Positions 1-32,961 of a stretch of DNA of 32,961 nt are shown here, piece after piece. Each line of letters starts with the position of its first letter. Position 1 is the first letter of the stretch. The notes under the pieces were generated by a model that was not told where the DNA came from, ran no database searches, and was given only the letters and a program-made list of their open reading frames with translations. The stretch covers positions 1 to 32,961 of the forward strand of contig JAHEFX010000013.1 of the NCBI GenBank assembly GCA_024639975.1. Reading direction: 5' to 3'. Source of the DNA: a bacterium. Its GTDB lineage: Bacteria > Actinomycetota > Acidimicrobiia > Spongiisociales > JAENVV01. Made by a program: the position numbers and the translations under genes.

Positions 1-313
1 CTGGGTGGACCGTTCAGCGGTCTCCATCAGGGCCTTCCCCGGTGATGGTCCGCCGACAGGGAGACCCCTGGCCGAGCACACCCGTGGCCATCAGCGAACA
101 CCCCGCGCCGCCACAGCGTGGCGCCACACAGGTCAGGACCCTGGCCGTTGCCGGGCACTGGTGCCTCCTCCAGTGTCATCGGTACTCCCTCTCGGCGAAC
201 CTATCACCGCAGATCATCCCGAACCCGCCTAACAGGCCACTAACAAGCCACGAGGGTCTTCGCCTGCCCATGTGTTGTGGCTGTACCCTCGCCGGGGATC
301 CGGGACGGAGGGA
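1..313. other. Left-edge stretch with no supportable gene
   Basis: I find no convincing coding sequence, RNA or repeat in these 313 bases. A minus-strand ATG at 27, preceded by a GGGGAAGG purine run, could be the start of a gene leaving the window, but only nine codons are visible. A TACCCT hexamer at 284-289 followed by GGAGG at 307-311 is the likely promoter and ribosome-binding region of the plus-strand gene starting at 314. Confidence 0.5.
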
Positions 314-2869
314 ATGGACGGCGGACAGACCTTGGCGACGTTCGTGTTCACAGACATCGTCGGCAGCACACGCCTCTGGCAACGCCACCCCGATGACATG
401 CCGGTGGCGTTGGAACGTCACGACCAGATCATCCGTGAAGCCGTTGCCAGCGAGGGTGGCTTCTGTTTCGCCGGCGGTGGCGACGGGTTCGGTGCCGTCT
501 TCGAAGCACCCCGCGCTGCGGCGGCCGCAACAGCAAAGGCCCAAGCTGGCCTGTCGAACCTCGAAGTCGGTGGAGATCGACTGGCGGTCCGGATGGGGAT
601 ACACACCGGGGAAGCGCAGGAGCGGGGCGGGGACTTCTTCGGACTGACCGTCAACCGGGCCGCCCGCATCGCATCGGCCGCCAACGGCGGCCAGATCCTC
701 GCCTCGGCTGCCACCGGTGCGCTCCTCGACGGCGACATGCCGCTCGTGCCGCTCGGGACGTATCGCCTCGCCGATCTTTTCGAACCGGTCGAACTCGTCC
801 AGATAGGGGCCGGTTCGTTCCCGCCGGTGCGGGCGCTCGACCCCGACAAACACAATCTGCCGGTTCGCTTCACATCCTTGATCGGCCGCGAAGCGCTTGT
901 GGATCGAGTGACCACCGAACTCGCCGACGGGCGGCTCGTGACACTGGTTGGGCCGGGCGGAATCGGCAAGACGACCGTGGCACTGGAGGTCGCCGCAAAC
1001 CTCGTTCCCGAGACTGACCGGGGTGTGTGGTTCGCCCCCCTCGACGAGGTGGCTCCAGACGCGCCCATCGACTCGGCGGTCGCCGCCGCGTTGGGGATGG
1101 CACCGATCGAAGGGTGGCGACGAACTGCCGCCGGGCGTGACCAGCTGGTCGTCTTGGACAACGCCGAACACGTCATCGGACAAACAGCTGGCACCGCCGC
1201 TTCGCTCCTCCGGGCCGGTCCGGCGATCCGGTTGCTGGTCACCTCTCGGGAACCCCTCGGCGTGCCCGGAGAATCGGTGATCGACGTGCCACCACTCGAC
1301 GACCACGACACCGTCGACCTGTTCGTCGACCGCGCCAACGTCGACTCGGCTGACACCGACCTGGTCGCCGGCCTCGCCGCCCGACTCGACGGCCTTCCAC
1401 TCGTCGCCGAGCTCGTCGCTGCCCATGCCACTCGCCTACCACTGACAGACCTGTTCGCGTCGCTCGACACCCACGGGGTGGGGGCCCTGACCAGTCGGGG
1501 AACCAGTCCCCGGCACCAATCGGCCACGGAGGCGATTGCGTGGTCGTACGACCTCCTCGAACCCGCCGAACAAGCCGCATTTGAACGACTGGCAGTGTTC
1601 GACGGCACCTTCACCATCCGCAACGCCGCAGACCTCGCCGACGCATCGACCGCCACGATCCATGGGCTGGTGGAGAAGTCACTCATCCAGCGATCCGGTG
1701 ACCGCTACCGCCTCCTTGAACCGATCAAGGAGTACGCGACGGCCCGCCTGGCGGCCAGGGGTGGCCTCCAACCGGCCCGTCGACGACTCGTCGAACTGGT
1801 CGCTGACGCTTCCTTCGAGATCGACGCACAGCATGGCCCGAGGAACTACGAAGCCTGGGCCACCGAGTTCGACTGGGCTCCCGGCGACCTCGTCGCCGCG
1901 TTCGAGTGGGTCGGCACCGCAGACCTCGAGCTCGCCGCACGGCTCATCCGATCGATCCCCGGTGGCCTCGCAACCACTGCGCCTGATTGGCAAGCAGAGA
2001 TCCCGATCGTCGACGCCCTCACGCCGATCGCCGATCGGTGGTCGACCAGCCCTGGTCGATGGCGGTGGGAGCTGCTCCGGTGCGCGTTCGCGGAGAGCAT
2101 GGTGTGGCGCGAGTCCGACGCCCAAGCCCGAACCGCGGCTCTCCGCTCGCTACCCGAGGCCCAAGAGGACCCCGAGTTCATGGCGGCCTGCGCCTTTGTG
2201 CGCCTAACCGCGACTGCCGCCCAACCCCTCCCTCTTGACGAGACCGAGGCCCTCGCCGATGAGATCATCACTCTCGACAGCCGGTACGGCTGGTGGGAAC
2301 CGGGCATCGCACACGGCATCCTCGGAAGCCGCTACTTGCGGCACGGACGCCACGACGAGGCCCGCCAGAAGCTCCTCCAAGCCCTTGACGACCCCACCCT
2401 CAAACCACAAGCCCGGTGGCTGACGCTCTCCGACCTCGCCGAAACCGAGGTCTTCTCCGGCCATCCCGAGCGAGCGTTGGAGCGACTCGACGCCATCGAC
2501 ACCGACGACGTGGACGTGCTGCGCGAAGTGACCAACGAGAAGGCCCACGCGTACGTGGCACTCGGCGAGCTCGACGTCGCCTGGCAGCACCTCGAGCCGC
2601 TCATCGCACACGACCTCGCTCAGACACAACCCACCACCATCTCATTCTGCGCCGCCGCCGACTACTTCCGAGCCAAGGGTGAGCACCGAACCGCAACCTG
2701 GTTCATGGCCAAGATGCTCGAAGGTCGCGGACCCAGCCACCGCACCCACGAACGGGTCATCGAAGAAGCCCGGACCCACCTCGGCGATGCCATTTTCGAG
2801 GTTGAGTTCGATCGCGGGGCAGCCATGGACATCTACAGCCTCTACGGGCTCCTGACCGAAGGCCCCTGA
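314..2869 (+). CDS. Class III cyclase-homology domain fused to STAND ATPase and helical-repeat region
   Basis: 851 aa. Residues 5-165 form a class III adenylate/guanylate cyclase homology domain: FTDIVGST with metal Asp14, GGGDGF with second metal Asp57, and VNRAAR with transition-state Asn114 and Arg118. Residues 185-400 are a STAND/NB-ARC-type NTPase, with Walker A GPGGIGKT at 213-220, Walker B LVVLDNAE at 278-285 and a later TSRE sensor-like motif. The remainder looks like TPR-type helices. No LuxR or other DNA-binding domain is visible. The Lys and Asp that select adenine in true adenylyl cyclases are replaced (FAGGGDGF, GLTVN), so cyclase activity is doubtful. The likely role is as a signalling ATPase. 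I start at ATG 314, not the upstream ATG at 272, because GGAGG sits just before it and FVFTDIVGST should lie near the N-terminus. It stands alone. Confidence 0.8.
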   Translation: MDGGQTLATFVFTDIVGSTRLWQRHPDDMPVALERHDQIIREAVASEGGFCFAGGGDGFGAVFEAPRAAAAATAKAQAGLSNLEVGGDRLAVRMGIHTGEAQERGGDFFGLTVNRAARIASAANGGQILASAATGALLDGDMPLVPLGTYRLADLFEPVELVQIGAGSFPPVRALDPDKHNLPVRFTSLIGREALVDRVTTELADGRLVTLVGPGGIGKTTVALEVAANLVPETDRGVWFAPLDEVAPDAPIDSAVAAALGMAPIEGWRRTAAGRDQLVVLDNAEHVIGQTAGTAASLLRAGPAIRLLVTSREPLGVPGESVIDVPPLDDHDTVDLFVDRANVDSADTDLVAGLAARLDGLPLVAELVAAHATRLPLTDLFASLDTHGVGALTSRGTSPRHQSATEAIAWSYDLLEPAEQAAFERLAVFDGTFTIRNAADLADASTATIHGLVEKSLIQRSGDRYRLLEPIKEYATARLAARGGLQPARRRLVELVADASFEIDAQHGPRNYEAWATEFDWAPGDLVAAFEWVGTADLELAARLIRSIPGGLATTAPDWQAEIPIVDALTPIADRWSTSPGRWRWELLRCAFAESMVWRESDAQARTAALRSLPEAQEDPEFMAACAFVRLTATAAQPLPLDETEALADEIITLDSRYGWWEPGIAHGILGSRYLRHGRHDEARQKLLQALDDPTLKPQARWLTLSDLAETEVFSGHPERALERLDAIDTDDVDVLREVTNEKAHAYVALGELDVAWQHLEPLIAHDLAQTQPTTISFCAAADYFRAKGEHRTATWFMAKMLEGRGPSHRTHERVIEEARTHLGDAIFEVEFDRGAAMDIYSLYGLLTEGP

Positions 2870-3089
2870 TCCCATCGTTCCGCACGGCCTCCCGGCAGTG
2901 AGGGAGACGCCCGAGGGGTCGACAGCTTGAACGAAAGCCATCCCCACCTGTCGATCCGCTCCTACGGAACCGCCTCCAAACGTGGCGCTCGAGTCGGACT
3001 GCCAGCGCCCGTACCGCGCCTGTCCTCCTTCGAAAGGTAACCAGCCCTCCCGCCGGCGGCGGTAGGCCTGATCCAAGGGGCGATTTCGC

Positions 3090-3166
3090 TGGTGGAGCTG
3101 ACGGGATTTGAACCCGTGACCCCCTCGTTGCGAACGAGGTGCTCTGCCGAACTGAGCTACAGCCCC
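3090..3166 (-). tRNA. tRNA-Ala (anticodon CGC)
   Basis: Read on the minus strand, the sequence folds as a complete cloverleaf. The 7-bp acceptor is GGGGCTG with CAGCTCC (one G-U pair), the D-arm is GCTC/GAGC, and the anticodon stem CCTCG/CGAGG holds loop TTCGCAA (anticodon CGC, reading GCG). The T-arm is ACGGG-TTCAAAT-CCCGT, the discriminator is A, and the CCA end is encoded (3090-3092). It lies 42 bp downstream of a cytochrome c remnant on the same strand. Confidence 0.97.
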
Positions 3167-3208
3167 GAAATGGGATGAAGATTGTATCCGGGCAAGGCCG
3201 ATAGCCCG

Positions 3209-3400
3209 CTACTGGGTCAGCAGGAAGGCAACCAGCTCTTCCAACTCCTCCTGCGAAATCGTCCGACCGATCACCCGGGGCATCACATCGTCATAGCCCT
3301 CGACCAGGTGAGCCCCGGGCTCCATGATCGACTCCTCCAGGTAGTCGGAAGCCGAGAGCCCTTCGACCCGGTCGGCGGCCCGTTCGGCGATGCCTTGCAT
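3209..3400 (-). pseudogene. 5'-truncated cytochrome c domain remnant without the haem-binding motif
   Basis: The 63 residues from ATG 3400 match the C-terminal half of a class I cytochrome c: a GIAERAADRV stretch, then YLEESIMEPGAHLVEGY, then VMP with the expected axial Met, and a final helix EELEELVAFLLTQ. The N-terminal half, including CXXCH, is absent. The open frame continues upstream only into a Pro-rich stretch and then runs out of frame under the GlpR-like gene. I looked in the overlapping frames for CXXCH and found none, so a simple frameshift does not explain the loss. It is most likely a decayed remnant, though a haem-free small protein made from ATG 3400 cannot be excluded. It lies between the GlpR-like gene and tRNA-Ala, all on one strand. 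Confidence 0.6.
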
Positions 3401-3485
3401 GGGAGGACCTTGGGTGGGTGAGATCCCCGGGGTTTCAGGTCCCTCTGGACCAGGGGGCTCCGGGAAGCCGTCCCGAGTGGGCTGA

Positions 3486-3908
3486 TCAGCCGGCGATGAC
3501 GCGGACTTCGGCGATCTCGGCAGGCACCTGGCTGTGGGCCCGAACAAGATTGGAGTGCTGCTGCTGGCGGCGCAACTGCACGAGCATCGCGACGTACCAA
3601 GCGAGGAATGCGTCGACCAATAGGTGAGCAACGAGGACCCAGACACTGGACGTCAGCACCGCTGCCACGAGCGTCCCAAGAGCGAGCGTCCCGACGACGA
3701 CCAGCGCCCGACGGCGACGAGCGTTGGTGGCGGCGCGGGCCGCAGCTGCCTGCGGACCACTCTGGGAAATGGAAAGGCGAGCAGAGACCTCGTCGTAGCG
3801 CTGGGTGGACATGAGCGGCGCTTCGCGACGGGCTTCGATGAGCGACGGTAGGAGGAAGAGGCCCCACACGGCCGCGATCACAAGGACGAAGATGATGAGG
3901 TTGTTCAC
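3486..3908 (-). CDS. GlpR-like membrane protein (putative receptor of gephyrin-like MoeA)
   Basis: 140 aa. It has an N-terminal membrane segment (residues 3-21), a polar loop (about 25-67) containing MSTQRYDEVSARL and a run of arginines, then a hydrophobic hairpin (68-110) and a charged tail. In corynebacteria, the membrane receptor GlpR, encoded near the MoeA paralogue Glp, links Glp to the division machinery. Topology and position at the end of a moeA-moaC-moaB cluster match that family. The assignment rests on layout and pattern, not on a measured similarity. Start choice is uncertain. GTG 3908 overlaps the stop of a 30-codon mini-ORF by GTGA, while TTG 3944, with GAGG seven bases upstream, would add 12 residues. 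Confidence 0.6.
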   Translation of the reverse strand: MNNLIIFVLVIAAVWGLFLLPSLIEARREAPLMSTQRYDEVSARLSISQSGPQAAAARAATNARRRRALVVVGTLALGTLVAAVLTSSVWVLVAHLLVDAFLAWYVAMLVQLRRQQQHSNLVRAHSQVPAEIAEVRVIAG

Positions 3909-3997
3909 AAGAGTTCGAGAAGAGTGGACTTCAGGGGTGCCCAAGAATAGGCCTCAACTGCGCTGTAGACCAGCCCGCTTCGTGCCTTCTCTCGCAT
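3905..3997 (-). CDS. Possible 30-aa leader ORF ahead of the GlpR-like gene
   Basis: ATG 3997 is preceded by TAACGT and exactly seven bases, the leaderless-promoter spacing seen repeatedly in this window. The frame ends in TGA within GTGA, whose GTG is a candidate start of the next gene. The product would be a 30-residue peptide starting MREKARSGL. Third-position GC is clearly lower than in neighbouring genes, so it may be a regulatory leader or simply 5' UTR. No function is recognisable. Confidence 0.3.
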   Translation of the reverse strand: MREKARSGLVYSAVEAYSWAPLKSTLLELL

Positions 3998-4004
3998 CGC
4001 GGCG

Positions 4005-4010
4005 ACGTTA
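4005..4010 (-). promoter_or_regulatory. Probable -10 element (TAACGT) internal to the plsY-moaB cluster
   Basis: TAACGT lies seven bases upstream of ATG 3997, in the 103-to-139-bp gap between moaB and the GlpR-like gene. It suggests that the GlpR-like gene can be transcribed independently of the moa genes. Confidence 0.4.
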
Positions 4011-4047
4011 CCACCGGGTGTCCCTCGGGCAACGGATCTTCGCGCGC

Positions 4048-4518
4048 TCAGTGGTCGGTGTTCCCCGCCAGAAGCGCCAATGCGTGGGGCAGCACGGGTA
4101 CGACCACGTCCATGCACTCACGCACGGCGCGTTCGGAACCGGGCAGATTGATGATCAGGGTCGACCGCTTGATGCCGGCGATCCCACGCGAGAGCATCGC
4201 GTGGGGCGTCTTCTCGAGCGACATCGCCCTGATCGCCTCCGCGATACCCGGGACCTCGCGCTCGATGACCGACCGCGTCGCCTCCGGTGTCAGGTCCCGC
4301 TCGGAGACACCGGTGCCACCTGCCGTGACGACCAGCGGCCGCCGGATCACGATCGCATCGCGCAGCGCAGCCGAGACCGATTCGATGCCATCTGGTACCA
4401 CTCGCAGCTCGGCCTCGATCCCGGCTGCGGCAAGCAGCTCGACCGCGGCCGGGCCGGCCGTATCGATCGCCGTTCCCGCCGACACCCGATCCGAGACCGT
4501 CAGGACCAAGGACCTCAT
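4048..4518 (-). CDS. moaB: MoaB/Mog-type molybdopterin adenylyltransferase-family protein
   Basis: 156 aa, the usual size for single-domain MoaB/Mog. These proteins bind molybdopterin and, in the Mog branch, adenylate it before molybdate insertion. Visible signatures are TAGGTGVSERDLTPEA (residues 65-80) and SRGIAGIKRSTLIINLPGS (110-128), the two substrate-binding loops of the MoCF fold, which is shared with domain 3 of the MoeA encoded upstream. The start at ATG 4518 overlaps the moaC stop by ATGA, implying translational coupling. A GTG three codons upstream (4527) is possible. It is the last gene of the coupled plsY-moeA-moaC-moaB unit. MoaB and Mog cannot be separated by eye. Confidence 0.93.
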   Translation of the reverse strand: MRSLVLTVSDRVSAGTAIDTAGPAAVELLAAAGIEAELRVVPDGIESVSAALRDAIVIRRPLVVTAGGTGVSERDLTPEATRSVIEREVPGIAEAIRAMSLEKTPHAMLSRGIAGIKRSTLIINLPGSERAVRECMDVVVPVLPHALALLAGNTDH

Positions 4519-4982
4519 CGCTGCCACTCCCCTGAACGGCCACCTGACTTCGCGAGCAGCCGGATCGGGCCGATGGTCGCACCACGTTGGACGCCCTTGA
4601 CCATGTCATAGAGCGCCAGGGCCCCGGCCGAGACACCTGACATCGCCTCCATCTCCACCCCGGTCCTGCCGGACGTCTTGGCGGTGACCTCGATCCGAGC
4701 GCCGACTCCGCTTCGCTCGACCACGACCTGCACGCCGGTGAGCGGCAACGGGTGGCACAGCGGGATGAGATCGGCCGCCTTCTTCGCGCCGCCGATCGCC
4801 GCGATTCGCACAACGGCGAGGGCATCGCCCTTCGGGAGCCCACCGGAGAAGAGGAGGTCGGCAGTCGAGTCGTCGAGGTCGACGAATGCCTCGGCCACGG
4901 CGACCCGCTCGGTCACCTCCTTGCCTCCGACGTCGACCATGTGGACGTCACCGTCATCGGTGAGGTGTGTCAGCTCGGTCAT
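4515..4982 (-). CDS. moaC: Cyclic pyranopterin monophosphate synthase MoaC
   Basis: 155 aa, full length. MoaC converts the MoaA product (3',8-cyclo-7,8-dihydroGTP) into cyclic pyranopterin monophosphate, the first stable intermediate of molybdenum cofactor synthesis. The family active site is intact: Lys51 in PKGDAL, LIPLCHPLPL at 72-81, the GVEMEAMSGVS loop (109-118), and Asp126 and Lys129 in YDMVKGV. ATG 4982 overlaps the moeA TGA as ATGA, which decides the start over an in-frame ATG eight codons upstream inside moeA. No moaA, moaD or moaE is present in this window, so the rest of the pathway must lie elsewhere. Confidence 0.96.
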   Translation of the reverse strand: MTELTHLTDDGDVHMVDVGGKEVTERVAVAEAFVDLDDSTADLLFSGGLPKGDALAVVRIAAIGGAKKAADLIPLCHPLPLTGVQVVVERSGVGARIEVTAKTSGRTGVEMEAMSGVSAGALALYDMVKGVQRGATIGPIRLLAKSGGRSGEWQR

Positions 4983-6199
4983 GGAGCCATCCTCGTCGCG
5001 GGCCACTGGAACATCTCGAGTTCGACCTCTCGGCCCGACGCCACGTCACCGATGCCTTCGGGCACCACGATGAAGCAGTTGCCATTGGCGACCGCCGAGA
5101 GCATGTTCGACTGCTGGCGCTTGGATGGCGTTGCCACCCACCTGCCATCGCCGTACTCCGACCGGGCTCGGACGAAGACGGTCTTGGCGGGATCCGTCGA
5201 GAGGTCCTCCGAGGACGTCCCTCGGACGCGCGGTCGCAGGATCGCGGCGCTTCCCATCATCGTGAGGAGGGCGGGTCGCAGGAACTGCTCGAACGCGACC
5301 ATCGAGGAGACCGGGTTGCCCGGCAGCCCGAAGAGCGGTGTCTTCCCTACCCAACCGAAGGCAAACGGCTTGGCGGGCTGCATGGCGACCTTCCAGAAGT
5401 CGACCGTCCCTTGCTCGGCAAGCACCTGCTTCACGAGGTCGTGGGTACCCATCGACACCCCGCCCGTCGTCACGACGACGTCGGCGCGGTCGGCTCCGTC
5501 CGACAGCGCCGAGCGCAGGGCAGCCGCGTCGTCGGGGACGATTCCCAGATCGATCGATTCCGCGCCGAGCTCCGCGAGCAGACCGGAGAGGAGGGGTCGG
5601 TTGGCGTCGCGGATCTTCCCCGGAGCAAGATCCTTCGTCTCGGGTGGGACGACCTCGTCACCCGTCGACATGAACGCGACCACAGGACGCCGGCGGACCG
5701 GAACCTCGGTCACCCCCAGGGCGGCAAGGACACCGAGATGGGCAGGGCTGAGACGATCGCCGGCGGACACGACGGTCGTGCCCCCCGCCACGTCTCCGCC
5801 GGCGGCGCGCACGAACCGGCCCGGGGCGACACCCTCGAGGATCCGAACGGTGCCACTTCCGTGCTCGACCTGCTCCACGGGGACGATGGCATCGGCGCCG
5901 GCGGGGACCGGCGCACCGGTCATGATCTGGATGGCGGTGCCCGGTCGTACCTCGGCACCGCTTTCGTAGCCCGCCCGAAGGTCGTCGACGACCGTCAGGT
6001 CGACAGGGGTCTCCGCAACGTCCGCTGCCCGCACCGCGTAGCCATCCATGGAAGAGTTCGGGAACGGCGGCAGGTCGTGGCCGGCGACGACGTCCTCGCC
6101 CAGCACGAGTCCCAGTGACTGGCGCAGGGAAACCCGAACGACGGGATTCGCCTCCATGGCTGCCAACACATCCCGGCGTGCCTCGTCCAGCGGCCGCAT
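4979..6199 (-). CDS. moeA: MoeA / gephyrin-like molybdotransferase (Glp-type candidate)
   Basis: 406 aa, full length. MoeA inserts molybdate into adenylated molybdopterin. Motifs: SMDGYAVRA (50-58), the MTGAPVPAGADAIVPVE stretch (93-109), the MoCF-fold loops STGDEVVP (178-185), TTGGVSMGTHD (244-254) and FGLPGNPVSS (290-299), followed by a C-terminal beta domain. The start at ATG 6199 shares one base with the plsY stop (TGATG). Reading the frame further upstream gives only a spurious extension across plsY. Linkage to a GlpR-like membrane protein raises the possibility that this copy is the corynebacterial-type Glp that works in cell division, as well as or instead of in cofactor synthesis. Co-transcription with moaC and moaB argues that it keeps the cofactor role. 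Confidence 0.95.
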   Translation of the reverse strand: MRPLDEARRDVLAAMEANPVVRVSLRQSLGLVLGEDVVAGHDLPPFPNSSMDGYAVRAADVAETPVDLTVVDDLRAGYESGAEVRPGTAIQIMTGAPVPAGADAIVPVEQVEHGSGTVRILEGVAPGRFVRAAGGDVAGGTTVVSAGDRLSPAHLGVLAALGVTEVPVRRRPVVAFMSTGDEVVPPETKDLAPGKIRDANRPLLSGLLAELGAESIDLGIVPDDAAALRSALSDGADRADVVVTTGGVSMGTHDLVKQVLAEQGTVDFWKVAMQPAKPFAFGWVGKTPLFGLPGNPVSSMVAFEQFLRPALLTMMGSAAILRPRVRGTSSEDLSTDPAKTVFVRARSEYGDGRWVATPSKRQQSNMLSAVANGNCFIVVPEGIGDVASGREVELEMFQWPATRMAP

Positions 6200-6849
6200 C
6201 AGTCGTCCTTGACGATGGTCGATTCTTCGCGGCCGAGGATCCGTCTGATGTTCGGCGCGTGTCGGAAGAGGACGAGGACGACGACCGCCGTGACCCAGAC
6301 GAGCGAGCCGAACGGCGTGATGTCGACGGTGCCGAGTGGTCCGGTGAACCAGTAGGCGACCGGGGTGAGCAGCAGGACCGTCAGCGAACCGATGGAGGCC
6401 GTGCGGGTGATCGCCACCAACAGCGCCCAGAGGCCCCCGAGCGCGAGTCCCAGGATCGGGTTGAGGAACACCAGGACGCCCAGGGCCGTCGCAACCCCCT
6501 TGCCACCCTTGAACTTGTGGAGGATCGGGAAGCAATGGCCGACCACGGCGAGGAAGCCGGCGAGAGCGGACAGCCCCCAGCCCGAGAGGACTCCCCCGGC
6601 CGGCTCTGGCAGGAGCACGAAGCCGATCGCCGCGGCGATCGTCCCCTTGAGGAGGTCGCCGACGAGCACCATGGCCGCGGCACCCTTGCCGAGCGTCCGG
6701 GCAACGTTGGACGTACCCGGGTTTCCCGACCCGACCTCGTAGATGTCGACCCCTCGGGCTCGTGCCACCCACACGGCGAAGTCGACCGATCCGAGGAGGT
6801 AACCGACCACGACGGCGAGCGGGATTGCGAGCCCGGGAGAGAGGTCCAT
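6199..6849 (-). CDS. plsY: Glycerol-3-phosphate acyltransferase PlsY
   Basis: 216 aa integral membrane enzyme that acylates glycerol-3-phosphate from acyl-phosphate, the first step of phosphatidic acid synthesis in the PlsX/PlsY route. Conserved loops are GSGNPGTSNVAR (40-51) and GHCFPILHKFKGGKGVAT (104-121), with a further polar loop near 150. About five membrane helices separate them. Length is typical, with a short charged C-terminal tail. The gene begins the plsY-moeA-moaC-moaB cluster. A TACACT hexamer seven bases before the ATG and no Shine-Dalgarno sequence suggest a leaderless transcript. Confidence 0.96.
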   Translation of the reverse strand: MDLSPGLAIPLAVVVGYLLGSVDFAVWVARARGVDIYEVGSGNPGTSNVARTLGKGAAAMVLVGDLLKGTIAAAIGFVLLPEPAGGVLSGWGLSALAGFLAVVGHCFPILHKFKGGKGVATALGVLVFLNPILGLALGGLWALLVAITRTASIGSLTVLLLTPVAYWFTGPLGTVDITPFGSLVWVTAVVVLVLFRHAPNIRRILGREESTIVKDD

Positions 6850-6856
6850 CGCTGCG

Positions 6857-6862
6857 AGTGTA
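6857..6862 (-). promoter_or_regulatory. -10 element (TACACT) of plsY, leaderless spacing
   Basis: TACACT on the minus strand is followed by CGCAGCG and then the plsY ATG. With transcription starting about seven bases after the hexamer, the mRNA would begin at the start codon. Confidence 0.55.
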
Positions 6863-6914
6863 CGAGCGCCGGGGCCCGCTGTACGGCGCTCGTCGACCTA
6901 CCATGCCCGGCCCA

Positions 6915-7115
6915 ATGCCGACCTACGTGTATCGCTGTGCTCGCTGCGAGGAGGAGTTCGACGTCTTCCAGTCGTTCTCCGACAAGGAGCTGACCACCCA
7001 CGACGGCTGCGGCGGAGACCTACGGAAGGTCTTTCACCCCTCGCCGATCGTCTTCAAGGGCAGCGGTTTCTACAAGACGGACTCCCGCACGGGCAGTTCG
7101 TCGGACGACGACTAG
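6915..7115 (+). CDS. FmdB-family small zinc-ribbon protein
   Basis: 66 aa. It starts with the family hallmark MPTYVYRCARCEEEFD and has the LRKVFHPSPIVFKGSGFYKTD segment typical of FmdB/CxxC regulatory-type proteins, followed by an acidic Ser/Asp tail. The first zinc knuckle, CARC (residues 8-11), is intact. The second is HDGC where most members have CPxC, so the site may be Cys3His. Function in this family is not established; FmdB was named as a putative regulator of formamidase. ATG 6915 gives the canonical N-terminus, and an ATG at 6903 would add four residues. It ends in a CTAG shared with the stop of the convergent SAF gene. Confidence 0.88.
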   Translation: MPTYVYRCARCEEEFDVFQSFSDKELTTHDGCGGDLRKVFHPSPIVFKGSGFYKTDSRTGSSSDDD

Positions 7116-7630
7116 CCCCCGGCGAGGACCACGAGCTGGTTGCTGCGGGCAGCAGCTGCCACCAGCGCGGAGGCGGACTCCGGCACGGCCACGGCCCCCG
7201 GTGAGCCGCCGAGCCTTCCGGCACTCCCCCGCACCACCACCCCCTCGACCAGGGTCGCCTCCAGTGCCCCTGTTGCCGTCACGGCGACCCGCACCGGCCC
7301 GCCCACCACGGCTCCGGGCGGCACCTCGACCTCGACGACCCACCATCCCTCCGGGACCGGGACGTCCGTCAGGTGCGACGGGAGCAGCGGCTCCCCCTCC
7401 GCGACATCGACCCGGAGCACGCCATGGGGCACCGTCACCGGGAGGACTCTGGACGCGACCCGGCGCCAGCGGATGTCGGCTTCGTCGACCGGCGTTCCGG
7501 CGACGAGCTCACTGCCGGCATACGGATACTCGGTCGTCGGTTCCGGTACGAGGTCCCAGGTCACGGCCGCGAGGACGAGGAGCGCTGCGGCGACGTACCG
7601 CCGGGTCGGAGGAGGTGCCAACCAGTACAC
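7112..7630 (-). CDS. SAF-domain protein, CpaB/RcpC-like, membrane anchored
   Basis: 172 aa. There is one N-terminal membrane segment (about residues 10-27), then a SAF-type beta-clip region: AGSELVAGTPVDEADIRWRR-like text followed by VAEGEPLLPSHLTDV is the usual pattern of CpaB/RcpC proteins. The remainder is a Val/Ala-rich beta domain facing outside. CpaB proteins act in Flp pilus assembly, but no other pilus gene is nearby, so that role is not supported here. The start is GTG 7630, with TACGGT five bases upstream. It converges on FmdB, and their stop codons overlap as CTAG. Confidence 0.7.
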   Translation of the reverse strand: MYWLAPPPTRRYVAAALLVLAAVTWDLVPEPTTEYPYAGSELVAGTPVDEADIRWRRVASRVLPVTVPHGVLRVDVAEGEPLLPSHLTDVPVPEGWWVVEVEVPPGAVVGGPVRVAVTATGALEATLVEGVVVRGSAGRLGGSPGAVAVPESASALVAAAARSNQLVVLAGG

Positions 7631-7673
7631 GGCCCACCGTATGACGCGAGACCGGTCTGGTGAAGGGGTCTGG

Positions 7674-8126
7674 TCAGTCGGTCAGTGGGAACGTGTAGAC
7701 GCCGAGCACGAAGCCTTCGTAGGGCTCGATCTCCCGCTCGAGGACCGCTCCCATGGCCTCGTAGAACCAACGGGACCCGGGATCGGAGACTATGCGCATG
7801 GTGACGTGCGTCCGGGCGGCGGTCTGCACCGCATGCCTCCAGATGGCCTTGCCGTAGCCGCGGCCGATGCACTCGACTGCGAGGAACAGGCGCTTCATCT
7901 CGATGTGATCGCCCTCGTCCACCAGGCCGTGGAACCCGACGACGCGCCCATTCTCCTCGGCCACGGTGACCACCTCGCCCGGGGTCCCTTCCTCGATCAT
8001 GCGTGTGAGGTCGGCGTGGGCTCGGGGATGGGTTCGGGCGTGGTCGTGCGTTGCGACGCCGGCCAGGGTCATCTCGTCGACGAGGTCGGCCTCGGCCGGT
8101 CGGGCGGGCCGGAATTCCAGGCTCAT
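7674..8126 (-). CDS. GNAT-family N-acetyltransferase
   Basis: 150 aa, single GNAT domain. Motif A is MKRLFLAVECIGRGYGKAIW, in which GRGYGK is the acetyl-CoA pyrophosphate loop. It is followed by the motif B region SDPGSRWFYEAMGAV, with the Tyr common at the active site. The substrate cannot be told from sequence. ATG 8126 overlaps the stop of the zinc-ribbon gene as ATGA, so this is the last member of a four-gene coupled unit (TPP enzyme, uppP, zinc ribbon, acetyltransferase). Confidence 0.85.
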   Translation of the reverse strand: MSLEFRPARPAEADLVDEMTLAGVATHDHARTHPRAHADLTRMIEEGTPGEVVTVAEENGRVVGFHGLVDEGDHIEMKRLFLAVECIGRGYGKAIWRHAVQTAARTHVTMRIVSDPGSRWFYEAMGAVLEREIEPYEGFVLGVYTFPLTD

Positions 8127-8443
8127 GGCATCAGGTTCGGGACTTCGTCGGGCATGAGTGGGTTGGGACGGTTCTTCTGCCAGTGGGCGATCGTCTCTGC
8201 ATCGCAGGTCGGACAGAGGTCGATCGGCCGGGTTCCGACCATCGACAGCTGTGTACCCCTCGACTTCTCGAGGATGGCCAGCGGCACCGTCCGCAGCTCG
8301 GTCGTCCCACAGGTAGGACAGCTCGGCTTGGTGGAACGCTCCCAACGGTGCCCGCACGCGCCGCACGTGACAACGATCGCCTCCACGACCCGCTCACCCG
8401 AAAGGTCGTCGTCCTCGCCGCAGCTCGGACAAGAGAGGTTCAC
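8123..8443 (-). CDS. Small protein with two zinc-ribbon modules
   Basis: 106 aa with four CxxC knuckles: CPSC (5-8), CGAC (27-30), CPTC (42-45) and CPTC (77-80). These are enough for two zinc ribbons, separated by a short charged linker. Such proteins often bind nucleic acid or act as adaptors, and I recognise no specific family. The start is GTG 8443, overlapping the uppP stop as GTGA. The end overlaps the acetyltransferase start as ATGA. The strict coupling on both sides suggests that it is made with UppP, but no functional link is evident. Confidence 0.75.
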   Translation of the reverse strand: MNLSCPSCGEDDDLSGERVVEAIVVTCGACGHRWERSTKPSCPTCGTTELRTVPLAILEKSRGTQLSMVGTRPIDLCPTCDAETIAHWQKNRPNPLMPDEVPNLMP

Positions 8444-9207
8444 AGGAACGCCACCACGAGGGCACCGACGACGACGCAGTAGTAGGAGAACGGCCGCAGA
8501 CCGACTCGCTCCAGGATGCGGAGCAGGAGGGCGATCGCGGCATAGCCGGTGAGACCTGCAACCACGACCCCAACGATCTCGGGTCCGCCGAGTCGCCCAT
8601 CGCCGACGACGTCGATGCCCTCGAGCAATCCGGCGCCGGCGATCGTCGGGACGCCGAGCAGGAAGCTGAACCTCGCCGCCTCGTGGCGGGACAGACCGCG
8701 ACCCATGCCTGCGGTGATGGTCATGCCGGAGCGGGACACGCCCGGGATGACCGCCAGTAGCTGGGCGAAGCCCACGACCAAGGCGTCATACCAGCGCCCT
8801 TCCTCCAGCACGGCTTGTTTGTCATGCACCAGTTGGGAGAGCCAGAGGACGATGCCGGTTCCGATGAGTGCGACACCGACCGCCGTCGTCGACGACTGCA
8901 GGGAATCGACCTCGTCCCGGAACACGATGGCGAGAAGGGCGGGGAGCGTTCCAAGGAGGAGCATCCACAGCACGTGGCGGGCCTTCTCGTCGGAACCGAA
9001 CTTGAGGAGCGCCGTGAGGTCGGACCAGTAGTAGACGACGATCGCTGCGAGCGTCCCCAGGTGCAGGACCGCCGAGAGCGCGAGGTCGGGTGGTTCCACC
9101 CCCACCAACTCCGGGACGATCACGAGGTGCCCACTGGACGAGACCGGCAGGAACTCCGTCAGGCCTTGGACCAGACCCCAGATGATCGCCTGGAGGTACT
9201 CGTTCAT
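8440..9207 (-). CDS. uppP: Undecaprenyl-diphosphate phosphatase UppP (BacA)
   Basis: 255 aa polytopic membrane protein, about eight helices. It dephosphorylates undecaprenyl diphosphate to regenerate the lipid carrier for peptidoglycan and other wall polymers, and overproduction confers bacitracin resistance in other bacteria. Signature loops are QGLTEFLPVSSSGHL (14-28), with Glu18 and His27, and PGVSRSGMT in the second half, the two inverted-repeat halves of the active site. Its ATG overlaps the stop of the TPP enzyme (ATGA), and its own stop overlaps the zinc-ribbon start (GTGA). A long-chain polyprenyl synthase lies at 20975-21982, in a different transcription unit. Confidence 0.96.
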   Translation of the reverse strand: MNEYLQAIIWGLVQGLTEFLPVSSSGHLVIVPELVGVEPPDLALSAVLHLGTLAAIVVYYWSDLTALLKFGSDEKARHVLWMLLLGTLPALLAIVFRDEVDSLQSSTTAVGVALIGTGIVLWLSQLVHDKQAVLEEGRWYDALVVGFAQLLAVIPGVSRSGMTITAGMGRGLSRHEAARFSFLLGVPTIAGAGLLEGIDVVGDGRLGGPEIVGVVVAGLTGYAAIALLLRILERVGLRPFSYYCVVVGALVVAFL

Positions 9208-10832
9208 TGGGCGTAGTTCGAGCTCATCCGCATCGTCTCGGCGATATGGACCTCGACGAGCGACGGCAAGCCCGACGCCTCCGCCCGTCGTAGGGCCGGG
9301 CCGATCTGGTCCGGTTCGGTCACCACTTCACCGTGTCCTCCCATCGCGTCGACGACCGCTGCGTACGGCCGCCTGCCGAGGTCGGCGGCGACCACCCGGT
9401 CGGGGAAGAAGGAGCGGTGGACGGTCTTGATGTTCGACCAGACACCGTCGTTGCCCATGACCCCGACCACCGCCAGACCGTGGCGGATCATGGTGTCGTA
9501 CTCGAAGCCGTTGAACCCGAAGCCCCCATCGCCGAACACCAGCCCCACCCGCCGTTCGGGGAAGGCGACCTTGGCCGCGATCGCGTAGCCCGGCCCCGTG
9601 CCCAAGGAACCGAACGGACCGGGGTCGAGGAGGTGGCCCGGTTCGGAGGTCTGCAACCAGCGGGCGGTCGTGCTCACGATGTCACCGCCATCGACGGCAA
9701 TGATCGCCTCATCGCCGAAGAAGCCACCCACTTCGGATGCGAACCGCTGGGGGTGGACCGGTACGTCGTCGGAGTCGTGGCCCTCCGTCTTCTGGGCCCT
9801 CGCCATCTCCTCGACCTGGTCGAACGTCGCCAGCCAATCCGGATTCGGTTCGAATGACTCGAGGTGCTCGACCAACTGGGCGACCACCGTGGCCGGATCG
9901 GCAACGACGCCCACATGGGCTGCCCGATTCCATCCGATCCGGGTGCCGTCGGCGTCGACCTGGATCACGGTGGCCTCGTCGTCGATGCTCCGCCCGTAGC
10001 CGGCCCTGAAATCCCAGTCGACACCGAGGGCCAGCACGACATCGGCCTGGGGGAAGAGCATGCCCCGGCTGTAGCTGCCGAGGCGTGGATGGTCGAACGG
10101 CAGCGTGCCCCGGGCCCGGGAGTTGAGGAAGGTGGGGGCACCGAGGGCGGTGACCAGGGCCTGGAGGAAGCCCTCCCCCGTCACTTCGCGATGGCCTCCG
10201 CCGGCGAAGACGAGGGGCCGCTCGGCCGAGGCGAGCAAAGCCGCGATCTCCTCCACGATGGGAGGGGCGGCGCCCGATCGTCGATTCGGCCGGGATGCTT
10301 CGGGAAAGAGGACGGACGCCTCGTCGATCTGGTCCAACTGCAGGTCCATCGGTACGTCCAGGAAGACCGGGCCTCCCCGACCGTCGTAGGCATGTCGGAC
10401 CGCGGTGGCAACGGTCTCGGCGATCCGCTCGGTCTGCCAGCTGGTCCCTGCCCACTTCGTGATCGAGCGGAAGAGCTGCGGGTGGTCCATCTCCTGGAGC
10501 CCGCCCATCAGCTCCTGGCGGACGAGGTGCCGACCGCCGAGCAGCAGCATCGGCGTGCCGGACGCATCCGCCGTCGCCACGCCGGTGACGGTGTCCGTCA
10601 CGCCCGGACCCGCGGTGACGGCGGCAACACCGAGCCGGCCCGTCAGCCGGGTGTAGGCCTCGGCGGCGTGGGCCGCAGTCTGTTCGTGTCGGACGTCGAC
10701 GATCCGGATGTCCTCGAGTACGCAACCGTCGAGGAATCCCATGATGTGACCGCCGGTAAGGGCGAAGACGGTGTCGACACCCTCGTTCTTCAGGGCTCGG
10801 GCGAGGATCTGCCCGCCGTGGATCTTCGGCAT
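9204..10832 (-). CDS. Thiamine-pyrophosphate enzyme of the acetolactate synthase / 2-hydroxyacyl-CoA lyase group
   Basis: 542 aa with the three-domain layout of the decarboxylase-type TPP family. The N-terminal PYR domain has catalytic Glu50 (DVRHEQTAAHAAEAY). A central Rossmann-like domain follows. The C-terminal PP domain has its Mg/TPP motif starting GDGGFGFNGFE at about residue 434 and ending GND rather than the common GNN. The substrate is not evident: acetolactate synthase, oxalyl-CoA decarboxylase and 2-hydroxyacyl-CoA lyase relatives all look similar. No small regulatory subunit (ilvN) is adjacent, which argues against the biosynthetic enzyme. ATG 10832 is chosen because TACCGT lies seven bases before it; a GTG at 10856 is less likely. 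First gene of the unit containing uppP. Confidence 0.85.
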   Translation of the reverse strand: MPKIHGGQILARALKNEGVDTVFALTGGHIMGFLDGCVLEDIRIVDVRHEQTAAHAAEAYTRLTGRLGVAAVTAGPGVTDTVTGVATADASGTPMLLLGGRHLVRQELMGGLQEMDHPQLFRSITKWAGTSWQTERIAETVATAVRHAYDGRGGPVFLDVPMDLQLDQIDEASVLFPEASRPNRRSGAAPPIVEEIAALLASAERPLVFAGGGHREVTGEGFLQALVTALGAPTFLNSRARGTLPFDHPRLGSYSRGMLFPQADVVLALGVDWDFRAGYGRSIDDEATVIQVDADGTRIGWNRAAHVGVVADPATVVAQLVEHLESFEPNPDWLATFDQVEEMARAQKTEGHDSDDVPVHPQRFASEVGGFFGDEAIIAVDGGDIVSTTARWLQTSEPGHLLDPGPFGSLGTGPGYAIAAKVAFPERRVGLVFGDGGFGFNGFEYDTMIRHGLAVVGVMGNDGVWSNIKTVHRSFFPDRVVAADLGRRPYAAVVDAMGGHGEVVTEPDQIGPALRRAEASGLPSLVEVHIAETMRMSSNYAQ

Positions 10833-10839
10833 GGCGGCG

Positions 10840-10845
10840 ACGGTA
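10840..10845 (-). promoter_or_regulatory. -10 element (TACCGT) of the TPP-enzyme operon, leaderless spacing
   Basis: TACCGT on the minus strand, then CGCCGCC, then ATG 10832. There is no Shine-Dalgarno sequence. It supports ATG 10832 as the start. Confidence 0.5.
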
Positions 10846-10900
10846 GTGGGCCGCACGGGGTGCCCTTCCCCACCTAGCGTCCGGGCAGGAGGAACGAATC

Positions 10901-11347
10901 ATGCACGACGACGTCGACCGGGTGTGGGTGGAAGCCCTCATCGACCGGAACCGCTACCTGGTCTTGGCGACGACGGATGGCGAGTCCCCATGGGTCGCTC
11001 CGCTCGAATACGTCGTCGGCGAGGGGCTGGACCTGTGGTTCTTCTCGCCGCTCGACGTCCGGCACTCGAAGCATCTCGAGCGCAACCCCAGCGTCGCCGT
11101 GACGATCTTCGACGCCGACCAGCCGGAGTACTCCGGCGAGACCACGATGACATTGGCCGGGATACAGATGGAGGGCTCGGCGGCGCTGGTCGATCCTTCC
11201 GAATTCCCCGGGGTCGTCCGCTCGGCAATCGCCATCTGGGATCTCCCGATGCCGCCCTATGGGGCCTATCGGATCCGGCCCGAGCGGGTCTTCGTACCCC
11301 AGGTGGCCGACGGGGTGAACGTACGGACCGAAGTGGCCATGGACTGA
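10901..11347 (+). CDS. Pyridoxamine 5'-phosphate oxidase-fold flavin/deazaflavin-binding protein
   Basis: 148 aa, a single split-barrel domain. The N-terminal RNRYLVLATTDGESPWVAPLEYV strand pair, the WFFSPLDVRHSKHLERNPSVAVTIF core and the C-terminal YRIRPERVFV are typical of PPOX-fold proteins, which in actinobacteria often use FMN or F420. The reaction is not predictable. The ribosome-binding site is unusually strong for this window (AGGAGGAA at 10887-10894, seven bases before ATG 10901), in contrast with the leaderless neighbours. It diverges from the TPP-enzyme gene, and its stop abuts that of the methyltransferase gene as TGATCA. Confidence 0.82.
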   Translation: MHDDVDRVWVEALIDRNRYLVLATTDGESPWVAPLEYVVGEGLDLWFFSPLDVRHSKHLERNPSVAVTIFDADQPEYSGETTMTLAGIQMEGSAALVDPSEFPGVVRSAIAIWDLPMPPYGAYRIRPERVFVPQVADGVNVRTEVAMD

Positions 11348-12049
11348 TCAGCCGAGACGTTGGCGCCGGATCTCGAATGCGAGGACGGCGGTGGCTGCCA
11401 CCGTCCCGAGGCTCTTGTCCCAGTCGGTGCCATAGGGGATCCGGACCGCCGTCAGTTCGGCGAGGACCGAGCGGGTGACCCCTCGTCGCTCGCCGCCGAC
11501 GAAGAGCAGCGTCGGCCCCGTGAGGTCGACGTCCCAGAGAGCGACCGAGTCTTCCCGCTCGGCACCGGCGACGACATTGAACTCCCTCCGCTTGGCCTCT
11601 GCAGCCACGTCCTCGGCTTCTGCGATGGCCATCGGTAGCAGCTCGGTCGCTCCCGCCGACGCCCGGGTGACCGTGGCTGTGGCCGTCGTCCAGTTGCGCG
11701 GCGCGAGGAACACGCCGTCGCATCCCGCAGCGTGGAGCGTGCGAACGGCTTGTCCGAAGTTGAACGGGTCCTCGATCCCGTCGAGGTGGACCAGGAACGT
11801 CCCTTCCCACAGTTCGGAGGCGTCTCGAAACTGCCGCTCACCGACTCGGGCGGCGATCCCGGCATGGCCCCGGCCGATCTCGTCGAGCGCCTGGGTCGAG
11901 ACCTCTTCGATCGGGATGCCCGCCCGTTCGGAGGATTCGACCAGTCGCCGATGACGGGGGCGGTTGGAGACGAGGATCGCTTCCACGTCGCGGACGCCGC
12001 CATTCAGGGCGGCTCGGACGGAGATCGCCCCGAGGACGTGGTCGGACAT
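11348..12049 (-). CDS. SpoU/TrmH-family RNA 2'-O-methyltransferase (RlmB-like)
   Basis: 233 aa. It consists of a short N-terminal substrate-binding region (1-80) and a C-terminal trefoil-knot SPOUT methyltransferase. Motif 1 is DGIEDPFNFGQAVR (90-103), carrying Asn97 and Arg103. Motif 2 is LLFVGGERRGVT, and motif 3 is IPYGTDWDKSLGTVAATAVLAFE. Motif 3 has Gly-Thr where most relatives have Asn-Val/Ile (SLNVS), a departure in the S-adenosylmethionine loop. The family methylates ribose in 23S rRNA or tRNA, and the target here is unknown. ATG 12049 is preceded by TACGGT and six bases, indicating a leaderless mRNA. It shares a 206-bp intergenic region with acnA. Confidence 0.85.
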   Translation of the reverse strand: MSDHVLGAISVRAALNGGVRDVEAILVSNRPRHRRLVESSERAGIPIEEVSTQALDEIGRGHAGIAARVGERQFRDASELWEGTFLVHLDGIEDPFNFGQAVRTLHAAGCDGVFLAPRNWTTATATVTRASAGATELLPMAIAEAEDVAAEAKRREFNVVAGAEREDSVALWDVDLTGPTLLFVGGERRGVTRSVLAELTAVRIPYGTDWDKSLGTVAATAVLAFEIRRQRLG

Positions 12050-12055
12050 GACCGA

Positions 12056-12061
12056 ACCGTA
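12056..12061 (-). promoter_or_regulatory. -10 element (TACGGT) of the RNA methyltransferase gene
   Basis: TACGGT on the minus strand is followed by TCGGTC and then ATG 12049, the leaderless layout found repeatedly in this window. Confidence 0.5.
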
Positions 12062-12135
12062 CCCGAGGAACCGTGGGCTACCACCTACCCCAGGGGTGGC
12101 TCGGGGCCCTCGGAACGATTCCTCCCGGTTGGTGG

Positions 12136-12175
12136 GAACCCGGGGTTCGCAGGAGGAGAAAGAACGGGGGTTCTT
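12136..12175. promoter_or_regulatory. Two GAAC...GTTC palindromes upstream of acnA
   Basis: A 13-nt palindrome GAACCC-G-GGGTTC (12136-12148) and a 16-nt palindrome AAGAAC-GGGG-GTTCTT (12160-12175) have centres about 25 bp apart. The second contains GAAC-N4-GTTC, the form of the LexA box in Gram-positive bacteria. They lie about 80-120 bp before acnA, upstream of a weak -10 (TACACT, 12215-12220), so they may bind a regulator of acnA or of the divergent methyltransferase gene. Confidence 0.4.
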
Positions 12176-12255
12176 GTCGGTTCGGGGGCCGGGGAGCCAG
12201 CCGAGGGCGGCACCTACACTCAGAAGAAGTCACGATTTCCTCACCGGGAGCCCGC

Positions 12256-14903
<2,648 letters not shown>

Positions 14904-14904
<1 letters not shown>

Positions 14905-15494
14905 TGGCCGAGGGGGGCACTCCCACCATCGACCAGCCCCTCGTCTGGATCGACCTCGAGATGACCGGGCTCGACCCGGATCGCCACGTGGTGGTGGAGA
15001 TCGCCGTGATCGTCACCGATGGGTCCCTCGCCGAGATGCACGAGGGCCCGGACCTGGTGATCGGCGCGACGGACGAGCAGCTCGGCGAGATGGACGAGGT
15101 CGTCGTCGAGATGCACACGAGCTCCGGCCTGTTGGACGACATCGCCAAGTCGGACCTGACGGTGGAACAAGCCGAGGCCGAGGTGATGGAGTGGCTGCTG
15201 CCGCTCGTGCCAGATCCGCGCCGGGCTCCGCTGGCCGGCAACTCGGTCCACGCCGACCGGGCGTTCCTCCGCAAGTACATGCCGAAGCTCCACGACCACC
15301 TGCACTACCGCAACGTGGACGTCTCGACCATCAAGGAGCTCGGCCGCCGTTGGTATCCCGATGCCCTCGACGGGGCCCCGGGCAAGGGCGGCGGGCACCG
15401 GGCCCTGGCCGACATCCGCGAGTCGATCACCGAGCTCGCCCACTACCGGTCGGCCCTGTTCGTCGAAGACGCCCAGCTGCCGGCCGACGAATGA
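14904..15494 (+). CDS. orn: Oligoribonuclease Orn
   Basis: 196 aa DEDDh 3'-5' exonuclease that clears RNA dinucleotides and the pGpG or pApA left from cyclic dinucleotide breakdown. Catalytic residues are Asp17 and Glu19 (VWIDLEMTGLD), Asp118 (AGNSVHADRAFL), and His165 with Asp170 (GGGHRALADIRES). The tail after the last motif is typical in length. It is joined to acnA by TGATG and to the following thioesterase gene by ATGA. The association with possible HD-domain signalling phosphodiesterases elsewhere in the window is suggestive only. Confidence 0.96.
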
Positions 15495-16303
15495 GCGGCC
15501 ACCTCTACGAACCACTGGGAGGAGGACGATTCCTCCCCACCGGGCTGACCCGGACCGGGTGGAATGACGTCGACCAGCACGGTGGTCCGCCGTCAGCACT
15601 GCTGGCCCGTGGGATCGAGCACGTCGAACTGCCTGCCCCGATGCGGCCCGTACGCATCGCCGTGCACCTGTTGCGGGGAATCCCCCTCGAGCCGATGGTC
15701 CTCACCACCGGTGTGGAGCGTGCCGGCAAGCGCGTTGCGGTGGTCGACGCGACCCTCTCCACGGACGACGGGACACCGCTCGCCACGGCACGGGCCCAGA
15801 TGATTCGCACCGAGCTGGTCCCGGTCCCCGACGAGGCCCGTCAGGATCCGGACCACCTCCCGGGGCCACCCGAGTCGCATCCGCCGGCCACGATGAGCCC
15901 GCCGGGAACCACCTGGGCCGATACATCACTCGAGCGATTCCACCTGGATGCCGTCGAAGTCCGCTCGATCGACGGCGGGTGGGAGCGGCGCGGACCGGGT
16001 GCAGCCTGGATCCGGCTCGACGCCGACCTGGTGGCGGGTGAGCCGACCTCACCCCTCTGTCGATTCATGGCGGTCGGCGACATGGCGAACGGCGTGTCGG
16101 CGACGCTCCCCTACGGCCCATACCTGTGGATCAACCCCGACCTCACCGTTGCGGTCCATCGACGACCCGAGGGCGACTGGGTGGGCATCGACGCAGCGGC
16201 GTCGATCGGCACCGACGGCATCGGGGTGGTGCACGGGACCGCCCACGACGCGTTCGGTTCGTTCGCCCACATCGTCCAGACCCAGCTCATCCAGGCCCTG
16301 TGA
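15491..16303 (+). CDS. Acyl-CoA thioesterase-like double-hotdog protein (TesB/4HBT_3 type)
   Basis: 270 aa. The N-terminal hotdog shows the WNDVDQHGGPPSALLARGIEH helix entry and the DATLSTDDGTPLATARAQMI strands. A Pro-rich linker (about 115-140) leads to a second hotdog with CRFMAVGDMANGVSATLPYG and the final AHDAFGSFAHIVQTQLI helix. This is the actinobacterial thioesterase-like family, predicted to hydrolyse an acyl-CoA whose chain is unknown. A catalytic Asp (DMANG) is plausible. ATG 15491 overlaps the orn stop (ATGA), giving translational coupling. Confidence 0.8.
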   Translation: MSGHLYEPLGGGRFLPTGLTRTGWNDVDQHGGPPSALLARGIEHVELPAPMRPVRIAVHLLRGIPLEPMVLTTGVERAGKRVAVVDATLSTDDGTPLATARAQMIRTELVPVPDEARQDPDHLPGPPESHPPATMSPPGTTWADTSLERFHLDAVEVRSIDGGWERRGPGAAWIRLDADLVAGEPTSPLCRFMAVGDMANGVSATLPYGPYLWINPDLTVAVHRRPEGDWVGIDAAASIGTDGIGVVHGTAHDAFGSFAHIVQTQLIQAL

Positions 16304-16322
16304 TCGGCTCCGTACCAAGGAC

Positions 16323-17150
16323 ATGACCCGACGACCTCCGAGCGCCATCGGGCGCCCCATCGATCCAGCCTCCCCCAGCAACCGACTGGCGCTGGTGGTC
16401 GCCGTACTCGCCGGTCTGGTCGGCGGGGGCATCGAGCTCCTCGACTCGGGTGACTTCTGGGAAGCGACCGTCGAGGGGTTCTTCTGGGGAGCATCGTCGT
16501 TCGCGGCATGGGCGACCGCGCGGGAGCTCGATCACGACGACCCCCGGGGGGCCGGGTTGGCGGCCGTGGTTGCCCCGGTCGCGCTGTTCGCCTTCGGACG
16601 ACCGGCGCTGTTGGCGGTCTTCGGCCTCATGCTCGGCGGTCGCCTCGCCCTTCGATCGACGGGGCTGCGGCCATCGCTGGTCGACCAACTCGTGGTGGTG
16701 GGACTCGGCGTGTGGGCGGCATCGACCACGGGAGGCTGGGCCGTTGCGATGCTCATGGCCGTCCTGCTGGTCCGGGAGGCCGGTCGAACCGACCACCCGG
16801 CAGCCGCCGGCCGGTTCACCGGCTTCACCCTTGCGTTACTGGCAACCGTTCGACACGGGTTGTTCGGTTCGGCGTGGGAGATCCCCGGGGGCGACTGGAC
16901 ATGGCCGCTGGTGCTGACCGGCGTTGCGCTCCTGGCGCTGGGCATCTCTGATCGACGGCCGCCATCGGTCCCGTGCGACTTCCGCGAAGGCCCCCCGCGG
17001 GCCTCCGATCAGTTCGTGTCCCGCCTCGTCGTCGCCGCGGGAGCCGTCGCCTTGACCCTCCTCGACACCGACCCGGCGGCGGCGGCCCCGACGATCGCCG
17101 CCCTCGTAGCCGTCGCCGTCTTCGACCGGGTCCCCGAACGGACTCCCTGA
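16323..17150 (+). CDS. Polytopic membrane protein of unknown function
   Basis: 275 aa with about eight hydrophobic segments, roughly at residues 21-40, 51-66, 77-92, 95-109, 119-134, 138-150, 164-176, 195-208 and a pair at 232-268. Loops are short and rich in Arg and Asp. I recognise no family and no catalytic motif. It starts 19 bp after the thioesterase stop, and AAGG lies too close to the ATG to be a good ribosome-binding site. It is probably the last gene of the acnA transcription unit. It converges on the acetyltransferase at 17176 with 25 bp between. Confidence 0.7.
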   Translation: MTRRPPSAIGRPIDPASPSNRLALVVAVLAGLVGGGIELLDSGDFWEATVEGFFWGASSFAAWATARELDHDDPRGAGLAAVVAPVALFAFGRPALLAVFGLMLGGRLALRSTGLRPSLVDQLVVVGLGVWAASTTGGWAVAMLMAVLLVREAGRTDHPAAAGRFTGFTLALLATVRHGLFGSAWEIPGGDWTWPLVLTGVALLALGISDRRPPSVPCDFREGPPRASDQFVSRLVVAAGAVALTLLDTDPAAAAPTIAALVAVAVFDRVPERTP

Positions 17151-17175
17151 CCGCGGCGCTGGGGGAGCCTTCCGG

Positions 17176-17598
17176 TCAAGGCGCTCCGCCGCCACGCACC
17201 ATGTCGACGTGGGGGCCGACCGGCGGTTTGTCGTAGACCTCGCCCACTCGCTCGAACCCCAAGCCGAGATACCAGTCCTCGAGGTGGGACCGGGCCGAGA
17301 GGTGGACCGGTCCTTCGGCCTCCTCGAGCAAGGCTTCGACGAGTCTCCGGCCCAAGCCGGCACCCCGCCCTCGCGGCACGACGCCGACCTGACGGATGCG
17401 CCAGCGCCCCAAGGGACCGGGCGACGGGGCGAGCGAGGCGATGCCGACCATGTCGTCCCCGTCGTATGCGCCGAGATGGACCGCACCCGGATCCTCGTCC
17501 CCCTCGAAGACGAGCTCGTCGAGCTCTTGCATCGGGCGGAGGAGTCGTTGTCGGAGCGGGAGGGTGTCGGCCACCGACACCCGGCGGATCTCGATCAA
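17176..17598 (-). CDS. GNAT-family N-acetyltransferase
   Basis: 140 aa with the acetyl-CoA loop GVVPRGRGAGLGRRLVEALL (RGRGAG pattern) and the terminal SHLEDWYLGLGFERVGEVYD motif of GNAT enzymes, in which Tyr is usually catalytic. The substrate is unknown. The start is TTG 17598, which overlaps the TGA of the NYN-domain gene as TTGA. No Shine-Dalgarno sequence is visible, so translation probably depends on the upstream gene. Cotranscription with a predicted RNase is a hint, not proof, that the target is an RNA-binding protein. Confidence 0.82.
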   Translation of the reverse strand: MIEIRRVSVADTLPLRQRLLRPMQELDELVFEGDEDPGAVHLGAYDGDDMVGIASLAPSPGPLGRWRIRQVGVVPRGRGAGLGRRLVEALLEEAEGPVHLSARSHLEDWYLGLGFERVGEVYDKPPVGPHVDMVRGGGAP

Positions 17599-18578
17599 CC
17601 GGGAAGGCCCACCACGTAGTCACCTACCTGGTCGTCCCATTCGAGGGTGATGTGCCCGTGGTTCTTCGCCGCCTTGGCGAACTGCAGGAAGCCCCCGAAG
17701 CCGAAACGCTTCTCGGAGAACCCGGAGTCCGCTTTGCGGATCTGGTCCTTGAGCCCTGAGAGGTGGACCGCTCCGTTGCCGTAGTCGCCAACCGTCTTCG
17801 CCAGGAGCTCGAACGCCTCCGCCTCACCCCCGACACCCTCACTGGGAAGGGACAGGACCGGATCGCCCTTCGCAGGACCCTCGGCGCGCTCGACGACGCC
17901 CTCGTCTGCCAGGTGACGGATCAGCTCGCCGAACGAGCGGAAGCCGTACTCGGTCTCCGTGAACGTCGGGTCCTTCCGGACGATGATGCGCTTCAGTTGC
18001 GAGGCGAGCGGTGCTGCGTCGCCGGTTCGCTCCATCTCGCTGAGGGTGCGCGCCACGAGCTTCTCGAGCGAAGCCAGGTCACTCGGGTGCCGCTCCTCTT
18101 CGGTCCGGACCTCGAGGCCGCCCAGTCGCTCGTAGAACAGGAACTCGTCACACGCCGGTGGCAGCAGCCCGGAGGTGGTCTTCTCGACCCCGACGCCGAT
18201 GACCGTCTTGTCCAGCTCCCTGAGCTTGTGGACGACGGGGCTGAAGTCGGAGTCGCCCGTGCCGAGCACGAACGTGTCGATGTAGTCGCGGGAGAGGGCG
18301 AGCTCGACCGCGTCGACCGCCAGCTTGATGTCCGCGGCGTTCTTGCGACTCGCTCCCATGCGCTGGGGGATCTCGATCAGCTCGATGTGGTGGCGGGTCA
18401 GCTTCTTGCGGTCGTCGTCGAACAGCGTCCAATCGGCGTAGGCCTTCCGAACCACGACCCGGCCGCGCGAGGCGATGGCGTCGGCGATCGGGGCGTAGTC
18501 GAACGTGACCCCGAGGTCTTGGCGGGCACTGATGGCGAGGTTCTCGTAGTCGAGAAAGACGGCGATGCGAGGATCCAT
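17595..18578 (-). CDS. NYN-domain nuclease with two OST-HTH/LOTUS domains
   Basis: 327 aa. Residues 3-150 are a NYN/LabA-like PIN-fold domain with the acidic site Asp10 (FLDYEN), Asp83 and Asp89 (AADIKLAVDA), and Asp109 and Asp111 (GTGDSDFSPV). Two C-terminal OST-HTH/LOTUS-like domains follow: about 168-233 (QLKRIIVRKDPTFTETEYG, then FRSFGELIRHL) and about 253-323 (LKDQIRKADSGFSEKRFG, then FGGFLQFAKAA). LOTUS domains bind RNA, especially G-rich structures, so this should be an RNA-targeted endonuclease. This architecture is known in bacteria. TAGGCT six bases before ATG 18578 points to a leaderless mRNA. It is translationally coupled to an acetyltransferase gene. Confidence 0.88.
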   Translation of the reverse strand: MDPRIAVFLDYENLAISARQDLGVTFDYAPIADAIASRGRVVVRKAYADWTLFDDDRKKLTRHHIELIEIPQRMGASRKNAADIKLAVDAVELALSRDYIDTFVLGTGDSDFSPVVHKLRELDKTVIGVGVEKTTSGLLPPACDEFLFYERLGGLEVRTEEERHPSDLASLEKLVARTLSEMERTGDAAPLASQLKRIIVRKDPTFTETEYGFRSFGELIRHLADEGVVERAEGPAKGDPVLSLPSEGVGGEAEAFELLAKTVGDYGNGAVHLSGLKDQIRKADSGFSEKRFGFGGFLQFAKAAKNHGHITLEWDDQVGDYVVGLPG

Positions 18579-18584
18579 GTTGCG

Positions 18585-18590
18585 AGCCTA
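18585..18590 (-). promoter_or_regulatory. -10 element (TAGGCT) of the NYN-LOTUS gene
   Basis: TAGGCT on the minus strand is followed by CGCAAC and ATG 18578, leaderless spacing, with no Shine-Dalgarno sequence. Confidence 0.5.
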
Positions 18591-18661
18591 GGGGTTCCCC
18601 CCGGAAGCCCGTCATCCAGCGGGTCGGACGGTCGGCCGCCCGCCGATCGTCCCCCGGGAGG

Positions 18662-18883
18662 TCAGGCCTCGGGCTCTGCAGAGACCTTGTGGGCCCTCAG
18701 GTACTCGACGACCTCATCCCGGAAGAACCGGTAGGTCCGGCCGCCGGGCAACCGATAAGCGGGGATGCGACCCTCGCGCGCATACCGGCGAACCATCTGG
18801 ACATTCATACCGAGCAGCTCGCCCACCATGGCGGCGTCCATCACGGGCGGATAGTCGCCCAAGGAGTGCGGCTGGTCAGTCAC
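18662..18883 (-). CDS. BldC-like / excisionase-family winged HTH protein
   Basis: 73 aa. A MerR-type helix-turn-helix fills residues 15-45 (DAAMVGELLGMNVQMVRRYAREGR), followed by the wing IPAYRLPGGRTYRFFRDEVVEYL. The size and absence of an effector domain match BldC-type developmental regulators and phage excisionases. With no integrase nearby, the chromosomal BldC-like role is more likely. The start is GTG 18883; an internal ATG at residue 15 would cut into the domain. No clear ribosome-binding site is seen. It lies between a 52-aa membrane peptide and the NYN-LOTUS gene on the same strand. Confidence 0.82.
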   Translation of the reverse strand: MTDQPHSLGDYPPVMDAAMVGELLGMNVQMVRRYAREGRIPAYRLPGGRTYRFFRDEVVEYLRAHKVSAEPEA

Positions 18884-18906
18884 AGCTCGTCAACGTGGCG
18901 CCGGGT

Positions 18907-19065
18907 TCAGGACCCGAAGCCGAGCAATGTCGTCTCGACCCAACCGAGCGGGTCGTAGCCGGCGATCGTGAGAATCCAGACGACGAAGACGAGGGCTGCC
19001 GCGATGAGCAGCACATTGACGAGGACCCGCGTGGCCCCCCGTCCGGAGTCATCAGCGAAATACAT
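18907..19065 (-). CDS. 52-aa single-pass membrane peptide
   Basis: ATG 19065 is preceded by GGGAGGG three bases upstream, one of the best Shine-Dalgarno matches in the window, and the frame has strong G/C third positions. The product has a polar N-terminus (MYFADDSGRGATR), one hydrophobic helix (about residues 14-35) and an amphipathic end (GYDPLGWVETTLLGFGS). No family is recognised. It sits between mrp and the BldC-like gene on the same strand. It is easily missed because of its length. Confidence 0.75.
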   Translation of the reverse strand: MYFADDSGRGATRVLVNVLLIAAALVFVVWILTIAGYDPLGWVETTLLGFGS

Positions 19066-19128
19066 GTTCCCTCCCGCCAGAGCGGCTCAACGACACGATA
19101 CCGGCCGCAGGCCGAGACCGACAGGGGT

Positions 19129-20217
19129 TCAGCGGATTACCAAATCTGGATGAGTCCGTACCCGGGGCCTCAGGGAGGCCACGGACGCCGCCAACTCATC
19201 GAATGCGGCCTCGACTTCGGAGCCGGGAGCAGCCAGTGCCGCCGGGACTCCCTGGTCGGCACCTTCTCGTACCGCAGGCAGCAATGGGACCTGGCCGAGC
19301 AACGGAACCATGAGCTCGTCGGCGAGCGCCTTGCCCCCACCGGACCCGAAGATCTCGTACTCCTTGCCGTCGTCCCCGCGAAACCAGCTCATGTTCTCGA
19401 TGATGCCCATGACCTCCTGGTCGACCTCCTTGGCCATCAATGCCGCCCTGCGAGCGACTCGCTGGGCCGTCGGCTGGGGGGTGGTCACGACCAACATCTG
19501 GGCACGAGGCAGGAACTGGCTGAGCGAGATGGCGACATCGCCGGTCCCGGGTGGGGTGTCGACGAGCAGGTAGTCGACACCGTCCCAGAAGACGTCCTCG
19601 ATGAACTGCTCCATCGCCTTGTGGAGCATCGGACCGCGCCAGATCACGGCCTTTTCGTCACCGACGAAATAATCCATCGACATGACACGAACCCCATGGG
19701 AGACGGGGGGCACGATCGACTGGCCGATGAGTACCGGAGCCGGGGCAGTACCGAGCATCTTCGGGATGCTGAATCCCCAGACGTCGGCATCCATGACCCC
19801 GACGGAGTGCCCAGCCTTGGCCAGGGCAACGGCGAGGTTGGCCGTCACCGACGACTTGCCGACCCCGCCCTTGCCGGAAGCGATCGAGATCACTCGGGTC
19901 GCGGATCCCGGTGCGTTGACCCCGGGCTTGGCATCCAGGAGCGGCTGCATCATCGCTGCCTGCTCCTCCTCGCTCATCTCGACCACTTCCACGTTGAGGC
20001 TCTTCACGCCCTTGACGGCGGTGATGGCCTCCTCGACGTCGGACTGGAGCTTCGGGTCGTCCGGATGACCGATGAACGGCAGGGCGATCACCGCCTCGGC
20101 AGCTCCTCGCCTTTCGATCGAAACCTCTCGGACGAGGCCGAGCTCGGCAAGCGTGCGGCCGAGGATCGGGTAGGTCACGGATCCAATTGCGGAGCGGACG
20201 GCGTCGGAGTCAGCCAT
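19129..20217 (-). CDS. mrp: Mrp/NBP35-family Fe-S cluster carrier ATPase (ApbC-like)
   Basis: 362 aa. The N-terminal DUF59/FSCA domain (1-85) is followed by a MinD-type P-loop ATPase with the deviant Walker A SGKGGVGKSS (114-123), DADVWG and DTPPGTGD. Mrp proteins carry and transfer [4Fe-4S] clusters. The CPxC pair that bridges the cluster in many Mrp proteins is absent: the stretch after NMSWF reads RGDDGKEYEIFG. Some actinobacterial Mrp proteins also lack it. It is divergently transcribed from a SufR-like Fe-S-sensing regulator, a context that fits Fe-S cluster metabolism. The start at ATG 20217 has GAGG four bases upstream and a TATAGT -10 further back. Confidence 0.93.
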   Translation of the reverse strand: MADSDAVRSAIGSVTYPILGRTLAELGLVREVSIERRGAAEAVIALPFIGHPDDPKLQSDVEEAITAVKGVKSLNVEVVEMSEEEQAAMMQPLLDAKPGVNAPGSATRVISIASGKGGVGKSSVTANLAVALAKAGHSVGVMDADVWGFSIPKMLGTAPAPVLIGQSIVPPVSHGVRVMSMDYFVGDEKAVIWRGPMLHKAMEQFIEDVFWDGVDYLLVDTPPGTGDVAISLSQFLPRAQMLVVTTPQPTAQRVARRAALMAKEVDQEVMGIIENMSWFRGDDGKEYEIFGSGGGKALADELMVPLLGQVPLLPAVREGADQGVPAALAAPGSEVEAAFDELAASVASLRPRVRTHPDLVIR

Positions 20218-20246
20218 GGGGCCTCGAAGGTGGAGGGGGCTGCAGA

Positions 20247-20254
20247 ACTATATT
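20247..20254. promoter_or_regulatory. Overlapping divergent -10 elements between mrp and the SufR-like gene
   Basis: On the plus strand, TATATT (20249-20254) would start transcription about 10 bases before the regulator ATG 20271. On the minus strand, TATAGT (20252-20247) would start the mrp transcript about 22 bases before its ATG. The two hexamers overlap by four bases, so only one polymerase could open this site at a time, and one bound repressor could close both. Confidence 0.5.
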
Positions 20255-20270
20255 CCTGAGCGGTGGCCAC

Positions 20271-20978
20271 ATGAACCTCGACGCCTTCGACCAGACCCTC
20301 GGCAGCCTTGCTGCGAGCCTCGGTGACCCGACGCGCCGCGGGATCTACGTTGCCGTCCGAGAAGCGCACGAGCCGCAGACGGCCGGGAGCCTGGCCGAGC
20401 GCTTCGACATCCACCCCAACGTGGCCCGCCACCACCTCGACCGGCTCGTCGACGATGGCTACCTGGAGGTGACGGAGCGGGTCGCGAGCACCGGTGCCGG
20501 TCGGCCGGCCAAGGGGTTCCGCGCCACCGACAAGGCGATCGAGCTCTCCCTGACTCCCAAGCGCGAGGACCTCCTCATCGACCTGCTCCTCGAGCTGGCC
20601 GATCGCCTGGGCGGGGACGGCGTGTCGGACATGGCCCGACAGGTGGGCCAGTCCTACGGCAGGAAGATGGCGAGTGAGCTCGAGGGAGACCTGGCGGAGG
20701 CCGTCGTCCTGGCGGTGGCGGGCGCCATGGGAACCATGGGCTTCGTGAACGACGCCGATGCCGAGGCCGGCATCATCCTGACGAGCCAGTGCCCGTTCGG
20801 GGAGACGGCCAATCGACACCCCGAGATCGTCTGCTCATTGGACCAGGGCATCGTGGATGGACTCCTCGAGGTCCTCGACCCCGAATACCACTCGCTCGTC
20901 GTCCCCCACGCCAAGGGCGCGACCTGCGAGACCAAGGTGGGGATCACGGCCCCCGTGGCGTTCGCCGGCCGGGCCTAG
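20271..20978 (+). CDS. SufR-like winged-HTH regulator with C-terminal cysteine cluster
   Basis: 235 aa. An ArsR/DeoR-like winged helix occupies residues 10-90 (SLGDPTRRGIYVAVREA, AERFDIHPNVARHHLDRLVDDGYL, GAGRPAKGFRAT). The C-terminal sensor carries Cys174 (SQCPFGETANRHPEIVC), Cys188, Cys219 (ATCETKVG) and His183. This spacing, CPf...HPE.C...C, matches SufR-type repressors, which hold a [4Fe-4S] cluster and control suf operons in cyanobacteria and mycobacteria. No suf genes are in the window, but the gene diverges from mrp, an Fe-S carrier, through overlapping -10 elements. The inferred role is repression of mrp and of itself when clusters are sufficient. It ends in CTAG shared with the next gene's stop. 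Confidence 0.8.
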   Translation: MNLDAFDQTLGSLAASLGDPTRRGIYVAVREAHEPQTAGSLAERFDIHPNVARHHLDRLVDDGYLEVTERVASTGAGRPAKGFRATDKAIELSLTPKREDLLIDLLLELADRLGGDGVSDMARQVGQSYGRKMASELEGDLAEAVVLAVAGAMGTMGFVNDADAEAGIILTSQCPFGETANRHPEIVCSLDQGIVDGLLEVLDPEYHSLVVPHAKGATCETKVGITAPVAFAGRA

Positions 20979-21982
20979 GCCCGATCGACCGACCGGGCGT
21001 ACTCGACCTGGTCGATGAGGAAGCTGCCCATCCGGGTCAGCACCGCTCGGGTCCCTGCGTCGCCGACTTCGGCGATCGCGTCGTCGGCAACCTCCAAGCG
21101 ATGTGCGGCCTCGTCGAGTGCGGCGGCGACATGCCCGCCCTCCCGACAAACCGAGATCACGGCGTCGATCGTGGCCCGGTCGTAGGGCCGGGGTGACTCG
21201 AGCAGCTCCCGGACCTTCGCTCCGTCGGGGCCCTCGAGGGCATGGAGGACGGGCAGCGTGAACTTCCCCTCACCGATGTCCGAGCCGGCGGGCTTGCCCA
21301 GGTACTCGTCGGAGGCGACGAGGTCGAGGGCGTCATCGGCGATCTGGAAGACGACACCCAGCTCCCAGGCCCAGGTACTGACGGCCTCGACCACGTCGTC
21401 GGGGCAGTCGGCAGCCATGGCGCCCAGTCGCGCCGACGTGCGGATGAGCGAGGCGGTCTTGCCCTCGATCACCTTGTAGTAGGCGTCCGGTCCATGGTTC
21501 GTGTCGAAATCGAGCTGCAGCTCACGGGTCTGGCCCTCGACGAGCTCTGCATAGGTCGCTGCGAGCAGCCGGACCGACTCCTGGCCGAGGTAGGTGGCAG
21601 CCACCTCGGAGGCTCGGGCCATGAGGTAGTCACCGGCGAGGATCGCCACGGTGTTGTCCCAGTTCGCGTTCGCGGACGCCGAGCCGCGGCGAGCGTCGGC
21701 TTCATCGATCACGTCGTCGTGATAGAGCGAGCCGACATGGATCAGCTCCACGGCAACACCCGCTTCGACCGGTCGCCGATCCGCCGGCGTTCCCAGCTCG
21801 GCGGCCATCTGGGCCAGCAACGGGCGGAACCGCTTGCCGCCGGCGCGGAGGAGGTGCTGGGTGATCTCGGTGAGGAACTCGTCTTCCGACGACGACGCCT
21901 CTTGGAGTCGTGCCTCGACGGTGAGCATCCGCTGCCAGACGTCGGGGACGTCGACGATGTCGGTGACGGAGGGAGCCTGCAT
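20975..21982 (-). CDS. Long-chain trans-polyprenyl diphosphate synthase
   Basis: 335 aa of the all-alpha isoprenyl synthase fold. Motifs: GGKRFRP (48-54), the first Asp-rich motif HDDVIDEADARRG (88-100), GDYL, GKTASLIR, and the second Asp-rich motif QIADDALDL (213-221), followed by GSDIGEGKFTLP. No bulky aromatic sits at the chain-limiting -4/-5 positions before DDxxD (GSLYHDD), which fits a long product such as a menaquinone side chain. It is not the cis-type enzyme that makes undecaprenyl diphosphate. ATG 21982 has no Shine-Dalgarno sequence; TACCAT lies nine bases upstream, and a perfect 11-bp inverted repeat lies just beyond. Its stop overlaps that of the SufR-like gene as CTAG. Confidence 0.9.
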   Translation of the reverse strand: MQAPSVTDIVDVPDVWQRMLTVEARLQEASSSEDEFLTEITQHLLRAGGKRFRPLLAQMAAELGTPADRRPVEAGVAVELIHVGSLYHDDVIDEADARRGSASANANWDNTVAILAGDYLMARASEVAATYLGQESVRLLAATYAELVEGQTRELQLDFDTNHGPDAYYKVIEGKTASLIRTSARLGAMAADCPDDVVEAVSTWAWELGVVFQIADDALDLVASDEYLGKPAGSDIGEGKFTLPVLHALEGPDGAKVRELLESPRPYDRATIDAVISVCREGGHVAAALDEAAHRLEVADDAIAEVGDAGTRAVLTRMGSFLIDQVEYARSVDRA

Positions 21983-22000
21983 GGGCGTCCGATGGTACCG

Positions 22001-22026
22001 GTGGCTGGGAGTTGGCTCCCAGCCAC
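22001..22026. repeat. Perfect 11-bp inverted repeat before the polyprenyl synthase gene
   Basis: GTGGCTGGGAG-TTGG-CTCCCAGCCAC. It lies 18 bp before ATG 21982 and covers the stretch where the spacer and -35 of a TACCAT promoter (21992-21997) would be. It could be an operator, a 5'-UTR attenuator if transcription comes from upstream, or a terminator for the 51-aa ORF. No T-run follows on either strand. Confidence 0.75.
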
Positions 22027-22031
22027 GGCGA

Positions 22032-22052
22032 AGGCCCCGCCGGGCGGGGCCT
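22032..22052. terminator. GC-rich hairpin downstream of the 51-aa ORF
   Basis: AGGCCCCGC-CGG-GCGGGGCCT, a 9-bp all-paired stem with a three-base loop. It begins 23 bp after the stop of the 51-aa minus-strand ORF. There is no U-tract, which is common in actinobacterial terminators. It is only five bases from the next inverted repeat, giving a tandem pair. Confidence 0.55.
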
Positions 22053-22075
22053 CCAGAAGGCGGGGGCGTTGGGTG

Positions 22076-22231
22076 TCAGACGCCGATGCGCCGGGACAAG
22101 CTCTGTTCCATTTCGCGCTGGAAGCCGTACCCCGAGGACAGTCCGGTCTCCAGGAGGAAGAGGTGGGCCGGCATCGAGCCGCGGCGGCGACGGTCGTTGC
22201 GGTACCGGCTGATGGAGGTGCTGATCGACAT
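22076..22231 (-). CDS. 51-aa arginine-rich small ORF, unknown
   Basis: ATG 22231 opens a 51-codon frame with almost uniformly G/C third positions. The peptide starts MSISTSISRYRNDRRRRGSM, continues with a short hydrophobic patch (PAHLFLLETGLSSGYGF) and ends with a basic tail. No family is recognised. The support is positional: a perfect TGTGA-N6-TCACA box and TANNNT-like hexamers sit 30-50 bp upstream, and two strong hairpins follow the stop. A ribosome-binding site is weak (GGGAA, six bases before ATG). It may be a small basic protein or the leader of the polyprenyl synthase gene. Confidence 0.5.
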   Translation of the reverse strand: MSISTSISRYRNDRRRRGSMPAHLFLLETGLSSGYGFQREMEQSLSRRIGV

Positions 22232-22261
22232 GGTGGGGTTCCCGGGAGAAGAGTTCGAGTA

Positions 22262-22277
22262 TGTGAACACGGTCACA
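22262..22277. promoter_or_regulatory. Perfect CRP/GlxR-type box TGTGA-N6-TCACA
   Basis: TGTGAACACGGTCACA is a 10-of-10 match to the cAMP receptor protein consensus shared by E. coli CRP, mycobacterial CRP and corynebacterial GlxR. The centre lies 38 bp upstream of ATG 22231 on the minus strand. It overlaps a TATTGT hexamer (minus strand, 22280-22275), a position suited to repression. An AATAC-GGA-GTATT inverted repeat directly adjoins it (22277-22289). Confidence 0.7.
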
Positions 22278-22331
22278 ATACGGAGTATTCCCCCCGACCG
22301 GAAGTTCCCGAGGCCGATTCTCAGCGACTTC

Positions 22332-23087
22332 TCACAGAGCTCGGATGAACCGGGCCGTGAGCGCGAGCACCGCCGTCGTGCTGTCGAACATGGGGTGGTG
22401 ACCCGCTCCGTCGAGCAGCAGTCCCTCTGCGCGGGGCCCGACGGCGTCCACGATCCAGTCGACGTGCTCATCGACCGCGTACCGATCGTCTCCGCCTTGG
22501 AGCACGAGCGTCGGATACACCGAAGCGACCTTCGGCCGGATGTCCCAGGCGGCGAACTCCTCTGAGGTCCAGATCCGGAGCCACTCACCGAACACGGCGT
22601 CCGGGTCGTCGTGGTGGCGGGCGAGTCGCTCCCGCAGGTCTCCTTCGGCGTACCACACCGCCATTCGGTCCATCTCGGACATCTGCTCGACGACGACGTG
22701 ACCCGCCACCGAGATCACACCCCGAAGGCCCGGAGCCGGACTCAGCCCGGCATTCAGTAGGGCGATGGTCGCGCCGTCCGAGTGACCCCACAGGATGTGG
22801 GGTCCGACGGCCATGGCCGACAAGAGCTCGGGCACGGCCTCGACGGCTTCCGGCTCGTGGTAGTCGAAAGGCCAGGGGGTGGGACGGGACTCGGACCGGC
22901 CGTACCCCCAGCGCGACCACGCAACGACATCGCACCCGGTGGCCTCGGACAACTGCTGGGGGAACTCCCGCCACAGGCTGAGGCACCCGAGTCCTTCGTG
23001 GAGGAGCACGATGGTCGGGCCGTCGCCAGCGCCCTCGACCTGCAGCACCTCGACTTCGTGGCCCGCTATCTCCACCCGTTCGATCAT
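22332..23087 (-). CDS. Alpha/beta-hydrolase
   Basis: 251 aa. The oxyanion strand LLHEGLGCLSLW (28-39) comes first. The nucleophile elbow is WGHSDGATIAL with Ser103. The acid is probably Asp200 or Asp201 (LQGGDDRYA), and the base His230 (DGAGHHPMF). A lid region lies between about 130 and 180. The substrate is unknown; the fold covers esterases, lipases and C-C hydrolases. The start is ATG 23087, where TATCGT and seven bases precede it, indicating a leaderless mRNA. The longer frame running back under bpa has no homology. It is divergent from bpa with a 43-bp gap. Confidence 0.88.
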   Translation of the reverse strand: MIERVEIAGHEVEVLQVEGAGDGPTIVLLHEGLGCLSLWREFPQQLSEATGCDVVAWSRWGYGRSESRPTPWPFDYHEPEAVEAVPELLSAMAVGPHILWGHSDGATIALLNAGLSPAPGLRGVISVAGHVVVEQMSEMDRMAVWYAEGDLRERLARHHDDPDAVFGEWLRIWTSEEFAAWDIRPKVASVYPTLVLQGGDDRYAVDEHVDWIVDAVGPRAEGLLLDGAGHHPMFDSTTAVLALTARFIRAL

Positions 23088-23094
23088 CCCGCCG

Positions 23095-23123
23095 ACGATA
23101 CGCCCGGCGCCCCGGCATAGGGT
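23095..23123. promoter_or_regulatory. Interlocked divergent leaderless promoters (hydrolase / bpa)
   Basis: TATCGT on the minus strand (23100-23095) lies seven bases before the hydrolase ATG. TAGGGT on the plus strand (23118-23123) lies seven bases before the bpa ATG. The hexamers are separated by 17 bp, so each -10 falls exactly where the -35 of the opposite promoter would be. Confidence 0.55.
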
Positions 23124-23130
23124 TCTTGAC

Positions 23131-23604
23131 ATGCCCGACGAACTCCCCGCACCGCCCGCCGCCGTGGAGCCCCCACAGCCGGAAGGCGCCACCCCCGGAC
23201 CACCGGTCTCGGATCCGACGAAGCTGATCCGGATCGCGTCGATGACGCGAGCAGTCCTCGAGGAGCTCCGACGGGCCCCCACGGACCAGGAAGCCTGCCG
23301 GCGGATCCTGGAGATCCACCGCACGAGCCTCGACGAGCTTCGGGAGGTGCTGTCCGAGGACCTCCGTGAAGAGTTCGACGACATCTTCGCCCCGTTCGAG
23401 GGCGAGGCGACGGAGGCGAGCCTGCGAATCGCCAACGCCCAGCTGATCGGATGGCTCGAAGGGCTCTTCCACGGCATCCAGGCCACCATCGCCACCCAGC
23501 AGATGCTGGCCGCGAACCAGCTCACGGAGATCCGGAACCAGCCGTCACTGCCCGGAGCACCCGACGGGACCGAAACCGGCGAATACCCAGGGGTCTACCT
23601 TTGA
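23131..23604 (+). CDS. bpa: Bacterial proteasome activator Bpa
   Basis: 157 aa. A disordered Pro-rich N-terminus (1-28) is followed by a helical core (29-137) with DPTKLIRIASMTRAVLEELRRAP, CRRILEIHRTSLDELREVLSEDLREEF and GWLEGLFHGIQATIATQQMLAANQL, then a flexible tail ending GVYL. Bpa rings dock on the 20S proteasome through a C-terminal HbYX-type tail (GQYL in Mycobacterium) and admit unfolded proteins without ATP. Here Gln is Val, but the penultimate Tyr and final Leu are kept. This implies that the organism has a 20S proteasome elsewhere in its genome. The promoter suggests a leaderless mRNA. The stop overlaps the next start as TTGA. Confidence 0.92.
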   Translation: MPDELPAPPAAVEPPQPEGATPGPPVSDPTKLIRIASMTRAVLEELRRAPTDQEACRRILEIHRTSLDELREVLSEDLREEFDDIFAPFEGEATEASLRIANAQLIGWLEGLFHGIQATIATQQMLAANQLTEIRNQPSLPGAPDGTETGEYPGVYL

Positions 23605-24053
23605 GCCTCGAACGCATCGATTTCCTCGTCGGCGTGTGGCGGGGCGAGGGGCACGGCGACTACCCGACGATCGACTCGTTCAACTACAGCGAGGAGGTGA
23701 CGTTCGGGACGATCCCGACGAAGGACTTCGTCACCTACACCCAGCGGACCAAGGACGCAGACGGCCTACCGCTGCACACCGAGAGCGGGTACATCCGCTC
23801 CCCGGCTGGCGGCATCGCCGAGCTGGTCATCGCCCAGCCGACGGGCGTCGCCGAGATCCTGACCGGCGTCATCGAGGGAACGGCACTCGACCTGACTTCG
23901 ACGATGGTGGGCCTCACGCCCAGTGCGAAGACCATCCGGTCGACGGCGCGCCTCATCGAGGTGGACGGCGACGTCCTCCGGTACCGGATGTCCATGTCGG
24001 CGATGAACCAGCCCGAGCAGTTCCACCTGGAAGCCGAACTGCACCGGGTCTGA
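23601..24053 (+). CDS. Nitrobindin-like haem-binding beta-barrel protein
   Basis: 150 aa, small FABP-like barrel. The N-terminal GVWRGEGHGDYPTIDSF (11-27) is the nitrobindin/THAP4 signature. The C-terminal strand QFHLEAELHRV holds His142, at the place of the proximal haem ligand. Nitrobindins bind ferric haem and react with NO or scavenge peroxynitrite in mycobacteria and plants. The start is TTG 23601 in a TTGA overlap with the bpa stop, so expression is coupled to bpa. A link between a proteasome activator and nitrosative stress would make sense, since the mycobacterial proteasome protects against NO, but this is inference. Confidence 0.85.
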   Translation: MSLERIDFLVGVWRGEGHGDYPTIDSFNYSEEVTFGTIPTKDFVTYTQRTKDADGLPLHTESGYIRSPAGGIAELVIAQPTGVAEILTGVIEGTALDLTSTMVGLTPSAKTIRSTARLIEVDGDVLRYRMSMSAMNQPEQFHLEAELHRV

Positions 24054-24099
24054 AGACCAGGGCTGCCCTTTGGGGCATCGCTCCTCCGCTCCCATCGAC

Positions 24100-24120
24100 A
24101 GATCCCCCCGGAGGGGATCT
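24100..24120. terminator. Bidirectional terminator between nitrobindin and aceE genes
   Basis: AGATCCCC-CCGGA-GGGGATCT forms an 8-bp stem with a five-base loop in the 84-bp gap between convergent stops. It can fold in transcripts from either side. No U-tract is present. Confidence 0.6.
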
Positions 24121-24137
24121 CCTGTCTCCTCCTGGGC

Positions 24138-26831
24138 CTAGGCGTCCCTCGTCCAGGGAGCGGGCGCGTCGGGGTCCAAGTCGAACGTGCGGATCGCCTC
24201 GTCGACCAGGGCTGCCTCCATCTCGCCGGATTCGACCAACCCCGAGAGCGCCGCGACGGTGACCGAGGCCCCGTCGGTCTCGAAGAAGCGGCGCAGGGCC
24301 TCTCGGGTGTCCGACCGGCCATAGCCGTCGGTGCCGAGGGTGATGAACCGCCTCGGCGCCCAGCGGGAGATCTGGTCGGGCACGGCGTGCATGTAGTCGG
24401 TCACGGCAACGATCGGCCCACGCGTCAGCGAGAGCAGCCTGGAGACCAGTGGCGACCGGCGGTCCTGTCCCGGGTGCAGGCGGTTCCATCGCTCGACCTC
24501 GAGCGCCTCCTCCCGAAGCTTCTTGTATGACGTGACCGACCAGAGCTCGGCGCCGACGCCGTATCGATCGTGGAGGGTCTGCTGGGCTTCGCGAGCTGCC
24601 TTCTGGGCGGTCCCCGAGAACAGGATCGTCGTCCGGTAGCGGGTCTCCGAGGGCGCTTCGGCGAAGCGGTACATCCCGGCGATGATCCCGTCGTTGATGC
24701 CCTCCGGCTTGCGCGGTTGTTCGTAGTTCTCGTTGTAGAGGGTCAGGTAGTACGAGATGTCGTCGCCCTTGCCATACATCCGATCCAGGCCGTGTCGGAT
24801 GATCGTGCCCATCTCGTAGGCGAACGCCGGGTCGTAGGCCTCGAGCGACGGGAACGTCGATGCCAGGACGAGGCTGTGTCCGTCTTGGTGCTGGAGTCCC
24901 TCGCCCTCGAGCGTCGTCCGACCGGCGGTCGCGGCGAGCAGGAACCCCCGGGCCCGCGAGTCACCCGCTGCCCACACGAGGTCGCCGACGCGCTGGAGGC
25001 CGAACATGGAGTAGAAGATGTAGAACGGCACCATCGGCACGCCCGTGTGGGCGTACGACGTGCCGGCTGCGATCCAAGAGGCCAACGAGCCGGCCTCGGT
25101 GATCCCCTCCTCCAGGATCTGCCCGTCCTGGCCCTCCACGTACGAGAGCAGCAACTTCGCATCGACCGGTTCGTACTTCTGGCCCTCGTGGGCGTAGATC
25201 TTGAGCTCGCGGAACAGCGAGTCCATGCCGAACGTGCGGGCTTCGTCAGGCACGATCGGCACGACGTGCTCGCCGAACTGCTCGTCGCGCGACAACGAGC
25301 GGAGCAAACGGGTGAACGCCATCGTCGTCGACGCCTGGACGTTGCCCGACCCGGCCATCACCTCATCGAATACCTGGTCATCGGGGAGGTTCATCGGCAG
25401 TCGTTCCCGGACCAACCGCCGCGGCACCGGACCACCCAACTGGCGACGGCGATCCATCAGGTAGGTCTGCTCACGCGACCCCTCGGGGAACCTGATGTAC
25501 CGGGGCTCGTCCTCCGGCCCGAGCTCGGGAACCAGGTGCTCGAGCGACAAGCGCGTGCGCAGGTCGTTCATCTGCTTGTTGGTGAGCTCCTTGATCTGGT
25601 GCGTCGCGTTGCGGCCCTCCACGTCGGGGCCGAGCGTCCAACCCTTGATCGTCTTGGCGAGGATCACGGTTGGGCGACCGGTCGTCTCGGTGGCCCGCTT
25701 GAACGCCGCGTAGAGCTTCTGGTAGTCGTGGCCGCCTCGGCGCAACGCCCAGATCTCATCGTCGCTCATGTCCTCGACGAGTGCCCCCAGGCGCGGGTCG
25801 GGCCCGAAGAAGTGCTCGCGGACGAAGGCACCGTCCTCGGCCTTGTACCGCTGGTACTCACCGTCGACCGACGAGTTCATCTTGGTGACGAGCACGCCCT
25901 CGTCGTCCTTGGCGAGCAACGGGTCCCAGTTGGCTCCCCAGATGACCTTGATGACGTTCCAACCGGCCCCCCGGAAGATCGCCTCCAGCTCCTGGATGAT
26001 CTTTCCGTTGCCCCGGACGGGGCCGTCGAGCCGCTGCAGGTTGCAGTTGATCACCCAGGTGAGGTTGTCGAGCTTCTCGCGCGCCGCCAGCGTGATCGCA
26101 CCAAGCGTCTCCGGTTCGTCGGTCTCACCGTCACCGAGGAAGGTCCAGACGCGGCTGTTCGACGTGTCGTCCAAGCCGCGGTTGTGCAGGTAGCGCAGGA
26201 AGCGGGCGTGGTAGATGGAGTTGATCGGGCCGAGACCCATGCTGACCGTCGGGTACTCCCAGAAGTCCGGCATGAGGCGTGGGTGCGGGTAGGAGGACAG
26301 CCCGTTCCCGTTGGTCTCGAACCGAAAGTTGTCGAGCTGCTCGTCGTCGAGCCGGCCCTCCAGGTAGGCACGGGCATAGAGGCCGGGGGCGGCGTGGCCC
26401 TGCACGTAGATGTGGTCGCCGGGCTGTTCGGGGGTGTGGCCACGGAAGAAGTGGTTCAGACCGACGTCGTACATGGCGGCGGACGACGCGAACGACGAGA
26501 GGTGACCGCCGATGCCATGGGCCTCCTGGTTGGCGTTGACGACCATCGCGGCCGCGTTCCAGCGGATCGCCCGGCGGATGAGCCGCTCGACATCCTCGTC
26601 ACCGGGGAAGTCGGGCTCTTCCTGGGGCGGGATCGTGTTGATGTAGGGGGTACCGGTCAGGTGGGGGATCTCGACCCCGAGCTGACGGGCACGACGGGCG
26701 GCGGCTGCGAGGAGGTAGAGGCCCCTCCCGGTCCCGTGGTGGTCGACGACCGCCTCGATCGACTCCATCCATTCCCGCGTCTCCTGCGGGTCGTGGTCGG
26801 GGATCTGGAGGATGTAGTCGTCAGGATTCAT
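24138..26831 (-). CDS. aceE: Pyruvate dehydrogenase E1 component, homodimeric type
   Basis: 897 aa, typical of AceE. It is the TPP-dependent subunit that decarboxylates pyruvate and acetylates the lipoyl domain of E2. Visible are NTIPPQEEPDFPGDE near the N-terminus, the IGGHLSSFASSAAMYDVGLNHFF segment, and the TPP/Mg motif beginning GDGETDEPE at about residue 232 and ending INCNLQ. The transketolase-like central domain follows, then a C-terminal TK_C domain. ATG 26831 has GAGGT five bases upstream; the frame is open further back without homology. It is monocistronic here. E2 and E3 are not in the window, as is common in actinobacteria. Confidence 0.97.
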   Translation of the reverse strand: MNPDDYILQIPDHDPQETREWMESIEAVVDHHGTGRGLYLLAAAARRARQLGVEIPHLTGTPYINTIPPQEEPDFPGDEDVERLIRRAIRWNAAAMVVNANQEAHGIGGHLSSFASSAAMYDVGLNHFFRGHTPEQPGDHIYVQGHAAPGLYARAYLEGRLDDEQLDNFRFETNGNGLSSYPHPRLMPDFWEYPTVSMGLGPINSIYHARFLRYLHNRGLDDTSNSRVWTFLGDGETDEPETLGAITLAAREKLDNLTWVINCNLQRLDGPVRGNGKIIQELEAIFRGAGWNVIKVIWGANWDPLLAKDDEGVLVTKMNSSVDGEYQRYKAEDGAFVREHFFGPDPRLGALVEDMSDDEIWALRRGGHDYQKLYAAFKRATETTGRPTVILAKTIKGWTLGPDVEGRNATHQIKELTNKQMNDLRTRLSLEHLVPELGPEDEPRYIRFPEGSREQTYLMDRRRQLGGPVPRRLVRERLPMNLPDDQVFDEVMAGSGNVQASTTMAFTRLLRSLSRDEQFGEHVVPIVPDEARTFGMDSLFRELKIYAHEGQKYEPVDAKLLLSYVEGQDGQILEEGITEAGSLASWIAAGTSYAHTGVPMVPFYIFYSMFGLQRVGDLVWAAGDSRARGFLLAATAGRTTLEGEGLQHQDGHSLVLASTFPSLEAYDPAFAYEMGTIIRHGLDRMYGKGDDISYYLTLYNENYEQPRKPEGINDGIIAGMYRFAEAPSETRYRTTILFSGTAQKAAREAQQTLHDRYGVGAELWSVTSYKKLREEALEVERWNRLHPGQDRRSPLVSRLLSLTRGPIVAVTDYMHAVPDQISRWAPRRFITLGTDGYGRSDTREALRRFFETDGASVTVAALSGLVESGEMEAALVDEAIRTFDLDPDAPAPWTRDA

Positions 26832-26886
26832 CGGGACCTCGGTCGGGGAGCCCGACGATGGTATCGCCTGTTCCACCGCACGGCCG

Positions 26887-26892
26887 TAGGCT
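26887..26892 (+). promoter_or_regulatory. -10 element (TAGGCT) of the YajQ-family gene
   Basis: TAGGCT, then CCACCCC, then ATG 26900. The spacing and the lack of a Shine-Dalgarno sequence indicate a leaderless transcript. Confidence 0.5.
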
Positions 26893-26899
26893 CCACCCC

Positions 26900-27385
26900 A
26901 TGCCTTCATTCGATGTTGTCTCGACCGTCGACGCGCAGGAGCTCGTGAATGCCGTCGACCAAGCGAACCGTGAACTCTCGACGCGCTACGACTTCCGCGG
27001 CACGGACGCCAAGGTGGAGCTCGGCGAAGGGTCGGTCACGGTCGAAGCCGACTCCGAAGGCCGCGTCGATGCGGCCAACGACGTCCTCCAGTCCAAGCTC
27101 GTCAGGCGGGGCGTCGACCTGAAGAGCCTCTCCGCATCCGATCCCGAGACGATCGGCGGCGGCCGGGTCAAGGTCGTCTGGACCATCGCCGAGGGGATCG
27201 ACAAGGAGGCGGCGAAGGAGCTGTCGAAGGAGATTCGCGACATGGACGTCCGGGTCCAGGCCCAGATCCAAGGCGACCAACTGCGGGTACAGGGCAAGAA
27301 GCGTGACGACCTCCAGGCCGTCATCGCCGAGCTCAAAGCGCTCGACTTCCGCCTGCCCCTCCAGTACGTGAACTTCAGGGACTAG
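26900..27385 (+). CDS. YajQ-family nucleotide-binding protein
   Basis: 161 aa, full length. The family signatures are MPSFDVVSTVDAQELVNAVDQ at the start, STRYDFRGTDAKVEL, the IAEGIDKEAAKELSKEIRD helix and the end LKALDFRLPLQYVNFRD. YajQ proteins have two RNP-like folds and bind nucleotides; the Xanthomonas member binds cyclic di-GMP and acts with a LysR regulator. No such partner is evident here. It starts 68 bp from the divergent aceE and converges on a cNMP-fold gene. Confidence 0.95.
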   Translation: MPSFDVVSTVDAQELVNAVDQANRELSTRYDFRGTDAKVELGEGSVTVEADSEGRVDAANDVLQSKLVRRGVDLKSLSASDPETIGGGRVKVVWTIAEGIDKEAAKELSKEIRDMDVRVQAQIQGDQLRVQGKKRDDLQAVIAELKALDFRLPLQYVNFRD

Positions 27386-27428
27386 TCGGCCACCGAGGCC
27401 TGCTTGCGCGGGTCCTCCCGGAGGCGGC

Positions 27429-27860
27429 CTACGTCGCCTTGGTGTCCGTAGAGGCCAGACGGTCGGCCACGGTGGCGAGGATCTTCGTTGCGACCGAGGG
27501 CATCTCGGCCATCACGGTCCTGAATGCCCTGGGCTCCAAGGCCAGCACGACCGAAGGCTCGGCCATGACGACGGTGGCGTTGGCCGGTCGGTCCGTGACG
27601 AGACCGATCTCGCCAACGACGTCGCCCGGGCCGGACTCGGCGATCTTGCGGCCGTTGCGTCGGACGACGGCGCTGCCTTCGAGAATGATCGCCAGTTGGT
27701 GTCCCCACTTCCCCTCACAGACGAGCTCGGCACCCTCCCGGACACCCACCTCGTCGGAGATCCTGGCCAAGGCGGTCAACTCCTTCTTCGAGAGCTCCGA
27801 GAACAGTGGGACGTCCGAAAGCAATTCGACCTTGTCCGACTGTCGGGTGAGTACCGGCAT
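27429..27860 (-). CDS. Single-domain cyclic-nucleotide-binding-fold protein
   Basis: 143 aa. One cNMP-binding domain of the CRP type is present (LSDVPLFSELSKKELTALARI, then GHQLAIILEGSAVV, then GPGDVVGEIGLVTDRPANATV), with a short C-terminal helix and no DNA-binding HTH. In the phosphate-binding cassette the usual Arg (PRxATV) is replaced by Ala, so cAMP binding is uncertain. Stand-alone domains of this kind are common in actinobacteria and their function is unknown. ATG 27860 has GGGAG seven bases upstream. It is divergent from the TlpA-like gene. Confidence 0.85.
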   Translation of the reverse strand: MPVLTRQSDKVELLSDVPLFSELSKKELTALARISDEVGVREGAELVCEGKWGHQLAIILEGSAVVRRNGRKIAESGPGDVVGEIGLVTDRPANATVVMAEPSVVLALEPRAFRTVMAEMPSVATKILATVADRLASTDTKAT

Positions 27861-27932
27861 CCTTGGCTCCCGTTGTTGGCGACGCCGCAACCGTAGGCGG
27901 GTCGACTCGCCCGTGAAGGCGAAACGCGCCGA

Positions 27933-27938
27933 TACCCT
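27933..27938 (+). promoter_or_regulatory. -10 element (TACCCT) of the TlpA-like gene
   Basis: TACCCT is followed by seven bases and then GTG 27946. The same leaderless geometry as for ATG starts supports the GTG as the true start. Confidence 0.5.
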
Positions 27939-27945
27939 TCCGTCC

Positions 27946-28512
27946 GTGTCAGAAGTCGGACCCCTACCCAAACGCGGCGGCATCCTCACGGTCGTGGTCC
28001 TCGGCGTGATCGGCATCGGTGTGGGCGGATGGGTGCTCTTCGGTGGTGCCCCGGGTGGGCCCTCGACCGAGACGACCGAGCCAACCGGTCCCGTGGTCGG
28101 GGCGGCTGCCCCGTCGTTCACGGCCCGTCTCCTCGACGGCGGCACCTTCAGCCTCGACGCGCACCTGTCCGACGACGGCCGACCGGTCCTCCTCAACTTC
28201 TGGGCGAGCTGGTGCACGCCCTGCGTGGCCGAGATGCCTTCGCTGGATGCCGCCGCCGCCGCCAACCCGGAGGTGCTCGTGCTCGGCGTGGCCGCCGATG
28301 ACACCGAGGCGGGCGCCTCCTCGTTCGCCGACGAGATCGGCGTCGGCTACCCGCTCGGAATCGACACCACGGGGATCATCGCTGCCGACTACCACGTGTT
28401 CGGACTCCCGGCGACATATGCGATCGGCTCGGACGGCCGGATCGCCGAGATCGCCTACGGCGAGCTGGACGAGGCCGAGCTCGAGGCGCTCATCGCCTCG
28501 GCAACCGGCTGA
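27946..28512 (+). CDS. TlpA/ResA-type membrane-anchored thiol:disulfide oxidoreductase
   Basis: 188 aa. There is an N-terminal anchor helix (about 12-32), a Thr/Pro-rich linker, and a thioredoxin-fold domain from about 50 with the active site WASWCTPC (Cys90, Cys93) and the cis-Pro loop FGLPATYAIG. It faces outside the membrane and is expected to reduce or exchange disulfides, for example in cytochrome c maturation, though no maturation genes adjoin. The start is GTG 27946. Its stop abuts that of the 49-aa membrane peptide as TGATCA. Confidence 0.92.
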   Translation: MSEVGPLPKRGGILTVVVLGVIGIGVGGWVLFGGAPGGPSTETTEPTGPVVGAAAPSFTARLLDGGTFSLDAHLSDDGRPVLLNFWASWCTPCVAEMPSLDAAAAANPEVLVLGVAADDTEAGASSFADEIGVGYPLGIDTTGIIAADYHVFGLPATYAIGSDGRIAEIAYGELDEAELEALIASATG

Positions 28513-28662
28513 TCAGCCGATCACGCCGCCGTCGTCGAGCATCCGGCCGAGGTACTCGAAGGCGAACGCGAGGACGACGAGGACGACCACGAGGATCAGC
28601 GTCGCCTCGATCGCCTTGACCGGCGTCGAACCGGGAAGCGCATCCCACATCCGTCTCAGCAT
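28513..28662 (-). CDS. 49-aa membrane peptide coupled to sortase E
   Basis: ATG 28662 shares a base with the sortase TGA (TGATG), the same coupling as plsY-moeA and acnA-orn. The product has a basic N-terminus (MLRRMWDALPGSTPVKAIE), one hydrophobic helix (about 20-36, ATLILVVVLVVLAFAFEYL) and a short acidic end. No LPXTG or LAXTG motif is present, so it is not an obvious sortase substrate. It may be an accessory of the sortase. The family is not recognised. Confidence 0.7.
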   Translation of the reverse strand: MLRRMWDALPGSTPVKAIEATLILVVVLVVLAFAFEYLGRMLDDGGVIG

Positions 28663-29501
28663 CAGGCTGCTCCTTGCTCGGCGAAGTACCGGGCGTTGGG
28701 TCCGGATACCAACTCTGCCACCACGACGAGGCGTTGGCGCGATGAGAACTCCGGGTGACAGGTCGTCAGGGTGAGGAAGGCCCCCTCCAGTGGGTCGACC
28801 ACCCACAGGGAGGTGGCATCGACGGCCATCCACCCGGCATCGTCGCCGACGTCGATCATCCTGGTTTCTTCGTGAATGGTCCTCGGGTCGCGCACGACGT
28901 AGACGTGGGTGCCGATCGCGGTCTCCACGATGATTGGGTCACCTGCTCGGATCTCGTCCAAGCGGTTGAACGGAGCGCCGTAGGTCGTGCGGTGCCCGGC
29001 AATGGCGGCATTGCCCCACTGGCCGGGAACGGGCGACTGGGCGTAGTGGCCCGGCCCCCGACGCAGGTTGCCGAGGTCCTCGCCTTCCCGAACGACGAAG
29101 GTGAGCCCGTCGTTGACCAGGTCGTCGAGGGCGGCGTCACCGGTGTTCGTCGTCGCTCCGAGGCTTGGGAAGCTGATGACGGCGAAGGCCTCGCCGGTTC
29201 CAGGGATCGGCTCGTTCGTGAGGACCGCCGGGCCCTCGAACTCGATCGACCCCTCGTCCACGAGACCGTCTTCGGTGATCGGGACGGTCTCGGGCTGGTC
29301 GGGGGCCTCTCCGCCTTCTTCGTCCAGCTCGGACCGCACCTCGTCGAAGTACGTGTCGACCTCCTCGGTGGCGGCGTTCTGCTCGGCGGAGGTGATGAGA
29401 CCGGTACCCCAGAGCTGCCAGGCCAGGAAGGCGAAAATGAGGACGCCAGCCCAGATCATGGTCCAGCCGATCCCCCGAATCACGCGGATTGCTCCCGTCA
29501 T
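28662..29501 (-). CDS. Class E sortase
   Basis: 279 aa. An N-terminal membrane anchor (12-31) is followed by an acidic linker (about 38-100), then the sortase barrel with catalytic His170 (AGHRTTYGAPF), Cys248 (TLTTCHPEF) and Arg255 (SSRQRLVV). GPGHYAQSPVPGQWGNAAIAGHR is the class E pattern common in high-GC actinobacteria, which usually recognise LAXTG-type signals. No sorting-signal protein is in the window, so it may serve as a housekeeping enzyme. ATG 29501 has TACGCT seven bases upstream and no Shine-Dalgarno sequence. It is coupled to a 49-aa membrane peptide. Confidence 0.93.
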   Translation of the reverse strand: MTGAIRVIRGIGWTMIWAGVLIFAFLAWQLWGTGLITSAEQNAATEEVDTYFDEVRSELDEEGGEAPDQPETVPITEDGLVDEGSIEFEGPAVLTNEPIPGTGEAFAVISFPSLGATTNTGDAALDDLVNDGLTFVVREGEDLGNLRRGPGHYAQSPVPGQWGNAAIAGHRTTYGAPFNRLDEIRAGDPIIVETAIGTHVYVVRDPRTIHEETRMIDVGDDAGWMAVDATSLWVVDPLEGAFLTLTTCHPEFSSRQRLVVVAELVSGPNARYFAEQGAA

Positions 29502-29508
29502 TGCCGGC

Positions 29509-29514
29509 AGCGTA
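29509..29514 (-). promoter_or_regulatory. -10 element (TACGCT) of the sortase gene
   Basis: TACGCT on the minus strand, then GCCGGCA, then ATG 29501. Leaderless spacing. Confidence 0.5.
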
Positions 29515-29581
29515 CCGGTGGCCGAAATGAATCCTCGACGCCGCTCGGAACTCCGAGCCCACTGTTACCGTTCGACCACTG

Positions 29582-30178
29582 ATGCCGTGGTTGGTCCTGG
29601 TCTTGCTTGCGTCGACGTTCATCGCCTTGCTGCGCGGTGGTCGACTCTCGAACTTCGGCGACATCCAGCTCCGATGGTGGTGGCTCCTCCCGTTGGGATT
29701 CGGGATCCAGGCGGTCGCCGTCTTCCTCCCCGACGGTGGCTGGTCCGAGGGGCTCGCCCCCTACGTGATCCTCCTGTCGTATGTGCCGCTGGTGATCGCC
29801 GTCGGCATCAACCGGGACAAGCCCGGAATGCTGCTCGCCGGCCTGGGGATCCTCGCCAACTTCACCGTCATCGCCATGAACGGGGGGATGCCGGTCCTCG
29901 GCGACTCCATCCGGGCCGCTTCGGGATTCGCCATCGAGACGCCGGTCATCTCGGATGCCAAGCATGTGATGTTCGACGAATCGACCCAACTCGGTTTCCT
30001 GGCCGATGTCATCCCGCTGCGTATCTTCGGGCAAGGGCATGTGATCTCACTGGGCGACGTGTTGCTCGCGATCGGGCTGGGCGTCTTCCTCGAAGGGGAG
30101 CTGCGCAAGCCCGTGCGCTGGTTCAAGCATCGGGCGGCATCGAAGTCCGGGTCGGGCTCGGCCCGACGCTCCTCCTAG
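29582..30178 (+). CDS. DUF5317-type polytopic membrane protein
   Basis: 198 aa with about five hydrophobic segments: 1-17, 33-50, 59-75, 81-100 and 150-168. It carries the conserved polar stretches RGGRLSNFGDIQLRWWWLL, NGGMPV and KHVMFDESTQLGFLADVIPL, which I associate with a family of unknown function found in actinobacteria and Firmicutes. No catalytic motif is obvious. A TACCGT hexamer lies ten bases before the ATG. The stop is shared with that of a convergent HD-domain gene in the palindrome CTCCTAGGAG (30172-30181). Confidence 0.7.
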   Translation: MPWLVLVLLASTFIALLRGGRLSNFGDIQLRWWWLLPLGFGIQAVAVFLPDGGWSEGLAPYVILLSYVPLVIAVGINRDKPGMLLAGLGILANFTVIAMNGGMPVLGDSIRAASGFAIETPVISDAKHVMFDESTQLGFLADVIPLRIFGQGHVISLGDVLLAIGLGVFLEGELRKPVRWFKHRAASKSGSGSARRSS

Positions 30179-31374
30179 GAGAGGACCTCGGCTCGTCCGG
30201 GCAGGTATTCGAGCACGGTCCGCAGCGACCGGACGACCCGCGGGTCGTAGTCGTAGACCCCACCCCGGTGCAGCAGCTCCAGGGCCTCCAGGGGCGAAGC
30301 GCCCGCCTCGTGGATGGCTCGGTCGAAAGCCGACGCCACCTTGACGATCCTCGCCTCCATCGGGTGGTCGGGATCGTCTTCCTCGCCCGGTCGCCGGTAC
30401 GGGTGGTGGTGGACCCGGACGACGTTGGCCGCATCCTCGAGGTAGTCCGACTCCGCGATGATCTCCGACGACCACCGGGAGATGTCGTCCTCGGTGTAGC
30501 CCTGCTCGACGATGCTCGGCTCCGTGAGGGTGATCCGTCCGATGTCGTGCATGAGGGCTGCGTACTCGAGCACTTCGACCCGGTTCGGTTGCAGACCCAT
30601 CTCCTTGCCGATCCGCACCGCCAGGTCGGCGGTCCGGTCGGCGTGGCCCTCGAGCGCCAGGCCCCCGACCTCGGGTATGCGGGCAAGGGCAAGAATCGTC
30701 TGCCCGTAGGTCCGGCTCGTGTCGGCCCGACGGCGGAAGGACGAGAACGTGATGTGGAACGGGACGGCTCCGACCACGACGGCCACCCAGGGGTCGCTGT
30801 ACTGCCAGACGAGCCCGAACGCCGTGCCGGCGGCGATGAGCGAGCCGATGAGTGGCAGGTCCTTGAGCCCGACGCCGGCGACGTAGGCGATGCTCGTCGC
30901 CTGGGTGCGGCGGATCGAGAGGAGGCGGAAGAACACCTCCACCAAGAACCAGGCAATCGCCGCTCCCACCCAGACGAGGACGGCGGAGAGGTCGGTACCC
31001 AGCTCCAGCGGTACACCCGTGGCGTAGAGCACGGAGGCATAGGCGAGGGCCCCGATCGCCCGCCGGAGGTCGACCGGAACGGTGAGCGGCGCGGAGATGC
31101 CGAACACCCGATTGAGCCGCAAGGCAACGAAGCCGAGGGCAATCACCGAGATCGTCGCCTCGGGCGCCGGGAATAGGAACGGCACGGCTGCACCTATGAG
31201 CAGGACCAGGTCGAGCTTCGACCCGCCGGGGCCGCGCAGCTCGAAGAGGGGGGCCAACCCGAAGGCAACTGCGGTCAGGGCCACGAGCCACCACTGGATC
31301 CCGGCCGGGGCCATGACCACGCCGACCACGGCACCGGCAAGGATCGCCACGATGTCCCAGATGCGTTCGGTCAT
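30175..31374 (-). CDS. Membrane HD-domain protein, second gene of pair
   Basis: 399 aa. The N-terminal half has about seven membrane helices (to residue 210). The C-terminal half is an HD domain: GHADRTADLAVRIGKEMG, AALMHDIGRITL with His276 and Asp277, RVHHHPYRRPG (His322-324) and VASAFDRAI with Asp351. It resembles HD-GYP phosphodiesterases but lacks the GYP triad. Metal ligands of the HD fold look complete. Possible activity is on a cyclic dinucleotide or another phosphoester, but this is not provable by reading. ATG 31374 overlaps the upstream HD gene stop as ATGA. The two proteins share the layout but not close sequence, and may form a heteromer. Confidence 0.85.
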   Translation of the reverse strand: MTERIWDIVAILAGAVVGVVMAPAGIQWWLVALTAVAFGLAPLFELRGPGGSKLDLVLLIGAAVPFLFPAPEATISVIALGFVALRLNRVFGISAPLTVPVDLRRAIGALAYASVLYATGVPLELGTDLSAVLVWVGAAIAWFLVEVFFRLLSIRRTQATSIAYVAGVGLKDLPLIGSLIAAGTAFGLVWQYSDPWVAVVVGAVPFHITFSSFRRRADTSRTYGQTILALARIPEVGGLALEGHADRTADLAVRIGKEMGLQPNRVEVLEYAALMHDIGRITLTEPSIVEQGYTEDDISRWSSEIIAESDYLEDAANVVRVHHHPYRRPGEEDDPDHPMEARIVKVASAFDRAIHEAGASPLEALELLHRGGVYDYDPRVVRSLRTVLEYLPGRAEVLS

Positions 31375-32729
31375 GGCTGGTCCTTCACGGAGTCGGCAGG
31401 CAGACGGCCCTCGGCGATGGCCCTGGCGGTCTCTTCGTCGTGGACGTCCGGTGAGCCATAGGTCTCGCCCCGGGCCTCGATCGCGCCGATGAGTGCTTCG
31501 ACGGCCTCGGGCATGAACTGGGTACCCGCACAGCGGCGGAGCTCCTCGAACGCATAGCGCTGGCTGAGGGCCACTCGATAGGAGCGAGTGGTGGTGATGG
31601 CGTCGAAGGCATCCGCCACGGCGAGGATCGACGACTCGACGGACGGGACGACTCCCGTCTTCTCACCGTCGAAGAAGTGGTGGGTCCCGGCGGCGATCGC
31701 AACCATCGGCTGGAGGAACTCGACCTCGTCCAGGATCTCCTCGACGGCGTCGTCATGCCGGCGCATGATCGCCCACTCCTCCTCGGTGAGCCGGCCCTTC
31801 TTCTGGATGAGCTCCTTGGGCACGACGAGCTTGCCGATGTCATGGAGCAGGGCAGCCCAGTTGAGTGCCTCCAGCTTGGTGCCCCGCTGTCCCAGCTCCT
31901 CGCCGATGAGCGTGGCGAAGTGGGCGACCCGCTCGGCGTGGCCTCGGGTGTAGAGGTCCTTGGCCTCAAGGGCCTTGACGAACCCGGCCAGCGTCGCCTC
32001 GTGGGAGGTCCGCAGGAGACCGAACGAAGCGAAGGCCTGATGGCCGACCAGGAAGAGGATCATCATCAGGACGAGCAAGAGGGTGGACCCACCTGCCTCG
32101 ACGAAGGCAAACCCGAGGACCCCACCCACCAGCCCAACGAGCAGCGACGACGGGATGAGTGTGGCCATTCCCGACCAAAGGTTCGGGATCGAGCGGGAGT
32201 AGATGTACCGGACCGCCAGGTAGACCTGCCCGAGGTTGACCGCGAGGTTCGTGGCCGAGGCAAACGCGGCTGAGATGATCACCGCCCATGCCCCGGATCC
32301 CAGGAGCTCGATGCCGAACTCGATGGTCATGCCGACGGCGGCGCCTGTGAGGGCGAGCTGGCCGAAGTTCCAGATCGGCTCTTGGATCCGCTTCTCGCGG
32401 ACATCGACTTCCTGGATGGCCGAGCTGGCGGCGAGGATGGCGCAGACCAGGACGGCGGACCCGCCCGACAGGGCGGCCGAGACGCCGCCGGCGAGCAACA
32501 CCATGCCCGACGACGACGCGCTGAGGTTGTCGTTGACGAGGACGGATCGATAGCCGAGGTAGACGTTGGCGATCAGCAACGGGACCAGGAGGGCGAGCGA
32601 TGCGAGCTCCTCGGCCGTTGCGGCGGCCACCCAGAAGGTGGCCACGGACAAGACCACGTACAGGACGGTCACCACGATCTTGCGGCGACCCTGCCGGCCG
32701 TGGAACTCGGAGATCGGTCTACGTGGCAT
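31371..32729 (-). CDS. Membrane HD-GYP-like protein with degenerate GYP motif
   Basis: 452 aa. An N-terminal MASE-like region of about seven or eight helices (18-240) precedes an HD-GYP-type domain: LEAKDLYTRGHAERVAHFA, LLHDIGKLVVPKELIQKKGRLTEEEW with His296 and Asp297, His325, THHFFDG (His350-351) and ILAVADAFDAITTTRSYR. Canonical members read HHE..DG.GYP; here Glu is Phe and GYP is replaced by TGV. The domain may still bind metal, while c-di-GMP specificity is doubtful. ATG 32729 has GGAGGG ten bases upstream. It heads a coupled pair of HD genes, preceded by a 26-aa leader peptide and a CRP-like box. Confidence 0.88.
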   Translation of the reverse strand: MPRRPISEFHGRQGRRKIVVTVLYVVLSVATFWVAAATAEELASLALLVPLLIANVYLGYRSVLVNDNLSASSSGMVLLAGGVSAALSGGSAVLVCAILAASSAIQEVDVREKRIQEPIWNFGQLALTGAAVGMTIEFGIELLGSGAWAVIISAAFASATNLAVNLGQVYLAVRYIYSRSIPNLWSGMATLIPSSLLVGLVGGVLGFAFVEAGGSTLLLVLMMILFLVGHQAFASFGLLRTSHEATLAGFVKALEAKDLYTRGHAERVAHFATLIGEELGQRGTKLEALNWAALLHDIGKLVVPKELIQKKGRLTEEEWAIMRRHDDAVEEILDEVEFLQPMVAIAAGTHHFFDGEKTGVVPSVESSILAVADAFDAITTTRSYRVALSQRYAFEELRRCAGTQFMPEAVEALIGAIEARGETYGSPDVHDEETARAIAEGRLPADSVKDQP

Positions 32730-32773
32730 TCAGTTGCGTCCCTCCGGCGAGGAGGCTCCCTGGGCATCATCGG

Positions 32774-32854
32774 CTAGGTGATACGGAAGTTGGCGGCACC
32801 GGCGGCCAACAAGGTCGCTAGTGCGGCCGCGATCGCGATCAGACGAGCACGCAT
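32774..32854 (-). CDS. 26-aa hydrophobic leader peptide upstream of the HD-domain pair
   Basis: ATG 32854 to TAG 32774 encodes a peptide with an Arg-containing start (MRARLIAIAAALATLL) and a short end NFRIT. It looks like a signal sequence or a minimal membrane peptide. Upstream, AGGGGTGA is a plausible ribosome-binding site, but it lies inside the palindrome GGGTGA-A-TCACCC (32856-32868). The peptide ends 44 bp before the HD gene start, which has its own Shine-Dalgarno sequence. It could be a small protein or a translational leader. Confidence 0.5.
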   Translation of the reverse strand: MRARLIAIAAALATLLAAGAANFRIT

Positions 32855-32855
32855 T

Positions 32856-32868
32856 GGGTGAATCACCC
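32856..32868. promoter_or_regulatory. Palindrome over the leader peptide ribosome-binding site
   Basis: GGGTGA-A-TCACCC, 6-bp arms around one base, directly before the 26-aa ORF. In mRNA it could mask the purine-rich ribosome-binding site as a 5-bp stem with a three-base loop; in DNA it could be an operator. Confidence 0.4.
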
Positions 32869-32885
32869 CTGTTTCGGGATTTCGT

Positions 32886-32901
32886 GGTGACGCTGTTCAC
32901 A
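32886..32901. promoter_or_regulatory. CRP-like box GGTGA-N6-TCACA
   Basis: GGTGACGCTGTTCACA matches TGTGA-N6-TCACA at nine of ten positions. It is nested with a wider inverted repeat CGTGGTG-N10-CACCACG (32883-32906). The centre is about 40 bp upstream of the 26-aa ORF start, almost the same distance as the perfect box at 22262 from its small ORF. It could also serve a plus-strand gene starting at 32937. Confidence 0.5.
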
Positions 32902-32936
32902 CCACGTTCCGATCCGCTCCGCTGCATAGTGCAGGG

Positions 32937-32961
32937 ATGCCACAGGGAGCCACCTCGCCGT
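32937..32961 (+). CDS. Possible start of a gene running off the right edge
   Basis: ATG 32937 opens MPQGATSP before the window ends. CATAGT lies six bases upstream, close to the leaderless -10 pattern of this genome. Eight codons cannot identify a product. Confidence 0.25.

Follow-up and report, generated by a model that had tools for sequence, protein, structure and literature searches.

Binding between the MoeA-like protein Glp and the membrane protein GlpR has been measured in Corynebacterium glutamicum (PMC10522489), and SepX and GlpR have been located at the septum in two distant genera (PMC8748795, PMC10522489), as far as the accessible parts of these reports go. The accessible text of the SepX paper mentions neither a MoeA partner nor direct contact with FtsZ (PMC8748795). 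In the available portion of Martinez et al., glp is said to have arisen early in Actinobacteria (PMC10522489). A 2025 account, likewise accessible in part, attributes at least two MoeA copies to bacteria bearing Glp and describes Glp as having lost catalysis, which makes it a case of repurposing and not of moonlighting (PMC11733289). A word search for literature combining Acidimicrobiia with SepX, the Glp receptor or FtsZ/divisome found none, and the published GlpR distribution (PMC10522489, Fig. 5c and Supplementary Table 3) may include Acidimicrobiia. To the published model, in which duplication came first, the present analysis adds that most genomes of a deep lineage carry a GlpR orthologue next to just one intact MoeA.

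The window, meaning the whole stretch of 32,961 nucleotides analyzed, comes from a metagenome-assembled genome (MAG) of the order Spongiisociales (Acidimicrobiia). As the initial annotation had proposed, it contains a moeA-moaC-moaB cluster followed by a membrane protein, in the minus-strand order plsY, moeA, moaC, moaB and membrane protein gene, and Pfam agrees with the first four assignments (Table 1). Gene-order comparison gave plsY-(galU)-moeA-moaC-(moaB)-glpR for loci of the order, galU-moeA-moaC-moaB-rimJ-glpR for Streptomyces-type loci, where rimJ is not always present, and galU-moeA-rimJ-glpR for mycobacterial-type loci. Both type names are inferred labels, based among other things on protein length and on likeness to C. 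glutamicum Glp (8bve), which matches the MoeA of locus L113 at E 2.3e-159. The galU-moeA-...-glpR neighborhood of SepX/GlpR is thus recovered, though the window itself lacks galU between plsY and moeA. Promoter and terminator scans of positions 2900-7200 gave nothing beyond the level of shuffled sequence.

Table 1. Coordinates of the cluster genes and of segments within their products
Feature	Positions	Strand	Basis
plsY (glycerol-3-phosphate acyltransferase), upstream cluster gene	6199..6849	-	Pfam PF02660
moeA, single copy in MAG	4979..6199	-	Pfam MoeA_N, MoCF_biosynth, MoeA_C; active-site residues intact
GGVSMGTHD active-site stretch of MoeA, residues 246-254	5438..5464	-	Alignment
MoeA domain IV hairpin, ~residues 341-360	5120..5179	-	Short hairpin; the LMRD..T..YLV FtsZ loop seen in Glp is missing
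moaC	4515..4982	-	Pfam PF01967, TIGR00581
moaB/mog-type protein	4048..4527	-	Pfam PF00994
GlpR/SepX-family membrane protein, 140 aa, GTG start	3486..3908	-	NCBIfam SepX_GlpR models, order-wide conservation, profile and synteny
Cytosolic loop, residues 25-65	3714..3836	-	Conserved APLxST..(F/Y)xR..L motif, RRRR ahead of TM2; alignments
C-terminal tail EVRVIAG, residues 134-140, candidate docking motif	3489..3509	-	Conserved pattern

The likeness of the membrane protein to GlpR, also part of the initial annotation, held up in profile searches. All four NCBIfam SepX_GlpR models match it, weakly (best E 2.3e-5), and SepX_GlpR_4, a model of only 176 positions, is matched at E<=0.01 by 30/32 order members. 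Its scores lie far under the curated cutoffs (24.4 of 160 and 18.7 of 110 bits), and low-scoring, composition-driven matches do occur, as would be expected if the resemblance to SepX/GlpR were due to chance and not to homology. However, in six-frame searches the NF050101 cutoff is reached in none of 149 phylum genomes, and the C. glutamicum control falls below it as well. Furthermore, an HMM built solely from members of the window's order and searched against 3784 ORFs from 32 loci returned 24 matches with E<10, every one at the SepX/GlpR position, 22 of them with E<1e-3, while reversed ORFs gave one match (0.19) and shuffled ORFs none. Streptomyces-type SepX proteins were recovered with E 1.7e-9, 7e-7 and 6e-6; the mycobacterial-type GlpRs, at E 0.007 and 0.025, were not significant when set beside the reversed control. 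The window protein also has W15, P21, R65, Y105 and L109 in common with the SepX/GlpR alignment and occupies the same neighborhood. Profile and synteny together contradict a chance resemblance, which we consider extremely improbable, and confirm at the sequence level that this protein is a divergent, shortened SepX/GlpR orthologue. A search with the single window sequence found matches at E<=0.01 in 118/138 genomes of the order, and the 20 misses refer to that search only.

Alignments, hydropathy and the positive-inside rule predict TM1 at ~2-24, a cytosolic loop at ~25-65, for which the residue limits previously assigned were correct, TM2 and TM3 at ~66-113, merged in one hydropathy segment, and a C-terminal tail. 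The loop has 38 residues and net charge +3, and the tail 27 residues and +1. The AlphaFold model, with a mean pLDDT of only 67.5, has long helices at 2-28, 52-86 and 89-126. The long acidic IDR1 and basic IDR2 of C. glutamicum are both missing, and these regions are treated here as traits of the founding member, not as defining the family. Further traits by which the family is recognized are a septal position and binding to MoeA/Glp and to DivIVA/Wag31. Structure searches with this model gave 15 rows at E<=10 and none at E<=0.001, as expected given the low quality of the model and the lack of any solved relative. Pfam matches to SLATT, PRA1 and TgpA_N (E 0.0045 to 0.5, all under cutoff) were rejected. 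The tail pattern EVRVIAG occurs in 24/31 order representatives (0.04 expected in shuffles), and the tail, alongside the 25-65 loop, may be where MoeA docks. As a phylum-wide signature the motif was discarded, since tails are kept inside lineages but vary from one to the next: the order has VRVIAG, the Actinomycetes types PRAAGQ and PRAANE, and f21 VRLRRWEA.

The adjacent MoeA has the domains and catalytic residues of the enzyme according to Pfam, alignment and model. The numbering of E. coli MoeA active-site residues, e.g., K279, is the one we take to be standard, and titles of E. coli mutant structure entries agree with it. At the position of K279, the window MoeA and most of the order have Q, so enzymatic activity is presumed. 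The predicted model (pLDDT 90) adopts the closed conformation of MoeA, at an rmsd of 2.1-3.4 from E. coli MoeA entries versus 6.3-6.7 from Glp, which may be a default, as Glp was absent from the model's input alignment. Where Glp carries the FtsZ-binding loop M361..Y369 in domain IV, the window MoeA has a short hairpin, VFVRARSEYGDGRWVATPS. With mycobacterial-type Glp as reference and hinges placed from the domain borders in the accessible text of PMC10522489, the proline-rich hinges are likewise missing (ANPVVR versus APRPVR in hinge 1, RRRPV versus HPRPR in hinge 2). Neither the degenerate active site nor the second MoeA that accompany Glp were found. In the tree, MoeAs of the order form their own branch (SH-aLRT 96) outside the Actinomycetes Glp clade, and a single larger clade uniting the glpR-linked MoeAs was not rejected by an AU test (p 0.64). 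By the published signatures, the window MoeA is not a Glp. Consequently, the Glp-GlpR module named in the initial annotation stands for its GlpR half and for a cluster that matches the galU-glp-rimJ-glpR neighborhood, but fails for the Glp half on loop, hinges, active site and clade placement. Its remark that the single moeA in view may be bifunctional is compatible with the one catalytically intact MoeA, as the MAG (84% complete) has one MoeA_N match.

GlpR is accompanied by one intact MoeA in most lineages examined. Active-site positions are intact in glpR-adjacent MoeAs in 34/35 cases in the order and 35/37 in the rest of the phylum, against 0/4 in the mycobacterial type, and exactly one MoeA_N match was found in 104/130 MoeA-bearing order genomes. 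GlpR and MoeA tend to occur together across 149 phylum genomes (counts 69/4/59/17; Fisher p=0.004, with no correction for relatedness). Genomes of the order that lack MoaA were dropped as evidence for MoeA independent of the cofactor, as G058, G137 and G120 carry MoaE and moaA is probably just missing from their assemblies; G127 also lacks MoaE, but is 82% complete. The FtsZ tails found in the order terminate in peptides resembling ..DDL(D/G)IPSFVQG, which also counts in favor of the reading preferred below.

It is possible, if unlikely, that the protein is a true SepX/GlpR division protein without a MoeA partner, its place beside moeA being a relic of an old galU-moeA-moaC-glpR order. GlpR is present in G147 and G167 (94% and 99% complete), where MoeA, MoaA and MoaE all went undetected, so that MoeA is dispensable in some genomes; in G147, moeA and moaC have been lost and glpR still adjoins galU. 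G193 and G270 likewise gave no MoeA match, but are fragmented assemblies. In the close relative G001, glpR lies ~350 kb from moeA, and the genes are separated in several phylum genomes too. The silence of the accessible SepX text on MoeA points the same way, whereas the binding measured in C. glutamicum speaks against it. Dead MoeAs beside glpR are also hard to account for without a non-enzymatic role of MoeA: G158 lacks moaA and moaE and retains galU-moeA-glpR with a degraded MoeA active site, and G173 has a dead MoeA at glpR and an intact one elsewhere. The MoeAs of both genomes group together, with the intact L234 of G143 as their sister, and lie away from the dead MoeAs of mycobacterial type; active-site residues were lost separately in the two groups. 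More improbable still is an accessory role in cofactor synthesis, e.g., in tethering MoeA/MoaB to the membrane, in which case the protein would play no part in division in the order and its division use would have been acquired later. The tight operon with moeA, moaC and moaB, the intact MoeA and the near-universal moaA (127/138 order genomes) would fit such a role; the near-complete G147 and G167, and the septal position of SepX and GlpR, argue against it.

We therefore favor, with a probability of roughly 0.55, an ancestral gephyrin-like bifunctional MoeA with GlpR as its membrane receptor, where binding, septal location and division role are inferred. The three-helix GlpR, with its short basic loop and conserved tail, would be a minimal membrane receptor for the MoeA of the same cluster, and one MoeA would both make molybdenum cofactor and act as a GlpR-bound membrane scaffold, probably at the division site. 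The GlpR-MoeA partnership would be the original state, and the Glp of Corynebacteriales, which lacks catalysis, a later development. Weighing against this reading are the missing Glp loop and hinges, the closed predicted fold of MoeA, the missing IDRs of GlpR, the genomes where GlpR occurs with MoeA undetected, the distance between glpR and moeA in G001, and the non-significant mycobacterial-type matches of the order HMM. More tentatively, and at somewhat less than even odds, Actinobacteria may have begun with an active MoeA docking on the GlpR/SepX tail, with catalysis dropped at least two times. The ancestral state would survive in Acidimicrobiia-type and many other lineages, and catalysis would have been lost once the glpR-linked protein was freed by the presence of a second MoeA or by the disappearance of the cofactor pathway, as in the mycobacterial type and the G158/G173 family. 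This receptor-first order, with duplication later, would reverse the published duplication-first account, a reversal we put forward with similar reserve. That the arrangement predates Corynebacteriales, as previously suggested, is borne out for the gene association by family membership and common neighborhood, and hints that MoeA became linked to cell division long before the rise of the group where this link was discovered. An age beyond Corynebacteriales is partly in print already, because SepX is known in Streptomyces (accessible text of PMC8748795).

GlpR with a single intact MoeA offers a natural test of true bacterial moonlighting, and the G158/G173 pseudoenzymes represent a second, separate loss of MoeA active-site residues beside a presumed receptor. 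For structural work, the window GlpR provides a minimal 140-aa receptor plus a candidate docking peptide.

Compared with known systems, GlpR of C. glutamicum (Cgl0885; Martinez et al. 2023, PMC10522489, as far as accessible) likewise has three TM helices, a cytosolic loop and a tail and adjoins a MoeA homologue in a galU-moeA..glpR neighborhood, but it is several hundred amino acids long, carries both IDRs, and has rimJ where the window has moaC and moaB. Its partner Glp (PDB 8bve/8bvf) resembles the window MoeA in fold and gene neighborhood; the lost active site, long FtsZ-binding loop, proline-rich hinges and open dimer are all absent from the window MoeA. SepX of Streptomyces (Bush et al. 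2022, PMC8748795, accessible part) belongs to the same NCBIfam family and is recovered by the order HMM. Loci assigned to its type by inference have the same cluster, galU-moeA-moaC-moaB-(rimJ)-sepX, with MoeA intact, whereas their SepX proteins reach ~430-454 aa with long disordered regions and end in ..RAANE instead of ..VRVIAG. Animal gephyrin would follow the same principle if one MoeA-type enzyme also clusters a membrane receptor, the binding here being putative, although gephyrin is fused to MogA, unlike the window MoeA, and its receptor is unrelated to GlpR.

The membrane protein downstream of moaB belongs, with a probability of about 0.95, to the SepX/GlpR family, as the initial annotation had proposed, and NCBIfam matches, an order-only HMM and the gene neighborhood bore this out. 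It matched all four SepX_GlpR models of NCBIfam (E 2.3e-5 to 0.01), far under their curated cut-offs, and a search with just the window sequence as query found it in 118 of the order's 138 genomes (E ≤ 0.01). Among 32 order members, 30 matched SepX_GlpR_4, 29 SepX_GlpR_1, 27 SepX_GlpR_2 and 7 SepX_GlpR_3 at the same threshold, and other families had one matching member each. Across the range from the window to the mycobacterial-type GlpR, W15 never varies, and P21, R65, Y105 and L109 hardly do. The source MAG comprises 2.35 Mb (84% complete), and relatives of its MoeA mostly carry the label Acidimicrobiia.

The order-only HMM was built purely from order sequences, with GlpR taken from 67 of 71 loci (at L056, L057 and L059 the contig ends at the expected gene place; L062 holds moeA alone). 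Run against 3784 six-frame ORFs from 32 loci of other genomes preselected by SepX_GlpR_4, it gave 24 matches at E < 10 in 24 loci, every one at the SepX/GlpR position. E-values were 1.7e-9, 7e-7 and 6e-6 in the Streptomyces-type group (types assigned from protein length and similarity to Corynebacterium glutamicum Glp), 0.007 and 0.025 in the mycobacterial type, and as low as 8e-20 in the remaining groups. Reversed ORFs produced a single match (E 0.19) and five ORF shuffles none; therefore, the mycobacterial-type matches are not significant by themselves. Eight of the 32 loci were unmatched, including the true mycobacterial-type GlpRs L115 and L116; the other six were judged spurious SepX_GlpR_4 matches because no moe genes occur there.

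On the window's minus strand, plsY, moeA, moaC and moaB precede glpR. Order loci carry a galU-type nucleotidyltransferase (Pfam PF00483) between plsY and moeA, which is absent there in the window. The order is galU-moeA-moaC-moaB-rimJ-glpR in Streptomyces-type loci, galU-moeA-rimJ-glpR in mycobacterial-type loci and galU-moeA-moaA-moaC-glpR in further families of the same class. Given this common gene order, orthology with SepX/GlpR is the simplest reading. The GlpR gene lies downstream in 29 of 33 order MoeA loci (named records, L031-L063). Mutually related helical proteins of ~210 aa follow glpR in two order loci (L031 and L133); they have no Pfam match at 1e-5 and look translin-like. In G001, from the window's own family, glpR has left the moe cluster and lies ~350 kb from moeA, while the ~210-aa neighbor is retained. 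Two loci from MAGs titled Acidobacteria (L052) and Armatimonadetes (L060) have the Acidimicrobiia-type cluster and MoeA, so these labels are probably wrong.

Features in the window and in two order loci
Feature	Location	Strand	Remark
865-aa protein	window 272-2869	+	guanylate cyclase domain, weak STAND NTPase match
tRNA-Ala (CGC anticodon)	window 3090-3166	-	just downstream of cluster
Short ORF	window 3209-3412		between tRNA-Ala and cluster; weak cytochrome c match, nothing more
GlpR, 140 aa	window 3486-3908	-	
Sortase-domain protein	window 28662-29501	-	hydrophobic segment at N-terminus
~210-aa protein	L031 6220-6849	+	follows glpR
~210-aa protein	L133 6588-7241	-	follows glpR

The best evidence that glpR-linked MoeAs have a noncatalytic role comes from relatives, not from the window. 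The cluster of G158 (100% complete; moaA and moaE were looked for and not found) reads galU-moeA-glpR, with moaC missing, and its MoeA no longer has the GGVSxGxxD stretch, the MTGAP threonine or the lysines around positions 275-282. G173 belongs to this family too: five of the six active-site positions are degraded in the MoeA next to glpR, and a second, intact MoeA lies near moaA. Both degraded MoeAs group together (SH-aLRT 96) beside an intact relative from G143 and apart from mycobacterial-type MoeAs; degradation and placement thus indicate an independent loss of catalysis, with a second lineage retaining a noncatalytic MoeA next to glpR. The pseudo-MoeA loci of this family, which is separate from the mycobacterial-type genomes, are L227, L236 and L253 (in G158 and G173); an additional intact MoeA accompanies some of them and not others.

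Across 149 phylum genomes, 69 had GlpR and MoeA, 4 GlpR only, 59 MoeA only and 17 neither (Fisher p 0.004, kinship ignored; GlpR by alignment profile A2, E ≤ 1e-6). The four GlpR carriers among the 21 MoeA-less genomes are G147 and G167, where MoaA and MoaE were also not found and the state looks genuine, and G193 and G270, fragmented assemblies with MoaA and MoaE. In G147, galU directly adjoins glpR. GlpR without MoeA in these genomes, like the wide separation of the two genes in G001, counts against a GlpR-MoeA partnership. By manual count, one MoeA match occurred in 50 of the 69 genomes with both proteins, and one MoeA_N match in 104 of 130 MoeA-bearing order genomes (two to four in 26). 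PMC11733289 states that Actinobacteria systematically retained at least two copies, which does not fit the lineages counted here. Two additional moeA genes stand in tandem in some genomes of the order (L165, L167 and L172, in G040, G001 and G116); one of the two lies in a long open frame that has a GGTSKGxGD site and may be a MoeA fusion.

According to PMC10522489, C. glutamicum Glp binds both the FtsZ tail and GlpR, and GlpR binds Wag31. The FtsZ of the window genome ends in SDDDLGIPSFVQG. Conserved parts of Acidimicrobiia GlpR, which is too short for long disordered regions, are a juxtamembrane APLxST..F/Y motif, an RRRR cluster and the extreme C-terminus. The tail pattern [VIL][RKHQ][VI][VIL][AS], at most three residues from the end, occurs in 24 of the 31 representatives that share less than 70% identity and in 35 of 48 complete sequences, against an expectation of 0.04 when the last 28 residues are shuffled; preceding residues vary. 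C-termini are kept within lineages and differ between them (VRLRRWEA, and tryptophan-rich, WDDQWLKR-like ends; loci L123, L125 and L143, and L120 and L198, respectively), as if each docked into its own pocket. The tail would be a docking peptide for MoeA, or alternatively for FtsZ or DivIVA. A partnership of GlpR with a bifunctional MoeA is slightly favored, and a division role of GlpR in the window organism is unproven.

The window MoeA itself is not Glp, contrary to the putative Glp-GlpR module of the initial annotation. It retains D59, T100, E188, D228, GGVS and D259 (Escherichia coli numbers), and all six positions are intact in glpR-adjacent MoeAs of the order (34/35, with the motif gapped in L061) and the other phylum genomes (35/37), versus 0/4 of the mycobacterial type. 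In the tree, MoeAs of the order group together (SH-aLRT 96) and apart from the Actinomycetes sequences, but the AU test did not reject one clade uniting every glpR-linked MoeA with two paralogues from Actinomycetes (p 0.64). The window MoeA model (pLDDT 90) deviates by 2.1-3.4 A from the MoeA entries of E. coli and by 6.3-6.7 A from those of Glp, a predicted closed form derived from an input alignment without any Glp. The long FtsZ-binding hairpin of C. glutamicum Glp (LMRD..T..YLV) and the double-Pro hinge of Glp are both absent from the window MoeA; the Streptomyces-type MoeA likewise lacks the hairpin but has the HPRPR hinge.

Follow-up and report, generated by a model that had tools for sequence, protein, structure and literature searches.

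Rex is a known repressor that senses the balance of NADH and NAD+ in the cell. In the organisms in which it has been characterised, it represses by binding to an operator termed ROP, from which it is released by NADH (PMC5355995). The ROPs of Streptomyces, exemplified by those of nuoA1, atpI, cydA1, rex and wblE in Streptomyces avermitilis, share an 18-bp inverted repeat, TTGTGAANNNNTTCACAA, and the nuoA1 copy, TTGTGACCTGCTTCACAT, is a Rex site footprinted with DNase (PMC5355995). The palindrome TGTGA-N6-TCACA is common to CRP and Rex, and the CRP label is a tempting misreading of such a site. Here we describe a copy of this palindrome in an uncultured member of the Acidimicrobiia, a group in which it appears to mark an NADH-sensing Rex regulon; correcting the label yields for these uncultured bacteria a testable redox regulon that would include a small, as yet unexplained orphan gene.

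The palindrome occurs in a single perfect copy in the window, by which we mean the whole stretch of 32,961 nucleotides that was analysed (Table 1). It matches all ten core positions, as the earlier note on this DNA had stated in taking it for a CRP/GlxR operator, and the rarity claimed there for such a match also holds: at a GC content of 67.6%, arithmetic from base composition gives an expectation of about 0.008 perfect copies per window. The 2.35-Mb assembly to which the window belongs contains five perfect copies against about 0.5 expected, and the reversed pattern is absent from it. When up to two mismatches are tolerated, the window holds five matches versus 7.4 in shuffled sequence, which is chance level, so only the perfect match is meaningful there. 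It is found about 54 nt past the stop codon of a hydrolase-like gene on the same strand (whose matches to hydrolase families are weak and all below cut-off), 30 nt from the ATG of a 51-codon ORF, and 279 nt from the start of a gene for polyprenyl-diphosphate synthase, also on the same strand. A palindrome that arose by chance in an intergenic gap would be in keeping with the lack of conservation of both box and ORF described below, but the low expected number, the position just before a coding-like frame and the fit to a regulator encoded in the genome make this extremely improbable, and we consider it very probable that the palindrome is a genuine site of regulation.

Table 1. Features of the locus, in window coordinates.
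Feature	Position	Strand	Basis or remark
Palindrome TGTGAACACGGTCACA	22262-22277		0 mismatches to TGTGA-N6-TCACA
Predicted Rex operator (ROP), 18-bp form TTGTGACCGTGTTCACAT	22261..22278	minus	contains TGTGA-N6-TCACA; 2 mismatches to TTGTGAANNNNTTCACAA
Possible -10 hexamer TATTGT, weak	22275..22280	minus	sequence; overlaps operator; -35 not recognisable
51-codon ORF, basic product MSISTSISRYRNDRRRRGSMPAHLFLLETGLSSGYGFQREMEQSLSRRIGV	22076..22231	minus	ATG...TGA; coding-like codon score
GC-rich hairpin AGGCCCCGCC..GGCGGGGCC	22030..22054	minus	fold; ~22 nt past small-ORF stop
Second hairpin GTGGCTGGGAGCCAACTCCCAGCCAC	21997..22029	minus	fold; ends ~15 nt before synthase start
Polyprenyl-diphosphate synthase	20975..21982	minus	PF00348 1.4e-62; next gene downstream of small ORF
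Alpha/beta-hydrolase-like gene	22332..23087	minus	ORF list (longer frame there); upstream of operator

As to which regulator binds, the palindrome is most likely a Rex site, as predicted from its sequence, and not a CRP site. Its distance from the Streptomyces repeat lies within the 2-3 mismatches tolerated in an ROP, and it is identical to the nuoA1 operator at 14 of 14 fixed positions (PMC5355995). ROP-like sites with up to three mismatches number three in the window versus 0.13 expected, and those with up to two number eight in its genome versus none for the reversed pattern. The other two in the window (32885-32902 and 3893-3910) have three mismatches each, and the former lies about 155 nt upstream of the start of a predicted minus-strand gene (31374-32729). 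All five perfect TGTGAN6TCACA sites of the assembly are ROP-like and extend towards TTGTGAANNNNTTCACAA; at the flanking positions that discriminate between ROP and CRP, 13 of 16 agree with ROP in the other four sites and two of four in the window's own, so that the Rex assignment here leans on the remaining sites and on the match to the S. avermitilis operator.

Rex itself is encoded in the assembly (contig C104, position 2833) by a gene whose product matches PF06971 at 2.6e-14, NF003992 with 240.8 bits (cut-off 226) and solved Rex structures in the PDB at 7.2e-40. A CRP-family protein, defined as one that joins a cNMP-binding domain to HTH_Crp, was not recovered from this assembly, which is 84% complete, so that a CRP could be missing from it: no HTH_Crp match rose above cut-off, and none of the three sub-threshold HTH matches stands beside one of the ten cNMP-binding domains. 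The window codes on its minus strand for a stand-alone cyclic-nucleotide-binding domain (27429-27854; PF00027, 1.3e-14) with no accompanying HTH match.

Related sites at redox and respiratory genes occur both in the same genome and in its relatives. Within the genome, other ROP sites precede genes for a sulfide:quinone oxidoreductase (SQR), a pyruvate phosphate dikinase and a conserved membrane protein, and a further one precedes a possible quinone-oxidoreductase-like gene that is cut by the end of its contig. Across a set of 30 genomes, made up of the one that contains the window and 29 others of its order, a count summed by hand at no more than one mismatch gave 83 sites versus 4 for the reversed control. 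In the relatives these adjoin genes for an F0F1-ATPase subunit, WhiB, SQR and molybdopterin-oxidoreductase-like proteins, some of them identified by eye, and in three genomes (G009, G023 and G029) rex itself; the ATP-synthase, WhiB, SQR and rex neighbours resemble the known Rex regulon of Streptomyces, S. avermitilis included, whereas sigma-factor-like genes, seen by eye beside ROP sites in two genomes (L106, L110), fall outside the set of targets read for Rex in S. avermitilis. Three of the relatives (G011, G018 and G024) lack any cNMP-binding domain, yet they carry two, one and three ROP sites, respectively, from which it follows that the motif goes with Rex in this group. That a CRP/GlxR-type regulator binds the box is therefore very unlikely: the ten matching core positions and the CRP-type proteins of some genomes of the same family (e.g., G003 and G005) favour it, but the want of an HTH_Crp match above cut-off in this incomplete assembly, the extension of all this genome's sites towards ROP and the persistence of such sites in relatives without any cNMP-binding protein go against it. 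On regulator content and flanking sequence we rejected the CRP/GlxR assignment, and the regulator named in the earlier note is probably wrong.

Some other members of the putative regulon deserve mention. The gene for a protein of about 240 residues (MAKRLQTLGVILALFGLGFF..., with an N-terminal hydrophobic stretch) is preceded by an ROP in four genomes, among them the window's own with two (L091:2283-3005 on contig C81; also L099, L104 and L112); the protein matches nothing in Pfam or NCBIfam and would be a conserved component of the order's Rex regulon. The sulfide:quinone oxidoreductase gene (L089:1340-2566 on contig C65, minus strand), which has an ROP, fits the "type III, selenoprotein subtype" model with 584 bits, and its ROP adjoins another palindrome, ATACCCCTAGGGGTA, which we take to resemble operators of the CsoR/CstR type. 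Near rex in the window's genome no ROP with up to three mismatches was found; TTGTGCACCGGCTCACGT, with four mismatches, lies just before the rex start (L085 near 2785, contig C104) and is perhaps a degenerate autoregulatory site.

Concerning promoter elements, the TATTGT hexamer that was said to overlap the operator is indeed there. A promoter scan returned no sigma-70-type promoter, and the list of hexamers holds no convincing -35. It is plausible that the palindrome is a repressor operator at a promoter, so of the repression by cAMP-CRP suggested earlier the repression may stand, but the assignment to CRP/GlxR does not, since the sites fit the Rex repeat.

The 51-codon frame has the composition of a gene. 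Its G/C-rich third positions, already remarked upon in the earlier note, are borne out by a GC content of 0.55, 0.53 and 0.92 at the three codon positions, and its codon score of 0.28 compares with 0.37 (sd 0.11) in the window's genuine genes and with 0.16 at the off-frame 95th percentile. None of 3000 open shuffles reached that score, which ranks near the top among the window's 71 ATG ORFs of 40-80 codons; three-base periodicity is strong, codon preference is like that of the genome's genes, and the Shine-Dalgarno sequence is weak. The peptide belongs to no family in Pfam, NCBIfam or PHROGs, and tblastn gave no credible homologue in 59 genomes of the order, in class and phylum samples (395 and 397 genomes), or in searches of GTDB contigs, viral contigs and plasmids; weak matches (E 0.005-0.02), in unrelated frames, were read as chance frames. 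Small ORFs behind other ROP sites that look coding include WhiB and ATP-synthase subunits, and none resembles MSISTSISRYRNDRRRRGSMPAHLFLLETGLSSGYGFQREMEQSLSRRIGV. Structure prediction without an alignment gave three short helices at a mean pLDDT of 68 and a pTM of 0.29, a model too weak for a structure search.

Conservation was also sought by position: among 109 regions upstream of the synthase gene, the window's own included, both small ORF and box are absent from all 108 others. As every other genome in the sample belongs to a different genus, conservation cannot separate a young or fast-evolving gene from a non-functional frame. The earlier note had proposed a conserved small ORF as a possible new regulator and had named lack of conservation of frame or box in close relatives as what would count against it; by that standard the proposal fails in the relatives sampled. 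It is improbable that the operator is real and the ORF untranslated, with a small RNA or a mere leader as its product: the lack of a homologue, the weak ribosome-binding site and a transcript-sized unit with a terminator-type hairpin would suit such a product, but the strong periodicity and gene-like codon preference would not. An Rfam search of the window returned just a tRNA, located elsewhere in it.

Both hairpins that had been described after the ORF's stop codon were found, and both are strong (z -3.9 against shuffles); neither has a U tract. The pattern AGGCCCCGCC..GGCGGGGCC occurs three times in the genome, and in the two cases elsewhere it immediately follows a stop codon, which suggests that the first hairpin is probably a terminator. 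Coding-like codon statistics together with a terminator-type hairpin make it likely that the ORF is a separate gene, and we regard it as probably a real monocistronic protein gene, on the strength of these sequence features.

Beyond the hairpins lies the synthase gene. Its best NCBIfam matches, to models of long-chain prenyl synthases, stay under the cut-offs, and among named public genomes those that match it most closely are mainly metagenome assemblies of Acidimicrobiia. In the relatives that were read out, the gene beyond the synthase's upstream region encodes a Clp ATPase. The place of the synthase gene on the same strand means that the small ORF is not, as had been claimed, the only gene the box could serve, and the synthase is an alternative target by read-through. 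The main rival explanation accordingly takes the Rex site as real and the synthase, which would make the side chain of a quinone, as its meaningful target, with the small ORF in the leader and the hairpins partly read through. No other promoter is evident for the synthase, Rex controls respiratory genes, and in S. avermitilis, where the search for Rex sites reached 350 bp upstream of genes, the distance to the start is 288 bp for one bound target; but a terminator-type hairpin separates operator and synthase, an ROP is missing from the region before the synthase in all 108 other loci, and the small ORF by itself has the statistics of a coding frame, so this explanation is unlikely.

Overall, the reading that we prefer, at a probability of roughly 0.6, is that the palindrome is a predicted Rex operator fronting a small monocistronic gene that is derepressed by NADH; the ORF itself is most likely lineage-specific, repressed by Rex and expressed when NADH is high. 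Rex bound to NAD+ would occupy the box over the probable -10 and start region and keep the promoter off, and a rise in NADH, as under oxygen limitation, would release Rex and allow the 51-residue basic protein to be made, with transcription mostly stopping at the hairpin behind the stop codon. For this site, repression and release by NADH are inferred from what is established for Rex elsewhere (PMC5355995). It is doubtful, if conceivable, that within the Rex regulon the protein serves as an effector or small regulator, specific to the lineage and induced by NADH, perhaps acting on the adjacent quinone or prenyl metabolism.

Set against known systems, the control would be of a known kind and the product an orphan; the small gene probably adds one member to a regulon that is already known. 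With CRP/GlxR operators (TGTGAN6TCACA) the site shares the ten core positions, but the flanks of this genome's sites follow ROP, no CRP-type HTH was recovered, and sites occur here in genomes without cNMP-binding proteins. Redox-controlled small proteins of bacteria, as a general class, offer the same combination of a short basic ORF, a redox operator and a hairpin of its own, although MSISTSISRYRNDRRRRGSMPAHLFLLETGLSSGYGFQREMEQSLSRRIGV is unrelated in sequence to any Pfam, NCBIfam or PHROGs family. Closest are the Streptomyces ROPs: the predicted site in the window shares their 18-bp inverted repeat (with the fixed positions of nuoA1), overlaps what may be a promoter and belongs to a genome that carries a Rex gene, and the sites of the relatives adjoin ATP-synthase, WhiB and rex genes; the difference is that the gene next to the window's site is a 51-codon orphan ORF and not a known respiratory gene.
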